From NCBI GenBank assembly GCA_027030245.1, contig JALVFE010000036.1, positions 1 to 58,062 on the forward strand: a stretch of 58,062 nucleotides of DNA, in the 5' to 3' direction. The position numbers and the translations under genes are program-made. Shown in pieces: positions 1 to 58,062 of this stretch. The stretch is from Melioribacteraceae bacterium. Its GTDB lineage: Bacteria > Bacteroidota > Ignavibacteria > Ignavibacteriales > Melioribacteraceae. Numbering within the stretch: the first letter of the stretch is position 1; every line of letters begins with the position of its first letter. The notes beneath the pieces were generated by a model that saw only the letters and a program-made list of their open reading frames with translations, was not told the origin of the DNA and ran no database searches.

Positions 1-54
1 GAGCGGATTCATCAATCATTAAATTATAAAACACCAGCAGAGGTGTACTTTAAA
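1..54 (+). CDS. Transposase C-terminal fragment, IS3/IS481-like DDE integrase
   Basis: Frame 1 reads through to a TGA at 52-54 and gives the peptide ERIHQSLNYKTPAEVYFK. This is the typical end of DDE integrase-core transposases of the IS3 and IS481 families, with the R-x-H-x-S-L-N-Y-x-T-P signature. The rest of the gene lies left of the window, so only the last 18 residues can be seen. The fragment runs on the opposite strand into the truncated restriction endonuclease gene. The family assignment rests on a short peptide; the transposase class is solid but IS3 versus IS481 is open. Confidence 0.75.
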
Positions 55-122
55 TGAATAATGAACTTAGTATATTATTACACCTTAAATTATTTATAAA
101 TCTGTTCAATACATGGGGTACA
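1..122 (+). mobile_element. Right end of an insertion sequence disrupting the restriction gene
   Basis: The transposase stop at 54 is followed by about 68 bp of AT-rich non-coding DNA that ends in GGGGTACA at 115-122. On the other strand this is TGTACCCC, a TG...CA-type terminus as seen at ends of IS3-family elements. Directly to the right (from 123) the minus-strand reading frame has good restriction-endonuclease sequence; to the left the same frame becomes unrelated residues. This places the IS/chromosome junction at about 122/123. The left end and the target duplication are outside the window. Confidence 0.6.
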
Positions 123-772
123 GATAATTCTTCATCTCCTTTTACCAAATAAAAATCAATTTCTCTTTCAAAGCTTAAATCATTATCAGTATTTTTGCTT
201 TTGATTCTGTAATTGCTTCTATCTACTCCGAACAGTAAACAAAGAGTTTCCATTAATGGCTTTTCCACTCTTTTGCCCGCTGTACTCCATAAACCACCTC
301 TTAAAGCTGCTCTCTTTACCGCAAGAGTATTAATAACAATAAGACTTTCACTTATATTTAAATCAACACTTACTCCTTTTAATTTTATGGTAAGAGTTAT
401 ATTTAAGTCACTATCATCCTCAATTAATTTTTGAATTGAATTATATAAGGTTTCGTAATGTTCAAAGGCTGCTTCAATAACAATTTCTTTTCTCGCCGAA
501 TTGTACATATTGGCAATTGTCTTTTTGTTAAGTCCGGAGTTGATGGCGATTTCATCGGAAGGTAAATTTTCATTCAAAAACTCTTTTTTATACCAATCTG
601 CTGTAATGTTTTCATTTTTTAATTTTGCATCTACGATTTTTTTAAAGAATTCTACTGCGTATTGTAAAAATTCAGCATTGATAAGGGTGACCACTTCAAT
701 ACGATAGTCTTCACCTCTTAATAATTTTCTAATAATGTTTTTTGTAACTTCTGATGATAATGTAAGGCTCAT
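50..772 (-). pseudogene. CfrBI-type restriction endonuclease, 3' end replaced by an IS
   Basis: The protein (ATG at 772) resembles type II endonucleases of the CfrBI family, which cut within CCWWGG. The recognisable part includes GGLWSTAGKRVEKPLM (about residues 159-174) and FEREIDFYL (about 203-211). The latter probably supplies the first catalytic acidic residue of a PD-(D/E)xK fold. After GDEEL (residue 216) the sequence switches to unrelated residues encoded by the IS end. From memory of the family, full-length members continue with an EVK-containing catalytic segment, which is missing here, so the enzyme should be inactive. The gene follows its methyltransferase with a 2-bp gap, as expected for one operon. 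The family call comes from recalled sequence similarity, not a search. Confidence 0.7.
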
Positions 773-774
773 AT

Positions 775-2139
775 TTATTGTTCTAATTTTTTAGAATTAT
801 TAAAAACACTATATCTTACATCTATAACACCAAGTTTTTCTTTAATTCTTTCGAAATATTTTGGGTCTATTTCTGTTAAGAAAAAATGTCTACCTAGAAT
901 TTGAGCAGCTTTCCCTAGAGTTCCACTTCCAGCAAAAGGATCAAAAACTAAATCTCCTTTGAAAGAATAAAATTCTATCACTCTTTTACAAAGTTCCAAT
1001 GGAAAAACCGCACTATGTGTTTTGTCAAAAACAGGATCGATTTCCCATACATTTGAAGTTTCGTATTCTCCAATTACCTTGCTTTCTTCAACCGTCTTTC
1101 GGTCGTATTGTTTTATATTCCAATCTATTAACTTATTTGTTTTTTTTCTGTATACCATGACCATCTCTGTTCTTGCATTAGGTTTATAGGCAAGTGGTTT
1201 TCGATGTTGTAAAAATCCAGCATTGCGATTTTTTACACTTGCTTCCGGTTTTACCCAAACAATGTCATCTATAAACTCCCACCCCATCTTTACAAGTAAT
1301 GGATGAATATCATAAGGAATAGGATACCGCCTACTAGAATGTTGTCTGCTAACACGAGGTATGATAATAGGCGAAGTATTTAAAATAAAGAAACGACCTT
1401 CTTTTGTAATTCTATGAATTTCCTTAAAAACTCTTTCCAAAAATTTCAAGTATTGTTCATAGCTTTGATAAATTGAATAATCTCTTGCATTATAGTAAGG
1501 CGGTGATGTAAAGGTAAGATGAACTGACTCGTCTGGGACGTACTTAATTATTTCTTGCACATTTCCAAGAACTACCTTGTTTCTAAGAAAGTCAGGAAAT
1601 TCTGTATGTTTAAAGGAATTCTTTTCGGGGGCTTTTTGGAAAAATTCCTTTTTAATAACATCTTGAATTATTTCGTTGGGATGATCTTTTAGTTTCTTTA
1701 ATTCTTTTTCGACTAGCTGGTCGTTCTTAAAAACAAAGAGCCCCCTAATTGCTTGCATGACTACCTCGGGATCGGGATCTTTTAATAATTCAATAAGGAA
1801 AGGAATAGCTTTTGAGTTACGTAATCGACCTATAGCAGAAGTCGCTTCTCTTCTTACATCTGCACTTGGATCATTAGCAATAACTTTTTTAAATACAGGA
1901 AATAACGAAAATTTCCCCAGTTTAGCCAAATTTTTAATAGCTAAATATCTAATCTTTGCATCTTTATGATCTATTAAATACAAAAGTGGAGCGTCGTCGA
2001 AATCATTTGGTAATTTACCTAATTTATTTAATACAAAAAACAATCTGCCATTATTCTCTGTCTTCACGAATGAATTTAATTGTTTCGTGTCAGATTTTAA
2101 TTTTTCAACAAGCTCTTTCTTTAATTTTATATTATTCAT
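775..2139 (-). CDS. HEAT-repeat DNA methyltransferase (probable N4-cytosine, CfrBI-type)
   Basis: This 454-residue protein would transfer a methyl group from S-adenosylmethionine to DNA and protect host sites from the adjacent CfrBI-like nuclease. The catalytic motif SPPY is at residues 212-215, and the AdoMet-binding motif DPFAGSGT is at 400-407. The order catalytic motif first, AdoMet motif last, is the beta-class permutation, and SPPY rather than DPPY favours N4-cytosine methylation. Residues about 45-165 look like HEAT repeats (for example DPSADVRREATSAIGRLR), an unusual addition to a type II methyltransferase. With the nuclease gene broken, this enzyme is probably a surviving solitary methyltransferase. 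The target sequence is inferred only from the partner's family. Confidence 0.85.
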   Translation of the reverse strand: MNNIKLKKELVEKLKSDTKQLNSFVKTENNGRLFFVLNKLGKLPNDFDDAPLLYLIDHKDAKIRYLAIKNLAKLGKFSLFPVFKKVIANDPSADVRREATSAIGRLRNSKAIPFLIELLKDPDPEVVMQAIRGLFVFKNDQLVEKELKKLKDHPNEIIQDVIKKEFFQKAPEKNSFKHTEFPDFLRNKVVLGNVQEIIKYVPDESVHLTFTSPPYYNARDYSIYQSYEQYLKFLERVFKEIHRITKEGRFFILNTSPIIIPRVSRQHSSRRYPIPYDIHPLLVKMGWEFIDDIVWVKPEASVKNRNAGFLQHRKPLAYKPNARTEMVMVYRKKTNKLIDWNIKQYDRKTVEESKVIGEYETSNVWEIDPVFDKTHSAVFPLELCKRVIEFYSFKGDLVFDPFAGSGTLGKAAQILGRHFFLTEIDPKYFERIKEKLGVIDVRYSVFNNSKKLEQ

Positions 2140-2547
2140 ATTTATTTCTATTAGTTTTCTAATTGGTATACTTTATTATATTTCTCTTTTACTCAAAGAT
2201 TTAAATACCTCTTGTCTCTGCTATTGTTAAAGTTACATATGGAATAAAGGATTTACGAGCTCAAAGTACTCTTAAAAAATATAACCCATATTGGTTTTAA
2301 CTTCTTTATCTGAGTTCATAATTCATTAAACTTATTTATTTTACTTATTTTTAATCATAAAATTGTTAATATTTTCATTTTTCATTGTTATGCCATCAAA
2401 TATAGTGAAAGCAAATAAATTTTTACTCGCCAAAGATAAAAAAAATCTGCTTTAGACTCATTCATACTTTGCTGTAAAACTAAATTATATAGGTGTAGCA
2501 GATATCATTGATTGGTGGGTCCTATTTAATTATATTAAAATACTCTA
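2140..2547. other. AT-rich non-coding stretch between the RM locus and attL
   Basis: About 400 bp with no credible gene on either strand. It should contain the promoter of the leftward RM operon, but no clear promoter or control-protein gene stands out. Some short ATG-initiated frames exist, the longest about 21 codons near 2391, without a convincing ribosome binding site or similarity. I see no repeat or RNA gene here. Confidence 0.5.
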
Positions 2548-2564
2548 TGGCGGAGAGGGCGGGA
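2548..2564 (-). repeat. attL: 17-bp copy of the tRNA-Ser 3' end
   Basis: The sequence is identical to 12689-12705, which is the 3' terminus of tRNA-Ser on the minus strand, including the encoded CCA. Identity stops after position 2564, so only the tRNA end was duplicated. This is the expected left junction of an element that integrated at the tRNA 3' end. Confidence 0.85.
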
Positions 2565-2715
2565 ACTGAACCTATGCTTTTTTTAGTTTTTTTATCCTTC
2601 ACAAAAAATTTAAAACCGCAACATTAAAAACACCTAACGCATTGAAAAATAAGCAGTTATGTAATCTAAGGCGCTTCCCTAAGAAAAAGCATAATAGTAT
2701 AACTTTCTACATTAT

Positions 2716-2746
2716 TGTGTAAAAAATGTGTGTAGAAAATGTGTAG
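2716..2746 (+). repeat. Three TGTGTA direct repeats upstream of the integrase gene
   Basis: TGTGTA occurs at 2716-2721, 2729-2734 and 2740-2745, at 11-13 bp intervals, close to one helical turn. The cluster lies between attL and the integrase start. Such helically phased repeats could be integrase arm-type or excisionase binding sites. This is inferred from placement and spacing only. Confidence 0.35.
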
Positions 2747-2811
2747 CGGTATTGCATATTACTTTTTTTATTTTTAATTTTGTATTGAAGTTTTAATTAC
2801 AAGGCGTATCG

Positions 2812-4053
2812 ATGACGATTAATTTTTATTTCCCGCGTTATAAAACCAAAAAGAAAGAGAAAACGATTTTCTGTTATGTAAGGGAAAAGGGAAAAGAGAT
2901 ATGTTTAAATACCGGATGCAAAAGCAATCCCGAACATTGGGATAAGGAGCGCCAAAGATTAAGTATTAGAAAAGCAAAAAGCAGTGTTGAAAAGAGCCGG
3001 TACTGGAATATCAATAAGATATTAGATGCTTACGAAAATAAAATTTACGATATTACTTATAAAATACGATCAAACAATCCAACGGCAAAATTTGAAACCA
3101 TAGCAAACGCGATTAAAAATCACTTCAATAAAAAAGACGATAGCTTCTTCGGAATTTATGATGAGTTTCTTAAAATTAAAAGCGCGAAAATTTCTACTGC
3201 AGCCATTCAAAAATATAAAAGACTTAAATCATTACTTAAAGAGTATGAAAAAGAGAACAGGATAAAATTAGATTTTGACAAAATCACAAATTTATTCTTT
3301 GAAAAATTCTTTCTATTCCTAATTACTAAAAAGAGAATGCTTAATAATTCAGCACACAAAACGATTCAGTTTCTTAAAACTTTTATGATCTGGGCAAACG
3401 ATAATGGATATACAGATAATAAAAGCTACAAAACTTTCAAATCAAAAGCGGAGCAAAACGAAGTTATTTATTTAACTGAAGATGAATTAATGAAATTATA
3501 CAACATGGAAATTGAAGATGAGAGATTATCGAGAGTAAGAGACTTGTTTGCATTCCAGTGTTTTACCGGAGTGCGTTATTCCGATATTAAAAATATTGCG
3601 CATGAGGATATTCGGGGTGCTACGTGGTACCTTAGAACACAAAAGACGCACCAAATATTAGAAATCCCTTTAAGTAGTTATGCGCTTTCGATATTGGCAA
3701 AATATAAAGATTATCCTCAGCCTTTACCGGCAATATCAAATCAAAAAATGAATTTATACGTAAAAGAACTTTGCAAGCTTGCCGGAATTGACACACCGGT
3801 TAAGATTGTAAAATTCAGAGGAAAAGAACGGATTGAAAAAGTTTATAAAAAATATGAAGTTATCGGCACACACACAGCACGCCGAACATTTATAAGTCTA
3901 TCGCTTGAAAAAGGAATGAAAGCCGAAGTAATAATGGCAATTACCGGCCATACCACTTATAGAATGATGCAAAAATATTTGAAAATTGCCGATGAACAAA
4001 AACGCACTGAAGTTGATATGGCTTGGGGAAGCCCATTAAGACAAATTAAATAA
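2812..4053 (+). CDS. int: Tyrosine recombinase / phage-type integrase
   Basis: A site-specific recombinase of 413 residues that would catalyse integration and excision at the tRNA-Ser 3' end. It has the Bacteroidota-type layout: an N-terminal arm-binding region with a CKSNPEHWD-like segment (residues 36-44), a SAM-like core-binding domain (about 110-200), and a catalytic domain. Candidate catalytic residues are R255 (TGVRYSDI), K278, H354 and R357 (HTAR), H380 (TGHTT) and nucleophile Y389, so the active site appears complete. The ATG at 2812 is the first in frame. The gene lies next to attL and reads into the element. It belongs to the integrase group used by Bacteroidota transposons and prophages; the family is secure. 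Confidence 0.95.
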   Translation: MTINFYFPRYKTKKKEKTIFCYVREKGKEICLNTGCKSNPEHWDKERQRLSIRKAKSSVEKSRYWNINKILDAYENKIYDITYKIRSNNPTAKFETIANAIKNHFNKKDDSFFGIYDEFLKIKSAKISTAAIQKYKRLKSLLKEYEKENRIKLDFDKITNLFFEKFFLFLITKKRMLNNSAHKTIQFLKTFMIWANDNGYTDNKSYKTFKSKAEQNEVIYLTEDELMKLYNMEIEDERLSRVRDLFAFQCFTGVRYSDIKNIAHEDIRGATWYLRTQKTHQILEIPLSSYALSILAKYKDYPQPLPAISNQKMNLYVKELCKLAGIDTPVKIVKFRGKERIEKVYKKYEVIGTHTARRTFISLSLEKGMKAEVIMAITGHTTYRMMQKYLKIADEQKRTEVDMAWGSPLRQIK

Positions 4054-4082
4054 TTTAACAAAATACAACATAAATGAAATTT

Positions 4083-4094
4083 ATTGCATGCAAT
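4083..4094. promoter_or_regulatory. 12-bp palindrome downstream of int
   Basis: ATTGCATGCAAT is a perfect 12-bp palindrome in the 93-bp gap between the integrase gene and the next gene, about 50 bp before the next start codon. It could be an operator, but there is only one copy and no direct evidence. Confidence 0.2.
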
Positions 4095-4146
4095 TCCCAC
4101 TATCTCCCTAAAGAGACAATTTTTAGAATAAAAAAGGAGGCTAAAA

Positions 4147-4611
4147 ATGCAAGCGCTAAAATTAAATGAGAACCAAATCAAACAGGTAAAAACATGTTTT
4201 TACGTTAACCTCAAAGATGAAACCGGCAAAAAAAATAACGTTGTTTTGTATGATGACGAATTCGAAATTGTACCGACTGGTAAATACCTTGAACAATCTA
4301 AGCCGGCTCCGGCATTAGCCGGAAAAGTTAAGGTAGAATCGATTAATAAAATTTCCGAAGGAAACGGAAAACTCATTGCACGAAATCTTAACATGATCGA
4401 ATCTTTAATCAATATACTTTCGGTAAAGCTTGAGTTAAGCACTTTTGTTAAATTAGGCGAAATGGATATTGGCGAATTATACGAAGCGGAAAATTTGTTC
4501 CAATTAATAATTAATCTTGCGGAAACATGTAAGGAAGAAATTAACAATCAAGTAGATTTTAGGGATTACATAATTGAACAGCCAAACAGATATGAAGGCG
4601 ATAAAATTTAA
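4147..4611 (+). CDS. Element protein of unknown function, 154 aa
   Basis: I do not recognise this protein. It begins at an ATG preceded by an excellent Shine-Dalgarno sequence (AAGGAGG at 4134-4140), so it is very likely translated. The N-terminal half (to about residue 65) is mixed and charged; residues 75-135 look helical with a leucine/isoleucine pattern (MIESLINILSVKLEL, LFQLIINLAETCKEEI). There is no signal peptide or membrane segment. It is the first gene after the integrase and could be a regulatory or accessory protein of the element. No function is claimed. Confidence 0.65.
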   Translation: MQALKLNENQIKQVKTCFYVNLKDETGKKNNVVLYDDEFEIVPTGKYLEQSKPAPALAGKVKVESINKISEGNGKLIARNLNMIESLINILSVKLELSTFVKLGEMDIGELYEAENLFQLIINLAETCKEEINNQVDFRDYIIEQPNRYEGDKI

Positions 4612-4766
4612 TTCACATTAGCAGCTTATTGGTTAATTTTGAGAGTTCTTAAGAAAAAGGTGATAATGCAAGTTTAATAATTAAAAGTTCCTTAGAAACG
4701 ATTTATGAAAGAATAAGAAAAAAAATAAACTATCGAATAAATTCCTAAAATGAGTAAATTAATTTT

Positions 4767-4843
4767 AAATCCATTTGAACCGTACCGGTACTACCGGAGG
4801 CCGTTGGGAATCGGCTCGATAGCGGTTTGAATGGATTTTTTTT
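4767..4843 (+). ncRNA. GC-rich extended hairpin with U-tract upstream of the 263-aa gene
   Basis: Bases 4767-4782 and 4823-4838 can pair over all 16 positions when two G-U pairs are allowed (AAATCCATTTGAACCG against CGGTTTGAATGGATTT). The 40-nt interior is GC-rich in an AT-rich surrounding and can form a second hairpin, GGCCG with CGGCT. Eight T residues follow (4836-4843), and the next gene begins 3-12 nt later. It could be a structured non-coding RNA, an intrinsic terminator, or an attenuator controlling the downstream gene. The structure is seen in the sequence; the role is not known. No reverse transcriptase is nearby, so a retron is unlikely. Confidence 0.45.
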
Positions 4844-4854
4844 GAGTGATTAAG

Positions 4855-5646
4855 ATGTCAGAAAAAAAAGAAATAAAAAAATCATTGAAATACATAAAAA
4901 AAGAAGCAAAACATGCAGAAAAACAAATGCAAGAATGTGATTCTATCTTATCATTATGCCGTGATGCAATATTATTAAACGAGGAACAATTAAAAATAAT
5001 TAATTCTAATGATCCTTACGATATATTGATTAGAAAGTTTAAAGTAGATGATGATAAAAATGTTATTTTAGCTCAAAGTATAGCGATAATAGAAAATCCG
5101 GAGGAACTCGAAATAATAAAAAACATGATTTTGAAGGCAATAGAACATTTGGAAATAATGAAAAATCATTACACGGTTTTTAGAGAGAAGTATCATTATC
5201 GATATTTATTGCTTATAAAGAAAATATATGAGCTTGAAGAAAAATATGAAGAAATTGAACCTATTGGTAATAAAATTGCATCAAGTAAAAATTTATTAAG
5301 AAAGAGGAAATACGAACTTATTGAGGCAGAATTAGAGCAAACTGTTGAGGAATTAAAAAAATTAGGTCATTATGATGAGGCAGACAAAACATTATTAGAG
5401 AAAAAAGTTTCTATTTCTAATGATTTTAATAAGCTTAACGAACATACTGGTGCTGACAAAAATAGTTCTATTTCTTTGTTAAAAAGTAAGCAAATAGTGA
5501 TGCTATATTTAAAGGATAAAGGAATAACTAAAGCAAAATTAAGAAACATCAATAACAGCGAACTTTCACGGGAGATTGCAAAGCACTATCGACAATATAA
5601 AAGTGAAACATATAGACGAGAAATAATTAAAATTAAAAATGAGTAA
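4855..5646 (+). CDS. Coiled-coil-rich element protein, 263 aa, unknown
   Basis: I do not recognise this protein. It is highly charged, rich in lysine and glutamate, and most of residues 5-190 look like long helices or coiled coil (for example YELEEKYEEIEPIGNK and LEQTVEELKKLGHYDEA). The last 60 residues (SLLKSKQIVMLYLKDKG... SELSREIAKHY) look like a compact helical, possibly nucleic-acid-binding, segment. The start is uncertain: ATG at 4855 or GTG at 4846, neither with a strong Shine-Dalgarno. Both lie immediately after the hairpin and T-tract at 4767-4843, suggesting control of translation or read-through. There is no signal peptide. Confidence 0.6.
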   Translation: MSEKKEIKKSLKYIKKEAKHAEKQMQECDSILSLCRDAILLNEEQLKIINSNDPYDILIRKFKVDDDKNVILAQSIAIIENPEELEIIKNMILKAIEHLEIMKNHYTVFREKYHYRYLLLIKKIYELEEKYEEIEPIGNKIASSKNLLRKRKYELIEAELEQTVEELKKLGHYDEADKTLLEKKVSISNDFNKLNEHTGADKNSSISLLKSKQIVMLYLKDKGITKAKLRNINNSELSREIAKHYRQYKSETYRREIIKIKNE

Positions 5647-5786
5647 TGTTTTTATGATCAATATTCCCACAGAAAACCACAAATTACCACAACGATTTCT
5701 CTAAGTTATTATAATTAAATAAATTATAGACGCCAATTTACATATAATTTTGTCATTGCCCACATACCATCATCATCCTTATATTC

Positions 5787-5824
5787 CCTCGTAATTATTT
5801 TTTGTTTCATTAAACATTACGAGG
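5787..5824. promoter_or_regulatory. 9-bp inverted repeat overlapping the ribosome binding site of the RHH-like gene
   Basis: CCTCGTAAT at 5787-5795 is exactly complementary to ATTACGAGG at 5816-5824, with a 20-bp spacer. The right arm contains the GAGG that serves as ribosome binding site for the start at 5832. It could be the operator of the small DNA-binding protein encoded just downstream (autoregulation), or an RNA hairpin hiding the ribosome binding site. Perfect 9-bp arms at this location are unlikely to be accidental, but the role is inferred. Confidence 0.5.
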
Positions 5825-5831
5825 TTCAAAC

Positions 5832-6008
5832 ATGGCCGAGAAAGAATTGAAAAGCGTAATTATTCAGTTTCGCGCGGCGCCTACTGAACGCGATCAGTTA
5901 AGAAAATTAGCAAAAGAACAAAATTTTTTGAGTCTTACAGAGCTGATCCGATACGTTTTGCGTCGGGAACTTGAGAAGCATCAAACGAGCGGAAGCTATG
6001 CACAATAA
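5832..6008 (+). CDS. Small Arc/ribbon-helix-helix-like protein, 58 aa
   Basis: A 58-codon frame starts at the ATG at 5832 behind GAGG and ends with TAA at 6006-6008. It contains VIIQFRAAPTERDQL (about residues 9-23), followed by LSLTELIRYVLRRELEK, the beta-strand then two-helix arrangement of plasmid-type ribbon-helix-helix DNA-binding proteins and mobilisation accessory proteins. Its end overlaps the next start codon by 11 bases, so the two genes are probably translated together. An inverted repeat lies just upstream. It is probably a repressor or accessory DNA-binding protein of the element; the family is a reasonable but not certain call. Confidence 0.7.
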   Translation: MAEKELKSVIIQFRAAPTERDQLRKLAKEQNFLSLTELIRYVLRRELEKHQTSGSYAQ

Positions 6009-6297
6009 TCCGGATTCAATAATTTTTCTTTCGTCGGCGGAGTTGGAAAAAATTGTTCGGGATGCCGTTAAGTCGGCGCTTGCCGAAGTTAGAGCGAAAG
6101 AAAAAGAAAAAGAATTAATGAACTTTCGCGAAGCAAAAGAATTTTTAGGAATTTCGGCCAGCACACTAAATAAATGGAAAGCTGAGAATAAAATTCCATA
6201 CCGGAGACTTGGCAAACGGATTTTTTTCAAGAAAGACGAAATAATAAAAGCACTAGAAAATTCAGATTACTATAAATTAAAACAATTAAAATTATAA
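5998..6297 (+). CDS. Excisionase-like helix-turn-helix protein (HTH_17 type)
   Basis: The C-terminal half contains MNFREAKEFLGISASTLNKW followed by IPYRRLGKRIFFKKDEIIKAL, the MerR-like winged helix of excisionase/DNA-binding domain proteins that pair with tyrosine integrases. The N-terminal part contains a charged helix (ELEKIVRDAVKSALAEVRAK). I chose the ATG at 5998, giving 99 residues and overlapping the preceding stop; an upstream in-frame ATG at 5971 would run deep into the preceding gene. By analogy it may act as recombination directionality factor or transcriptional regulator of the element. The fold is secure, the exact role inferred. Confidence 0.8.
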   Translation: MHNNPDSIIFLSSAELEKIVRDAVKSALAEVRAKEKEKELMNFREAKEFLGISASTLNKWKAENKIPYRRLGKRIFFKKDEIIKALENSDYYKLKQLKL

Positions 6298-6309
6298 GGA
6301 GAATTCAAA

Positions 6310-6963
6310 ATGTTAACTTTAGAGAAAATGAAAGCGGAATTGGAAAAACTGCGTAAGGAGTATGATGACACGATGAGAAACAACGAATTTTTTACTCCGG
6401 CCCAATCCGCGAACATGACAGAATTAGTTGGGCGAATCAAACAGCTTGAAGATGATATTAAAAAGGTAGAGCTGTGGCCGTTGACTTTGCAAGTTGAGAA
6501 ACTCGATCGTTTGGCTACGGAAGAAGAGATCGCGGATGCAAAAGTCGCAATTCGCGAATTTGAAAAGAATGTTCTTCCGAAATTTCTAGAAGCTTTTTAC
6601 CCAAATCTTTTAGAAAATCCGGTAGCTTATGAGATGCAAAGACAAGAAGCTCTGAAGTTGCTTTCGAGATTGGATACTGAAGGGCTGACTGCTGTTACAG
6701 ATATTATTAATTCAATGCGCTCAGAAATAACATTAGGAGAGCGAACGGATTTTGTTTCTTTGCTCCTTTTTGGCGTGGAAGGATATTTTAAAGAGCAAAA
6801 CATTCATACCGGCAATGTTTTTTGGGAGTTTGATCGAGTAAAATTTGATTATTTGGGCCGGTATGATCGAGAATCTTTATTGCAACAATTTAGAGACTAC
6901 AAAAAAGCACGCAAAATTTTTATTAATTTTTTGTATGAAAGGAAGGAGCAAGCCGGAGCATGA
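6310..6963 (+). CDS. Element protein of unknown function, 217 aa
   Basis: I do not recognise this protein. It starts at an ATG with a clear ribosome binding site (AGGAG at 6298-6302) 12 nt after the HTH gene. Residues 1-60 form a probable coiled coil (LEKMKAELEKLRKEYDD, LVGRIKQLEDDIKKVE). The remainder is mostly helical, with no cysteine clusters, signal peptide or membrane segment. It sits in the early region between the regulatory and replication genes, so a replication or regulation role is possible but not shown. Confidence 0.6.
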   Translation: MLTLEKMKAELEKLRKEYDDTMRNNEFFTPAQSANMTELVGRIKQLEDDIKKVELWPLTLQVEKLDRLATEEEIADAKVAIREFEKNVLPKFLEAFYPNLLENPVAYEMQRQEALKLLSRLDTEGLTAVTDIINSMRSEITLGERTDFVSLLLFGVEGYFKEQNIHTGNVFWEFDRVKFDYLGRYDRESLLQQFRDYKKARKIFINFLYERKEQAGA

Positions 6964-7137
6964 TTTTTAGCGAGAAAAACGGGGTTCAATTCTTGGCACC
7001 TCTATTAAAGGGTTTATGAAAGGCTTGAAAATTGCAGAAATTTGAAGTTTTAATTGTTGTTTGATAGTTATGTTGCAAAAAAACTACATAATATTAAGGA
7101 TTTAATTGCGGGAGCACGCTTAAAGGAGCACGTTTTT

Positions 7138-7185
7138 ATGGATGGTTTAACAATGTATATCTCTAATATTCAGGGCAAAAAATGA
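7138..7185 (+). CDS. Possible 15-aa leader peptide coupled to the replication gene
   Basis: A 15-codon frame (MDGLTMYISNIQGKK) starts at the ATG at 7138 behind AAAGGAGCACG, a good Shine-Dalgarno. Its TGA (7183-7185) overlaps the ATG of the replication gene (7182) as ATGA. GGAGCACG is duplicated 14 bp apart just upstream (7111-7118 and 7125-7132). The arrangement fits translational coupling that sets the level of the replication protein. Short frames of this size arise by chance, so this is tentative. Confidence 0.35.
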   Translation: MDGLTMYISNIQGKK

Positions 7186-8105
7186 AAGATCCGGCAGCAT
7201 TATTATACATTGATGTTTGGTATAAAGCTACTACCGAAATGAGCGCAGAAGCGCGGGCCTATTATATGGATTTGATTTTACACCAATTCGATAAAAAAAG
7301 CCTACCTAACGACATCGAGGAACTGGCAAATATATGCAGAGTAAGAATAAGTGAGTTTCCAAAATTTAAGCAAGTGTTTGAGCAAGTGCTTAAGCAAAAG
7401 TTTAAGCTAACTCCAGAGGGACGCTTAGTAAATCCGTTTGCCAGCGAAATAATTCGCAAAAGAGAAGCTTATAAAGAAAAGCGGACTGTTTCGGGGCGCA
7501 TTGGTTACATAGTTAAGTTCGCAAAACGTGAATTACAGCTCAAAAAGAAAGAAATTGAACAATTAAAAAGGAATTTAGACACCGAAGAATTAATGAATTT
7601 GGATTTAAAAGATGAGCAAAATTTAAGCAAATGGTTAAGCAAGTGCTTAAGCAAAAATGGAAGCAACGCTAATAGCATACTAAATGGAAATGGAGATATA
7701 TATACCCATAATATTAGTATTACTAATAGTAAAGAAGAAATAGAATATAATAATTATCAAGAATTATTAAATGTTTGGAATTCTTTTGCTGAGAAGCATG
7801 GGTTGACTAAGGTTAATTTGCTAACTAAAGAAAGGAAAAGACATATTAAGGCGCGGTTAAAAGAGGAAAGTTTTAACTTGATAAATATTCTGAAAGCTGC
7901 AGAGTTGCAAGAATTCTTATTGGGGAACAATGATAGAGGTTGGACAATCGATTTCGATTGGATTGTTAGTTCAACTACAAATTACGTTAAAGTTTTAGAA
8001 GGGAAATATAGGAGTAAAAACAATGGTCAAAGAAAAGGAATTAGCAGAGAAGAACTTTACGAAATTGCAAAAGACATTGCAAACGATCCCGATCTCGCAG
8101 ACTGA
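7182..8105 (+). CDS. DUF1376-type phage replication initiator / replisome organizer
   Basis: The N-terminal 95 residues match the DUF1376-like pattern of phage replication proteins: LLYIDVWYKATTEMSAEARA, a segment with SLPNDIEELANICRV, then EGRLVNP and EIIRKREAY. Such proteins bind the phage origin and recruit the replicative helicase. Residues about 100-135 are charged and helical, and 140-185 are low in complexity, encoded by the second repeat cluster and the AT-rich stretch. The C-terminal part (about 190-290, LLNVWNSFAEKHGLTKVN) resembles the C-terminal domain of phage replisome organizers. The gene contains two clusters of tandem 12-bp repeats (7365-7412, 7622-7669), as expected when the origin lies within the initiator gene. 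Length is 307 residues, start ATG overlapping a short leader frame. Confidence 0.75.
   Translation: MKDPAALLYIDVWYKATTEMSAEARAYYMDLILHQFDKKSLPNDIEELANICRVRISEFPKFKQVFEQVLKQKFKLTPEGRLVNPFASEIIRKREAYKEKRTVSGRIGYIVKFAKRELQLKKKEIEQLKRNLDTEELMNLDLKDEQNLSKWLSKCLSKNGSNANSILNGNGDIYTHNISITNSKEEIEYNNYQELLNVWNSFAEKHGLTKVNLLTKERKRHIKARLKEESFNLINILKAAELQEFLLGNNDRGWTIDFDWIVSSTTNYVKVLEGKYRSKNNGQRKGISREELYEIAKDIANDPDLAD
7365..7412 (+). repeat. Iteron-like cluster 1: four tandem 12-bp units
   Basis: Units are TTTAAGCAAGTG, TTTGAGCAAGTG, CTTAAGCAAAAG and the degenerate TTTAAGCTAACT, back to back. They are read here as FKQV-FEQV-LKQK-FKLT, starting on a codon boundary. The same DNA units recur at 7622-7669 in another codon frame, so the DNA sequence rather than the peptide is conserved. 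This is the behaviour expected of binding sites for a replication initiator. Confidence 0.7.
7622..7669 (+). repeat. Iteron-like cluster 2: four tandem 12-bp units
   Basis: Units are TTTAAGCAAATG, GTTAAGCAAGTG, CTTAAGCAAAAA and the degenerate TGGAAGCAACGC. The codon frame is shifted relative to cluster 1, so the peptide is LSKW-LSKC-LSKN-GSN. Both clusters share the core TTAAGCAA and the 8-bp palindrome GCTTAAGC at the unit 2/3 junction. Confidence 0.7.
7670..7775. other. AT-rich stretch next to iterons, candidate origin unwinding region
   Basis: Directly after the second repeat cluster the coding sequence becomes extremely AT-rich (for example GATATATATACCCATAATAT near 7694-7713). Together with the two repeat clusters it has the layout of an initiator-gene-embedded origin, as in gene O of lambda: iterons followed by an easily melted region. 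This is inference from layout. Confidence 0.5.
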
Positions 8106-8580
8106 TACCAAGATTTCGATATATCGTGATAAATTGACAAAATCGGGGATTGCAAAGCAAATTGCGAAAATCCATTCTGCTTTTCCGGAAATGAATAAAA
8201 ACCAAATAAATATTTTGAAGGAACGGATTAAGGCGAATAATTTCACTGATAAACGATTTGAAGACGCGGTTAATTTTGTAATTGATAATTTCAAATACGG
8301 TAATATTCCGCACATAGCGGATTTTATCCGGTATGATCAAACTATAGACCTTTTCAGTTATAATGATCTTCTTGAAATGCACCAAAACAACAAAGACGTT
8401 TTCAAGATGGTTATTGCTATAGACGTTGGGCTTTCCGTACCAAAGTATGTTTGGAAATGGGACTATGAAAAATATCCGTTTTTTAAGAAATGGGAGATAA
8501 AAAAGGCCAAATCTTCGATTAAAACATATTCCGATAACGGAAAAACCGGAACCAAAATCTTTAGTATAGACGAAGAATAG
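8023..8580 (+). CDS. Replication-module protein of unknown function, possible helicase-loader partner
   Basis: This 185-residue protein is not recognised. It starts at an ATG with AGGAG at 8011-8015 and overlaps the end of the replication gene by 83 bp in another frame, which implies tight coupling. It contains a helical region with FPEMNKNQINILKERIKANN (about 54-73), then FVIDNFKYGNIPHIADFIRYD, and a tryptophan-rich end (YVWKWDYEKYPFFKKW). In phages the gene after a DUF1376 initiator often encodes a helicase or helicase loader, but there is no Walker motif here, so an ATPase is excluded. It may be an accessory replication factor. Confidence 0.6.
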   Translation: MVKEKELAEKNFTKLQKTLQTIPISQTDTKISIYRDKLTKSGIAKQIAKIHSAFPEMNKNQINILKERIKANNFTDKRFEDAVNFVIDNFKYGNIPHIADFIRYDQTIDLFSYNDLLEMHQNNKDVFKMVIAIDVGLSVPKYVWKWDYEKYPFFKKWEIKKAKSSIKTYSDNGKTGTKIFSIDEE

Positions 8581-8596
8581 AAAAAAGTAAAAGCAA

Positions 8597-9442
8597 ATGA
8601 AGATCGATGACAATATAGAACTTAAAGATTTACTCGATTCATTTGAAAAAGAGTTAGTCAGAAACTATAAAGAGGTTTTGTTGAAGCTAAAAATTGAAAT
8701 TGGAAAAATGTTTGAAAAATACGGTGATGATGTTGATTACACTAAAATGGTAATGTACCACCGGCTAAGCAACTTGGAATCTCAGATTTTTGAAAAAATC
8801 AAAAAGTTAACTAACGAAAACAAGAAAAATGTTGAAAATGCAATTCATAGTTCTTTTAGGCAATCTTATGAAGGCGCCATAACAAAAATAAATGAATCGG
8901 TTCCGCAAATAAATATCGCATTCGGTTTATTAGATGAGGAAACAATCAAAGCTGCTTTATTAAATCCCTTGGAGAAAATAAAATGGCCGGAAAGGATAAA
9001 TAAAAGCTCTCAAAAATATGCTTATGATCTAAAACAAACTTTAACGCAAGGTTTAATGCAGGGTCATGGTTACGGGAAAATGGCTAAAGAATTTACAAGA
9101 ATATCGGAAATGGATGCATCCAGGGTATTAAGAATAATGCGTACTGAGGGGCATAGAGCACAAACAATTGGTAAACTTAAGGCTTTAGACCGGTTGGATG
9201 AAGCCGCAGCCCAATTAGGATTAAGAACAAAAAGAATTTGGGTATCTGCTAATGATGATCGTACGAGGGATTCACATAAAGAAATGAACGGCAAAGCAGC
9301 TGATGAAAACGGGTACTTTACACTACCTTCCGGAGTTACGACAGCCGGCCCGGGATTAAGCGGTGTAGCGGAAGAAGATATTAATTGCCGTTGTAGAGTA
9401 ATTTCCGAAATAGAAGGAATTAACGAATTAAACAACAAATAA
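8597..9442 (+). CDS. MuF-like minor head / head morphogenesis protein
   Basis: The C-terminal part matches the Mu gpF / SPP1 gp7 family (Phage_Mu_F): RIMRTEGHRAQTIGKL at about 175-190, KRIWVSANDDRTRDSHKEMNG at about 212-232, and EEDINCRCRVIS near the end. These proteins sit inside the capsid near the portal and are ejected with or assist DNA. The N-terminal 140 residues are helical. There is no extra toxin domain of the kind seen in polymorphic MuF toxins, and the length of 281 is short but complete. No portal, terminase or capsid gene precedes it, which is odd since this gene normally lies directly after the portal. Confidence 0.85.
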   Translation: MKIDDNIELKDLLDSFEKELVRNYKEVLLKLKIEIGKMFEKYGDDVDYTKMVMYHRLSNLESQIFEKIKKLTNENKKNVENAIHSSFRQSYEGAITKINESVPQINIAFGLLDEETIKAALLNPLEKIKWPERINKSSQKYAYDLKQTLTQGLMQGHGYGKMAKEFTRISEMDASRVLRIMRTEGHRAQTIGKLKALDRLDEAAAQLGLRTKRIWVSANDDRTRDSHKEMNGKAADENGYFTLPSGVTTAGPGLSGVAEEDINCRCRVISEIEGINELNNK

Positions 9443-9455
9443 AAAGTGCAAAAAA

Positions 9456-9698
9456 ATGCAAAATAAAAATGAACTTTATTCGCCTATGCTCTTAAATGCA
9501 AACACAAACGAATTGGAAAATCAATATAAAGAATTCAAAGAATTAGTAGAAACAGCAAAAGTTTTAAGTAATGATAAGGCTATGAATTCATTACTAAGCA
9601 ACATTGAATTAAGTATGGCACGGATGCATTTTACTTACGTTGATGTTTTGGCAAAATTCATTAAAGAAATTTTAATAGCACATTCAAATAATAATTAG
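9456..9698 (+). CDS. Small helical element protein, 80 aa
   Basis: I do not recognise it. The 80-residue protein starts with an ATG 13 nt after the MuF gene and is predicted to be almost entirely helical (LENQYKEFKELVETAKVL, IELSMARMHFTYVDVLAKF). It is the only gene between the MuF-like protein and the tape-measure protein, a place where a complete phage would have capsid, connector and tail-tube genes. The next gene follows after 13 bp with a good ribosome binding site. It may be a structural or chaperone protein. Confidence 0.55.
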   Translation: MQNKNELYSPMLLNANTNELENQYKEFKELVETAKVLSNDKAMNSLLSNIELSMARMHFTYVDVLAKFIKEILIAHSNNN

Positions 9699-9711
9699 GA
9701 GGTTTAGAGAA

Positions 9712-11430
9712 ATGCCTGGAAAGGACAAACTTGCTGACATATATGTTGAGATAGATGCGCGGACAGAAAAACTTGATCGGGAAATTAACCGGCTGAAAAA
9801 TAAGATCGATAAAGACGCTCAAAAAATGGGAAAAACTTTTAGCCAAGGATTCGGAAAAGCAATTGCATTTGCCGGCGGAGCAATCTTAATTAACAAATTT
9901 ATTAACTTCACAAAAAAATCAATTGAATTATATTTTAAGCAAGAAGCTGCAGAAAAACGTCTAACAATTGCATATCGTAAAAATGCACAGGCTTTAATTG
10001 ATTACGCAGCTGCTTTACAGCAAAAAACCGCTTATGGAGATGAGGACATAATTGAAGCCGAAGCGTTAATAGCTGCGTTTATTAGAGAGGAAGATTCAAT
10101 TAAGAAGCTAACAAAAGCTACACTTGATTTAGCCGCTGCAAAGGGTATGGATTTAAAAACTGCTGCAGATTTACTGACTAAATCTGTTGCAAGTGGAACC
10201 AATGCTTTGTCGCGTTATGGTCTTGAGATTAAGGGTGCCGCGGGCTCGGCCGAAAGATTAGAAAGCGCAGTCAAAGCAGTTAACGATGCGTTCGGCGGGC
10301 AGGCAGCTGCGCAATTAGATACGTATGCCGGAAAAGTCCAAGCAATTTCAAATGCTTGGGGTGATTTACGGGAGAAATTTGGACGTTTTTCAACAAAAAC
10401 AATTTTTGCTGCATTGCAAACACTATTCTCCGGCAGAGAGGGGACGCTTGCTTTTGCTTCTCAGCTTACTTCTAATGAAATTGCCGAAAGAGCAAAAAAA
10501 ATTGCCGATCAAGTTAAGCAAGAATACGGCGTTAGTATGCCCAATGCTCTTAAAAAAACTATTGTTTCGGTAAAAACTTTAGAAGATGAAATAAAAAAAT
10601 TAGAAGAACGCTTAAAAAATATAAGCATTTATGATACTGCAACGCGCGATAAATTGTTGGCTCTTATTGGTTCCAAACAACAAATAATTCAAAGTTTCCT
10701 TCATCCTAAACAACCGGTGCCATATACAAATTTTGATGACGTTGGCAATAAACCGGTTGAGCCGAAATTCCCAAACATTGTACCCAAAAAACTTCCATTT
10801 GTTACACCTAATTATTATCAACCGGTCGACATAGCAACTTTGCTGGTTTTGCAATGGATAAGAGAATCTGACATCAAGCAACAAACACTGTTTAACAAAA
10901 TGATTAATAATGCTAGCAGACTTGGCAATGCTCTCGAAGATGCCTTTTCCGGACACGGACAAACATTGGTAAGTTATATGAATCAGGCTTTACAAATTGC
11001 GTTGAATATTGCAGATGCTATACACAAAAGCACAGGTTCGATCGGCGATATTTTGGGTATTATTGCTTCTGTCATCCCTGGCTTTGGTTTAATTAATAAA
11101 ATTGCGGGTGGTGGTCGTGCAATCGGGGGTGCGGTTTATACGGATAAGGTTTACACGGTTGGTGAGCGCGGGCCGGAGTTATTTATCCCAAATACACCTG
11201 GTATTGTAGTGCCGAATTCGGCAATTACTACCGGAGCTTCCGGCGGGGATATAAATCGCTCACTTCAAAGAGTAATTAAAAGCATTCAAGCGATGAACTT
11301 AAATATGGATGAAAAATTACACGCATTGGTAAATGCAACAGTGAGTAGGGAATTGAAAACAAAACTTCAAGGATCAGATATAGTCATCAGCGAAAAAAGG
11401 GCTTCAAGAATTATGCGAAGGTATCAATAA
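9712..11430 (+). CDS. Phage tail tape-measure protein (short)
   Basis: A tape-measure protein determines tail length and is ejected with the DNA. This 572-residue protein begins at an ATG behind AGGAGG (9699-9704). Residues 1-45 are a charged coiled coil (ARTEKLDREINRLKNKID), followed by hydrophobic and alanine-rich helical segments (about 45-70 and 75-220). A hydrophobic region (IGDILGIIASVIPGFGLINK) lies near residue 445-463. Then comes the glycine-rich element GGGRAIGGAV...VGERGPELFIP (about 464-492), which is highly typical of tail tape-measure proteins, with PNSAI after it. It is short compared with most family members (often 700-1500 residues). No tail tube, assembly chaperone or baseplate genes accompany it. 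Confidence 0.85.
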   Translation: MPGKDKLADIYVEIDARTEKLDREINRLKNKIDKDAQKMGKTFSQGFGKAIAFAGGAILINKFINFTKKSIELYFKQEAAEKRLTIAYRKNAQALIDYAAALQQKTAYGDEDIIEAEALIAAFIREEDSIKKLTKATLDLAAAKGMDLKTAADLLTKSVASGTNALSRYGLEIKGAAGSAERLESAVKAVNDAFGGQAAAQLDTYAGKVQAISNAWGDLREKFGRFSTKTIFAALQTLFSGREGTLAFASQLTSNEIAERAKKIADQVKQEYGVSMPNALKKTIVSVKTLEDEIKKLEERLKNISIYDTATRDKLLALIGSKQQIIQSFLHPKQPVPYTNFDDVGNKPVEPKFPNIVPKKLPFVTPNYYQPVDIATLLVLQWIRESDIKQQTLFNKMINNASRLGNALEDAFSGHGQTLVSYMNQALQIALNIADAIHKSTGSIGDILGIIASVIPGFGLINKIAGGGRAIGGAVYTDKVYTVGERGPELFIPNTPGIVVPNSAITTGASGGDINRSLQRVIKSIQAMNLNMDEKLHALVNATVSRELKTKLQGSDIVISEKRASRIMRRYQ

Positions 11431-11492
11431 TTAAACATAAAATATAAATTTGATGATATAAAAGGCGATTTTTTCAAGCTATTTTCTTGTAA

Positions 11493-11502
11493 CTATCGAT
11501 AG
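11493..11502. promoter_or_regulatory. 10-bp palindrome upstream of the three small genes
   Basis: CTATCGATAG is a perfect palindrome about 24 bp before the start codon at 11526, in the 95-bp gap after the tape-measure gene. The gap could hold a promoter for the downstream trio; the palindrome may be an operator. Single copy, weak evidence. Confidence 0.2.
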
Positions 11503-11525
11503 TCTATTAAGTTATCGCAATCTAT

Positions 11526-11762
11526 ATGAAAACGAAAGACACATTAAAAGAAAAACCTAAAAGGGTTAGTAATATTCGCGCGGCAAGGCGATTAATGGCA
11601 AGGTTGATTTATGATTTGCAACGGGAAAATATAACCAGTGAAAAAGCAAAAACATTAGCTTATCTTTTGATTAAATATTCTGAATTATTCAAAGTCGAAA
11701 AATTGGAAGAACTTGAAAACCGGTTAAAAAGAATTGAGGAAAAAATTGATGAAAAATCTTAA
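11526..11762 (+). CDS. Small basic element protein with C-terminal coiled coil, 78 aa
   Basis: I do not recognise it. The 78-residue protein has a basic N-terminus (LKEKPKRVSNIRAARRLMAR) that could contact nucleic acid. Its C-terminal coiled coil (ELENRLKRIEEKIDE) resembles the N-terminal motifs of the next two proteins. It overlaps the following gene by 14 bp. No good Shine-Dalgarno precedes the ATG, but the reading frame is well placed at the head of a compact three-gene block. Confidence 0.5.
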   Translation: MKTKDTLKEKPKRVSNIRAARRLMARLIYDLQRENITSEKAKTLAYLLIKYSELFKVEKLEELENRLKRIEEKIDEKS

Positions 11763-12099
11763 TAATAGAATTTCAAAAATTGAAGAAAAGTTATCCATTT
11801 CTAATTTTACTTATTCTGATGAGATGTTGAAAAAATTAATGAAACTATTAACGGAAAATGAGCTTAATGATATTAAGAACGCTAGGACGACAAAGGAGCA
11901 AAAACTTTTAATTTCGCTTTTTGTTAAAAAATATGAACATGAGCTAATACAAGTTCGCTTATCAAAAAGGGATGTTAAGGAAATAAAGTTGTTAAATTCA
12001 TACTCTAATGAAGAACTCAAACAAATGGTAGCCGGTACCAATTTGGGTGAGACTTTGTGGGACGATTTTTTTAATAAAATTGAAATGGCGATCCAATGA
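11749..12099 (+). CDS. Small element protein with N-terminal coiled-coil motif, 116 aa
   Basis: I do not recognise it. The chosen ATG at 11749 has GAGG 10 nt upstream; another in-frame ATG at 11734 would add five residues. The N-terminus NLNNRISKIEEKLSI (residues 3-17) is similar to those of its neighbours. The rest is helical and charged, with LTENELNDIKNARTTKEQ and a tryptophan-containing end (GETLWDDFFNKIEMAIQ). Its stop overlaps the start of the next gene (ATGA). Confidence 0.5.
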   Translation: MKNLNNRISKIEEKLSISNFTYSDEMLKKLMKLLTENELNDIKNARTTKEQKLLISLFVKKYEHELIQVRLSKRDVKEIKLLNSYSNEELKQMVAGTNLGETLWDDFFNKIEMAIQ

Positions 12100-12329
12100 G
12101 AAATTTATTCAATAGAGTAGAAAAAATAGAATCAAAATTGCGTGTTAATGCTCAACTGCCGGAAATAATTTTTTTTGAAGTGATTGAAAATTCATCAGCG
12201 GAAATTAAGACCGGTTATAAAGCAATCGCTACCGGAAACGGTGATTATGATCTTTTTGAAAACGGCGAAAAATTAAATCCTAAAGATTTAAGGAAGTCTG
12301 TGATTTTTATTGAGGATATAACGGAGTAA
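12096..12329 (+). CDS. Small element protein, 77 aa, coiled coil plus beta-rich C-terminus
   Basis: I do not recognise it. It starts inside the stop of the preceding gene (ATGA). Residues 2-16 (RNLFNRVEKIESKLRV) repeat the short coiled-coil motif of the two previous proteins, while residues 20-77 look beta-rich (EIIFFEVIENSS, GYKAIATGNGDYDLFENGEKL). It is the last rightward gene of the element and ends two bases before the convergent HTH gene. Confidence 0.5.
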   Translation: MRNLFNRVEKIESKLRVNAQLPEIIFFEVIENSSAEIKTGYKAIATGNGDYDLFENGEKLNPKDLRKSVIFIEDITE

Positions 12330-12330
12330 T

Positions 12331-12579
12331 TTATTTCAGTTTTTTTTTGTTATAAATTATATGCTGCACAGTTTTTTCCGCTATGTAAAATTCTTCGGCC
12401 ACTTTCTCTCTTGCAGTTTTAGGTTTCATCCCTTTTATTACGTATTCATGGTAGGTTAATTCTACTTCGAAATATCTCAACGAATCTTTATTAATCAAAT
12501 TATTTTTTATGCATGCATCGAGCAAACTTTTTGTGAGTTGGATTAATCTTAATGAAAATTTAATACTGTTTTGAAACAT
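12331..12579 (-). CDS. Small putative HTH DNA-binding protein at the right end of the element
   Basis: This 82-residue protein is the only leftward gene in the element and starts about 110 bp from attR. The C-terminal part, KGMKPKTAREKVAEEFYIAEKTVQHIIYNKKK, fits a helix-turn-helix: a helix, a turn and a recognition helix (IAEKTVQHIIY) followed by basic residues. It could be a small regulator of the element or resemble the DNA-binding domain of a small terminase-type protein. There is no closer family recognition. The opposing orientation next to the att site suggests independent control. Confidence 0.55.
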   Translation of the reverse strand: MFQNSIKFSLRLIQLTKSLLDACIKNNLINKDSLRYFEVELTYHEYVIKGMKPKTAREKVAEEFYIAEKTVQHIIYNKKKLK

Positions 12580-12687
12580 AAAAAACTTATTAAAGTTATT
12601 CGAAATGTAATAAAAAAATAGCTTTCAGAAGTAAGTGTTGTGTAGATTTAATGAAGAAGATTTGTAAGTTATTGTTTTATAATACAT

Positions 12688-12778
<91 letters not shown>

Positions 12779-13084
12779 GAAAAAATAATTGTGGGAATTT
12801 TATTAGCTTATCTGCTCTTGTGCTATTTTGTTCAGAAAGTTTCCCGGGAACTTAACGGCACGAGCATTCAACAATTACAGAACAACAAAATTTGAATCCA
12901 AAATATATGAATATATCTTATAACTTCAAACAGTTTTACAACTTTCAGGTGCAAATGTTCGCTTTTCAAGGTTGAAAAACCGGATGTAAAAATTCCCGGA
13001 GTTTTTCCGTTATACTGAAACTGTTCACTCAATTATAAATTGTAATTTTGTTTATCTTTACAGCCGGAATCATAAAATCACACA
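12779..13084. other. Non-coding gap between tRNA-Ser and rqcH
   Basis: About 300 bp without a credible gene. It must contain the promoter of the leftward tRNA gene and of the rightward rqcH operon, but no motif stands out strongly enough to call. TCCCGGGAA (12841-12849) is a near-palindrome of unknown meaning. No repeat or RNA structure is evident. Confidence 0.4.
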
Positions 13085-14716
13085 ATGTTAAAAAGTTATT
13101 TTTACATAAAAAGAAGTCTTGCCGAACTCCGCCCCAAGCTTTTATCCGGAAAAATTTTTGAAATTTTTACTCAAGAAAAAGATACGGTGTTTTTTCACGT
13201 GCCTGACGATTCATACGGTTTTGCGCATTTGATAATATCGGTTAATCCGCAATTGTCTTTTTTGCAATATAAAAAGGAATTTCACAAAGCGAAAAAAAAC
13301 GTAACGTCGTTTCTCAACGAACTTCTCCCGCTGAAAATTGATGATATTCTGATTGCCGAAAAAGACAGAATCGCATTGATTCTAACAGAAGAAATAGAAA
13401 TCTACGTTTTATTCCACGGTTCGAAATCGAATGTAATTTTCATGAATAAAAACGGCAGCATGGTTTTATCTTTTAAAAAGATTAAAAATCCGGAAACCGT
13501 AACGAAAGAAATCCGGGAAAATGTTTTTATCAATCCGGAAGAACATTACGATAATCTCGCGGATTTGAAAATAGATTCGGTTGAAGAATTAAAAAAAGTG
13601 AGAGACGAATTTCCAAACATCTCAAAAGAAATTCTGGAAGAAGTTTCTTACCGGTACGAAGGCTCGGGTAAACAAATAAACTATTTATTGGACGAAATTT
13701 TACGGGAAATTGAAACCGGAAAAATTGTAACGGGCTACTCGGAAAAAGAAGCCAAAATAAAAATGCTGCCCGCAAACTTTCGCAAAGCTTCCGAACTAAC
13801 CGCAGTGCAAACCGCAAACAGTTTCAATGATGCTTTGCATAATTATTTATCTTTGCACTACAAATTTTTAAGAACTTTAACGCTGAAAAAAGAAATCGGG
13901 AAATATCTCGATAGGGAACTTGACCGGTTGGCAAATAAATTGAATAAGCTGAAAGGTAGAATTGAATTAGGCTCCCGGGAAAATGAGTATAATAAATTCG
14001 GAACCTTACTGCTTAACAACCGGCATCTGTTTAAAAAAGGAATGAAAGAAATTGAACTGGAAGATTATGAAAGCGGGAGTAAATTATTAATCAAATTGGA
14101 CGAAAAGCTTTCGCCGCAAGCCAATATTGAAAAATATTTCGAAAAGTCCCGGGACGAAAAAATTAATTTCGCCAAATCAATTGAATTGTTCGATACAACG
14201 GAAAAACGTTTTACGGAGCTTAAAGAGATAAAGAAGAAGTTAGAAGATACGGATGATCCGGAAGAACTGAGCGCTCTTAAAGAAAAATTAAAAATTAATG
14301 GAAAAGAAAAGGTGAATAAATCGGAAAATAAATTTAAATTTCGTAGGTTTTTAATTGAGAATAAATATCAAGTTTTCGTTGGCAAGGATAGTAAGTCGAA
14401 TGATTATCTTTCGATCAAATTTGCTAAGCAAAACGACTACTGGTTTCACGCACGCGGATTAGCCGGTTCGCACGTTGTGTTGCGGGTCGATAATCCGAAA
14501 GAAGGTGTTCCTAAAAGTATTTTAAAAAAAGCCGCTTCCATCGCCGCATATTTCAGTAAAGGTAAAACAGCCGGCGTTACTCCGGTATCATACACGTTGG
14601 CAAAGTACGTTTATAAAAAGAAAGGAATGGAACCGGGCAAAGTAATGATTTCCAAGGAGAAAGTGTTGCTTGTTAAACCGGAAATTCCAGGAGATTGTGA
14701 GCAGATAAATGAATAA
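13085..14716 (+). CDS. rqcH: RqcH / NFACT family ribosome quality-control protein
   Basis: Bacterial NEMF homologues bind 50S subunits carrying stalled peptidyl-tRNA and recruit tRNA-Ala to add C-terminal alanine tails, marking the peptide for degradation. The protein has the NFACT-N domain (1-about 200), with the Asp-Arg pair at residues 94-95 (EKDRIAL) that corresponds to the DR motif needed for tailing. A helical coiled-coil middle (about 200-400) follows, then the NFACT-R RNA-binding domain (about 410-535) with YWFHARGLAGSHVVLR. At 543 residues it is of normal family length. It heads a tightly packed rightward operon and overlaps the next gene by 8 bp. Older annotations call it fibronectin-binding protein A. 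Confidence 0.92.
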   Translation: MLKSYFYIKRSLAELRPKLLSGKIFEIFTQEKDTVFFHVPDDSYGFAHLIISVNPQLSFLQYKKEFHKAKKNVTSFLNELLPLKIDDILIAEKDRIALILTEEIEIYVLFHGSKSNVIFMNKNGSMVLSFKKIKNPETVTKEIRENVFINPEEHYDNLADLKIDSVEELKKVRDEFPNISKEILEEVSYRYEGSGKQINYLLDEILREIETGKIVTGYSEKEAKIKMLPANFRKASELTAVQTANSFNDALHNYLSLHYKFLRTLTLKKEIGKYLDRELDRLANKLNKLKGRIELGSRENEYNKFGTLLLNNRHLFKKGMKEIELEDYESGSKLLIKLDEKLSPQANIEKYFEKSRDEKINFAKSIELFDTTEKRFTELKEIKKKLEDTDDPEELSALKEKLKINGKEKVNKSENKFKFRRFLIENKYQVFVGKDSKSNDYLSIKFAKQNDYWFHARGLAGSHVVLRVDNPKEGVPKSILKKAASIAAYFSKGKTAGVTPVSYTLAKYVYKKKGMEPGKVMISKEKVLLVKPEIPGDCEQINE

Positions 14717-15071
14717 TCAAAATATTAACAAGACGAAAGTCCTTTTTGCACAAGGCGAAAATGAATTGGCAAGAGCGAAAAGTTTTGCTGCCGGGAACGA
14801 CGACGGTAAAGCAAGAACAAGCGCAAGACGCGCCGCCGGTTTTTATTTGGAAGGCTTGTTGCTCTTAAATCAAAAAGATTTTTACGGGAAAAGTTTTATG
14901 AGCTTTTTGCGCGGACTTACAGTTGATAACGACGTCCCCGTACAAGTTAAAAACTCCGCCGGAATTTTGGTAAATAAACCTAATGGACTTAACGGCGAAG
15001 CGGCAATATCGCATGCGGAAATAATTATTGAGTATTGTAAATCGGAATTTAATAAGTTAGCCGGAAATTGA
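14709..15071 (+). CDS. Small helical protein, HEPN-like, unknown
   Basis: The 120-residue protein is all-helical with SARRAAGFYLEGLLLL (about 38-53), a segment reminiscent of HEPN-type helical proteins, but the RxxxxH catalytic motif of HEPN ribonucleases is not evident. No confident family can be named. It overlaps the end of rqcH by 8 bp and precedes the rhodanese gene by 4 bp, so it is cotranscribed with both. It may be a partner in the quality-control or downstream envelope functions; this is only positional. Confidence 0.6.
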   Translation: MNNQNINKTKVLFAQGENELARAKSFAAGNDDGKARTSARRAAGFYLEGLLLLNQKDFYGKSFMSFLRGLTVDNDVPVQVKNSAGILVNKPNGLNGEAAISHAEIIIEYCKSEFNKLAGN

Positions 15072-15075
15072 TTTT

Positions 15076-15612
15076 ATGTTTTATCTCCGAATCCTAATTA
15101 TCATCTTGGTTTCTGTTGCAATGGGAATCATATACAATTTAATTTCCCTTAACAGCATCCCGTTTTTCCCCGATGAATCGGCACAATTGGCTAACGAAAT
15201 AAAACATAAAGCGGAAAATCTTCCGGATTCGGTTCGTTGGAAATATGATCCTACCGCTCTCAAATGGTATCCGATTCGCGCAGACCAAGCTTATTTTGTG
15301 TTTGATAAAAAGATGGCAAAATTTATAGACCCTAGAGACGAATGGGATTTTAAAGAGATTCATATTAAAGGGGCAATTAATATTCCCGCGTATAAGTTCA
15401 GTCGCAGTATGGCAGATTTAAAAAAATTAAATAAAGACGATATGATTGTTGTTTACTGCGAAGACGAATATTGCGATAACGGGAAAAGCATTTGCGATTC
15501 GTTAATCGATTTGATGTATAAAAATGTTTTTCTTTACAAAGGCGGTATTGACGAATGGCAATTTGCACAATATCCTCTTGAAGGAACAAAAGTAAAACGG
15601 GATGCTGAATGA
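15076..15612 (+). CDS. Membrane-anchored rhodanese-domain protein
   Basis: Residues 5-27 form a hydrophobic signal anchor (IILVSVAMGIIYNLISL), so the domain probably faces the periplasm. Residues about 72-172 are a rhodanese domain: FIDPRDEWDFKEIHIKGAINIP, then the catalytic cysteine in VVYCEDEYCDNG, and YKGGIDEWQFAQYPLEG at the end. Rhodaneses carry sulfur as a cysteine persulfide or bind thiol cofactors. The next gene, a MauE/DoxX-like membrane protein, overlaps by 4 bp; this pair recurs in Bacteroidota-Chlorobi genomes as I recall and suggests a joint role in envelope thiol or sulfur chemistry. Confidence 0.85.
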   Translation: MFYLRILIIILVSVAMGIIYNLISLNSIPFFPDESAQLANEIKHKAENLPDSVRWKYDPTALKWYPIRADQAYFVFDKKMAKFIDPRDEWDFKEIHIKGAINIPAYKFSRSMADLKKLNKDDMIVVYCEDEYCDNGKSICDSLIDLMYKNVFLYKGGIDEWQFAQYPLEGTKVKRDAE

Positions 15613-16049
15613 AAAAGGTTCTGTCTAACAAATACTTTCTGCTCGGTACCAGAGTTTTAATCGGATTGGTATTCATCATATCTGGAATTATTAAAATTTC
15701 CAATCCGCACGACTTTGTTGACGCAGTGACAAATTTTAAAATGCTGCCTCCGGAAACCGTAAACTTATTTGTAATAATAATTCCGTGGATTGAATTTTCG
15801 AGCGGATTGCTCTTTTTATTCAACATTTATTCAAAAGAAACCGGAACAATTCTGATAGGTTTGCTTATTATGTTTTCAATTGCCGTGGCGGTTGCGTTTT
15901 TAAGAAGTATTACTTTTACTTGCGGATGTTTCGGAGATATATTCCCGCAAGAAATAGGTTTACTTAAGATTGTGGAAAATCTGATATTAATCGGGTTGAT
16001 TGCAAACATATTAATAAACACTCCGCAAAATACTTTAGAAAATAAATGA
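15609..16049 (+). CDS. MauE/DoxX-like integral membrane protein
   Basis: The 146-residue protein has four hydrophobic segments (about 10-27, 50-72, 78-97, 118-138). It also has the conserved features of the MauE-like branch of DoxX proteins: GLVFIISGIIKISNP near the N-terminus and a CGCFGD motif in the third loop. MauE-type proteins support periplasmic disulfide or redox maturation. It is translationally coupled to the rhodanese gene before it (4-bp overlap) and the glycosyltransferase after it (4-bp overlap). Substrate unknown. Confidence 0.8.
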   Translation: MKKVLSNKYFLLGTRVLIGLVFIISGIIKISNPHDFVDAVTNFKMLPPETVNLFVIIIPWIEFSSGLLFLFNIYSKETGTILIGLLIMFSIAVAVAFLRSITFTCGCFGDIFPQEIGLLKIVENLILIGLIANILINTPQNTLENK

Positions 16050-17086
16050 ATATAACCCCCGCAGATAATATGGAAATCGGTAAAATTCTTATTATTAAAT
16101 TACGCGGTATCGGGGATGTAATTCTTTCAACCGTTCTTTTGGATAATTTAAAAAATCAATTCCCCAATGCGCAAATAGATTTCCTAACCGAAAAACCAAG
16201 TGTTCCGGTTCTGGAAGAACTTCCGCATTTGAACAAAGTAATACAATTTAACAAGGGAAATACGTTTCAAAGAATAAAACAGATATTCGAAATTCGCTCC
16301 GCCGGATATGATATGGTGATTGATTTATTCTCAAATCCGGCAACCGCTCTTATCTCTTTCTTTAGTGGGGCGAGTTACAGAATCGGATTTCCTTACCGTG
16401 GAAGAAAATACGCTTATAATATTCACGGACCGGCGGATAGGAATAAATATCATGCGGCTGATCTTCATTTGGAATTGATAAAAGCCGCCGGAATAAAAGT
16501 GCGGTCAAAAGTTCTTTATACCGGACTTACAAACAACGACTTTTCATTTGCGGATGATTTTTTTAAGAAAGCCGATTTGCAAAGTTACTTTACGGTTGGA
16601 ATTATTCCGGGCGGCGGTTGGCCTTCCAAAAAATGCGACCCGGAAAAATTTGCGGAAATCGCGGATAAACTTGTAGAAGAATTTTCGGCTAGAATATTAA
16701 TTCTTTGGGGACCCGGGGATTTGGAAGATGCCAAATCGATTCAGAGCCAAATGGGGAGTAAATCCGTATTGGCGACGGAAACAACTTTCAGACAAATGGG
16801 GGCTTTAATTGCCAATTGTGATTTGGTAATTGCAAACGACAGCGGACCTATGCATTTATCAACCGCAATAGGTACGCCGGTGTTGGGATTGTTCGGACCG
16901 ACAGATCCGCAACTGCAAGGTCCGTACGGCGAAAAACACGAATGGATAAGGTTGGAAGAATTGGATTGCATCGGTTGTAATTTGTTGGAATGCCCGCGTA
17001 ATCACGAATGCTTTACCGATTTACCTGTTGGAAAGGTTTTGGAGAAAGTGAAATTACTTCTGCATAAAAACAATATTATAATTTGA
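16046..17086 (+). CDS. Glycosyltransferase family 9 (heptosyltransferase-like), copy 1
   Basis: GT9 enzymes transfer heptose or related sugars to the LPS core at the inner face of the inner membrane. This 346-residue protein shows the N-terminal LIIKLRGIGDVILSTVLL with the acceptor-binding Asp, IIPGGGWPSKKC in the middle, and the C-terminal nucleotide-sugar-binding segment NDSGPMHLSTAIGTPVLGLFGPT. A cysteine-rich tail (CIGCNLLECPRNHEC) is typical of many bacterial GT9 proteins. It is the first of three adjacent GT9 genes with overlapping ends, consistent with stepwise assembly of an LPS inner core. The sugar cannot be told from sequence. Confidence 0.88.
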   Translation: MNITPADNMEIGKILIIKLRGIGDVILSTVLLDNLKNQFPNAQIDFLTEKPSVPVLEELPHLNKVIQFNKGNTFQRIKQIFEIRSAGYDMVIDLFSNPATALISFFSGASYRIGFPYRGRKYAYNIHGPADRNKYHAADLHLELIKAAGIKVRSKVLYTGLTNNDFSFADDFFKKADLQSYFTVGIIPGGGWPSKKCDPEKFAEIADKLVEEFSARILILWGPGDLEDAKSIQSQMGSKSVLATETTFRQMGALIANCDLVIANDSGPMHLSTAIGTPVLGLFGPTDPQLQGPYGEKHEWIRLEELDCIGCNLLECPRNHECFTDLPVGKVLEKVKLLLHKNNIII

Positions 17087-18162
17087 TGAAAGAAATCGAA
17101 ATAAAAGTCAGACGGTTATTACTAAAAATATTTTTGTCTTTTTTCAAAGCCGAGCGTTCAAGCGTTGAAATTCCGGGAGAGCCAAAGGTGTTAATTATCA
17201 GATTAAATAAAATCGGCGACGCATTGGTAACAACCCCGTTAATCACACTTTTGAAGACTAAAAAACAAGCGGATATTACCGTTCTTGCGGATAAGAAAAA
17301 TCACTTTGTTTTCCGGCGGAACCCTTATGTTGCGGAAACAAAAATATTTGAAAAAGGATTTACGGGCTTCAGAAAAACTTTGGCGTGGATTAATTCCGGA
17401 AAATTTGACGTTATCGTAGATGCACATGATGACGTTTCGACAACCGTATCGTTTATTGTAGCATTGGCAAAAGCACCAAATAAGTATGCATTGGAAAAGG
17501 GAAACGCGAATATTTTTACTCGCACTATTTCAAAGACCGACCCGCGTAAAACGCACATTGTGGAAAGAGTTGCGGAGATTGCAAAATTATTCGATGTGAA
17601 TTTTGGCGTAAACGATTTACAAATATTTTATCAGCCGTCGGAAGATTCAATCCGAAAAGCGGAAAGCTTTATTTCCGCAAATATCAAAAATAAAAAGTAT
17701 CTTTTGGGAATAAATATTTCCGCTGGTAGCGATGCGCGGTTTTGGGGAGTGGAAAATTACCGCCGAATAATTAATTGGCTTGGCAATTTTGAAGATTTGG
17801 AAATAATAATTTTGCGTGCTCCCGCAGATAAAAAGAAAGCCGAAGAAATTTCGAATGGGAAAATACCGGTATTTAACGATGAAAGTTTCGACGAGTTTGC
17901 GGCAATTATTTCCAAACTCGATTTGCTTTTTACTCCAGATACTTCGGCGGTTCATTTGGCTTCCGCATTCGGTATTCCGGTATTCGGATTGTATGTTCAT
18001 TATAACACCGAAGATATGATTTGGTCGCCCTATAAAAGCGAATTTGATTGCGTTATTACTAAAAGTGAAACATTAAGTGATATTGATTATCATCAAGTAA
18101 TTAAACAACTTAAACCTTTTATAAGAAAAATATTCTATGGCGAAGAAAATTCCCGATTGTAA
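17086..18162 (+). CDS. Glycosyltransferase family 9 (heptosyltransferase-like), copy 2
   Basis: A 358-residue GT9 protein with VLIIRLNKIGDALVTTPLI (about 28-46) and PDTSAVHLASAFGIPVFGLY near the C-terminus. The ATG at 17086 overlaps the stop of the preceding gene (TGATG), so I prefer it to the TTG one codon earlier. It lacks the cysteine-rich tail of the other two copies. It probably adds the second sugar in the same pathway. Its end overlaps the third copy by 26 bp. Confidence 0.86.
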   Translation: MKEIEIKVRRLLLKIFLSFFKAERSSVEIPGEPKVLIIRLNKIGDALVTTPLITLLKTKKQADITVLADKKNHFVFRRNPYVAETKIFEKGFTGFRKTLAWINSGKFDVIVDAHDDVSTTVSFIVALAKAPNKYALEKGNANIFTRTISKTDPRKTHIVERVAEIAKLFDVNFGVNDLQIFYQPSEDSIRKAESFISANIKNKKYLLGINISAGSDARFWGVENYRRIINWLGNFEDLEIIILRAPADKKKAEEISNGKIPVFNDESFDEFAAIISKLDLLFTPDTSAVHLASAFGIPVFGLYVHYNTEDMIWSPYKSEFDCVITKSETLSDIDYHQVIKQLKPFIRKIFYGEENSRL

Positions 18163-19267
18163 ACGCTTTACAGGTTATAAACCATGTTTCCCGGATCATA
18201 ATTGTTGGACTGACGGTTGCAAAGACCCTTTACCGTTCGGCACCAAAATTTTAATTATTAATCTCGATGCCATGGGCGACGTATTGATGACTACGGCTCA
18301 ATTGCCTACGCTCAAACAAGAATATCCCGAATCTACAATTTATTGGGTGACGCTTAAAGTCGCTGCACCGCTTTTGGATAACAATCCGTATTTGGATAAA
18401 GTATTTGTATATAACGGGGAATCGATTTCAATCCTTAACGAAATGGAATTCGATATCGTGATGAACGTTGATAAATCAATGCGCTCGGGAGCATTGGCAA
18501 TGAGCGTTAAGGCAAAGAAGAAATTGGGTTTTGGTATTAATGCCAACGGACAGATAATTCCGCTAAACAAAGGCGCAGAATATAATTATTTGCTCGGTAT
18601 GGACGATCATCTTAAATTCAAAGTAAATCAAAGGGTTGGGCAAGATTATTTAGCCGAAACCTTCGAAATCCCGTATGTAAGAAACGATTATGTCTTTAAT
18701 TTCACGGAAGATGAACTTAAGTTTATAGAAGATTACAAAAAGGAAATAGGTATTACGGACGAAGACGAAATTATCGGTTTCAACACCGGTTGCTCGAATC
18801 TCTATCCCAATAAAAAAATGACAATCGAACAACACGTTTATCTGATAGAAAAATTTCTTGAGTTCAACAGATTTAAAATTATGCTTTTGGGCGGACCGGA
18901 AGACACGGAACGTAATAAAATTATTGCCTCTCATTTCGGAGATAAAATTATTAATACTCCGACTACTCTCGGGGTACGGAAGGGAGCCTGTTTTGAAAAT
19001 ATTCCGCAGGTTGTAATAACCGGCGATTCGTTTGGGATGCACTTGGCAATTGCTTTGAAAAAATATGTTATCGCTTGGTTCGGATTGAGTTGCTGGCAGG
19101 AAATCGATTTATACGACAGGGGAGTTAAACTTTACCCCGAAAATTTGGAATGCGCACCTTGCTGGAAAAAAGTTTGTCCGTATAATCTCGAATGCATTCA
19201 GCAGATTGATTTGGAAAGAATTATAAGAGAAACAGTGAATTATTTTGATAAAATTCATAAAAAATAG
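18137..19267 (+). CDS. Glycosyltransferase family 9-like protein with cysteine-rich ends, copy 3
   Basis: The GT9 core is present: LIINLDAMGDVLMTTAQLP (about 37-55), GFNTGCSNLYPNK in the middle, and the weaker donor-site region ITGDSFGMHLAIALKKYVIAW. It differs from the classical enzymes by an N-terminal extension with four cysteines (residues 8-28: DCKRFTGYKPC and NCWTDGC). The C-terminus carries CAPCWKKVCPYNLEC. These could bind a metal. The more divergent donor site suggests a different donor from copies 1 and 2. It is the last gene of the tightly overlapped operon that begins with rqcH. Confidence 0.82.
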   Translation: MAKKIPDCKRFTGYKPCFPDHNCWTDGCKDPLPFGTKILIINLDAMGDVLMTTAQLPTLKQEYPESTIYWVTLKVAAPLLDNNPYLDKVFVYNGESISILNEMEFDIVMNVDKSMRSGALAMSVKAKKKLGFGINANGQIIPLNKGAEYNYLLGMDDHLKFKVNQRVGQDYLAETFEIPYVRNDYVFNFTEDELKFIEDYKKEIGITDEDEIIGFNTGCSNLYPNKKMTIEQHVYLIEKFLEFNRFKIMLLGGPEDTERNKIIASHFGDKIINTPTTLGVRKGACFENIPQVVITGDSFGMHLAIALKKYVIAWFGLSCWQEIDLYDRGVKLYPENLECAPCWKKVCPYNLECIQQIDLERIIRETVNYFDKIHKK

Positions 19268-19382
19268 CAATTCTGGTATTATAGCACTACATAAATATAG
19301 TATTATCTGAATAACCGTAATTTGTTGTAAATTAATAACTTAGCAAATTAAATTTCATGTATCTTCTAAATCCGGATAAAAA

Positions 19383-20267
19383 ATGACGAATTTACTTCTG
19401 GACTATAAAAATAAATTAAACCGCCCGCTTATTTTGGACGGGGCAATCGGGAGTTTGCTTATTTCCGAAGGAATAGAAGAAGATAAATATCTGTGGAGTT
19501 CGCTTGCAAATCTTACTCAACCCGGAATAGTTAGAAAAATTCATACGGATTATGCAAAAGCCGGAGCGGATATAATTACAACAAACACTTTCCGTACAAA
19601 TCCGGCAGCGGTAAAATTGAGCGGCTATGATATTGATTTGAATAAATTCGTAAAAAAAAGCGTTGAGTTGGCGGTTGAATTAAAAAAGGATTTTGATATT
19701 CTCGTCGCGGGCTCCAATGCCCCGGCGGAAGATTGTTATCAAAAGGAAAGAACATTATCTTTCAATGCATTGGAGTATAATCATAAAAAGCACATTGAAC
19801 TGCTTTGGGAAAGCGGTTGCGATTTTATTTTAAATGAAACTCAAAGTCATTTGGACGAAATTGAGTTAATCTGTAAATTTTGTTCCGAAAATCAACTGCC
19901 GTATGTGTTAAGTCTTTATTTTTTGCCCAATCTTTCGTTGCTGAGCGGCGAACCGGTTAAAGAAGCCGTGGATTTAATTAGCGATTTCTCACCGGCGGCA
20001 ATATCTTTTAATTGCGTTCCGCCGGAAGGTTTCGAAAAAATGATTAATTCGATTCAACCTGAAAATCAATGGGGGTTTTATCTTAATTGCGGGTTAAGTT
20101 CGCCCGAAGAAGGAACTATCTCTTGCGTTATTTCACCCGACGAATATTTAAAAGACATAAAAAAATGGTTGCCGCTCGATCCGGTTTTTGTGGGAGCATG
20201 CTGCGGTTCCAACCCGGAGCACATCAAAAAGATAAAGGAATTTCTCGATGAAACGGTTGATAGTTAA
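19383..20267 (+). CDS. Homocysteine S-methyltransferase family protein
   Basis: Family members move a methyl group from a donor such as S-methylmethionine, SAM or methylcobalamin to homocysteine. This 294-residue protein has LDGAIGSLLISEGI at the start, YAKAGADIITTNTFRTNP (about 57-74) and the zinc-binding cysteines: one in SFNCVPPEG (about 210) and the pair in GACCGSNPEH (near 280). All three zinc ligands are present. It lacks the other domains of MetH, so it is a stand-alone enzyme. It is coupled to ispE by a 20-bp overlap, an association without an obvious metabolic reason. Confidence 0.88.
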   Translation: MTNLLLDYKNKLNRPLILDGAIGSLLISEGIEEDKYLWSSLANLTQPGIVRKIHTDYAKAGADIITTNTFRTNPAAVKLSGYDIDLNKFVKKSVELAVELKKDFDILVAGSNAPAEDCYQKERTLSFNALEYNHKKHIELLWESGCDFILNETQSHLDEIELICKFCSENQLPYVLSLYFLPNLSLLSGEPVKEAVDLISDFSPAAISFNCVPPEGFEKMINSIQPENQWGFYLNCGLSSPEEGTISCVISPDEYLKDIKKWLPLDPVFVGACCGSNPEHIKKIKEFLDETVDS

Positions 20268-21090
20268 AGCTCCGGCTAAAATAAATTTGGGTCTTAATAT
20301 AATTTCAAAACGGGAAGACGGATTTCACAACCTGGAAACAATCTTTTACCCGGTCGAAGGTTTATTTGATGTTCTGACCTTCGAAGAAGCCCCGCGTTAC
20401 TCGTTAATTACCAAAAATCTTGAAATCCCGGACGTAAAAGAGAATTTAGTTACCAAAGCCAAAGAAATGATTGAAGAATTCACAGGCAAAGAGTTGAATG
20501 TTAAAATAACACTCAAAAAAAATATTCCCGTCGGCGGTGGTTTGGGCGGCGGCAGTTCCGATGCCGCTAAAACATTATTGGGGTTAAACGAATTTTTCGA
20601 GCTGAATATTCCGAAAAGGGAATTGTACAAAATGGCTCTGGAACTCGGCTCGGACGTACCGTTTTTTCTTCTTTCAAGACCCGCATTTGCAGAATCGCGC
20701 GGGGAAATTATGTTAACACTGAACTTTAAAATAAATTTTCCCGTTCTCCTTGTTAATCCCGGAATTCATATTTCTACAAAAGAAGCTTTCGGTTACATTG
20801 AACCGAAAGAAGAACATATAGATTATTTGAAAGTCTCTTCTTTATCCGATATGGAAATGGCAAAACTGAATTCACTGCTTAAAAACGATTTTGAAGACTT
20901 TGTGTTTTCAAAATATCCTGAAATAAAACAAATAAAGGATAAACTTACGGAATCCGGAGCCTTTTTTGCGATGATGACGGGAACCGGTTCAACCGTTTAC
21001 GGAATATTTGAGAGTTTGGCGGAAGCCGAAACAGCCCGGAAAAAATTCAAAGATAAATATTTTACTTTTTTGGAATTTGAGACGGAATGA
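20248..21090 (+). CDS. ispE: 4-diphosphocytidyl-2-C-methyl-D-erythritol kinase
   Basis: IspE phosphorylates CDP-methylerythritol in the MEP pathway for isoprenoid precursors. The 280-residue protein has the GHMP-kinase features: APAKINLGLNI (residues 8-18) with the catalytic lysine, the ATP-binding loop PVGGGLGGGSSDAA (about 94-107), and LGSDVPFFL with the catalytic aspartate. The third GHMP motif is MMTGTGSTVYGIF. Length is normal. It overlaps the methyltransferase gene and faces the eIF2B-like gene with a 9-bp gap. Confidence 0.95.
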   Translation: MKRLIVKAPAKINLGLNIISKREDGFHNLETIFYPVEGLFDVLTFEEAPRYSLITKNLEIPDVKENLVTKAKEMIEEFTGKELNVKITLKKNIPVGGGLGGGSSDAAKTLLGLNEFFELNIPKRELYKMALELGSDVPFFLLSRPAFAESRGEIMLTLNFKINFPVLLVNPGIHISTKEAFGYIEPKEEHIDYLKVSSLSDMEMAKLNSLLKNDFEDFVFSKYPEIKQIKDKLTESGAFFAMMTGTGSTVYGIFESLAEAETARKKFKDKYFTFLEFETE

Positions 21091-21099
21091 ACCGTTGAA

Positions 21100-21894
21100 T
21101 TAATCGTATATGATTTTTGTGATTAACTTTTTCTCAATTATTTCGAAATAATAATTCTCAATTCTCAGCTTGGGATGTTTAAAATTCCAAATTTCTTCTT
21201 TCGATTCTTCTTTGGGATGAAACTTATCGGAATTTTTCAATTTCGATTTATCCGCAAGTACGTAAAACGGCGTTTTATAATATTTACATGCAATTGCCAA
21301 AAGTTTGGTGCCGGTTTTATTTACTATGTTTCCGTTTTTCAGAACCGTATCGGCGCCTGTTAAAGCTAAGTCGGCTGCTTCAGCGAATTGCGGTATCATC
21401 GCTTCCGTAATAAAATTTACTTTTATGCCGGTATCAAGCAGCGATTCGGCAAGTATTCTTCCTTCGTTTTGCGGTCTCGATTCGCAAACCGTTACTGTTA
21501 TTCGTTTGTTATCTCGATAGATTCTCTCCAGTATTTCCAGTACGGTCCGGCTGTTCGAAATGGTAATTATGTTCTTAATTTTTTTAACCGATTTTTTGAA
21601 ATTTTTATAAATTCTGTCATAAACATTCCGTTCGGTAGAAAAGAAATTCCGAATGAAATTATAAACTTCATCTTTCCCTTGAGTTAAGTAAATTTCTTCC
21701 AATTCCGAAAGATATTCAATAATAGCGTGAAACATATAAAATTGCTTTTTTAGCCGGAGCAGAAGGGAAGGGAAATCTTCAATGGAATTAAAATTTTCAT
21801 AGAAAAACGTATTGATTTTAATTAGTATATCCCTGCTTCCCGAAAGTCTGTCGTTCAGAATTTCGTTTAGTTTGTTTTCGGTGATTTCGTTCAT
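21100..21894 (-). CDS. eIF-2B alpha/beta/delta-like sugar-phosphate isomerase family protein
   Basis: The C-terminal half has the family signatures: VCESRPQNEGRILAESL (about 134-150), MIPQFAEAADLALTGADTV (about 164-182) and NKTGTKLLAIACKYYKTPFYVLAD. In bacteria and archaea this fold includes methylthioribose-1-phosphate isomerase and ribose-1,5-bisphosphate isomerase. The N-terminal half (1-125) is a divergent helical domain. At 264 residues it is shorter than MtnA (about 340) and lacks the rest of that pathway nearby, so the substrate is open. It is the last gene of a leftward operon that includes Usp and a cyclic-nucleotide-binding protein. Confidence 0.8.
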   Translation of the reverse strand: MNEITENKLNEILNDRLSGSRDILIKINTFFYENFNSIEDFPSLLLRLKKQFYMFHAIIEYLSELEEIYLTQGKDEVYNFIRNFFSTERNVYDRIYKNFKKSVKKIKNIITISNSRTVLEILERIYRDNKRITVTVCESRPQNEGRILAESLLDTGIKVNFITEAMIPQFAEAADLALTGADTVLKNGNIVNKTGTKLLAIACKYYKTPFYVLADKSKLKNSDKFHPKEESKEEIWNFKHPKLRIENYYFEIIEKKLITKIIYD

Positions 21895-21900
21895 AACGTA

Positions 21901-22380
21901 CTAACTTTTTTGGGAGCCCGAAAATTTAAATCCTTTTAATGGTTCTCTTAAAGTTAAAACGGGACATGGAGCTTTTCGCACAACTTTTTCCGCAGTGCTT
22001 CCGAATAGCAAATGTTCAACGCCCGTATGTCCGTGAGTTGCTATTATAATTAAATCGGCATCAATTTCTGAAGCTGTTTCGTTTATTTCCGCGAAAGGTT
22101 TACCCGTTTTAACAATTATCTCATACTCGAGCGAATCACCGATTTCAGCCTTTGCAAGATTTGACAGTTCATCGCGGGCTCTCTCGTTCAAATCCAATTC
22201 CGCCGACGGAAATGTAACTTGCCCCATGCTGAAATCCGCCGGATAAATTATCGGTTCAACCACATAAATTAAGTATAACTTTGCGTTGAATTGTTTGGCA
22301 AAATCGATAGCATAACGAAGCGCCGATTTGGAGTAATCCGAAAAATCGATTGGGACCAAAATCTTTTTAATTGTAATCAT
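21901..22380 (-). CDS. Universal stress protein (UspA family)
   Basis: A single-domain Usp of 159 residues. The N-terminus KKILVPIDFSDYSKSALRYA (residues 5-24) has the conserved Asp, and the ATP-binding segment GHTGVEHLLFGSTAEKVVRK (about 117-136) fits G-2x-G-9x-G(S/T). ATP binding is therefore likely. It follows the cyclic-nucleotide-binding gene by 14 bp, which suggests joint stress-related expression. Confidence 0.93.
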   Translation of the reverse strand: MITIKKILVPIDFSDYSKSALRYAIDFAKQFNAKLYLIYVVEPIIYPADFSMGQVTFPSAELDLNERARDELSNLAKAEIGDSLEYEIIVKTGKPFAEINETASEIDADLIIIATHGHTGVEHLLFGSTAEKVVRKAPCPVLTLREPLKGFKFSGSQKS

Positions 22381-22394
22381 TTTTCCCTCCCCGT

Positions 22395-22922
22395 TTATTT
22401 ACAATTGGATAATAATTCGATGTATTCTTCATTGAATCTTCTTAAGCGGGTGGAAATAATTTTTGCAAGTCCGCGTAAAATATGTATCCCTTCTTTGGGA
22501 AATTTTTCAATGAATTCATCAAGATCCGGTTTGAAAATAACGCCAACCTTGGTTTCCGTAAGCGCCATTGCGGAAGCCGAACGCGGCATTTCGTCGACGG
22601 CAGACAACTCCCCGAAAAAATCTCCTTCGGAAAGTTCGGCTAGCGTTTCTTCTACGTTATTTTTTATTTCTTTGGTTATTCTCACTTTACCGCTTTCTAT
22701 AAAATAAATACCGAGCCCGGGATCGCCTTCCACAAAAATGTATTCATTTGGTTGATATGAACGTTGGTGTACAAGCTTCATCAACATCGCAACGTGTTTA
22801 CCTTTTAACCGTTCAAAAGGCGGAAGGGAACAGATTATCGATTGTAAGTCCTGTTTATTTGCAGTGGTTTTAAATAAATTCGACCAAAAACTGTTGGTTT
22901 TGGAAAAGTTTGTTGAGTCCAT
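22395..22922 (-). CDS. Cyclic-nucleotide-binding domain protein without effector domain
   Basis: Residues about 35-160 form a CRP-type cyclic-nucleotide-binding domain with IFVEGDPGLGIYFIESGKV and the phosphate-binding cassette GDFFGELSAVDEMPRSASA. The canonical Glu and Arg of the cassette are present, so cAMP or cGMP binding is plausible. There is no helix-turn-helix after the domain, so at 175 residues it is not a CRP-type regulator. The N-terminal 30 residues are a short linker. It lies between the HisA-like gene and usp with small gaps. Confidence 0.88.
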   Translation of the reverse strand: MDSTNFSKTNSFWSNLFKTTANKQDLQSIICSLPPFERLKGKHVAMLMKLVHQRSYQPNEYIFVEGDPGLGIYFIESGKVRITKEIKNNVEETLAELSEGDFFGELSAVDEMPRSASAMALTETKVGVIFKPDLDEFIEKFPKEGIHILRGLAKIISTRLRRFNEEYIELLSNCK

Positions 22923-22934
22923 TATAACTCCGAT

Positions 22935-23684
22935 TTATAAAATTGACGATTCCGCCACCCGCCAAATTTTTTGGCAGGGGAATTTATTTTCGTAAAGAGC
23001 TCTGCCGACAATTACCGAATCAAGTCCGTATTCTAGCGCTTCTTGTATGTCCAATAAATCTCTGAAATTTCTCACGCCGCCCGAAACCGTAACCTTAGCT
23101 CCGGTGGCTTTTGCAATCTCTATTGAAAGTTCGATATTCGGACCCATCAACATTCCGTTTTTTTTGATGTCCGTTACCACAAATCTTTTTACCCCGATTT
23201 CGGCAAGTTGTTTCCCGTAATCTTGGGGTCTTATTCCGGTTTTTATTTTTCTTCCGCGAATTACCACTTCATCGTCAATAACGTCTATGGCTGCGGCTAG
23301 TTTTTGGGGTCCGTATTTTTCAAATATTTTCAGAAATTCTTTTCTGTTTTCGAATGCGAGTGTACCGACAACAATTCTGAACACGCCCAAACCGAAAAGG
23401 GTTTCGGCTTCTTCCAACGAACTGATTCCGCCGCCCATTTCAACTGGAATTATAACGGAGTTACAAATTTCTTCTATAATGTCGTAATTTTTATGCGAAT
23501 GTTCGTGCGAAGAATCGAAGTCTACAATATGTATAAGCTTGGCATTTTCCGACCGCCAAAGCATTGCCATTTCAACCGGATCGTCTCCGTAGCGGGGGCA
23601 ATTAAGTTCCGGAATACCTTGAACAACCCGCACGGTTTTTCTGTTTTTGATATCGATTGACGGTATGACCAAAATTCTATTCAT
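22935..23684 (-). CDS. hisA: HisA-like phosphoribosylformimino isomerase
   Basis: HisA catalyses the Amadori rearrangement of ProFAR to PRFAR in histidine synthesis. The 249-residue (beta/alpha)8 protein has VIPSIDIKNRKTVRVVQG with the first catalytic Asp (residue 11), VEMGGGISSLEEAE, then VVTDIKKNGMLMGPN with the second Asp, and VSGGVRNFRDL. Both catalytic aspartates are conserved. No other his gene is in the window; its start codon directly follows the stop of the acyl-CoA dehydrogenase gene. A true HisA or a paralogue with another substrate are both possible. Confidence 0.8.
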   Translation of the reverse strand: MNRILVIPSIDIKNRKTVRVVQGIPELNCPRYGDDPVEMAMLWRSENAKLIHIVDFDSSHEHSHKNYDIIEEICNSVIIPVEMGGGISSLEEAETLFGLGVFRIVVGTLAFENRKEFLKIFEKYGPQKLAAAIDVIDDEVVIRGRKIKTGIRPQDYGKQLAEIGVKRFVVTDIKKNGMLMGPNIELSIEIAKATGAKVTVSGGVRNFRDLLDIQEALEYGLDSVIVGRALYENKFPCQKIWRVAESSIL

Positions 23685-24830
23685 TTAGTATTTCCAAACA
23701 CCTTTGTTTTTCAATGTTTTTCTACTAATGATTAATTTTTGGATTTCACTTGTACCTTCGAAAATTCTTAATATTCGCGCATCCCTGTAAAAACGTTCGA
23801 TCGGCAATTCCCGTGAAAATCCCATACCGCCGTGAATTTGCAAGGCTTTATCGGCAACTTCGGATACACCTTCGGAGCAGAATAGTTTTACCATTGCCGC
23901 TTCTTCCGAGATATCTTTTCCCTCGTCATATTTTTCGGCAACCCGGTAAAGCATACTTTCCATTGCGTAAATTTTAGTGGACATTTCAGCCAGCATGAAT
24001 TGAATTGCCTGAAAGCTTGAAATAGGTTTACCGAATTGCTTGCGCTGGGTTGCATAATTGACCGAGAGTTGTAAAATTTCTTTGGCTCCGCCAACGCTGC
24101 AAGCTCCAATTCCTATTCTTCCCGAATCCAGCGTTTTCATGGCGGTTATAAAGCCTCTTCCGTTTTCGCCAATCATGTTTTCTTCCGGAATTTCAACATT
24201 ATCGAAATAAACGGCGTTGGTCCTGCTTCCTCTTATTCCCAATTTTTTCTCGTCCGGTCCGATATTAACACCGGGAAAATTTCTTTCGACCACAAACCCC
24301 GTAATCCCTTTATCTGTCCTTGCAAACACGGAAAATACATCGGCAATTGCTCCGTTTGTAATCCATATTTTTTCTCCGTTTAATATCCATTTCCCGTTTT
24401 TATATTCCGCTTTGGTTTGCAAGTTGAAAGCATCGGAGCCGGCTTCGGCTTCAGTTAATGCGAAAGCCGCAATTTTTTCTCCGGAAGTTAAAAGCGGCAA
24501 ATATTTCATTTTCAATTCTTCGGAACCTCCGATGTAAATTGCGTTAGCGCCGATTGACTGGTGCGCTCCGATTAATGCAGCAGTTGATCCGCAAGCTTTG
24601 GTTACTTCTTCCTGCGCAACGCAAAAACCGACTTCACCAAAACCTCCGCCGCCGTATTTTTCGGGGAAGGCTGTGCCGAGAAGACCGACTTCGCCAAGTT
24701 TTTTTATTAATTTTTCCGGAATATTTTCTTCTCTGTCAATTTGAACTGCTAAAGGTCTTATTTCCTTATCCGCAAATTCTTTCGCCAAATTTCTCAATAA
24801 TTGAATTTCTTCGGAATGTAAGATTTTCAT
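23685..24830 (-). CDS. Acyl-CoA dehydrogenase
   Basis: A flavoprotein that introduces the alpha-beta double bond into acyl-CoA. The 381-residue protein has AFALTEAEAGSDAFNLQTKA (signature 1), the FAD/ETF region KIWITNGAIADVFSVFAR, QIHGGMGFSRELPIERFYRD, and the C-terminal RILRIFEGTSEIQKLIISR containing the catalytic glutamate (in the short/medium-chain position). Size and motifs fit a short- or branched-chain enzyme. The nearby MCC-beta-like carboxyltransferase and MeaB suggest branched-chain amino-acid or odd-chain breakdown; the exact substrate is inferred from context only. Confidence 0.92.
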   Translation of the reverse strand: MKILHSEEIQLLRNLAKEFADKEIRPLAVQIDREENIPEKLIKKLGEVGLLGTAFPEKYGGGGFGEVGFCVAQEEVTKACGSTAALIGAHQSIGANAIYIGGSEELKMKYLPLLTSGEKIAAFALTEAEAGSDAFNLQTKAEYKNGKWILNGEKIWITNGAIADVFSVFARTDKGITGFVVERNFPGVNIGPDEKKLGIRGSRTNAVYFDNVEIPEENMIGENGRGFITAMKTLDSGRIGIGACSVGGAKEILQLSVNYATQRKQFGKPISSFQAIQFMLAEMSTKIYAMESMLYRVAEKYDEGKDISEEAAMVKLFCSEGVSEVADKALQIHGGMGFSRELPIERFYRDARILRIFEGTSEIQKLIISRKTLKNKGVWKY

Positions 24831-24941
24831 AAGTAAAAAGATTTAATTGTTATTTAGTTTATTAATAATATACAAAATGAAATTAACAATGCGCAACAAT
24901 TGTGAAAGGAATTAATCAAGAAAATTGTAAATACATGATAT

Positions 24942-26597
24942 TTAAGTTTGAATAACACCTACGTTAAATTTAGGCATATCCGGATTATTGTTCGCCACTT
25001 CTATTGCCTTGGAGATATATTCCCGGGTTTGTGCCGGATCTATAATTTCGTCTATCCATAATCTTGCCGCTGCATAAAGGGCGCTGCTTTTTTCTTCGTA
25101 AGATTTTGTAATTTCCTCGAGCAATTGTTTCTGTTGCTCTTCAGTGAATTCCTTACCGCTTTTCTTCATTTGCTTCAGTTTTATATCAAGCAATACGTTG
25201 CTGGCTTGAGCTCCGCCCATAACGGAAATTTTCATGTTGGGGTAACCGTAAATAAATCTGGGATCGTAGGCTTTCCCGCACATCGCATAGTTTCCCGCTC
25301 CGAAGCTGTTACCGACTATAATAGTTATTTTAGGAACAACGGAATTTGCAACGGCATTTACCATTTTGGCTCCGTCTTTAATAATACCGCCGTGCTCGGC
25401 TTTTGTGCCAACCATAAAACCTGTTACATCTTGAAGAAAAACGAGCGGAATTTTTCTCTGGTTGCAATTCATAATAAATCTTGCGGCTTTATCGGCACTG
25501 TCCGAATATATTACGCCGCCGATTTGCATTTCGCCGTTTTCGGTTTTAACAATCTTTCTTTGGTTTGCTACAATTCCAACCGCCCATCCGTCTATCCGCG
25601 CATAGGCTGTAATTACAGTTTTGCCGTAACCGGCTTTGTATTCGTCTATTTCCGAATTATCTACGATGCGGGCTAACAATTCGTATGTATCGTATTGCCC
25701 CAAAGTATCTTCGGGAAGAAGTCCGTATATTTCTTTCGGATCGTAAAACGGCGGTTTGCTTTCAATTCTGTTAAATCCGGCTTTCGGTCTTTCACCGAAT
25801 TTTTCGGTAAGGCTTCTGATTGTAGAAAGGCATTGGTCGTCATCTTTCATAATGTAATCGGTAACGCCGGAAATATTGGTTTGAACACGAGCTCCGCCCA
25901 AACTTTCGTTGTCTGTTTCTTCGCCGATAGCAGCTTTAACAAGATGAGCTCCGGCAAGGAACACCGAACCTTCTCCTTCAACAATCAGAGCTTCGTCGCT
26001 CATTATCGGCAAATATGCACCTCCCGCAACGCATGGTCCCATTATTGCCGCTATTTGTGGAATTCCCATGGCGGACATTTTCGCGTTATTCCGGAATATT
26101 CTTCCAAAGTGTTCTTTATCGGGGAATATCTCATCTTGCAATGGTAGAAAAACACCGGCGCTATCCACCAAATAAATTATGGGAAGTTTATTTTCCATTG
26201 CTATTTCTTGTGCACGCAAATTCTTTTTTCCGGTAATGGGGAACCAAGCTCCGGCTTTGACCGTTGCATCGTTTGCAACAATAACAAAATCCTTTCCGTG
26301 TATTTTACCAATTCCGTAAACGGTTCCGCCGCCGGGAGCGCCGCCGTATTCTTTGTACATGTCGTGTGCGCAAAATGTATTCAGCTCAACGAACTTCGAG
26401 TTTTCGTCTATTAACTTTGCAATTCTTTCTCGGGCGGTGAGTTTTCCTTTTTTATGCTGGCGCTCAATAGCTTTTTCACCGCCGCCCAATTCGGTTTTCG
26501 CACGTATTGCATTCAGTTTGCGAACGAGATTTTTATAGTAATCTTCTCTTTGTAAAAAGGTTTTATTTTCCCGTATGTTCGAACCAATTTTTTTCAT
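24942..26597 (-). CDS. Acyl-CoA carboxylase beta subunit, methylcrotonyl-CoA carboxylase-like
   Basis: The carboxyltransferase subunit of a biotin-dependent acyl-CoA carboxylase. The 551-residue protein has GGAPGGGTVYGIGKIHGKD in the N-terminal crotonase-like half. It also has the MCC-type segment LVDSAGVFLPLQDEIFPD followed by EHFGRIFRNNAKMSAMGIPQ and GGARVQTNISGVTD. These features favour 3-methylcrotonyl-CoA carboxylase over propionyl-CoA carboxylase. No biotin carboxylase/biotin carrier gene is in the window, so the alpha subunit must be encoded elsewhere. It lies 20 bp after meaB on the same strand. Confidence 0.88.
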   Translation of the reverse strand: MKKIGSNIRENKTFLQREDYYKNLVRKLNAIRAKTELGGGEKAIERQHKKGKLTARERIAKLIDENSKFVELNTFCAHDMYKEYGGAPGGGTVYGIGKIHGKDFVIVANDATVKAGAWFPITGKKNLRAQEIAMENKLPIIYLVDSAGVFLPLQDEIFPDKEHFGRIFRNNAKMSAMGIPQIAAIMGPCVAGGAYLPIMSDEALIVEGEGSVFLAGAHLVKAAIGEETDNESLGGARVQTNISGVTDYIMKDDDQCLSTIRSLTEKFGERPKAGFNRIESKPPFYDPKEIYGLLPEDTLGQYDTYELLARIVDNSEIDEYKAGYGKTVITAYARIDGWAVGIVANQRKIVKTENGEMQIGGVIYSDSADKAARFIMNCNQRKIPLVFLQDVTGFMVGTKAEHGGIIKDGAKMVNAVANSVVPKITIIVGNSFGAGNYAMCGKAYDPRFIYGYPNMKISVMGGAQASNVLLDIKLKQMKKSGKEFTEEQQKQLLEEITKSYEEKSSALYAAARLWIDEIIDPAQTREYISKAIEVANNNPDMPKFNVGVIQT

Positions 26598-26617
26598 CGT
26601 TAATTACCAACCTGCAT

Positions 26618-27568
26618 TTATTGATTTTTATAATCCGCAACTATTTCTTCCGCTAATTTGTAAGGGGAAATTTCCCCTTTAACGATATTTGACAATTTAT
26701 TTTGTAATTGATTAATTCGTTCTTCCGACCAAACATCATCCCGCAAAGCTTTTTCTACAATTTCCTTTACTCTTATTGCCGAATTCTTTTTCCTGTTCTC
26801 AAGGAATTTTCCGGATTCTTGCAAGAACCGTTTATGTTTTTCAATTTGTTCCGCGATTTTATCTATAGCCTTGTTTTCGGAAGCGACGGCTTGAATAATA
26901 GGCGGCATCCAAGTTTCCGCATCATGGTCTCGCAGCATTAAAATTGTTTCCAAAGCAAGCTTGGCAGAATCGGCGCCGGGTCTGTCGCTTTTGTTTAGTA
27001 CGAAAAAATCTGCAATTTCCATTAATCCTGCTTTCATGGCTTGAATGGAATCGCCGGACTCCGGAACTAAAACAACCATTGTGGTATCGGCGGCTTGTGC
27101 AATATCCAATTCCGATTGACCGACACCAACGGTTTCAAAAATTATGTAATCGTAACCCGCGGCATCCAAAACGTCCGCCGCATCAATCGATTTTTTACTT
27201 AGTCCGCCAAGGCTTCCTCTTGTTGCCATACTTCTTATGAACACGCCGGGGTCATTACCGATTTCGCTCATTCTTACTCGGTCGCCCAACAGAGCGCCGC
27301 CTGTAAACGGACTTGTTGGGTCAACCGCAATAATGCCAACGGTTTTACCTTGCCTCCGGTATAATTTTGTTAATTGATTTGTAAGTGTTGATTTACCCGC
27401 TCCCGGTGGTCCCGTTATTCCTATCCGGTAAGCATTTCCGGTTTTTTCAAACAGTGCTTTTAAAATCTCAACCGATTCCGAATTTCCTTCTTCAACTTTT
27501 GAAATTAACCGGGAAATAATTCTTTTGTTTTTTGTGCTTAGCTTGTCAATAACATCGGTAATTATCAT
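26618..27568 (-). CDS. meaB: Methylmalonyl-CoA mutase-associated GTPase MeaB
   Basis: MeaB is a G3E GTPase that guards and loads adenosylcobalamin on methylmalonyl-CoA mutase. The 316-residue protein has Walker A GPPGAGKST (residues 53-61), IAVDPTSPFTGGALLGDRVR (switch-like region), the Walker B/G3 area IIFETVGVGQSE, and the base-recognition motif NKSD. It is of family length. Its presence implies a B12-dependent methylmalonyl-CoA mutase elsewhere in the genome and agrees with propionyl-CoA or branched-chain metabolism encoded next door. Confidence 0.95.
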   Translation of the reverse strand: MIITDVIDKLSTKNKRIISRLISKVEEGNSESVEILKALFEKTGNAYRIGITGPPGAGKSTLTNQLTKLYRRQGKTVGIIAVDPTSPFTGGALLGDRVRMSEIGNDPGVFIRSMATRGSLGGLSKKSIDAADVLDAAGYDYIIFETVGVGQSELDIAQAADTTMVVLVPESGDSIQAMKAGLMEIADFFVLNKSDRPGADSAKLALETILMLRDHDAETWMPPIIQAVASENKAIDKIAEQIEKHKRFLQESGKFLENRKKNSAIRVKEIVEKALRDDVWSEERINQLQNKLSNIVKGEISPYKLAEEIVADYKNQ

Positions 27569-27569
27569 A

Positions 27570-28148
27570 TCAATATTTATACAAATTATTTTCGAATATA
27601 TAATTTTTTACTTTTTCCGGTACCAAATAGTTAATGGGTAAATTTTTTCTTACCTTCTCCCGTATATCGGAAGCCGAAATTTCAATTGTCGGGGAATCAA
27701 CGAAAATAGCGCGACCGAAATATTCGTTATACGAAGTTACTTTTTGTTCGAAGTATCTTTTCAATACTATTAACTTTGCAAACTTTAAGATGCCTTCGGG
27801 ATTTTTCCAAAGGTTAAAATTTAAAAGATTATCGAAACCGATTATCAATTCCATCTCATCATATTTTTTACTGAACTCAACCAGTGTGTCGTAGGTGTAG
27901 GAAATATCTTTTTTATTAATTTCGAAATCGGACACTTCGAAATAAGGAATATCCTGAACGGCTAACTTCACCATATTTAATCTGTGCTCAGGCGATGTAT
28001 AAGAAGTTGCGGTTTTATGCGGTGAAATAAAACACGGGACTAAAATAATTTTTTCCAGATTACGTTTTATGTAAACATCTTGTGCGGTTATTAAATGACC
28101 GTGGTGAATAGGATCGAACGATCCGCCGAAAATACCTATGGCAGCCAA
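27570..28148 (-). CDS. nadD: Nicotinate-nucleotide adenylyltransferase
   Basis: NadD makes deamido-NAD from nicotinate mononucleotide and ATP. The 192-residue protein has the nucleotidyltransferase signature FGGSFDPIHHGHL (residues 8-20) and the C-terminal SASDIREKVRK that matches the ISxTxIR phosphate-binding motif. The family length is about 190-215. Its stop is adjacent to the start of meaB, so both are cotranscribed. Confidence 0.93.
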   Translation of the reverse strand: MAAIGIFGGSFDPIHHGHLITAQDVYIKRNLEKIILVPCFISPHKTATSYTSPEHRLNMVKLAVQDIPYFEVSDFEINKKDISYTYDTLVEFSKKYDEMELIIGFDNLLNFNLWKNPEGILKFAKLIVLKRYFEQKVTSYNEYFGRAIFVDSPTIEISASDIREKVRKNLPINYLVPEKVKNYIFENNLYKY

Positions 28149-28174
28149 TGATTCTCCGTTTCAAATTTCATATT

Positions 28175-29101
28175 TCACATGCCTTTTAATTTTTCACGGT
28201 ATAAGGCAACGTCGCCCAAATATTTCATCTTGTCGGTCGATTCGCTATACCGTGCTTGATGTTTTCTGAAAGCAAGAATTATCGCATCCTTAACAAATTG
28301 CGACTCGAACAATTTTGTTTTGGCTTTTTTCCTGATTTTATTGTTCACGTAATTAACAAACGTTTCCGATAAATAATTTTGCTCAACCTCTTCGTTCAGT
28401 TCGGTCAAAATAATTCTTCTTTCATTAGATAGCGAAAATATAAAAATTAAAGCGAAAATAGTAATTGCAAAAATCATAAAAAGCGCCGAGAAGAAAATGC
28501 TTGCCCTAAGCGTTACGCTGATATTCCAGAAAGCATGTATGGAAACCGCAAAAACGTATCCTAAAAAGACGAACATTAATTTCCTTTTTTTGTAACTGAA
28601 TTTTGCAATAGCTATAAAAACTCCGAAAGTAGCCGTAGCAATGCAATGAACCAAGCCGGTAAAAACGGTACGCAAAGCAATTAGTGTGAATAATTGCTCC
28701 ATTGTATGCCCGTAAGAAATAAAATACATGAAGTTCTCGGTCATTCCAAACCCCAAACCGATGGCGCCGCCGTAAACGAGTCCGTCCGTTATGTTGTCGT
28801 ACGACCGGGTAAGTGCAGTAACGAACAGAAAAATTCCTTTGGTAAATTCTTCGATAAGTGGTGCGATTAATACGGTTTGAAATTCCATAACTCCTGAAGT
28901 TTGACCTTTTATCAAATAAAGCGGCACAGAGAGTATCATAGTTCCCAGAATTGCGAAAAATACGGCTCCCAACGCTCCCCACATAAAATGAGCCAGTACA
29001 AGCCCGAATGATTCCCGTTCGTATTTATCCAACCACCAAAGAATCAATAAATAAATAAACATCGGGATTATTGCCGAAAGTAGTGAAATTAAAATCAACA
29101 T
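28175..29101 (-). CDS. prsW: PrsW-family intramembrane metalloprotease
   Basis: PrsW proteases cleave membrane-bound regulators such as anti-sigma factors; other members of this CPBP/Abi superfamily have different roles. The 308-residue protein has about seven membrane segments in residues 1-220. The conserved motifs are PLIEEFTKGIFLF (glutamates at 84-85), LVHCIATATFG (histidine) and VSIHAFWN (histidine), giving the putative metal site. The C-terminal 85 residues are a soluble charged tail. No anti-sigma factor gene is adjacent, so the substrate is unknown. Confidence 0.9.
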   Translation of the reverse strand: MLILISLLSAIIPMFIYLLILWWLDKYERESFGLVLAHFMWGALGAVFFAILGTMILSVPLYLIKGQTSGVMEFQTVLIAPLIEEFTKGIFLFVTALTRSYDNITDGLVYGGAIGLGFGMTENFMYFISYGHTMEQLFTLIALRTVFTGLVHCIATATFGVFIAIAKFSYKKRKLMFVFLGYVFAVSIHAFWNISVTLRASIFFSALFMIFAITIFALIFIFSLSNERRIILTELNEEVEQNYLSETFVNYVNNKIRKKAKTKLFESQFVKDAIILAFRKHQARYSESTDKMKYLGDVALYREKLKGM

Positions 29102-29202
29102 GTATTATATTATAACTTGGTTTTTATTCAATATCTCTAATATTCTTCCGAAACTTCAATAAAGTTTACACAATATAGTGTTTTTCTTGTAATTAGGGTT
29201 TC

Positions 29203-29231
29203 TTGATTAAGAAAAAATCAATATTTATATT
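29203..29231 (+). promoter_or_regulatory. Candidate promoter for the yceD-rpmF-fab operon
   Basis: TTGATT (29203-29208) and TATATT (29226-29231) are separated by 17 bp and lie 29 bp before the start codon at 29260, in the gap between divergent genes. The match to a sigma-70 type promoter is good, but promoters of the Bacteroidota relatives differ (TTTG / TAnnTTTG), so the call is tentative. Confidence 0.35.
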
Positions 29232-29259
29232 TACCGACTAAATTTTATTTACTGTTACG

Positions 29260-29760
29260 ATGTTTATTAAATATACAAATTATAGTGATGGTATTCACGA
29301 TATTCGCTTAATAAAAAAATCAAGCGAAATCGGTTTGGAAAAACCATTCTGGGGCAACGTAATAGTAGAATGTAAAATGGATAAATCCGCTAGTCAGATT
29401 ATACTTGACTGCGAATTGGCTGTTCAAGGAAAATTTATATGCGACCGATGTAACGAGTTGTTCGATAGGGAATTGACAGCACATTTTCAGTTGACTTATT
29501 TATTTACAAAGTCACATAAAGTTTCGGATGAAGATAATGTTTTTTATTTGAGTCCCGATGTTGATAAATTGGTTATTACAAAAGATGTAAGGGATTACAG
29601 TTTGTTATCGATACCGATGAAAAACTTATGTTCGCCGGACTGTAAAGGTTTGTGCCCGCATTGCGGGACAAATTTAAATTATTCCCAATGTACGTGCGAG
29701 ATTGAAAGTGTAAATCCGGTTTGGGAACCGTTATTGAAAATTAAAAATAAATTAAACTAA
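29260..29760 (+). CDS. yceD: YceD/DUF177 family protein
   Basis: YceD proteins are encoded next to rpmF almost everywhere and are linked to 23S rRNA accumulation. The 166-residue protein has the DUF177 core (CELAVQGKFICDRCNELFDR at about 51-70) and the C-terminal cysteine-rich segment LCSPDCKGLCPHCGTNLN with CTCE, which probably binds zinc. Length is typical. It is 18 bp from rpmF and starts the lipid/ribosome gene cluster. Confidence 0.9.
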   Translation: MFIKYTNYSDGIHDIRLIKKSSEIGLEKPFWGNVIVECKMDKSASQIILDCELAVQGKFICDRCNELFDRELTAHFQLTYLFTKSHKVSDEDNVFYLSPDVDKLVITKDVRDYSLLSIPMKNLCSPDCKGLCPHCGTNLNYSQCTCEIESVNPVWEPLLKIKNKLN

Positions 29761-29778
29761 CTTATTTAGGAAGTAAAA

Positions 29779-29958
29779 ATGGCACATCCGAAAAGAAAAA
29801 TATCGAAAAGTAGAAGAGATAAAAGAAGAACTCACTACAAAGCTACTTTGCCAAGCCTGAGCCACTGTTCCAATTGCGGTGAATTGAAACTAAATCACCG
29901 TGCTTGCCCAAATTGCGGTTATTACGCAGGCAGATCGATGTTTGTCCCCGAAAGCTAA
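29779..29958 (+). CDS. rpmF: Ribosomal protein bL32
   Basis: The 59-codon frame starts [17 protein letters not shown] and contains the zinc-ribbon cysteines HCSNCGELK and [10 protein letters not shown], ending in VPES and TAA at 29956-29958. This is a complete bL32 of normal length, of the zinc-binding (C+) type. It is a component of the 50S subunit. Its neighbours yceD and plsX are the conserved partners. Confidence 0.97.
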
Positions 29959-29968
29959 GTTCAATGAA

Positions 29969-31000
29969 ATGAACAAAGTCAATAATAACAATTGTATAAT
30001 AGCAATCGATGCAATGGGGGGTGATTTCGCACCCCTCAATGCAATTGTAGGCGCTATAGATGCATTAAGGGAAAATAACGACTTCGAATTGCTTCTCGTC
30101 GGTAAGAAAGACGAAATAATGAAAGTATTGGATAAAGAAAAATTGGATTTTCCGGAAGAGAATATAGTGCACGCAAGCGAAGTAATTGGAATGAAAGATA
30201 CACCGACAACCGCATTGAAGCAAAAACGGGATTCTTCGATTGTTGTCGGAGCCAATTTGGTTAAGGAGAAAAAAGCGCATGCATTTGTAAGCGCAGGTAA
30301 TACCGGAGCAATGATGGCGGCATCGACATTAATTATGGGAAGGATTCCGGGAGTCGGTCGTCCAACAATAGGTGCGACATTACCCACGGCTAAAGGAAAT
30401 TTTTGCACGGTTTACGATGTTGGAGCCAGTGTTGATTCCAAACCTCAGCATTTGTTCGAATACGGAATTATGGGAAGTATCTATGCAAAGGAAATTTTTG
30501 GAATTCCGAACCCTACAATCGGTTTGCTGAACGTGGGAGAAGAAGAATCCAAAGGAAACAAAGTAGCTCAAGCCGCGATGGAATTATTTAAAAACAGCGA
30601 TTTGAATTTTATCGGTAATGTTGAAGGAAGGGATATTCTTGCCGGAACCGCAGATATTGTTGTTTGTGATGGTTTCGTGGGAAATATCATTCTTAAATTT
30701 GCAGAAAGTATTATCGGATTGCTTAAAGCCAAATTCAAAAATTATGCGGAAAGTTCTTTTGCAAATAAATTGAAGGTAGGCATGGCAAAAGGGACACTTA
30801 AAGCCGTTTTGGAAGACATGGACTACCAAAAATACGGCGGCGTTCCGCTTTTAGGTGTTAATGGAATAAGCATAATCGGACACGGTTCAAGTTCAACGTT
30901 GGCAATTAAAAACATGGTATTGCGGGCAAAAGAAATGTTCGATAAAAATTTAATCAAAAAAATTGAGGACTCGGTAAAGCATTATGAAAACAAAACATAA
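29969..31000 (+). CDS. plsX: Phosphate acyltransferase PlsX
   Basis: PlsX converts acyl-ACP to acyl-phosphate for phospholipid synthesis. The 343-residue protein has IIAIDAMGGDFAPLNAIVGA at the N-terminus, SAGNTGAMMAASTLIMGRI in the middle, and YGGVPLLGVNGISIIGHG near the C-terminus, all typical of the family. I use the ATG at 29969, since the earlier in-frame ATG at 29900 lies inside rpmF. It overlaps fabH by 17 bp. Confidence 0.95.
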   Translation: MNKVNNNNCIIAIDAMGGDFAPLNAIVGAIDALRENNDFELLLVGKKDEIMKVLDKEKLDFPEENIVHASEVIGMKDTPTTALKQKRDSSIVVGANLVKEKKAHAFVSAGNTGAMMAASTLIMGRIPGVGRPTIGATLPTAKGNFCTVYDVGASVDSKPQHLFEYGIMGSIYAKEIFGIPNPTIGLLNVGEEESKGNKVAQAAMELFKNSDLNFIGNVEGRDILAGTADIVVCDGFVGNIILKFAESIIGLLKAKFKNYAESSFANKLKVGMAKGTLKAVLEDMDYQKYGGVPLLGVNGISIIGHGSSSTLAIKNMVLRAKEMFDKNLIKKIEDSVKHYENKT

Positions 31001-31994
31001 GAGATTGTTAAATGCCGTTATTACCGGCACGGGAATGTATGTTCCGGAAAAAGTATTGGACAACAAATATTTTGAAACTATTGTCGATACAACGGACGAA
31101 TGGATTAAAACTAGAACCGGAATTGAAGAAAGAAGAATTTTGGAAAACGGCGCTACCAGCGATATGGCTACCAAAGCTGTGGAAGATTTACTTCAAAATA
31201 CCGGAACAAACCCAGAAGATATAGACGCCATTATTGTTGCAACGGTTACACCCGATATGTTTTTTCCAGCAACGGCTTGTCTTGTTCAAGACAATATTGG
31301 AGCAAAAAAAGCTTGGGGTTTCGATCTTTCCGCTGCTTGCTCCGGTTTTCTTTATGCCTTACAAACCGGCGCGGGTTTAATCGAAGGAGGACAATTCAAA
31401 AAAGTTGTAGTTGTCGGTGCAGATAAAATGAGTTCAATTGTTGATTACACCGACCGGAAAACTTGTATTCTTTTTGGCGACGGCGCTGCTGCGGTTTTAA
31501 TAGAACCCACAGAAGATTTGAATTATGGTATTCACGATTCGATTCTTGTTTGCGACGGCTCCGGAAGAGATAAATTATACATGGAAGGCGGCGGAAGTTT
31601 GAATCCTCCCACTCACGAAACAGTTGATAAAAAAATGCACTACCTATTCCAAGACGGTAAAGCGGTTTTCAAAGTTGCCGTGCAACAAATGGCCGACGTA
31701 TCGGCGGAAATATTGGAGAAAAACGGATTAACCGGAGACGATATTGCTTACCTCGTTCCGCATCAGGCAAATTTGAGAATTATCGACGCAACCGCAAGAA
31801 GAATGGGGATTTCATCCGATAAAGTGATGATTAATATCCAAAAATACGGAAATACAACCGCGGCAACAATTCCTCTGTGTTTAGCTGAATATCACAAAGA
31901 TGGAAAACTTAAAAAAGGGGATAAGCTTGTTTTAGCTGCTTTCGGCGGAGGTTATACGTTTGGATCTATGCTTCTTACATGGGGAATTGATTAA
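30984..31994 (+). CDS. fabH: Beta-ketoacyl-ACP synthase III
   Basis: FabH condenses acetyl-CoA (or branched acyl-CoA) with malonyl-ACP to start fatty-acid synthesis. The 336-residue protein has the Cys-His-Asn triad: DLSAACSGFLYAL with Cys119, the His in VPHQANLRI, and the Asn in KYGNTTAAT. The C-terminal GGGYTFGSMLL is also typical. It is coupled to plsX before it and fabD after it (1-bp overlap). Confidence 0.96.
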   Translation: MKTKHKRLLNAVITGTGMYVPEKVLDNKYFETIVDTTDEWIKTRTGIEERRILENGATSDMATKAVEDLLQNTGTNPEDIDAIIVATVTPDMFFPATACLVQDNIGAKKAWGFDLSAACSGFLYALQTGAGLIEGGQFKKVVVVGADKMSSIVDYTDRKTCILFGDGAAAVLIEPTEDLNYGIHDSILVCDGSGRDKLYMEGGGSLNPPTHETVDKKMHYLFQDGKAVFKVAVQQMADVSAEILEKNGLTGDDIAYLVPHQANLRIIDATARRMGISSDKVMINIQKYGNTTAATIPLCLAEYHKDGKLKKGDKLVLAAFGGGYTFGSMLLTWGID

Positions 31995-32923
31995 TGGGTA
32001 AACGCGCGGTTCTTTTTCCCGGACAAGGTTCCCAATACGTAGGAATGGCTTCCGATTTCCGGCAGAATTCCAATGTCGCAAAAGAAATTTTGGAACAGTC
32101 TGAAGACATTCTCGGATTTAAGATTTCCGACATAATGTTTAACGGACCGAAAGAGGAATTACAACAGACCCAAATTACACAACCTGCAATTTTTATCCAC
32201 AGCAGTATAATTTGGAAGATATTAAATAATTTAAATTTAGCGGAAGGATTTGCCGGACATTCCCTTGGGGAATATACTGCCGTTATGGCTGCGAATTCGC
32301 TTTCATTTGAAGAAGCATTAATGCTCGTTAAAAATCGAGGCGAAGCAATGGCCGGAGCCGGAAAAATTCAACCCGGAACAATGGCGGCGGTAATCGGATT
32401 GCAAAAGGAGACGGTGGAAGAAATTTGTAATCAAGCTTCTTCCGAAGGAATTGTTACCCCGGCAAATTTTAATTCACCCGGACAAATTGTAATTTCCGGA
32501 AGTTTGGAAGGTGTGCGTAAAGCAGTTGAGCTGAGTAAAGAAGCAGGCGCTAAGTTAGCCCGCTTACTGCCGGTTAGCGGTGCGTTTCATTCACCATTGA
32601 TGGAAAGTGCACAAGAAAAATTGCTTGAAGCACTTAACTCGGTTAACTTTAAAGATGCGGAAGTTCCTATATTTGCTAATGTTTCCGCTTCTCCTGTAAA
32701 ATCAGGTGAAGAAATAAAAAATCTTTTAATCAAACAATTATACTCACCGGTTTTGTGGGAAGAAACAATAAAAAATATGATTGCAGACGGGTTTACCGAT
32801 TTTGTGGAAATCGGTCCCGGAAAAGTTTTACAAGGTTTGGTTAAACGGATTGACAGAACGGTTAATATAACGGGCATCGATAAATTTGAGGATCTCGAAG
32901 CATTTCTGCATGTAAATTCTTGA
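31994..32923 (+). CDS. fabD: Malonyl-CoA:ACP transacylase
   Basis: FabD loads malonyl groups on acyl carrier protein. The 309-residue protein has LFPGQGSQYVGM at the N-terminus, the active-site GHSLGEYTA with Ser90, the histidine in SGAFHSPLM, and FVEIGPGKVLQGLVKR near the end. All catalytic elements are present and length is normal. It sits between fabH and fabG. Confidence 0.96.
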   Translation: MGKRAVLFPGQGSQYVGMASDFRQNSNVAKEILEQSEDILGFKISDIMFNGPKEELQQTQITQPAIFIHSSIIWKILNNLNLAEGFAGHSLGEYTAVMAANSLSFEEALMLVKNRGEAMAGAGKIQPGTMAAVIGLQKETVEEICNQASSEGIVTPANFNSPGQIVISGSLEGVRKAVELSKEAGAKLARLLPVSGAFHSPLMESAQEKLLEALNSVNFKDAEVPIFANVSASPVKSGEEIKNLLIKQLYSPVLWEETIKNMIADGFTDFVEIGPGKVLQGLVKRIDRTVNITGIDKFEDLEAFLHVNS

Positions 32924-33014
32924 AAATCAAAATTTATATGATAGTGGAATTATAATACATTTAATAGTATATTTTTCGTCAAAATTGATATTAAGTTTAA
33001 TAAAGGTTTGAAAA

Positions 33015-33773
33015 TTGACAAATAACACAAAAGTTGCTTTGGTTACCGGGGGAACGAGAGGGATCGGAAGGGCAATTGTAAAGGAACTTGCCGCAAACAA
33101 ATCGTTGGTTGGCGAATGCACGGTTGCATTCACTTATCGCAGTTGCGACGAGTGCGCTGAGACTCTTGTTAAAGAAATTGAAGATAGCGGGGGCAAAGCG
33201 GTAGCATTTAAAACCGATGCCGCTTCCTTCGAACAGTCAAAAGAAGTAATCGATAAAATTATATCAGAATTCGGAAGATTGGATTTTTTAATTAATAATG
33301 CGGGAATTACGAAAGATAATCTTTTGCTTAGAATGTCGGAACAGGATTTTGACGATGTTATCAATACGAATTTGAAAAGCGTTTTCAACTATACGAAAAA
33401 TTCCGCGAGACAATTTATAAAACAAAAATACGGAAGAGTTATAAATATCACTTCCGTTGTTGGAATTATCGGCAATGCGGGTCAGGCAAATTATGCTGCT
33501 TCCAAATCCGGAATTATCGGATTTACAAAATCGATTGCCAAAGAACTTGCATCCCGTAACATTAACGTAAATGCTATTGCACCGGGATTCATACAAACCG
33601 AAATGACGGATAAATTAACCGAAGATCAAACAAAATCACTTTTAGAAAATATACCGTTAAAGAGAATGGGAAAACCCGAAGATATTGCTGGAGTTGTTTC
33701 CTTTCTTTGCAGTCCGTTAGCCGATTACATTACAGGGCAAGTAATTTCGGTAGACGGCGGAATGGTAATGTAG
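33015..33773 (+). CDS. fabG: 3-oxoacyl-ACP reductase
   Basis: FabG reduces beta-ketoacyl-ACP with NADPH. The 252-residue short-chain dehydrogenase has the cofactor loop TGGTRGIGRA, INNAG, the catalytic Ser/Tyr/Lys (ITSVVG, YAASKSG) and the C-terminal YITGQVISVDGGMVM. Translation starts at TTG 33015, behind AAAGG; no in-frame ATG exists upstream before a stop. A 90-bp gap before it could hold an internal promoter. Confidence 0.95.
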   Translation: MTNNTKVALVTGGTRGIGRAIVKELAANKSLVGECTVAFTYRSCDECAETLVKEIEDSGGKAVAFKTDAASFEQSKEVIDKIISEFGRLDFLINNAGITKDNLLLRMSEQDFDDVINTNLKSVFNYTKNSARQFIKQKYGRVINITSVVGIIGNAGQANYAASKSGIIGFTKSIAKELASRNINVNAIAPGFIQTEMTDKLTEDQTKSLLENIPLKRMGKPEDIAGVVSFLCSPLADYITGQVISVDGGMVM

Positions 33774-33816
33774 AATTAGTTAATCTTTTTCCATAAACAA
33801 AATACGGAGACATAAA

Positions 33817-34053
33817 ATGGATGTTGAAGCTAAAGTTAAAGAAATAATAATGGATAAGTTGGGAGTAGAAGAATCACAAATTACTCCCGAAGCATCTTTT
33901 ACAAACGACTTAGGCGCAGATTCTCTCGATATCGTTGAATTGGTAATGGGCTTCGAATCGGAATTCGACATCTCGATCCCGGACGAAGATGCCGAAAAAA
34001 TTTCGACGGTAGGAGATGCAATCAAATATTTGCAAGAAAAAACCGCCAGTTAA
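33817..34053 (+). CDS. acpP: Acyl carrier protein
   Basis: A 78-residue acidic protein with the phosphopantetheine site [12 protein letters not shown] (Ser36). It carries the growing acyl chain in fatty-acid synthesis. Length and sequence are typical. It is followed by a strong hairpin with a T-tract (34068-34131) before fabF, which may set the high acpP to fabF expression ratio. Confidence 0.97.
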
Positions 34054-34067
34054 TATTTCTAGCCTCG

Positions 34068-34131
34068 ATTAAGAGGGTTACTCCGTTTCCGTAAACTTAA
34101 AATTGGAAGGAACCCTCTTAATAGATTTTTT
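34068..34131 (+). terminator. Hairpin with T-tract between acpP and fabF (partial terminator/attenuator)
   Basis: ATTAAGAGGGTT (34068-34079) and AACCCTCTTAAT (34111-34122) form a perfect 12-bp stem, followed by AGATTTTTT. It lies 15 bp after acpP and about 25 bp before fabF. Since fabF is the next gene of the same cluster, this is probably a leaky terminator that limits transcription into fabF, a known arrangement for highly expressed acpP, or fabF has its own promoter. Confidence 0.7.
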
Positions 34132-34156
34132 ATTACAAACATTTCTCGGAGATAGA

Positions 34157-35401
34157 ATGAGAAGACGAGTTGTTGTAACCGGAATGGGCGCCGTGACGCC
34201 TATTGGAAATACACTCGATGAATTTTGGAAAGGATTAATTGAAGGAAGAAACGGAGCAAATCTGATTACCCGCTTCGATACGAGCGAATTTAAAACAAAA
34301 TTCGCATGTGAAGTTAAAGATTTCGATGCCTCAAAATACATTGATAAAAAAGCACTAAAAAGAATGGACCCGTTTACTCATTTTGCGCTTTCCACGACAA
34401 TAATGGCAATGGAAGATTCCGGTATTGATTTGGATAAAGTCGATAAAGAACGGTTCGGCGTGGTTTACGGCAGTGGCATAGGCGGTATGGACACTTTCGA
34501 AACGCAAATGAGAAATCTTTACGAGGGCGGACCAAGAAAAATTAGTCCGTTTTTTATTCCGATGATGATTTCGGATATAGCTGCAGGACATATTTCTATT
34601 TATTACGGATTAAAAGGACCTAATTATGCAACAACCTCCGCTTGTGCTACTTCATCTCATGCAATTGGCGATGCTTTCTTCTTAATTCAACGGGGTTCTG
34701 CCGATCTTATGGTTTGCGGCGGTGCGGAAGCTTCCATTACACCAATGTCCATCGGGGGTTTTAATGCGGCAAGGGCAATTTCCACATGGAACGACAGATA
34801 TAAAGAAGCGTCAAGACCGTTCGATAAAGACCGTAACGGTTTTGTAATGGGTGAAGGCTCTGGAACTCTTATTCTTGAAGAGTACGAACATGCAAAAAAA
34901 CGGGGCGCAAAAATTTATGCCGAAATGGTCGGAGTAGGTTTTACCGGAGATGCTTATCACATCACCGCGCCGGCGCCGGAAGGTGAAGGGGCGGCACGCT
35001 CGATGAAAGAGGCGCTCCGGGATGCGGGTGTTCAACCGGAAGAGGTCGGCTATATCAATGCTCACGGAACTTCTACCGAACTTAACGATAAAAACGAAAC
35101 AACCGCAATTAAAACGGTTTTCGGCAGTCATGCATACGAAATGGTTGTCAGTTCCACCAAATCGATGACGGGACACCTATTAGGTGCCGCCGGGGCAATA
35201 GAATCGATTGCTACCGTATTGGCAGTTAAAAACGGAATTATTCCGCCAACAATTAATTTGGATGAACCGAGTCCCGAATGCGACTTAAACTATGTCCCGA
35301 AAAAGGCTATTGAACGCGAAGTTAAATATGCTATAAGTAATACATTCGGTTTTGGTGGACATAATGCATCGTTGTTATTTAAAAAATACGAAGAGGAATA
35401 G
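34157..35401 (+). CDS. fabF: Beta-ketoacyl-ACP synthase II
   Basis: FabF elongates acyl-ACP with malonyl-ACP. The 414-residue protein starts MRRRVVVTGMGAVTPIG at the ATG at 34157 behind GGAGA. An earlier in-frame ATG at 34103 lies inside the terminator hairpin and is unlikely. The Cys-His-His triad is present in TSACATSSHAIGDA, NAHGTSTELND and TKSMTGHLLGAAG. Length is typical. The next gene starts immediately after the stop codon. Confidence 0.96.
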   Translation: MRRRVVVTGMGAVTPIGNTLDEFWKGLIEGRNGANLITRFDTSEFKTKFACEVKDFDASKYIDKKALKRMDPFTHFALSTTIMAMEDSGIDLDKVDKERFGVVYGSGIGGMDTFETQMRNLYEGGPRKISPFFIPMMISDIAAGHISIYYGLKGPNYATTSACATSSHAIGDAFFLIQRGSADLMVCGGAEASITPMSIGGFNAARAISTWNDRYKEASRPFDKDRNGFVMGEGSGTLILEEYEHAKKRGAKIYAEMVGVGFTGDAYHITAPAPEGEGAARSMKEALRDAGVQPEEVGYINAHGTSTELNDKNETTAIKTVFGSHAYEMVVSSTKSMTGHLLGAAGAIESIATVLAVKNGIIPPTINLDEPSPECDLNYVPKKAIEREVKYAISNTFGFGGHNASLLFKKYEEE

Positions 35402-36187
35402 TTGTCGTTTTCTTTAATCGATAAGCTAAAAAATATTTTTTCGTTAAAAGAAACTTCCCCCCGGAAAAGACCGAATCACAAAAAGATTATTGAGGGTATC
35501 CAACAACTTCTTGGATACCCTGTTAAAAATAAAGAATTGTTTCTGCAAGCGTTGGCACACCGTTCATACACCGAAACTTTTTCGGATATCTCACAATCGA
35601 ATGAACGCCTTGAATTTCTGGGCGATTCGATTTTAGGCTTCATTGTCGGCAAATTCCTTTATGAAAATTTCCCGGAAGAAAACGAGGGCTTTCTTACGAA
35701 ATACCGCTCTTACTTTGTTAATAAAAATGCTTTGGCACGCGCGGCGAGAGATATGAATTTGGAAAAATTAGTTTTATATAATAAAAGATTTATCAAACCG
35801 GATTCGGAAGGACTTAACACAGTGTTAGCCGATTGCCTGGAAGCACTTACCGCCGCGGTTTACTTCGAAGGCGGAATGGAAAAAGCCGAACAATTTGTAG
35901 AACGGTGGATTATTAAGCCGCATTTTGACCGGACTAAAAATTTTGAGGATACGAATTATAAAGGTCAACTGTTGGAATATTCACATGCCCATAAAATTAG
36001 TCCGCCGATTTATAAAGTATTGAAAGAAGAAGGTCCTGCTCACAAAAAGAAATATGTTGTTCAAGTTACCGTCGGGGATAATATTATCGGAATAGGAGAG
36101 GGGAACAATAAAAAAACGGCTGAACAATATGCCGCTAAAAACGCATTTAAAAAAATAAAATCTCAAGACCAAACCGAAAGTAATTAA
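35402..36187 (+). CDS. rnc: Ribonuclease III
   Basis: RNase III cuts double-stranded RNA, including rRNA precursors. The 261-residue protein has the catalytic signature NERLEFLGDSILGFIV (about 65-80), the second acidic site with DCLEALTAAVYFEGG, and a C-terminal double-stranded-RNA-binding domain (about 182-252, ending AEQYAAKNAFKKI). It starts at TTG 35402 directly after the fabF stop, with a 25-residue basic leader. The fabF-rnc pair is common in bacteria. Confidence 0.95.
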   Translation: MSFSLIDKLKNIFSLKETSPRKRPNHKKIIEGIQQLLGYPVKNKELFLQALAHRSYTETFSDISQSNERLEFLGDSILGFIVGKFLYENFPEENEGFLTKYRSYFVNKNALARAARDMNLEKLVLYNKRFIKPDSEGLNTVLADCLEALTAAVYFEGGMEKAEQFVERWIIKPHFDRTKNFEDTNYKGQLLEYSHAHKISPPIYKVLKEEGPAHKKKYVVQVTVGDNIIGIGEGNNKKTAEQYAAKNAFKKIKSQDQTESN

Positions 36188-36276
36188 CTACACTAATCTT
36201 TCCGAAAGTTTATTTTACTTTTATGTAAATTTGATGTAATGAATTTAAAATTTTTCCGTATTCCATTAGGTATAAA

Positions 36277-39171
36277 ATGAAAAAGTTTGATTTTACCGAC
36301 AGATTCATCGACCGCCATATTGGTCCGGACGATAATGAAATCGCACTGATGTTAAAAGAAATCGGTGTTGAAAGCTTGGATGAATTAATTGATAAAACAA
36401 TTCCGGCCGGAATTCGCAGTAGTAAACAACCTGAATTGCCGGAACCCCTTTCCGAATATGAAATATTGAATGAACTAAAAGAGATTGCTGAGAAAAATAA
36501 AATTTATAAATCGTATATCGGAATGGGTTATTACGAAACCGTAACACCCGCTGTTATACAAAGAAACATTTTGGAAAATCCCGGATGGTATACGCAATAC
36601 ACTCCTTATCAAGCCGAGATATCACAAGGCAGAATGGAAGCGCTGTTAAATTTTCAAACGATGGTTTGTGACCTGACCGCTTTACCTTTGGCAAACGCAT
36701 CCCTTTTGGATGAAGCTACAGCTGCGGCGGAAGCCATGATAATGTTTTTCAATGCAAGAAAAGGCGATAAGAAAAATGCGGATGTTTTTATAGTTTCGGA
36801 AGATATTTATCCCCAAACGCTCGATGTTTTAATAGGAAGGGCGGAACCGCGGGAAATTAAAATCAAAACACAAAGAAACGATTCGTTCGAATTGACGGAT
36901 GATGTTTTCGGCATACTTGTTCAATATCCCGACGGCAACGGCGAAATTGTTAATTATGAAAAAATGTTTGCCGAAGCGGATGAGAAAAAAATTTTCAAAG
37001 CGGTTGCAACGGATTTAATGAGTTTAACTTTACTTAAACCACCCGGAGAATTCGGAGCCGACGTTGCCCTTGGTTCAACTCAACGTTTCGGATTACCAAT
37101 GGCATACGGCGGTCCTCATGCGGCATTTTTCGCCACCACGGAAAAATTCAAGCGTTTAATTCCCGGCAGAATAATTGGAGTTTCCGTTGATAAAAGACAG
37201 CGGTATGCTTACCGTATGGCTCTTCAAACGAGGGAACAGCATATTAAGAGGGAAAGGGCAACAAGTAATATTTGTACGGCTCAAGCATTGCTTGCTATCA
37301 TGTCCGGTATGTATGCGGTCTACCACGGAGCAGACGGATTAAAGAAAATTGCCCGTAGAATCGGCATGCTTACAAATTTGCTTGATAAAAGTTTGAAAAT
37401 ATTAAATTATAATCATAAAAATTCTAATTATTTCGATACGTTAAAGATTGAGCTGAACGATGAAAATGAAAAAGCAAAGTTAAAGGATTTAGCATTAAAG
37501 AAAAAAGTAAACTTCCGTTATTTCGATGATAATCATGTAGGGATATCGTTAAACGAAACAACATCGGAAAAAGATGTTGACGAAATAATCGAAATTTTTG
37601 CCGATTTGCGAAACTTGAAAATTGATAACGGGGATATTGAGAAAATTAAAAACGAAGTTTCACTTGAACTTCCAGCCGGGTTAATAAGGGAATCCAAATT
37701 TTTAACCCATCCGGTTTTCAACAAATACCGCACCGAGACCGAGATGATGAGATATATTAAAAATTTGGAACGCAAAGATTTATCGTTAACAACTTCGATG
37801 ATTCCGCTCGGTTCTTGTACAATGAAATTAAATGCTGCTGTGGAACTCCTACCGCTATCGTGGCGGGAATTCGGAGCTATACATCCCTTTGCACCGGTTG
37901 AGCAAGCTGAAGGTTTTCAAATAATCATAAAAGAATTGGAAAAATATCTTGCTGAAATCACGGGCTTCAAAGCAGTTACGCTTCAACCTAATTCAGGCGC
38001 TCAAGGTGAATTTACCGGTTTGATGATAATCAGAAAATATCATATTAAAAACGGGCAATCTCAGCGTAATGTTATTCTTATCCCTTCTTCCGCACACGGT
38101 ACAAATCCCGCAAGCGCAGTGATGGCGGGAAACAAGGTTGTAATCGTTAAATGTGACGACAACGGTAATATTGATTTGGAAGATTTGAGAATCAAAGCAG
38201 AAGAATATAAAGATTCACTGGCCGGTTTTATGGTAACTTATCCGTCTACTCACGGAATATTTGAAGAAGATATTAAAACAATGACACAGATTGTACACGA
38301 GAACGGCGGTCTTGTTTATATGGACGGTGCAAATATGAATGCCCAGCTTGGTTTAACTACACCGCATGATATAGGCGCCGATGTGTGTCATTTGAATTTG
38401 CATAAAACATTCGCAATACCCCACGGCGGTGGGGGTCCCGGTGTCGGACCTGTTGCTGTTTCCGAAAAGCTGGTTGAATTTTTGCCCGGTCATCCGGTTG
38501 TGGATATTAATAAACCCGAATCTATACATGCCGTTGCGGCTGCGCCATGGGGAAGCGCACAAATACTTTTGATTTCTTATGCGTTTATTAAAATGACCGG
38601 CGCGGAAGGATTGAAAAAAGTAGCCCAAGTATCTATACTTAATGCAAATTACATTAAAGCAAAACTGGAAAAATATTTTAAAGTTTTATACAAAGGAAAA
38701 AACGGTTTCGTAGGTCATGAGCTGATTTTCGATACGCGGGAATTCAAACATACGGCAAAGGTGGATGTGATTGATATTGCAAAAAGAATGATGGATTACG
38801 GTTTCCATGCGCCTACTGTTTCGTTTCCGGTTCCGGGAACTTTAATGGTTGAACCTACGGAGAGCGAATCGAAATACGAGTTGGATAGATTTTGTAAAAT
38901 GATGATATCCATTTGGGAAGAAATTCAGGACGTTATTAACGATGCGGAAAAGGAAAAAGACAATCCGTTAATCAATTCACCCCATACCGCGAATGATATC
39001 GTTGAAGATTGGCAACATACATACTCGCGCGAAAAAGCGGTATTTCCGGCCGACTGGTGCAGGGAAAATAAATTTTGGCCGCCGGTTAACAGAATAGACG
39101 ATGCATACGGTGACAGACATTTGGTTTGTTCCTGTGTGCCCGTTGAAGAATATGAAACGGAGAGTTTATAA
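36277..39171 (+). CDS. gcvP: Glycine dehydrogenase (decarboxylating), P protein, full-length
   Basis: The PLP enzyme of the glycine cleavage system decarboxylates glycine and passes the aminomethyl group to lipoyl-GcvH. At 964 residues it is the fused single-chain form, containing both halves found as GcvPA and GcvPB in other bacteria. The PLP lysine is K710 in HLNLHKTFAIPHGGGGPG. The first half shows SQGRMEALLNFQTMVCDLT, and the C-terminal half ends with DRHLVCSCVPVEEY. No gcvT or gcvH is in the window. The 89-bp upstream gap shows no glycine riboswitch. Confidence 0.96.
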   Translation: MKKFDFTDRFIDRHIGPDDNEIALMLKEIGVESLDELIDKTIPAGIRSSKQPELPEPLSEYEILNELKEIAEKNKIYKSYIGMGYYETVTPAVIQRNILENPGWYTQYTPYQAEISQGRMEALLNFQTMVCDLTALPLANASLLDEATAAAEAMIMFFNARKGDKKNADVFIVSEDIYPQTLDVLIGRAEPREIKIKTQRNDSFELTDDVFGILVQYPDGNGEIVNYEKMFAEADEKKIFKAVATDLMSLTLLKPPGEFGADVALGSTQRFGLPMAYGGPHAAFFATTEKFKRLIPGRIIGVSVDKRQRYAYRMALQTREQHIKRERATSNICTAQALLAIMSGMYAVYHGADGLKKIARRIGMLTNLLDKSLKILNYNHKNSNYFDTLKIELNDENEKAKLKDLALKKKVNFRYFDDNHVGISLNETTSEKDVDEIIEIFADLRNLKIDNGDIEKIKNEVSLELPAGLIRESKFLTHPVFNKYRTETEMMRYIKNLERKDLSLTTSMIPLGSCTMKLNAAVELLPLSWREFGAIHPFAPVEQAEGFQIIIKELEKYLAEITGFKAVTLQPNSGAQGEFTGLMIIRKYHIKNGQSQRNVILIPSSAHGTNPASAVMAGNKVVIVKCDDNGNIDLEDLRIKAEEYKDSLAGFMVTYPSTHGIFEEDIKTMTQIVHENGGLVYMDGANMNAQLGLTTPHDIGADVCHLNLHKTFAIPHGGGGPGVGPVAVSEKLVEFLPGHPVVDINKPESIHAVAAAPWGSAQILLISYAFIKMTGAEGLKKVAQVSILNANYIKAKLEKYFKVLYKGKNGFVGHELIFDTREFKHTAKVDVIDIAKRMMDYGFHAPTVSFPVPGTLMVEPTESESKYELDRFCKMMISIWEEIQDVINDAEKEKDNPLINSPHTANDIVEDWQHTYSREKAVFPADWCRENKFWPPVNRIDDAYGDRHLVCSCVPVEEYETESL

Positions 39172-39173
39172 GA

Positions 39174-39566
39174 ATGGTAGACGATTGTGAAATATTGAAA
39201 AATTCAAAAACTATTGCCGTTGTTGGTCTTTCCCGTAAACCGTATAAAACCAGTCACTCGATTGCGCTCTTTTTACGCGACGTTGGATACAAAGTTTTCG
39301 GAGTAAATCCTTATATGGAAAATGATATTGACGGAATTAAGGTTTATAAAAGTTTGAGAGATATCGAAGAAAAGATAGACATTGTAAATGTTTTCCGACG
39401 CTCGGAGGATATACCGGAAATAATAGACGATGTTCTGTATGTTAATCCGAAAGTATTGTGGTTGCAGCTTGGTATTCGAAACGACGAAGCGGTAAAACCC
39501 GTTCAGGAAAAGGGAATAATTACAATCCAGAACAAATGCATTATGGTAACTTACAACTCGTGTTAA
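39174..39566 (+). CDS. CoA-binding domain protein (YccU-like)
   Basis: A single Rossmann-like CoA-binding domain of 130 residues: TIAVVGLSRKPYKTSHSIA near the N-terminus, YKVFGVNPYMEN, and IDIVNVFRRSEDIPEI, ending with IIQNKCIMVTY-like residues (KGIITIQNKCIM). It is the size of E. coli YccU, whose role is unknown. It follows gcvP after 2 bp and overlaps the next gene by a few bases. Confidence 0.9.
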   Translation: MVDDCEILKNSKTIAVVGLSRKPYKTSHSIALFLRDVGYKVFGVNPYMENDIDGIKVYKSLRDIEEKIDIVNVFRRSEDIPEIIDDVLYVNPKVLWLQLGIRNDEAVKPVQEKGIITIQNKCIMVTYNSC

Positions 39567-40912
39567 AATCTTTAGCTAAAATACAAGAATCTGCGGGAAA
39601 AATAATTTTTATTATTCTGTTTTTAGATTTTTTCTTCCGTGGTATAACTGCGCAAACCGTACCGGAAGACACTCTTCGTAACGGTACGGACAAAATCAGA
39701 ATCGATTCGATTGAAATTGTTGGGAACGAGACTACGGAGAACTTTATAATCTTACGCGAACTCACTTTCAAAGAAGGTGATTTAATTACGCAGAAAGAAT
39801 TGGATTACAACAGGGAACGTGTTTACAGTCTGGGATTGTTCAACAAAGTCAATTTCTATTTCTTCGAAAATACTTTAACCATAATGGTTGAGGAGAGCTG
39901 GTATATTTATCCCATTCCGTTTTTCTATTGGAGGGAAAATACACTTGCAAAATCCACTTACGGAATATCTCTGCTCTATAAGAATTTCAGAGGGAGAAAC
40001 GAAACGATAAACGCTCTTGCGGCTTTCGGATACGATCCGAATTATATGTTGTCTTATTACAACCCGGTAATTTCCGAAAAATTAAATCTGTCCTTTAGCT
40101 TTGGAATATATTACAGTAACTTCGTTAACAAAAGCAGGCAAGCGGAATTAAGTTATGGTAAATCATTCAGCTATAAAAGCTACGGCGGATTTGTCGGGTT
40201 TGGAAAAAGATTTAATCAATTTAACGATGTCTTTTTATTAGCCGGTTTTAGTTATGTTGAAGCGCCGGCGCTAATCAAAGGTTTTAACGCGGCAAAAGGA
40301 AGAATTGACCGTTCGCCCAGTTTGACAGTTCAGTATTTATTTGATAATCGGGATTTAAAGCAATTTTCGAAAGAAGGGCTTTATACCAAAGTCGAATATA
40401 CTCATAAAGGTTTCTACGTTAATAATATTGATTACAATATTCTGAGCATAGATTTTAGGGAATACAGAAATCTGTTAAACACTTTTACGGTACGTTGGCG
40501 ATTAGCTTCACGTTTTACTTTCGGTAAAAAAATCCCAATCTACGATTATTCTTTTCTTGGCATTGGCGAATACATTCGCGGCTATTTAACGAAAGACCGC
40601 GAAGGTCATAATATGATGTTGGGATCTTTGGAGTTGGCATATCCTATTTTAGACGAGTGGCATTTGAAGTTGGATTTACCACTTCTTCCCGAAAGCTTAA
40701 CTTCAACACGAATTGGTATAAACATTAATTTATTTGTTGATACCGGAACAACATTTAATAACAGAGAAAAATTGGGTTATAAAAATTTCGATACCGGTTT
40801 CGGTGTTGGACTTACAATTTTATTTTTACCGTTTAACGCCGTAAGATTTGAATACGCGTTTAACGAAAGTTTGATAGGTGAATTTATTGTGGGGACGGGT
40901 TTTGCTTTCTGA
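39560..40912 (+). CDS. Omp85-family outer membrane protein with one POTRA domain
   Basis: An outer-membrane beta-barrel of the BamA/TamA superfamily. With GTG at 39560 the protein has 450 residues and a typical signal peptide (KIIFIILFLDFFFRGITAQ). A longer frame exists with ATG at 39536, but that start lies further inside the preceding gene. Residues about 45-110 are a single POTRA-like domain (RIDSIEIVGNETTENFIILR, RVYSLGLFNKVNFYF). The rest is a 16-strand-like barrel ending in a terminal aromatic (FIVGTGFAF), as needed for insertion. With one POTRA it is smaller than BamA, so it is more likely a paralogue used for a specific secretion or lipid-related task. Confidence 0.82.
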   Translation: MLKSLAKIQESAGKIIFIILFLDFFFRGITAQTVPEDTLRNGTDKIRIDSIEIVGNETTENFIILRELTFKEGDLITQKELDYNRERVYSLGLFNKVNFYFFENTLTIMVEESWYIYPIPFFYWRENTLAKSTYGISLLYKNFRGRNETINALAAFGYDPNYMLSYYNPVISEKLNLSFSFGIYYSNFVNKSRQAELSYGKSFSYKSYGGFVGFGKRFNQFNDVFLLAGFSYVEAPALIKGFNAAKGRIDRSPSLTVQYLFDNRDLKQFSKEGLYTKVEYTHKGFYVNNIDYNILSIDFREYRNLLNTFTVRWRLASRFTFGKKIPIYDYSFLGIGEYIRGYLTKDREGHNMMLGSLELAYPILDEWHLKLDLPLLPESLTSTRIGININLFVDTGTTFNNREKLGYKNFDTGFGVGLTILFLPFNAVRFEYAFNESLIGEFIVGTGFAF

Positions 40913-41609
40913 TATTGAACTGTTTTATACGGAGCCTTCCAATATAAGCGATAATGATTTGCAGCTGGTTGCGGATGAATTTCATCATGCGGTAAATGTA
41001 ATGCGTAAAAGGGCAGGTGAGGAATTGTTTGTTACCGATGGCGTAGGCAACATTTATGCAACGGAGATAAAAGAGATAAACAAAAACGAAATACTCTCCA
41101 TTGTCAACCGCAAATATTCTTATACTAATCCTTTGGAAAATTTTACAATCTGGATTCCGAGACTGAAAAATGCAAACAGACTTGAATTTGCATTGGAAAA
41201 AAGCGTTGAACTAGGATTCACCAAATTTATTATTTTCGAAAGCGAAAGAACAATAGGCAAAGGAGAAAAACTGAATCGATGGAATAAAATTCTTTTATCC
41301 GCAATGAAACAATCGCTTAGGAGTTATTTGCCTTCCGTTCGATATGTAAAAAATATTAATAGTATAAGTTTCGATAATCAAAGTATAGTGTTTGAACAGC
41401 ATGCCACAGAAACCTTCTCCGCATATTTGGAAAATATTGATAAAAATAAAAGTACTTCATTGATTTTCGGTCCCGAAGGCGGATTTTCAGAAAACGAATT
41501 GAGAAATTTTGATGGAGCCGCGTTTGTAGCTCTCGGCAAGAATCGCTTGCGTTCGGAAACCGCGATAATTACCGCCGCTTCTTTGTTAAGCTCGGCAATA
41601 ACGGGTTAG
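40902..41609 (+). CDS. rsmE: 16S rRNA (uracil-1498-N3) methyltransferase
   Basis: RsmE is a SPOUT-class methyltransferase acting on U1498 of 16S rRNA. The protein begins near DIELFYTEP, has HHAVNVMRKRAGEEL (about 30-45), and the C-terminal SAM knot with FGPEGGFSENEL and ALGKNRLRSETAI. The start is uncertain: TTG at 40902 has GGGGA upstream and gives 235 residues; GTG at 40878 would add eight. It overlaps the Omp85 gene by 11 bp and runs 4 bp into the convergent punA gene. Confidence 0.92.
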   Translation: MLSDIELFYTEPSNISDNDLQLVADEFHHAVNVMRKRAGEELFVTDGVGNIYATEIKEINKNEILSIVNRKYSYTNPLENFTIWIPRLKNANRLEFALEKSVELGFTKFIIFESERTIGKGEKLNRWNKILLSAMKQSLRSYLPSVRYVKNINSISFDNQSIVFEQHATETFSAYLENIDKNKSTSLIFGPEGGFSENELRNFDGAAFVALGKNRLRSETAIITAASLLSSAITG

Positions 41610-42427
41610 ATTAACTTTATTATATTTTTAACGAGACTCTCGAACTTTAATTTTGCTTCGTTTGCAGTATCAATTACTTCTTGGTGGGAAAGTTTTGTAG
41701 GAGACAGTCCGGCTGCAAGGTTGGTAATTAAGGATATTCCAGCCACATCCATTCCCAGAAACTTTGCGTAAACAGCTTCGTGCGCGGTTGACATTCCAAC
41801 CGCATCGATTCCGAATTTGAGCATCATTTGAATTTCCGCCGGCGTTTCATAACTCGGACCTTTCCCGAACCAATAACTTCCGTGTTGCAGAAAAATTCCG
41901 GTTTTGACAGAAGCTTCTTTTATTAATTCACTCAACCATTTAGACGGAAAATCGAGAAAAGAATTTTTTTGTTCCGGACTTACTTTTCCGAGAAAGGCGG
42001 ACAATTCTTTTTTGATATTAAAAGTATAAAACGAATCAATCAACATAAGGTCGCCCGGGGAAAATGAAGGATTCACGCCCCCGGCAGCGTTAGTTAGAAT
42101 AACTTTTGAACAACCGGTTTTGTGAATTAAAAATACGGGTAGCAAACATTTTGAAATATCATAACCTTCGTAAAAATGAATTCTACCTTGAAATAATAAG
42201 ATTTTCTTGTTTTCATATTCCGCAAAGTGAATGAAACCCTTATGTCCGTGAACCGTTGATTCTGGATAATCCGGAATTTCAATTGTGGGAATGCTCTTGT
42301 GAACTTTAACGCTTTCCGCAAAATCTCCGAGTCCGCTTCCAAGTATTATTGCAAGCTCCGGTTGGAAAGGTGTTAATTTTAACAAATATTCTGAAGCCCG
42401 TCTGTATGTTGAGTTCATGTTAAACAT
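41606..42427 (-). CDS. punA: Purine nucleoside phosphorylase
   Basis: Cleaves purine nucleosides with phosphate to the base and ribose-1-phosphate. The 273-residue protein is of the trimeric PNP class with ILGSGLGDFAESV (residues 27-39), HGHKGFIHFAEYENKKILLF, the phosphate/base site NAAGGVNPSFSPGDLMLID, and VGMSTAHEAV. Length is usual. It directly follows the nucleoside transporter gene (1-bp overlap) in a nucleoside salvage operon. Confidence 0.95.
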   Translation of the reverse strand: MFNMNSTYRRASEYLLKLTPFQPELAIILGSGLGDFAESVKVHKSIPTIEIPDYPESTVHGHKGFIHFAEYENKKILLFQGRIHFYEGYDISKCLLPVFLIHKTGCSKVILTNAAGGVNPSFSPGDLMLIDSFYTFNIKKELSAFLGKVSPEQKNSFLDFPSKWLSELIKEASVKTGIFLQHGSYWFGKGPSYETPAEIQMMLKFGIDAVGMSTAHEAVYAKFLGMDVAGISLITNLAAGLSPTKLSHQEVIDTANEAKLKFESLVKNIIKLI

Positions 42428-43779
42428 TAAAATAAAATTCCGGCTAATGTTGCTGTTAACAAAGTAGATAACGAACCGCCAAGCACTGCTCTTAATCCGA
42501 GTCTGGAAAGATTGGTTTGTTGATTTGGAGCAATCGGAGTAATTCCGCCCAACTGAATGGCGATAGAGCTAAAGTTTGCAAAACCGCAAAGCGCGTAAGT
42601 CGCCATGAATATTGCTTTTTCGTTTGTTAGTTCTTTCATTTTCATTAAGGTGCTCATATCCAAATAAGCAACAAATTCGTTTAGAACTATTTTAGTGCCG
42701 AATAGACTTCCGAAATCCATTGCGCTTTCCCACGGAACCCCGATTCCGTAAGCAAGATATTGAAGAACCATGCCGAATAACAATTGTAAATTAAGGGGTT
42801 TACCATAGTGTTGCATCATAACGGAGTTAAGACCCGTCAATGAGCCTATGGATTCAAGTAGGAAATTAACGAGCGCTATTAATGCAATAAAAGCGATGAG
42901 CATTGCGCCGACATTAAGCGCAAGTTTTAATCCGTCCGAAGCTCCTACTGCTGCAGCTTCAACAACGTTGTGTGCCGGTTTTTCCACGGCAACTTTAACT
43001 GTTCCCCTTGTTTCCGGTTCTTTTGTTTCCGGGAAAATTATTTTAGAAATTAAAAGAGCTGCCGGCGCCGCCATAACGCTTGCGCCGAGAAGGTGAGTGG
43101 CAAAAAGCAATTGCGCTTCTTTGATTTCGAGTCCCATTGTTTCGGCAAAGGCAGTGCTCAAAATTTGAATGTACGCTGCCATTACTCCGCCGGCGATTGT
43201 TGCCATTCCGCCGGTCATCACGGTAAGCAATTCACTGTTTGTTAATCCTTTCAGATAAGGTTTAATCATTAACGGTGCTTCGGTCTGACCCACAAAAATA
43301 TTTGCGGTTACCGAAAGGGATTCGGCACCGCTTGTTCCCATGATTTTAGACATTATCCAAGCCATTGCTTGCACAACTTTTTGCATGATTCCCAGATAAT
43401 AAAGTACCGCCATTAAACTTGCAAAGAAAATTATTGTCGGCAGAACTTGAAAAGCGAAGAATACACCGAGCGAGCCATCGGTACCCGGACCTTTAGCAAG
43501 ATCGCCGAAAACAAAGACCGCTCCTTCGGTTGTGAAATTTAAAACCAAAACAAAAAAACTGCTGACCCATCTGAAGAATTCTTTAGGCCAGCCGAGTGGG
43601 GAAAACCAACTTCCGAGTTGATCGCCTTTGATGATAAAGATTGCAAAAATTATTTGCAGCAGTAGCCCGCTGCCGACCAATCGCCAATCTATTTGTTTTT
43701 TATTGTTGGAAAACAGAAAGGCAATTCCCAAAATTAAAAGGACGCCAAAAATTCCGCGAATTAAAGCAATAAAATCCAT
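42427..43779 (-). CDS. nupC: Concentrative nucleoside transporter (NupC/CNT family)
   Basis: A cation-coupled inner-membrane nucleoside importer of 450 residues. CNT signatures are GQTEAPLMIKPYLKGLTNSE and MTGGMATIAGGVMAAYI in the core, plus ALCGFANFSSIAIQLGG in the second half. Eight or more membrane segments are evident. It lies between tdk and punA on the same strand, so imported nucleosides meet the salvage enzymes encoded beside it. Confidence 0.95.
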   Translation of the reverse strand: MDFIALIRGIFGVLLILGIAFLFSNNKKQIDWRLVGSGLLLQIIFAIFIIKGDQLGSWFSPLGWPKEFFRWVSSFFVLVLNFTTEGAVFVFGDLAKGPGTDGSLGVFFAFQVLPTIIFFASLMAVLYYLGIMQKVVQAMAWIMSKIMGTSGAESLSVTANIFVGQTEAPLMIKPYLKGLTNSELLTVMTGGMATIAGGVMAAYIQILSTAFAETMGLEIKEAQLLFATHLLGASVMAAPAALLISKIIFPETKEPETRGTVKVAVEKPAHNVVEAAAVGASDGLKLALNVGAMLIAFIALIALVNFLLESIGSLTGLNSVMMQHYGKPLNLQLLFGMVLQYLAYGIGVPWESAMDFGSLFGTKIVLNEFVAYLDMSTLMKMKELTNEKAIFMATYALCGFANFSSIAIQLGGITPIAPNQQTNLSRLGLRAVLGGSLSTLLTATLAGILF

Positions 43780-43793
43780 CTGTGATCCTTATT

Positions 43794-44363
43794 TTATGGG
43801 ATATAATGACATTTACGGCACCGCGCTTCGTAACTATCGGTTGCGCCGACCAAAACACGGTCTTCCGATTTGATGGTTCTCTGTGTTCTGTCCGCCGGAT
43901 TCCCGCATACAACACAAATCGCCAAAGTTTTTGTAATGTACTCGGCAATTGCAAGGAGTTGCGGAATCGGCTCAAAAGGTTTACCGGCATAATCTTGATC
44001 CAATCCGGCAATAATTACGCGTTTGCCTTCATCTGCAAGTTTATTAACAACATCAACCAAATCGTTCGAAAAGAATTGGGCTTCATCAATTCCTATAACT
44101 TGCGCATCCTTGGCTAATTCTAAAATTTCGTTGGCTTCTTTAACTATTACCGACGGTAAAGATTGCTCGCTGTGTGAAACAATTTCGTCTTTGGAATAAC
44201 GGTTATCGATTACCGGTTTGAATACTTTTACCTTTTGTTTCGCGATTTTGGCGCGGCGTAATCTTCTTATTAATTCTTCCGTTTTACCGCTGAACATACA
44301 ACCGGCAATAACTTCAATCCAGCCGGTGTCTTTGGGTGTTGAGTGGGGTACGAATTGCATCAT
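43794..44363 (-). CDS. tdk: Thymidine kinase
   Basis: Type II thymidine kinase of 189 residues. The P-loop is [15 protein letters not shown] (about 22-36), the Walker B region is [10 protein letters not shown], the lasso region is near [11 protein letters not shown], and the zinc cysteines occur in [12 protein letters not shown] and CRKCHYIP. It phosphorylates thymidine with ATP in dTMP salvage. It is coupled to cdd by an ATGA overlap and lies 14 bp before nupC. Confidence 0.96.
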
Positions 44364-44758
44364 TTGCTTAAGTTCTCCTTTGAAAAAGAAAAGGGAATTA
44401 GTTCCTTCAATTTAAAAGTTTTAGTGTTCATTTGCGGGTCGACTAAAACAACATCCAAATCTTCGCCGCATAGTTCCAGCAAAACTTGTCTGCACGCTCC
44501 GCAAGGCGGCGTAAACGATTCCGAATCGCCTGCAACGGCAATAGCTTTGAATTCTTTTTCGCCTTGAAGAACAGCATTGAAAACAGCCGTTCTTTCAGCG
44601 CAGATTGTAAGACTGTAGGATGAATTTTCAATATTAGCGCCTTCGTAAACTTTACCGTCTTTGGTAAGCAACGCGGCGCCAACGTGAAAATCGGAGTAAT
44701 TTGCATACGCTTTGGATTTTGCTTTAACCGCAATTTCCGCTAATTCCGAATATTGCAT
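44360..44758 (-). CDS. cdd: Cytidine deaminase
   Basis: Deaminates cytidine and deoxycytidine to uridine forms. The 132-residue tetrameric type has [21 protein letters not shown] (about 24-44), the catalytic CAERTAV with zinc cysteine and catalytic glutamate, and the second zinc motif PCGACRQVL. It is the first gene of the salvage operon cdd-tdk-nupC-punA. Confidence 0.96.
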
Positions 44759-44803
44759 TAAATATCCTATCTAGTTAAAACATTGGTTCAAAAATACAAG
44801 CTA

Positions 44804-45883
44804 CTATTCAGATTTCCAATTTTGTCCGTGAAAAAAACTGTTTATGAAATTAACCATTATTAATAAATCATAGATTACTTGCAAATATAATAATTCAAAT
44901 AAAGAAAATTTATAATTTAGAATACGCATTTTATTATATGTCAAAATATAATCGGCTGATAACTTTATTAAAAAACCGTAGAGGAACAGCGGATTGAAAT
45001 TAATAAAAAAGATTCCGAACAATAGAACAATGTTTATAACATGCCACAACAAAAGCAGAAGCTTGTGTATAAATAGGTAATGATGCGATGTTGAAGTATG
45101 CCTAGCCTTTTGGTGTAAATATTGTTTGAAGTTTTTTGGAGTAGATGAATAAACCGCAGCTTCGTTATCGGTCACACATCCAATTTTAAATTTATTTTTC
45201 ACAGCTTCACGCAAAAGTAAATCGTCGTCACCGCTTAATGTATCGGTTGTATTTGCATAACCGCCGATTTTTTCAAAAGCAATTTTTTTGAATCCTAAAT
45301 TTCTTGCGGCGGCAGAGTAGGGAAATCCCATACGGGCGAAAGAAAAAGTTAAAATGTGTGTCCAAAGATTTTCAAATCGTGCAAGCTTGTTCGTAAAATT
45401 ATTTTCCGGGGAAAAAGGCGCTAGACCGAAAACAAAATCGAATCCTTCGTTGAATTTTACGTTTAGTTTTTCTATCCAATTTTTACTGGGGATACAATCG
45501 GCATCGGTAATCAAAATATAAGGATTGGTTGAGTTTTCAATTCCGGTTTGCAAAGCTCCGCGTTTACCCATGTATTTTTCATTGTTTGCACGAATCACAC
45601 GAAAATTTGGATATCCGGTAGAAAGTTTCTTTGCTAATTCATAAGTATCGTCGCTTGAGTTATCATCAATCAGAATTACTTCAAAATAATTTTCCGGGTA
45701 TGATTGATTGCTTAATGCTTCAATTAAGTTTCCGATATTGTTGCTTTCGTTCTTTGCGGCTACAACAATGCTTATTTTGTTTAATAATTTACCGGATTGA
45801 ATTTTTTCTGGGATGAAGTAAACGGAAAACAAAATTATGAACAGTAAAAACAAAAAAATTAATACGGAGTACAAAATTATCAT
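44804..45883 (-). CDS. Family 2 glycosyltransferase, membrane-bound
   Basis: A 359-residue inverting GT-A glycosyltransferase with an N-terminal membrane segment (about 2-25) and several C-terminal ones (about 265-350). Motifs are SIVVAAKNESNNIGNLIEAL, ILIDDNSSDD, the metal-binding DAD in LITDADCIPS, and SGDDDLLLREAVKNK. The QXXRW-type end of processive enzymes appears only weakly (QKARHTS). It is probably involved in surface polysaccharide or glycolipid synthesis. It follows the helicase gene after 24 bp. Confidence 0.88.
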   Translation of the reverse strand: MIILYSVLIFLFLLFIILFSVYFIPEKIQSGKLLNKISIVVAAKNESNNIGNLIEALSNQSYPENYFEVILIDDNSSDDTYELAKKLSTGYPNFRVIRANNEKYMGKRGALQTGIENSTNPYILITDADCIPSKNWIEKLNVKFNEGFDFVFGLAPFSPENNFTNKLARFENLWTHILTFSFARMGFPYSAAARNLGFKKIAFEKIGGYANTTDTLSGDDDLLLREAVKNKFKIGCVTDNEAAVYSSTPKNFKQYLHQKARHTSTSHHYLFIHKLLLLLWHVINIVLLFGIFFINFNPLFLYGFLIKLSADYILTYNKMRILNYKFSLFELLYLQVIYDLLIMVNFINSFFHGQNWKSE

Positions 45884-45907
45884 GCTACAAATCGGAATTG
45901 TTTTAGT

Positions 45908-47905
45908 TTATTCTTCTTCGATTATCCACTCTTCCGCAATTTCTTCGTCGATGTTAGCAATGAATCTGGAAGGTTTGGAGAGAGTGGTTCCGCTGTATCT
46001 GTCGAAAATATTCATCGGATAAGAAATAAATAAATTTTGTTTTGCCCTTGTAGATGCAACGTACATCAATCTTCGTTCTTCTTCAAGCGCGTCCAAACTT
46101 TGTGCGGATTGGCTCGAAGGGAAAAATCCTTCGATAGCGTGAATGATAAACACCGTATGCCATTCCAATCCTTTAGCGGAATGAATTGTTGACAAGGTTA
46201 AATATTCTTTTTCCGCATCTTCGGCTTCAATGTCTATAACGCTGTCTTGCGGCGGTTCAAGCGCCATATCGGTAAGAAGAACTTCGAGACTTTTATAATT
46301 ATTTGCGATGTTTAAGAATATTTCCAAATCCTTTTTACGTTTGTTGAAATCGTCGTACTTGTTTCTGAATAACGGTTCGTAATATTTTAATACTTCATCG
46401 GCTTTTTCAACCGGTAAAGATTTTTCCGTATGAATTTTATTAAGCAACGAAAACAAATTGTAAATATTGTCTTTGTATTTATCGTTCAGTACGTAATCTG
46501 GATTTAATTTAATTCCGATTTTGGAAGATTCGATTTCATCTATAATATTTTGGGCGCGTTTGGGACCAATACCTTCGTGTAACAGTAATACTCTGAACCA
46601 ACTTACAATATCGTTTGGATTGACCGCAATCCGTAGAAATGCAAGAACGTCTTTGATGTGTGCGGCTTCAATAAATTTCATGCCGCCAAATTTTTGGTAC
46701 GGTATATTTGCTTTGTTCAATTCAATCTCAAGGTCGAAAGAAAAAAATGAAGACCGGAACAGTACTGCAATATCGTTTAGCGATACCCCTTCTTCGCGGA
46801 GTTCAAGAATTTTCTCAACGATAAATCTGCTTTGCATATTTTCGTTTTGTGCAGATACAATAGCCGGAAGTTCACCGCCTAATTTTTGTGTAAACAAATG
46901 TTTGGGGTATTTTTCCAGAGCGTCTTCAATTATTTTATTGGTAAAATCCAATATTGATTGAGTGCTTCTGTAATTTTCTTCAAGCTTAATTATTCGCACA
47001 TCCGGAAACAGTTTGGGAAATTCCATTATGTTCTTAAAATTAGCGCCACGGAAAGAATAAATGGATTGGGAATCATCTCCTACAACCATAATATTGTTGT
47101 TATGTTGAACGAGACCTTGCACAATACCGGCTTGAAGTTTATTTGTGTCCTGGTATTCGTCTACCATAACAAAATTAATTGAGTTGAGAAGCGAACGGAC
47201 AGACGGATGCCCTGAGAAAAGAAATTCTTTCAAGTAAATAAGTAAGTCGTCGTAATCCAGAAGACTGTTTTTGCGTTTGTATTCTTTATAAACTTTTTGA
47301 ATATCAAGAAATTTATCGACGTACTGAAAGAAATGCGGATAATCTTCTTTAATTATATCTTCTATTGATTTACCCGTGTTTACGCTCAGACTTAAAACTT
47401 TAAATATCGTCTGTTTGTTCGGGAACCGTTGTTTCAATTTGGAAAGATTAAGTTGGGCACGGATAAGATTAATTATATCTTCACTGTCGCCTTGGTCTAA
47501 AATAGTAAAAGCGGAGTTTAATCCTACTGCTTTGGAATATTTTCTGAGAATCATATTTGCGTAAGAGTGAAAAGTACCGCCGGTAATTTTTGAACATCTG
47601 TTATCAAGTAGAACCGCGGCACGGTTCATCATTTCTCTGGCGGCTTTTCTGGTAAAAGTCAAAAGGACGATCGAGCGCGGTTCATAACCGAGTTCGATTA
47701 ACCTAGCAACCCTGTAAACCAAAGTGCGGGTTTTACCAGTACCGGCTCCGGCTATTACCAAATATGCGCCATCAACCGAGCATACCGCTTCGTATTGAGC
47801 GGGATTAAGATGATTTTCGTAATTGATGGAGAAATCAACTTTCTCCGTAACGGTTTGTGTTTCGGGTAAACGGTTTACTCTTTTTAATTTAAACTTTTTA
47901 GCCAT
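45908..47905 (-). CDS. UvrD/Rep/PcrA-type superfamily 1 DNA helicase
   Basis: A 3'-5' DNA helicase of 665 residues. Motifs in order: Q-motif LNPAQYEAV, Walker A AGAGTGKTRTLVYR (about 53-66), Ia region FTRKAAREMMNR, Walker B DEYQDTN, motif III GDDSQSIYSFRGA, motif IV LEENYRST, motif V LSTIHSAKGLEWHTVFI and motif VI EERRLMYVASTRAKQNL. All are intact. It acts in DNA repair or replication restart. UvrD, PcrA and Rep cannot be told apart by eye. The C-terminus is shorter than in UvrD and ends in an acidic tail. Confidence 0.94.
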   Translation of the reverse strand: MAKKFKLKRVNRLPETQTVTEKVDFSINYENHLNPAQYEAVCSVDGAYLVIAGAGTGKTRTLVYRVARLIELGYEPRSIVLLTFTRKAAREMMNRAAVLLDNRCSKITGGTFHSYANMILRKYSKAVGLNSAFTILDQGDSEDIINLIRAQLNLSKLKQRFPNKQTIFKVLSLSVNTGKSIEDIIKEDYPHFFQYVDKFLDIQKVYKEYKRKNSLLDYDDLLIYLKEFLFSGHPSVRSLLNSINFVMVDEYQDTNKLQAGIVQGLVQHNNNIMVVGDDSQSIYSFRGANFKNIMEFPKLFPDVRIIKLEENYRSTQSILDFTNKIIEDALEKYPKHLFTQKLGGELPAIVSAQNENMQSRFIVEKILELREEGVSLNDIAVLFRSSFFSFDLEIELNKANIPYQKFGGMKFIEAAHIKDVLAFLRIAVNPNDIVSWFRVLLLHEGIGPKRAQNIIDEIESSKIGIKLNPDYVLNDKYKDNIYNLFSLLNKIHTEKSLPVEKADEVLKYYEPLFRNKYDDFNKRKKDLEIFLNIANNYKSLEVLLTDMALEPPQDSVIDIEAEDAEKEYLTLSTIHSAKGLEWHTVFIIHAIEGFFPSSQSAQSLDALEEERRLMYVASTRAKQNLFISYPMNIFDRYSGTTLSKPSRFIANIDEEIAEEWIIEEE

Positions 47906-48406
47906 TTATCGTCGTAAAGCTTTTGGTTTACCGAATATCTCGGAAAATAAAATTATTTCCCGTAATGTTTCGGGATTTTTCATTTTTGAGATAAGTTTTT
48001 CTCTGTAATGTTCGGTCTTTTCATCGGCAAATTGCATATAAGCCGAACTGCTAAAATCCTTCTCTGCTTTATGTTCCAGTTCCTTTTCAAAAATTTCGGG
48101 ATTAACGAATTCCGTTGTTTCTGTTACTTGAACTTTGTTTGATTCTTTTTCTTTAAAATCGTTTTCCGGGTTCCAAGTTTGCTCTTTATTCTCATCAACA
48201 GGCGGTGTATAAGTTTGTTTAGGCGTTTCGGTTTTATATCCTAAAATTTCTTCAAGAATATCTTTCGCCTTTTCTCTTCTTGCCGGCTTATCTTTCGCTT
48301 TATGAGTTTTTTTTGCATTCCTTTTTTTCTTATTCTCAAAATAGGAAGAGAGACCGCTTAAAATAAAAATTAAAATGAAAAATAATATTTCGCCAATGTT
48401 ATCCAT
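47906..48406 (-). CDS. Membrane-anchored charged protein next to FloA
   Basis: The 166-residue protein has one N-terminal membrane segment ([17 protein letters not shown], residues 7-23). A long charged, proline-containing disordered middle follows, and then a short conserved-looking C-terminal motif, [19 protein letters not shown] do not know a named family. It overlaps floA by 8 bp and precedes the helicase gene directly, so it is cotranscribed with both. It may be a partner of the flotillin scaffold; the C-terminal motif looks like a binding peptide. Confidence 0.7.
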
Positions 48407-49394
48407 TCTTATCTTCCGAATCTTCTTTACCCGGTTTTGCTATTGATTGTCTCATATCCGTATCTGCCTGAATGTTTTTGATATTATAATAATCCATAAC
48501 GCCCAAATTGCCGGAACGGAAAGCGTCGGCTATTGCTCTCGGAATTTCCGCTTCGGCTTCTACAACTCGTGCTCTCATTTTAGCAACTTCCGCTTTCATT
48601 TCTTGTTCCAGAGCAACCGCGGCTGCTCTTCTTTCTTCCGCTTTTGCCCGCGCAACTTTCAAATCGGCTTCCGCTTGGTCGGTTTGCAAAATAGCTCCGA
48701 TGTTTGTTCCTACATCTACATCGGCAATATCTATCGATAATATTTCAAAAGCGGTACCGGAATCCAAGCCTTTTGAAAGAACAACTTTCGAGATTAAATC
48801 GGGATTTTCCAAAACATCTTTATGTGTTGCGCTTGAACCTATAGTTGAAACAATACCTTCGCCAACTCTGGCAAGAATTGTGGCTTCACCCGCTCCGCCT
48901 ACAAGTCTTTCTATATTTGCTCTAACGGTAATACGGGCAACGGCTTTAAGCTGAATACCGTCTTTTGCTACTGCGGCTACCATTGGAGTTTGAATTACTT
49001 TGGGAATAACCGACATTTTAACAGCTTCAAGAACGTCGCGCCCCGCCAAATCTATTGCCGCCGCTTTTTCGAAAGTTAAATTAAGCTTTGCTTTACTTGC
49101 GGAGATTAAAGCATTTACAACTTTTACAACATTTCCCCCAGCCAAATAATGAGCTTCCAAAAGGGAAGTATCTAAATCCAATCCCGCTTTGGTTGCCGAA
49201 ATTAAACTTCTTACTATAACAACCGGCGAGACTTTTCTGAGCCGCATACCGATTAAATCTTTGAAAATTCTAAGTTTAACTCCCGAAAAATAAGCCGTGA
49301 TATATAAACCGATGGGAACGTAATAGAACAAAACGAACAATAGAACTACTACGGCAATTATGACAAATAACGAAAGTCCTGTGAAAGCTTCCAT
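48399..49394 (-). CDS. floA: Flotillin-like protein FloA
   Basis: FloA (UPF0365/YqfA) proteins form membrane microdomain scaffolds. The 331-residue protein has an N-terminal membrane hairpin (about 8-35), then [41 protein letters not shown], and the coiled-coil region with [21 protein letters not shown] typical of flotillins. It ends in [18 protein letters not shown]. Length matches B. subtilis FloA (331). It heads a leftward operon. Confidence 0.94.
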
Positions 49395-49550
49395 GATTAC
49401 TCCTGATTTTTACAATTCTATTTTAATTATAAATTATGAATTAATTATTATAAAACAAAATTAACATTTCATTTGCCTAACAGATAAGTGGTTATCATTT
49501 TTTTTATATTTTGTACCGGAAATTAAATTAAATGATATTGAGAGGCGAAA

Positions 49551-50816
49551 TTGGACAAATTTATTATTAACGGCAGAAAAGAACTTTCGGGAAAAGTTAA
49601 AATAAGCGGAGCTAAAAATTCTTGTTTGGCTTTAATGCCCGCAACTTTGCTTACCGAAGGGAAAAACATAATCAAAAACGCACCGGAAGTTAACGATACG
49701 TACACAATGATTAAGCTGATGCGAGAATTGGGAGCGGAAATTTCTTTTGAAAATTTTGTCCTGGATATTGATACTTCGCATATTCAAAGTCAAGTTGCAC
49801 CGTACGAGCATGTGAAGAAAATGCGAGCTTCGGTTTACGTGTTGGGTCCGCTCTTGGCAAAATACGGATATGCTAAAGTTTCGATGCCCGGCGGTTGTGC
49901 TTGGGGACCGAGACCCATAAATTTGCATCTCGAAGCAATGGAAAAGCTCGGCGCCGAGATAGAGATTGAGGGCGGTTACATAATTGCGCGCGCTCCCAAA
50001 TTGCACGGGGCAAATATCAATTTCGATATTTCATCGGTTGGAGCAACGGGAAACGCTTTAATGGCAGCCGTTTTGGCAAAAGGAACAACGAAAATTACGA
50101 ATGCCGCTATTGAGCCGGAAATTGTTCATCTCGAAAACTATCTTGTTGAGATGGGCGCCAAGATAGACGGCATCGGAACGAATACGTTAATAATCGAAGG
50201 CGTGGATGAATTACAACCTGCTGAAATAGAAAATATTCCCGACAGAATTGAAGCCGGAACTTTGCTGATAGCCGGAGCAATTACGAAAAGCAAAATAAGC
50301 ATCGAATATCCGTTCAGTAATCATATTGAAGCGGTAATCAGAAAACTTGAAAGCAGCGGAGTAAATTTGGACAAATCGAACGGGGAGATTACTATCGATG
50401 CAAGAAGTACGGAGATAGAAGCTACGGATGTTACTACATCGGTTTATCCGGGATTTCCAACCGATATGCAAGCTCAATGGACGGCTTATATGACGCTTGC
50501 AAACGGAACTTCCACAATTACCGATAACATTTATATCGACCGGTTTAAACACGTGCCGGAGCTTAACAGATTGGGAGCTGATATCGAAGTGAGAAATAAC
50601 AGTGCAATAGTGAGAGGCGTTAAAAAACTTACCGGAGCTAAGGTTATGTCAACCGATTTGCGGGCAAGCGCAAGTTTGGTCTTGGCGGGATTGGCAGCGG
50701 AAGGTACAACGGAAATTTTGAGGATTTATCATCTCGATCGAGGCTACCAAAGAATCGAAGAAAAATTGCAAAGTTTGGGCGCAGATATTCAACGGGTACC
50801 GACTGAGGAATTTTAA
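49551..50816 (+). CDS. murA: UDP-N-acetylglucosamine 1-carboxyvinyltransferase
   Basis: MurA performs the first committed step of peptidoglycan synthesis, adding enolpyruvate to UDP-GlcNAc. The 421-residue protein has ISGAKNSCLALMPA at the N-terminus, the catalytic Cys116 in PGGCAWGPRPINLHL (so fosfomycin sensitivity is expected at this site), and LRASASLVLAGLAAEG near the C-terminus. It starts at TTG 49551 behind GAGAGG; there is no better ATG. The next gene overlaps its stop by one base. Confidence 0.96.
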   Translation: MDKFIINGRKELSGKVKISGAKNSCLALMPATLLTEGKNIIKNAPEVNDTYTMIKLMRELGAEISFENFVLDIDTSHIQSQVAPYEHVKKMRASVYVLGPLLAKYGYAKVSMPGGCAWGPRPINLHLEAMEKLGAEIEIEGGYIIARAPKLHGANINFDISSVGATGNALMAAVLAKGTTKITNAAIEPEIVHLENYLVEMGAKIDGIGTNTLIIEGVDELQPAEIENIPDRIEAGTLLIAGAITKSKISIEYPFSNHIEAVIRKLESSGVNLDKSNGEITIDARSTEIEATDVTTSVYPGFPTDMQAQWTAYMTLANGTSTITDNIYIDRFKHVPELNRLGADIEVRNNSAIVRGVKKLTGAKVMSTDLRASASLVLAGLAAEGTTEILRIYHLDRGYQRIEEKLQSLGADIQRVPTEEF

Positions 50817-53047
50817 TGAAAAATTTCGCTTTCAGATTCGAAATTTTCACAACGGTTGTTTTTATTTTGCTCACTGCGTTAAGCGTATTTTTTGCTTTCT
50901 TCGTTCCGCTTACAAACGTACTTCATTATGAATTCTCAACCGTTTCGGCAATATTCGGTTCGTTTCTGGGTGGAATTCTTTTTATCCGCTTGGCTAAACT
51001 CTCTGCGCGGGGAAATTTCAGAGATATAATACGGCAAAATATAATTTTACTTTCTCTTTTTATTTTGATTCCATTCCTTATTTCGTTGATGTCTGTGTTC
51101 GTGTTGAGAATTTGTCCGCTTTCCGGGGGAATATATTTTTATCCCGTCATTACTTTAGTTTCAATTATTTATGGAATCGCTCTTGCATATTTTGCTTTTG
51201 CTCTGAGTGATAAATATTCATATTTGTTGTTTATTCTTTTCTATTTGATGGCGCTTTCCGGGTGGTTTGTGGAAATTTATTCCCGTCCACAGATTTATTT
51301 CTATAATTCGATTATCGGTTTTTATCCGGGAACAATGTACGATGAAGATATTACCGTAACGGTGCAATTGGTAAAATACAGAATTTGGATTTTACTGTTT
51401 TCCGGTTTATTGATTGGCATTGCCGAATTTTCGATTAAAAGAAACGTTTGGGCAAAGTTATCTTTAAGTTTTACTGTTTTGATTGTGGTAATTGGTTTTT
51501 ACTTTGCAAAACCGTATCTCGGTTTCGGAACAAATTATGACGTAATGGGAAATGAACTCAACGTAACTGCCGAGACGCCGAATTTTATCATTCATTTTCC
51601 AGAAACACTGGATAGAAACGATATAAAACGAATTTCTTTTATGCACGAATTTTATTTTGCCGAATTAAAAAAAGAAATAATTCCGGTAAACAACTATAAA
51701 ATCGAATCATTTGTTTTTGATAGCCCGGAGCAAAAGAGGAAGTTATTCGGAGCAAGCAATGCGGACGTGGCAAAACCGTGGAATAAGCAAATTTTCATAA
51801 ATTATACGGACGTAAATAACGTATTAAAACACGAACTTGCGCATGTTTTCTCGGCGGAATACGGATTTTCACCGTTAAAACTTTCCGGTAAATTCAATCC
51901 CGCAATGCTCGAAGGTTTTGCATCGGCGTTCGAAAACGATTACGACGGTTATGAAATTCATACTTTGGCTGCTCTGGCATTCAAAAACGGATACAAAATT
52001 GAAATAAGTTCGTTATTTAACGGCTTTAAGTTTTATCTCCAAACTTCTTCTATCTCATATATTTATGCCGGTTCATTTATAAAATACTTGAAGGATATAT
52101 TTGGCGTTGAGAAAATCAAGGAATTATACGGCACAACGGACTTTGAAAAAGTGTTCAATAGACCGTTGGAAGAGCTTGAAAAAAATTATTTTGAGTTTTT
52201 GAAAACAATCGAAGTACCGGACAACAAAAACATTGCGAATTATTATTTCGGGAGAAAATCATTATTTAAGAAACATTGTGTTAGATTTACCGCTAATAAA
52301 TTGAAAAATGCGTGGCATTTGTATAAAACCGGAGCATATTTTAAAGCGGAGCAAGAGTTCGAAGATGTATTCAAGAAATCATTGAGCGCATCTGCATTGA
52401 TTGGTTGGGCAAACAGTTTAATGAAACGGGGCGAATATAATTTGTCTGTGAATGTTTTAGCTGAAAATATGAAAAATTTTGTCAACAGCGCATCTTATTT
52501 TGCTCTGGAGTTGAAATTAGCTGATTCTTACGTACTTTCTGGAAAGGTAATGCAATCCGATTCACTTTACAAGGTTTTATACGAACAAAATCCGAAATTG
52601 AATTATAAAGCTCTCGCCGACATGAGAAAACGTTTGCTTAAGTTAGATGTTAGAAAATTAAAAACATATCTTAATGCATCCGAAGCTGACAAATACGATA
52701 TTCTGACTTCGATTTACGCAAAGAAAAGATTTAATTCTTTTATCCCGACCATGATTTCGCTGGCGGAAATTCTGAATAAAAATTATAATATGTTTATCTC
52801 GAATATTAAAAGATTAAAAATGAATGCTAAATTTGGTGACCTTTTCCCGTATGCAATGTTAAAATTGGGTGAATATGCTTTTAACAACAACGATTTTGAT
52901 TATGCATTAATAGAATTGCGGAACGCTAAAAATAGTAACGGACTGAAATTTTTCAGAAATTCAATAAGCGAAAAGATTAAAGCAATAAAATGGATTAAAC
53001 AGAACCGCGACTTTTTGGAAAACGGGATTAAAATCAAATACCGGTGA
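50816..53047 (+). CDS. Membrane gluzincin-like peptidase with C-terminal TPR-like region
   Basis: The 743-residue protein has three parts. Residues 1-230 contain about seven membrane segments. Residues about 245-460 form a peptidase MA-like gluzincin domain with the zinc motif HELAH at 339-343 and a downstream glutamate in MLEGFASAFEND that fits the third ligand. Residues about 480-735 look like TPR-type helical repeats (KTGAYFKAEQEFEDVFKKS, MKRGEYNLSVNVLAENM). The peptidase probably acts outside the cytoplasm. Substrate is unknown. It is translationally coupled to murA and lies 4 bp before the cca gene. Confidence 0.75.
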   Translation: MKNFAFRFEIFTTVVFILLTALSVFFAFFVPLTNVLHYEFSTVSAIFGSFLGGILFIRLAKLSARGNFRDIIRQNIILLSLFILIPFLISLMSVFVLRICPLSGGIYFYPVITLVSIIYGIALAYFAFALSDKYSYLLFILFYLMALSGWFVEIYSRPQIYFYNSIIGFYPGTMYDEDITVTVQLVKYRIWILLFSGLLIGIAEFSIKRNVWAKLSLSFTVLIVVIGFYFAKPYLGFGTNYDVMGNELNVTAETPNFIIHFPETLDRNDIKRISFMHEFYFAELKKEIIPVNNYKIESFVFDSPEQKRKLFGASNADVAKPWNKQIFINYTDVNNVLKHELAHVFSAEYGFSPLKLSGKFNPAMLEGFASAFENDYDGYEIHTLAALAFKNGYKIEISSLFNGFKFYLQTSSISYIYAGSFIKYLKDIFGVEKIKELYGTTDFEKVFNRPLEELEKNYFEFLKTIEVPDNKNIANYYFGRKSLFKKHCVRFTANKLKNAWHLYKTGAYFKAEQEFEDVFKKSLSASALIGWANSLMKRGEYNLSVNVLAENMKNFVNSASYFALELKLADSYVLSGKVMQSDSLYKVLYEQNPKLNYKALADMRKRLLKLDVRKLKTYLNASEADKYDILTSIYAKKRFNSFIPTMISLAEILNKNYNMFISNIKRLKMNAKFGDLFPYAMLKLGEYAFNNNDFDYALIELRNAKNSNGLKFFRNSISEKIKAIKWIKQNRDFLENGIKIKYR

Positions 53048-53051
53048 AAAT

Positions 53052-54467
53052 ATGAATTTTGAAAAACAGATAAACGAAAAAGAATATTTTAAAACGATTG
53101 CCCAAACTGCTTCCGAGTTAAACGTAAAAGCTTACATCGTTGGTGGTTATGTTAGGGATTTAATCTTGCAAAGGGAAAACTCGGAAATCGACTTTATGGT
53201 TCTGGGAGACGTAATGAAATTCGTAACCGAAATTGCCAAAAGGTTGAACGTAAAAAATGTGGCGGTTTTTAAAAGATTTGGTACGGCGCACTTCAAATAT
53301 CGCAATTTGGATTTCGAATTCGTAAGAGCACGGAAAGAATCGTACAGCAAAGACAGCAGAAATCCCGATGTTATTCCCGGTACTTTCGAAGATGATATCA
53401 AAAGGCGTGATTTTACGATTAACACTCTCGCAATTTCCCTAAACACGGAAGATTACGGCGAAGTAATCGATATATTCAACGGTTTGGAGGATATTAAGAA
53501 TAAACTAATCCGCACTCCGCTCGATCCATTCAAAACATTCGACGACGATCCGCTGAGAATAATGCGTGCATTCAGATTTGCTTCCCAACTTGAATTTTCC
53601 GTCCATCCGGAAATAATGAAAGCCGCAGAAAAAATGAGGGAAAGATTAAAAATTGTATCTCAAGAAAGAATTACGGATGAATTTCTTAAAATCCTTAAAT
53701 CACCCAAACCTTCAATCGGATTAAAATTACTTTATGAAAGTAAAGTAATGGAAATTGTTTTCCCGGAAATTGCCAACTTGGGTGGTGTTGAGCAAAAAAA
53801 AGAATATCACCACAAAGATGTATTTTTGCACACAGTTCAGGTTGTTGATAATATTGCCAAAGTTTCGGATGATGTTTGGCTGCGTTTTGCGGCTTTGGTA
53901 CACGACATTGCCAAACCGGCAACCAAGAAATTTATTGAGGGAACGGGCTGGACTTTTCACGGGCACGAAGAATTGGGCGCAAGGATGATGAAAAAAATCT
54001 TTTACAGAATGAAATTACCGCTTTCGAAATTAAGTTACGTGGAAAAACTTGTCAGACTTCATTTACGACCGATTGCATTGGTATCGGACGAAGTGACCGA
54101 TTCGGCAATCAGAAGATTAATTGTTGCCGCGGGTGATGATTTGGATGATTTGATTACCCTTTGCCGGGCTGATATTACAAGTAAAAATCCCGAAAAAGTT
54201 AATCGCTATTTGGCGAATTACGATAAAGTAATGCAAAAAGTAAAAGAGGTGGAAGAAAAAGACCGTCTGCGCGCTTTTCAATCACCGGTGAAAGGTGATG
54301 TGATTATGAAAGTCTGCAATTTGAAACCTTCTAAAAAAGTTGGTGAAATAAAAAAAGCGATAGAAGAAGCGATTTTGGAAGGAAAAATCGGAAACAATTA
54401 CGAAGAAGCGTATCAATATTTATTAGAAATTAAAGATAAATTCCTCAAGAGCGAAGAGGGAAAATAA
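53052..54467 (+). CDS. cca: tRNA nucleotidyltransferase (CCA-adding) / poly(A) polymerase family with HD domain
   Basis: Adds or repairs the 3' CCA of tRNAs, or adds poly(A). The 471-residue protein has class II features: AYIVGGYVRDLIL (about 28-40), the metal-binding NSEIDFMVLGD (DxD equivalent), RRDFTINTLAI, DPLRIMRAFRFASQLEF, and an HD domain (HHKDVFLHTVQVVDNI, LVHDIAKPATK) in the C-terminal half. The HD domain may provide phosphatase or phosphodiesterase activity. CCA addition versus polyadenylation cannot be told by eye, although the tRNA-Ser here encodes CCA. Confidence 0.9.
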   Translation: MNFEKQINEKEYFKTIAQTASELNVKAYIVGGYVRDLILQRENSEIDFMVLGDVMKFVTEIAKRLNVKNVAVFKRFGTAHFKYRNLDFEFVRARKESYSKDSRNPDVIPGTFEDDIKRRDFTINTLAISLNTEDYGEVIDIFNGLEDIKNKLIRTPLDPFKTFDDDPLRIMRAFRFASQLEFSVHPEIMKAAEKMRERLKIVSQERITDEFLKILKSPKPSIGLKLLYESKVMEIVFPEIANLGGVEQKKEYHHKDVFLHTVQVVDNIAKVSDDVWLRFAALVHDIAKPATKKFIEGTGWTFHGHEELGARMMKKIFYRMKLPLSKLSYVEKLVRLHLRPIALVSDEVTDSAIRRLIVAAGDDLDDLITLCRADITSKNPEKVNRYLANYDKVMQKVKEVEEKDRLRAFQSPVKGDVIMKVCNLKPSKKVGEIKKAIEEAILEGKIGNNYEEAYQYLLEIKDKFLKSEEGK

Positions 54468-54504
54468 TCTATAGTCAATATCCGGGAACTTCAATTTTTG
54501 CTTA

Positions 54505-54539
54505 AGAAAAAAGCCGCTCCGTAATAAAACAGAGCGGCT
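54505..54539 (-). terminator. Rho-independent terminator after nagB
   Basis: AGCCGCTC (54512-54519) and GAGCGGCT (54532-54539) form a perfect 8-bp GC-rich stem with a 12-nt loop. On the minus strand the stem is followed by TTTTTT, so it terminates the leftward nagB transcript. On the plus strand there is no T-tract, so it is only weakly suited to end the cca transcript. Confidence 0.85.
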
Positions 54540-54572
54540 GTAATATCTAAATTCATTCCTCCCGGTGCCGTT

Positions 54573-55385
54573 TTACTTCAGCAATGTAGACGGATCGAGA
54601 TGAGGAGCTTCAATATCCTTGAAATATTGCACCGTACCGACTTTCAGTTCGTATGTAGAATCGTCGTCGCAAACAATAATACCTTTCGGATGAAGCTGCA
54701 ATGCGCTGACCGTCCACATGTGGTTTACTCCTTCTTCAACAACTTTTTGAAGAGCGCGGGCTTTGGAATGACCCGAAATAATTATCATTACTTCGTCGGC
54801 ATCCATTACGGTTTTTACTCCTACGGTCAAAGCGGTTTTAGGCACTTTGTTAATGTCGCCGTCGAAAAATCTCGAGTTTGCGATTATCGTATCCATTGTT
54901 AAAGTTTTAACTCTTGTGCGTGAACCGAGAGAAGAACCGGGTTCGTTGAAAGCAATGTGACCGTCCGGTCCTATTCCGCCGACGAATAAATTTATTCCGC
55001 CGTATTTGGCTATTTTCTTTTCATAGTTTTCGCATTCTTTGTGCAAATCTTTTGCGTTTCCGTTTAATATGTTAACGTTCTTTTTTTGTATATCGATATG
55101 ATTAAAAAAGTTATGCCACATGAAATAATGATAACTTTGCGGATGATCTTCGGGAATGCCAACATATTCATCCATGTTGAAAGTTACCACGTTCTTAAAA
55201 GATACGACTTTTTGTTTGTTTAATTTAATCAGTTCTTTATACATACCGAGCGGGGAAGAGCCTGTCGGCAATCCCAATACAAAAGGTTTTTTTGCCGTGG
55301 GTTTAAATTGACGTATGCGTTTGGCCACATGGTTTGCAGCCCATTTTGAAACCAGATCGTAATTCGGTTGGATGATTAATCTCAT
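54573..55385 (-). CDS. nagB: Glucosamine-6-phosphate deaminase
   Basis: Converts glucosamine-6-phosphate to fructose-6-phosphate and ammonia. The 270-residue protein is of the hexameric type with [17 protein letters not shown] (about 38-54), the catalytic region [19 protein letters not shown], and [18 protein letters not shown]. All catalytic residues seem present. It is preceded by AGGAGG and lies 16 bp downstream of the GlmU-like gene, suggesting control of the amino-sugar pool. Confidence 0.96.
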
Positions 55386-55401
55386 TGTTACCTCCTAAAG
55401 T

Positions 55402-56676
55402 TTATACTTCTTCCGGAAATTTGCGAATAGCCCGTTCGTCTTTTGTTAATTCGAAAACGGTCTTGAATATTTTTTCGTCCGCTTCCGTAAATTCAACATC
55501 GCGGCGGGCCATAACGCGTTTAGCTACTTCCATACATTTATCAAGTTTGTAAGTTGTCATCGATTCGCTTCCGCCCCAAGAGAAAGAGGGAATGTATTTG
55601 GGAGGGAAGTCCGCTCCGTAAACATTGCAACCTACTCCCACAACGGTACCGGTATTAAACATCGTGTTGATGCCGGATTTGGAATGATCGCCCATTGTTA
55701 AACCGACAAACATACTGCCGCTGTCCACGGGTTTATCGTTGATGAATACTTTTACGTTTCCGTAATTGTTTTTCAAATCGCTGTTGTTTGTATCGGCGCC
55801 AAGATTAACCCAACTGCCGAGGTAAGCATGACCCAAAAATCCGTCATGTTGTTTGTTGGAGTATGAATGTATTATCGATTCTTCAACTTCGCCGCCTACT
55901 TTACAAACAGGACCGATACTCGTGTTCTCGTAAATTTTGGCTCCCACTTTTATTTTCGAGCCGTCTCCGATATAGCAAGGTCCTTCAATCACGGAATTGG
56001 GAAATACGGTTACGTTTTTACCTATGAATATCGGACCGCCTTCGGCATCCAAAACAACGCCGGGTTTTATTTTGCTTCCTTCGCCGATGTAAATATTGTC
56101 TTTCTCTACGATATTAACCCCGTCGTAGATTTTACCTTGGATTTTGTTATCGATGTTTGACGTAAGTAAATTATAATCTTTAACAATTTCGGAACCGTTC
56201 GCATGAACCAAGTGCCAAGGGTATTCAACAACGTTGACATCGAGTTCTTTTTTTGTAACGTTAAGAGAATTGAAAAATTCTTCCAAGTCCGTCAAATGAT
56301 TTTTTGCGTTTTCCAAGTTGGAAGAATTCAATTTAATAGCAACAAGTTCACCACCGGAATAATAAGCAGTTTCCGTTTCGTCGAAAACCAAGTTATTGCT
56401 TAAACCGGAATCGGCAATTGTTCTTCCGTTAATGAATATCATTTCTTCAACATTATCCGGAATCCGGTTTACTTCGTTATCGGGGAAATTTTGTTTTACG
56501 CTGTCAATTAAATAATCCCGTGTGTGTAAAATGATATTTCTGCCTGGAAAATATTTTTCGATTTTTTCTTTTAAAGTCAGAATCCCGCAACGCAAATCGT
56601 AAACGGGCCGGGTGTAAGTCAATGGGTGAAGGTTTTGGACTTTCTTGTCTTCGAAAATGAAAATTGGTGTGGACAT
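55402..56676 (-). CDS. GlmU-related sugar nucleotidyltransferase/acyltransferase-like protein
   Basis: The 424-residue protein resembles GlmU-like proteins of Bacteroidota. The N-terminal domain begins PIFIFEDKKVQNLHPLTYTR and includes RPVYDLRCGILTLKEKI. It lacks the LxxGxGTRM nucleotide loop of classical pyrophosphorylases. Residues about 190-390 are a left-handed beta helix of hexapeptide repeats (KIKPGVVLDAEGGPIFIGKN, SVIEGPCYIGDGSKIKVGAK). Ends with ERAIRKFPEEV-like residues. It may make UDP-GlcNAc or another activated sugar; the position next to nagB supports an amino-sugar role. The activity is not certain. Confidence 0.75.
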   Translation of the reverse strand: MSTPIFIFEDKKVQNLHPLTYTRPVYDLRCGILTLKEKIEKYFPGRNIILHTRDYLIDSVKQNFPDNEVNRIPDNVEEMIFINGRTIADSGLSNNLVFDETETAYYSGGELVAIKLNSSNLENAKNHLTDLEEFFNSLNVTKKELDVNVVEYPWHLVHANGSEIVKDYNLLTSNIDNKIQGKIYDGVNIVEKDNIYIGEGSKIKPGVVLDAEGGPIFIGKNVTVFPNSVIEGPCYIGDGSKIKVGAKIYENTSIGPVCKVGGEVEESIIHSYSNKQHDGFLGHAYLGSWVNLGADTNNSDLKNNYGNVKVFINDKPVDSGSMFVGLTMGDHSKSGINTMFNTGTVVGVGCNVYGADFPPKYIPSFSWGGSESMTTYKLDKCMEVAKRVMARRDVEFTEADEKIFKTVFELTKDERAIRKFPEEV

Positions 56677-56918
56677 TTTTTACTCCGTAATTAGATTGGT
56701 AAAGAAGTAAATAATATTCGTAAATATAAGAAAAATCGGAGATAACTTTAATTTTGCTTTGTTTTATGATAATTTAAATTGGAATTGAACATTAACTAAT
56801 CCGTAACCGGCAAACAGTAAGACAGACTGATATTTTGGTTTGTTATTTGGAATTGGTCAATCGTCATTGGTCATTTGTCACTTGTTACTGGTCATTTGTC
56901 ATTTGGAATTTTTTTGTC

Positions 56919-57034
56919 TGTCATCCCGAACTTGTTTCGGGATCTAAAAAGAACCCGTTGCCACAATTAGATGCTGAAATAAATTCAGCATGACAGTTAA
57001 TAAAACCTGTCATTCCGAACTTGATTCGGAATCT
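56919..57034. repeat. REP-like palindromes, copies 1-2
   Basis: The copies at 56919-56945 and 57008-57034 share the frame TGTCAT-CCGAACTTG-CGG-ATCT, with complementary arms CCCGAA/TTCGGG and TTCCGAA/TTCGGAA. The changes in the two arms are compensatory (C to T in one arm, G to A in the other), so base pairing is conserved. Between them a different stem-loop, ATGCTGAA/TTCAGCAT, is at 56971-56991. Confidence 0.75.
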
Positions 57035-57114
57035 AAAAGGAAACTCTCCATTTCAACCCGCAAACGCTGTTATTCAAGTCTTCCCAAAAGATAAATTTAA
57101 CTATTGATTAAGTA

Positions 57115-57152
57115 GATGCTGAAACAATTCGCCTGCGGCGAACAGCATGACA
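57115..57152. repeat. REP-like stem-loop variant with inner palindrome
   Basis: GATGCTG...CAGCAT pair as in the element near 56971, with an inner stem TTCGCC/GGCGAA, followed by GACA as in the other copy. It appears to be a longer version of the same repeat. Confidence 0.6.
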
Positions 57153-57171
57153 AAGAGAAAAATTATTATTC

Positions 57172-57277
57172 GGAATCTAAAAGGAACTCTATATTCAAAC
57201 CAACAAACGCCATTAGGCGTGAAACATTTATAGAACAATGATTCTAACACAAAACCAAAACTCCATCGGAGTGAAAC
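57172..57277 (+). repeat. Imperfect 100-bp direct repeat, copy A
   Basis: This stretch and 57601-57705 agree over about 100 bp with few mismatches. Each copy begins with a REP tail (GATCT/AATCT AAAAGGAACTCT), followed by two short palindromes (57206-57225 and 57259-57277). The differences fall mostly in the palindrome loops and arms. Confidence 0.8.
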
Positions 57278-57579
57278 GGTTTGTTCATTTCTTTTGTCTT
57301 GATACAAAAGAAACGAACCAAAGAAAAAATCAAGGCTGAAAACAATTTGCTAAAATTCTTAGCTTCGTAGCTAAAAATAATGAACTCGTCCCGCTATATC
57401 TGTCGATATACCGTGACTCAAACAGCATTATTTTTTTAACGCTACTCCGCACGAATTTTTTAACGCAAATTGTTTTAGGCCGTTATTGGTTCTAAAACTC
57501 GCACAATTGAGTCGATTTATTGGAATGTGGGATTTGTTATTTGGGATTTTTAGTCTGTCATCCCGTCCACACAAGAACT

Positions 57580-57606
57580 TGTCATCCCGAACTGGTTTCG
57601 GGATCT
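57580..57606. repeat. REP-like palindrome, copy 3
   Basis: TGTCATCCCGAACTGGTTTCGGGATCT, differing from copy 1 by one added or changed loop region; arms CCCGAA/TTCGGG are perfect. It immediately precedes direct repeat copy B. Confidence 0.75.
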
Positions 57607-57705
57607 AAAAGGAACTCTCTATTCAAACCAACAAACGCCGTTAGGCGTGAAACATTTATAGAACAATCATTCTAACACAAAACCCAAACTCCGTAGGAGT
57701 GGCAC
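57601..57705 (+). repeat. Imperfect 100-bp direct repeat, copy B
   Basis: Second copy of the unit at 57172-57277, 429 bp downstream in the same orientation. The palindromes are at 57634-57653 (AACGCCGTTAGGCGTGAAAC) and 57687-57705 (AACTCCGTAGGAGTGGCAC). Confidence 0.8.
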
Positions 57706-57730
57706 AAAATCATAACACAAATTTAAGATG

Positions 57731-57797
57731 TCACCCCTACGGGGTTTTTATGTTAAGGGGTTCATGATTATTATAAATATTTCACCCCGATGGGGTT
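57731..57797 (-). repeat. Two inverted-orientation members of the short palindrome family
   Basis: TCACCCCTACGGGGTTT (57731-57747) and TTCACCCCGATGGGGTT (57781-57797) are, on the minus strand, AACCCCNNNGGGGTGA. This matches the AACnCCNNNGGnGTGAAA frame of the four plus-strand palindromes at 57206, 57259, 57634 and 57687. The spacing of about 50 bp equals that of the plus-strand pairs. Confidence 0.7.
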
Positions 57798-58062
57798 CGG
57801 TCGGGTTTTTAATGATGGAAAATTGCCACGAATTCACGAATGAAAAATAATTTTCGGGATGCAAGGTTTGCGTCCCCTACGTCTCACGTCTTACGTCTCA
57901 CGCTTCACGTTTGGTCATTGTTATGTTAAAAATCGAGTAACGCGCAAGCAGAGTTGTCTGGCTGCAATATTTGAGTTAGTTCACCACAAAAAATACTCCC
58001 ATTGCAATTATATAAGTTCTTTCAAATAAAATTATTTCATACTGTTATAAACAGTCTTCCTC

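Follow-up and report, generated by a model that had tools for sequence, protein, structure and literature searches.

A phage-type initiator gene carrying two jointly changing copies of one repeat site points to a two-part version of the lambda-type origin

The integrated element and its initiator gene

The features of the locus are collected in Table 1, and by the window we mean the whole stretch of DNA that was analysed (58,062 nucleotides). The copy of the tRNA-Ser(GCT) 3' end at 2548-2572 suggests that an element of 10.1 kb (about 2548-12713) is integrated in the tRNA gene. GC content is 33.2% in the element and 38.2% in the part of the window on its right. The genes of the element include an HTH/excisionase-like gene, a tape-measure-like protein and a Mu F-like head protein (Pfam/PHROG), the weaker PHROG matches of the latter including families named portal. 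Terminase names appeared weakly (E 0.002) in an 80-aa ORF and in the HTH gene, and no major capsid name was matched among the element ORFs scanned; the element may be a satellite or a reduced prophage. The genus genomes G001 and G003 were searched for an empty integration site without success, since ahead of the gene at 13085 their sequence is different and contains no tRNA; G002 ends in this region. The phage-like contig C7 was considered as a helper of the element and set aside, as shared genes gave no support (one of 13 element ORFs, through the initiator C-domain, matched it at E 0.01). A gene for a DNA methyltransferase (N6_N4_Mtase) with N-terminal HEAT repeats lies just outside the candidate attL, at 775-2139 on the minus strand.

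Table 1. Coordinates of the features at the locus
Feature	Position	Strand	Remarks
Candidate attL, copy of the tRNA-Ser 3' end	2548..2572	+	22/25 bp, first 17 exact
Tyrosine integrase of the element	2812..4053	+	PF00589 E 1.2e-11, PF13102 E 2.2e-9
HTH protein	5971-6297		Element-encoded
Initiator gene	7182..8105	+	307 aa; DUF1376 domain (winged-helix-like) at the N-terminus, then a linker and an O-like/DnaD-like domain at the C-terminus
DUF1376 domain (residues 8-85)	7203..7436	+	Pfam PF07120 E 8.9e-10
Iteron cluster 1	7365..7412	+	12-bp units at 7365, 7377, 7389 (good) and 7401 (degenerate)
Iteron cluster 2	7622..7669	+	12-bp units at 7622, 7634, 7646 (good) and 7658 (degenerate); linker codons
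AT-rich tract, candidate unwinding element	7702..7781	+	82.5% AT
C-terminal domain (residues 191-289), common to O-like initiators	7752..8048	+	Alignment A1
Downstream ORF, 185 aa	8023..8580	+	Best match PHROG 13105 (unknown function), E 0.009
tRNA-Ser(GCT)	12689..12778	-	3' end 12689-12713 = candidate attR

In a Pfam scan of the initiator protein up to E 1, DUF1376 was the one match above its cut-off (39.3 bits against the curated 30.1 of PF07120); an O-type N-terminal domain was absent, and RepA_N (PF06970/pfam06970) was not matched, a difference from the RepA_N plasmid initiators. Against PHROG, the protein matched family 10469 (DnaD-like helicase loader, E 1.9e-21), family 19658 (replication initiation protein) and, over residues 146-281, the O-like family 345 (E 1.8e-18), so that an O-like C-terminal domain is present. 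When PHROG 345 was searched in 395 genomes of the phylum, most matches did not extend into the final third of the model. The position of the C-domain was set by the A1 model, which itself includes the window sequence; over query 192-288 this domain shares 48% identity with a second initiator in the genome, carried on contig C7. The whole protein as query found no close relatives in the viral contigs or genome contigs scanned, and among 97 genomes it had a match in its own genome only. The downstream ORF, whose weak matches are families without known function, overlaps the end of the initiator gene by 83 bp, a place often taken by a helicase-loader gene.

The AlphaFold2 model of the protein (mean pLDDT 81, pTM 0.45) predicted helices at residues 22-38, 45-51 and 56-68 and short strands near 75-76 and 82-83 in the DUF1376 domain, an order of elements that appears winged-helix-like. 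Among the PDB structures returned for this model, winged helices stood among others, the top being ORC2 winged helices with a middling Z of 6.7; Foldseek alone gave no match at E <= 0.001. PDB sequence searches with the C-domain and with both N-domain types treated below gave no convincing relative (best E 0.085).

Two repeat clusters read in different frames

The sequence-only reading had described two clusters of four tandem 12-bp units in this gene, 209 bp apart. The clusters are real and the gap is as stated, while the unit count stands in part: each cluster has three good units and a degenerate fourth, not four equal ones. The palindrome TGCTTAAGCA is present in both clusters (7387-7396 and 7644-7653). 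Comparing 7360-7407 with 7617-7664, 42 of 48 positions agree (88% identity over 48 nt) at an offset of 257 bp, and because this offset is not divisible by 3 the clusters are read in different codon frames, as FKQVFEQVLKQK in cluster 1 and as LSKWLSKCLSKN in cluster 2. The match between the clusters scored 31, a value reached by none of 2000 synonymous-codon permutations of the whole gene (best null 26), which upholds the claim that similar DNA is read here in two frames.

Tandem periodicity alone is weaker in this gene and marginal, as it was reached by 123 of 2000 recodings and gave p 0.02 in the class-wide test. Pairs of TTAAGCAA (at most 1 mismatch, 11-13 bp apart) occurred five times on the plus strand of the 58-kb window, in the two clusters only, and not at all on the minus strand; 20 base shuffles of the plus strand contained a mean of 0.05 such pairs. 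Single copies of the 12-mer, with up to 2 mismatches allowed, are not unusual in the window (11 observed, 8.9 expected). What is rare is the arrangement of the units, not the single 12-mer. Far from the element, at 56839-56905 of the window, there is a heptamer/21-bp tandem repeat (TTTGTCA; ATTTGTCAATCGTCACTGGTC).

The site pair in genes with related N-domains

With the N-domains as queries, 57 loci of the L044 type were obtained, and 13 nearest to the N-domain of the window protein (48-65% identical). After the removal of L259, L260 and six near-duplicates from the 71 N-domain genes, 63 remained including that of the window, 52 of the L044 type and 11 of the window type. A tblastn search of L044 in phages returned two records, both of which had been found already. 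Most of the 63 genes carry one DNA site in the N-domain codons (about codon 47-66) and carry it again in the linker. The match between copies at least 130 bp apart beat all 200 synonymous recodings in 41 of the 63 genes; p was <=0.05 in 50 and >0.05 in 13. The window-type genes were weaker on this test (2 of 11 beat every recoding, and L265 gave p 0.28), because in the ten relatives the linker copy shares its reading frame with a repeated peptide. Among the 52 L044-type genes, both sites lay above the cut in 46, with an offset modulo 3 of 1 in 37 genes, 2 in six and 0 in three. The remaining six comprise L239, which is without both sites, L248, L250 and L254, which are without cluster 1, and L233 and L245, which are arranged differently.

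The 63 genes carry different C-terminal modules (A1-type in 10, PF07261 in L205, PHROG 2514 in L266), and since these vary while the site pair stays, the pair goes with the N-domain. Six window-type relatives were compared with the DUF1376 cut-off: L261, L265 and L266 pass, L263 and L264 are just under it, and L267 is lower. L044, L205, L211 and L118 had no DUF1376 match up to E 0.01. The hhalign probability between the N-domains of the window type and the L044 type was 4%, and the predicted order of helices and strands is similar. In the model of the window protein, the codons of cluster 1 would correspond to the end of a putative recognition helix together with the first strand of the wing. 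The predicted domain of L204, an L044-type protein, looks similar, and there cluster 1 falls on a strand and loop that come earlier. The similar DNA site thus appears to sit at two different places of the domain. For the L204 N-domain, the top structures were 4pql, 5kbj and 4pt7 (titled initiator or Rep-DNA; Z 7.4, 7.2 and 7.0, middling), which we take to be pSK41-type RepA. CRP-type winged helices tie with the initiator chains for L204 (up to Z 6.8), and 4pt7 and 4pql were also among the structures returned for the window model, with a middling Z of 5.5.

In cluster 1 of the 11 window-type genes, all 22 Val codons are GTG, compared with 14 of 114 outside both clusters; in cluster 1 of the L044-type genes, 77 of 120 Lys codons are AAG, against 353 of 1200. 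This constraint at synonymous positions argues against the view that the repeats are peptide features, namely KQVLKQ or LKQKDKQ helices duplicated by slippage without a DNA function. Such a view could draw on the conserved peptide that cluster 1 encodes in part and on the in-frame, mostly repeated linker peptide of the ten window-type relatives; it is opposed by the different frames of the copies in the window gene and in most L044-type genes, by the failure of every one of the 2000 recodings to reach the match, and by the covariation described below, which is seen in the half-sites and is missing from the middle of the spacer. We regard it as strongly disfavoured and hardly credible.

Selection on the DNA is the reading that we prefer, and the window gene itself offers a comparison. 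The codon phase of its cluster 2 is 2, the sole such case among the 11 window-type genes, and the ten dereplicated relatives have phase 0. Its peptide LSKWLSKCLSK sits where L261, L263 and L266 have KQVLKQVLKQ-like peptides, and AAGCAAGTGCTTAAGCAA is identical base for base between the window and both L261 and L263. Judged by this alignment of sequences, cluster 2 of the window is a natural frame change that seems to have altered the peptide and spared the DNA. The ten relatives retain the FxQVFxQVLK peptide together with the DNA, and the window gene lost the cluster-2 peptide and kept the DNA; the refuting case set beforehand, peptides kept and DNA repeats lost, was seen in none of these ten dereplicated relatives. 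The recoding, covariation, codon-bias and frame-change comparisons support the earlier proposal that selection acts on the DNA.

Joint change of the two copies

Across the 63 genes, the cluster-1 region matched the linker of its own gene with a mean score of 18.56 and the linkers of other genes with 12.45, a difference reached in none of 10000 permutations. The own-over-other signal was also seen in the window-type genes alone (8 of 10000 permutations), and control region pairs in all 63 genes gave no signal (codons 1-40 against the linker, 8614 of 10000; codons 40-80 against 80-112, 5114 of 10000). The right half-sites of the two copies in 46 L044-type genes were AGCAA/AGCAA in 36, GGCAA/GGCAA in five and AACAA/AACAA in four, and were mismatched in one. 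Within the 25-bp site, positions 5, 6, 7, 9, 10, 20, 21 and 22 covary (permutation p <=0.001); in the spacer, position 17 shows no covariation (p 0.51) and positions 16, 18 and 19 barely covary (p 0.08, 0.06 and 0.03). In each cluster of the four AACAA genes among the 46, position 5 has switched together with position 10, its partner in the palindrome (C..G to T..A). In the window-type genes, both clusters consist mainly of AAGCAA (GCAA) units in four of 11 and mainly of ACAA units in the other seven. Residues 12, 93, 104, 108, 111 and 115 separate the GCAA class from the ACAA class in the 11 window-type proteins and are a lead only, because class and ancestry are confounded.

The own-over-other signal would likewise arise if recombination or gene conversion had copied one cluster onto the other without any selection, and the identical copies in L204 and L229 (25/25 bp) agree with such neutral concerted evolution. 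Copying of this kind fits poorly with a spacer in which position 17 does not covary and its neighbours barely do, although half-site bases on both sides of it do, and with the joint change of position 5 and its partner 10 in both clusters of the AACAA genes; the pair has moreover been kept over diverged lineages. We therefore consider neutral copying very improbable. A quick tree of the 46 N-domains implied at least 7 changes of the cluster-1 type and 8 of the cluster-2 type; with one of 43 inner branches well supported, the tree is poorly resolved, so that an independent-pairs test of joint changes is without power. Taken as sequence evidence, the joint change of the two copies across dozens of related phages points to a two-part version of the lambda-type origin.

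The AT-rich tract and the proposed origin

The earlier reading had placed an AT-rich stretch directly after the repeats. The stretch exists and is the richest in AT among the 80-bp windows listed, and it starts 33 bp past the last unit of cluster 2 rather than immediately. Relative to the gene mean, the AT content of the 80 bp after cluster 2 was raised by 0.079 in the window-type genes (n = 11, p 0.002) and by 0.097 in the L044-type genes (n = 45 of the 46 with both sites above the cut, p 2e-13), an excess to which protein reasons may contribute, as they may make linkers AT-rich. The corresponding values after cluster 1 were -0.030 (window type, p 0.02) and +0.016 (L044 type, p 0.03). A marked AT-rich tract after cluster 2 only suggests that the roles of the clusters are unequal; the proposal that both form one origin therefore keeps its origin part, and the two clusters seem not to contribute equally.

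We believe that 7365-7781 is probably an origin embedded in the initiator gene of the 10-kb integrated phage-type element, with cluster 2 and the AT tract as its core and cluster 1 as a second site. The comparative tests thus support the lambda-like origin put forward by the sequence-only reading. The sequences show two sites that are conserved, change jointly and are confined to the gene in the stretches scanned, and a marked AT tract after cluster 2. From these we infer the binding by the initiator, the melting, the recruitment of the helicase, the role of cluster 1 and the autonomous replication of the element. In the proposed mechanism, the N-terminal DUF1376 winged-helix-like domain would bind AAGCAA-type half-sites, the origin core would be formed by cluster 2 in the linker codons and the AT-rich tract that follows, an initiator array on cluster 2 would melt this tract, and the C-terminal O-like/DnaD-like domain would recruit the replicative helicase. 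In the codons of the DNA-binding domain, about 250 bp further upstream, cluster 1 would carry a second array of the same protein and act with cluster 2, most likely through protein bridging (DNA looping, or a coupling that tunes initiation). No helical phasing of the cluster offsets was found (p 0.67), which gives no support for tight looping. The model applies lambda O and pSK41 Rep to this gene, and cluster 1 is what the gene adds to them.

The main rival to the second-array role of cluster 1 is that the sites are intragenic operators, through which the initiator or another regulator of the element, for example the HTH protein (5971-6297), would control or roadblock the gene, with replication starting elsewhere. 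Each site does have a palindromic part together with direct half-sites, a combination known in operators of some plasmid initiators, and no marked AT-rich tract follows cluster 1. The direct-repeat arrays and the AT tract after cluster 2 fit an origin better. A site model, built from the same sites for which it was then scanned, reached at least 22 bits at cluster 1 (41), at cluster 2 (39) and on the opposite strand overlapping cluster 2 (9), and at no place outside the gene in 149,879 bp on both strands (up to 1.5 kb per side, 46 relatives), and this confinement to the gene also speaks against operators. On balance we hold the operator explanation to be unlikely, though less remote than the two alternatives weighed above.

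Comparison with known origins and implications

Origins inside initiator genes are already known, as the excerpted texts on lambda, on SPP1 oriL (PMC6316719) and on pSK41 (PMC5703833) describe. In the lambda O gene with ori-lambda and in the O genes of Stx phages, iterons and an AT-rich tract lie in the middle of the initiator gene, according to the excerpt of PMC7466680. The window gene resembles lambda O in having iterons and an AT tract inside it and in the match of its C-domain to the O-like PHROG 345; it differs in its DUF1376 N-domain, in the second iteron cluster within the N-domain codons and in the AAGCAA half-site with a palindrome. In pSK41 Rep, the excerpted account (PMC5703833) has a winged-helix N-domain that binds four Rep boxes located centrally in the rep gene, an encoded linker that is dispensable and a C-domain structurally similar to DnaD; this excerpt describes no second cluster in the N-domain codons, unlike what is seen in the window gene. 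In the Bacillus phage SPP1, oriL has direct repeats within gene 38 and an AT-rich unwinding element, and gp38 binds a second origin (oriR) about 13 kb away as well (excerpt of PMC6316719), whereas both clusters of the window lie in one gene, about 250 bp apart. The origins of Gram-negative PICIs, which are small integrated elements, have two iteron sets per origin, one on either side of the AT-rich region (excerpt of PMC6092414); by contrast, both sets lie here in the initiator coding sequence, and the marked AT tract follows cluster 2 and is not between the sets. A second, co-varying cluster in N-domain codons is not described in the excerpted open-licence PubMed Central text, which included PMC7466680, PMC5795418, PMC6316719, PMC6092414 and PMC5703833, and the excerpts of such text that mention DUF1376 name no function for it.

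Extending the model beyond this element, we are inclined to think, with some reserve, that a bipartite type of phage origin is widespread, with one of its two co-evolving binding sites lying in the codons for the initiator's DNA-binding domain; its frame (as in the window) or its position within the domain could shift and the DNA site be kept. If this is true, the sequence for protein recognition and that of the DNA site would be written in the same bases, and DUF1376 would be an origin-binding domain and so be given a function. The origins of many uncultured phages could then be placed from sequence alone, and the genes would provide a natural two-frame test bed for one stretch of DNA that serves as codons and as binding site. 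The paired clusters also make it possible to test what a further initiator array, placed about 250 bp upstream, contributes to the control of an origin.

Repeats in genes sharing the C-domain

The set of genes sharing the C-domain was collected with alignment A1 and comprised the best 80 of 507 viral-contig loci and the best 80 of 250 genome-contig loci. With the window and seven earlier loci these were 168 genes, of which 134 remained after the removal of eight with fewer than 60 aa before the C-domain and of 26 near-duplicates; 134 neighbouring ORFs, sampled by the rule that gave 334, served as controls. In these best-80 sets, the tandem repeats (period 9-59) of 83 of the 134 genes outscored every one of 100 synonymous recodings, against 2 of 134 neighbour ORFs, and a tandem-repeat score of at least 20 was found in 59 of 134 against 1 of 134. 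In the genes of these sets with p <=0.01 or a score of at least 16, the best repeat lies 8-94 aa ahead of the C-domain and hence mostly in the linker. The N-domains of the 134 best-80-set genes are diverse as judged by eye, and the generality of repeats at this gene position across such diverse N-domains in the best-80 sets is a further point against operators. L061, whose N-domain looks DUF1376-like by eye, has no repeats (p 0.38).

Distant matches were tested in the same best-80 sets with the genes cut at the C-domain, 132 being used and two of the 134 left out for short N-parts. A distant match beat every recoding in eight of 132 genes, compared with 1 of 134 control ORFs. One copy lies in the N-domain in the window gene, L073, L118 and L129; L124, L062 and L184 carry both copies in or near the linker, and L007 has one copy ahead of its annotated start. 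This placement indicates that the pair of N-domain and linker copies goes mainly with N-domains of the window type and the L044 type.

The same-genome paralogue L002 (G000:C7, 1474-2313) is an O-like initiator with linker repeats at 1907-1942 and 1944-2010; these are a 22-bp unit present three times and a 15-bp repeat, and they differ from the iterons of the window. This C7 initiator matches gp18 of ST104, annotated as O-like, over 92% of its length with 25% identity (E 9e-6).

Three further genes of this kind showed repeats of their own. L004 of Bacteroides phage BS-TP2, an annotated O-like initiator, has a GGGCACAAC-type 12-bp repeat in two linker clusters (2743-2778 and 2816-2846), with the best match at an offset of 68 and in different frames, that is, a two-cluster layout in the linker alone. 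In Roseburia phage Shimadzu (L007), the GACGACC-type linker repeat of the replication initiation protein recurs at about 2392-2428, just before the annotated start and in another frame. L124 (2260-3333, bacterium isolate Bpl_23) has 75-bp tandem units of GAGTTG-type repeats upstream of the C-domain, and its repeat is the highest-scoring distant repeat in the survey.
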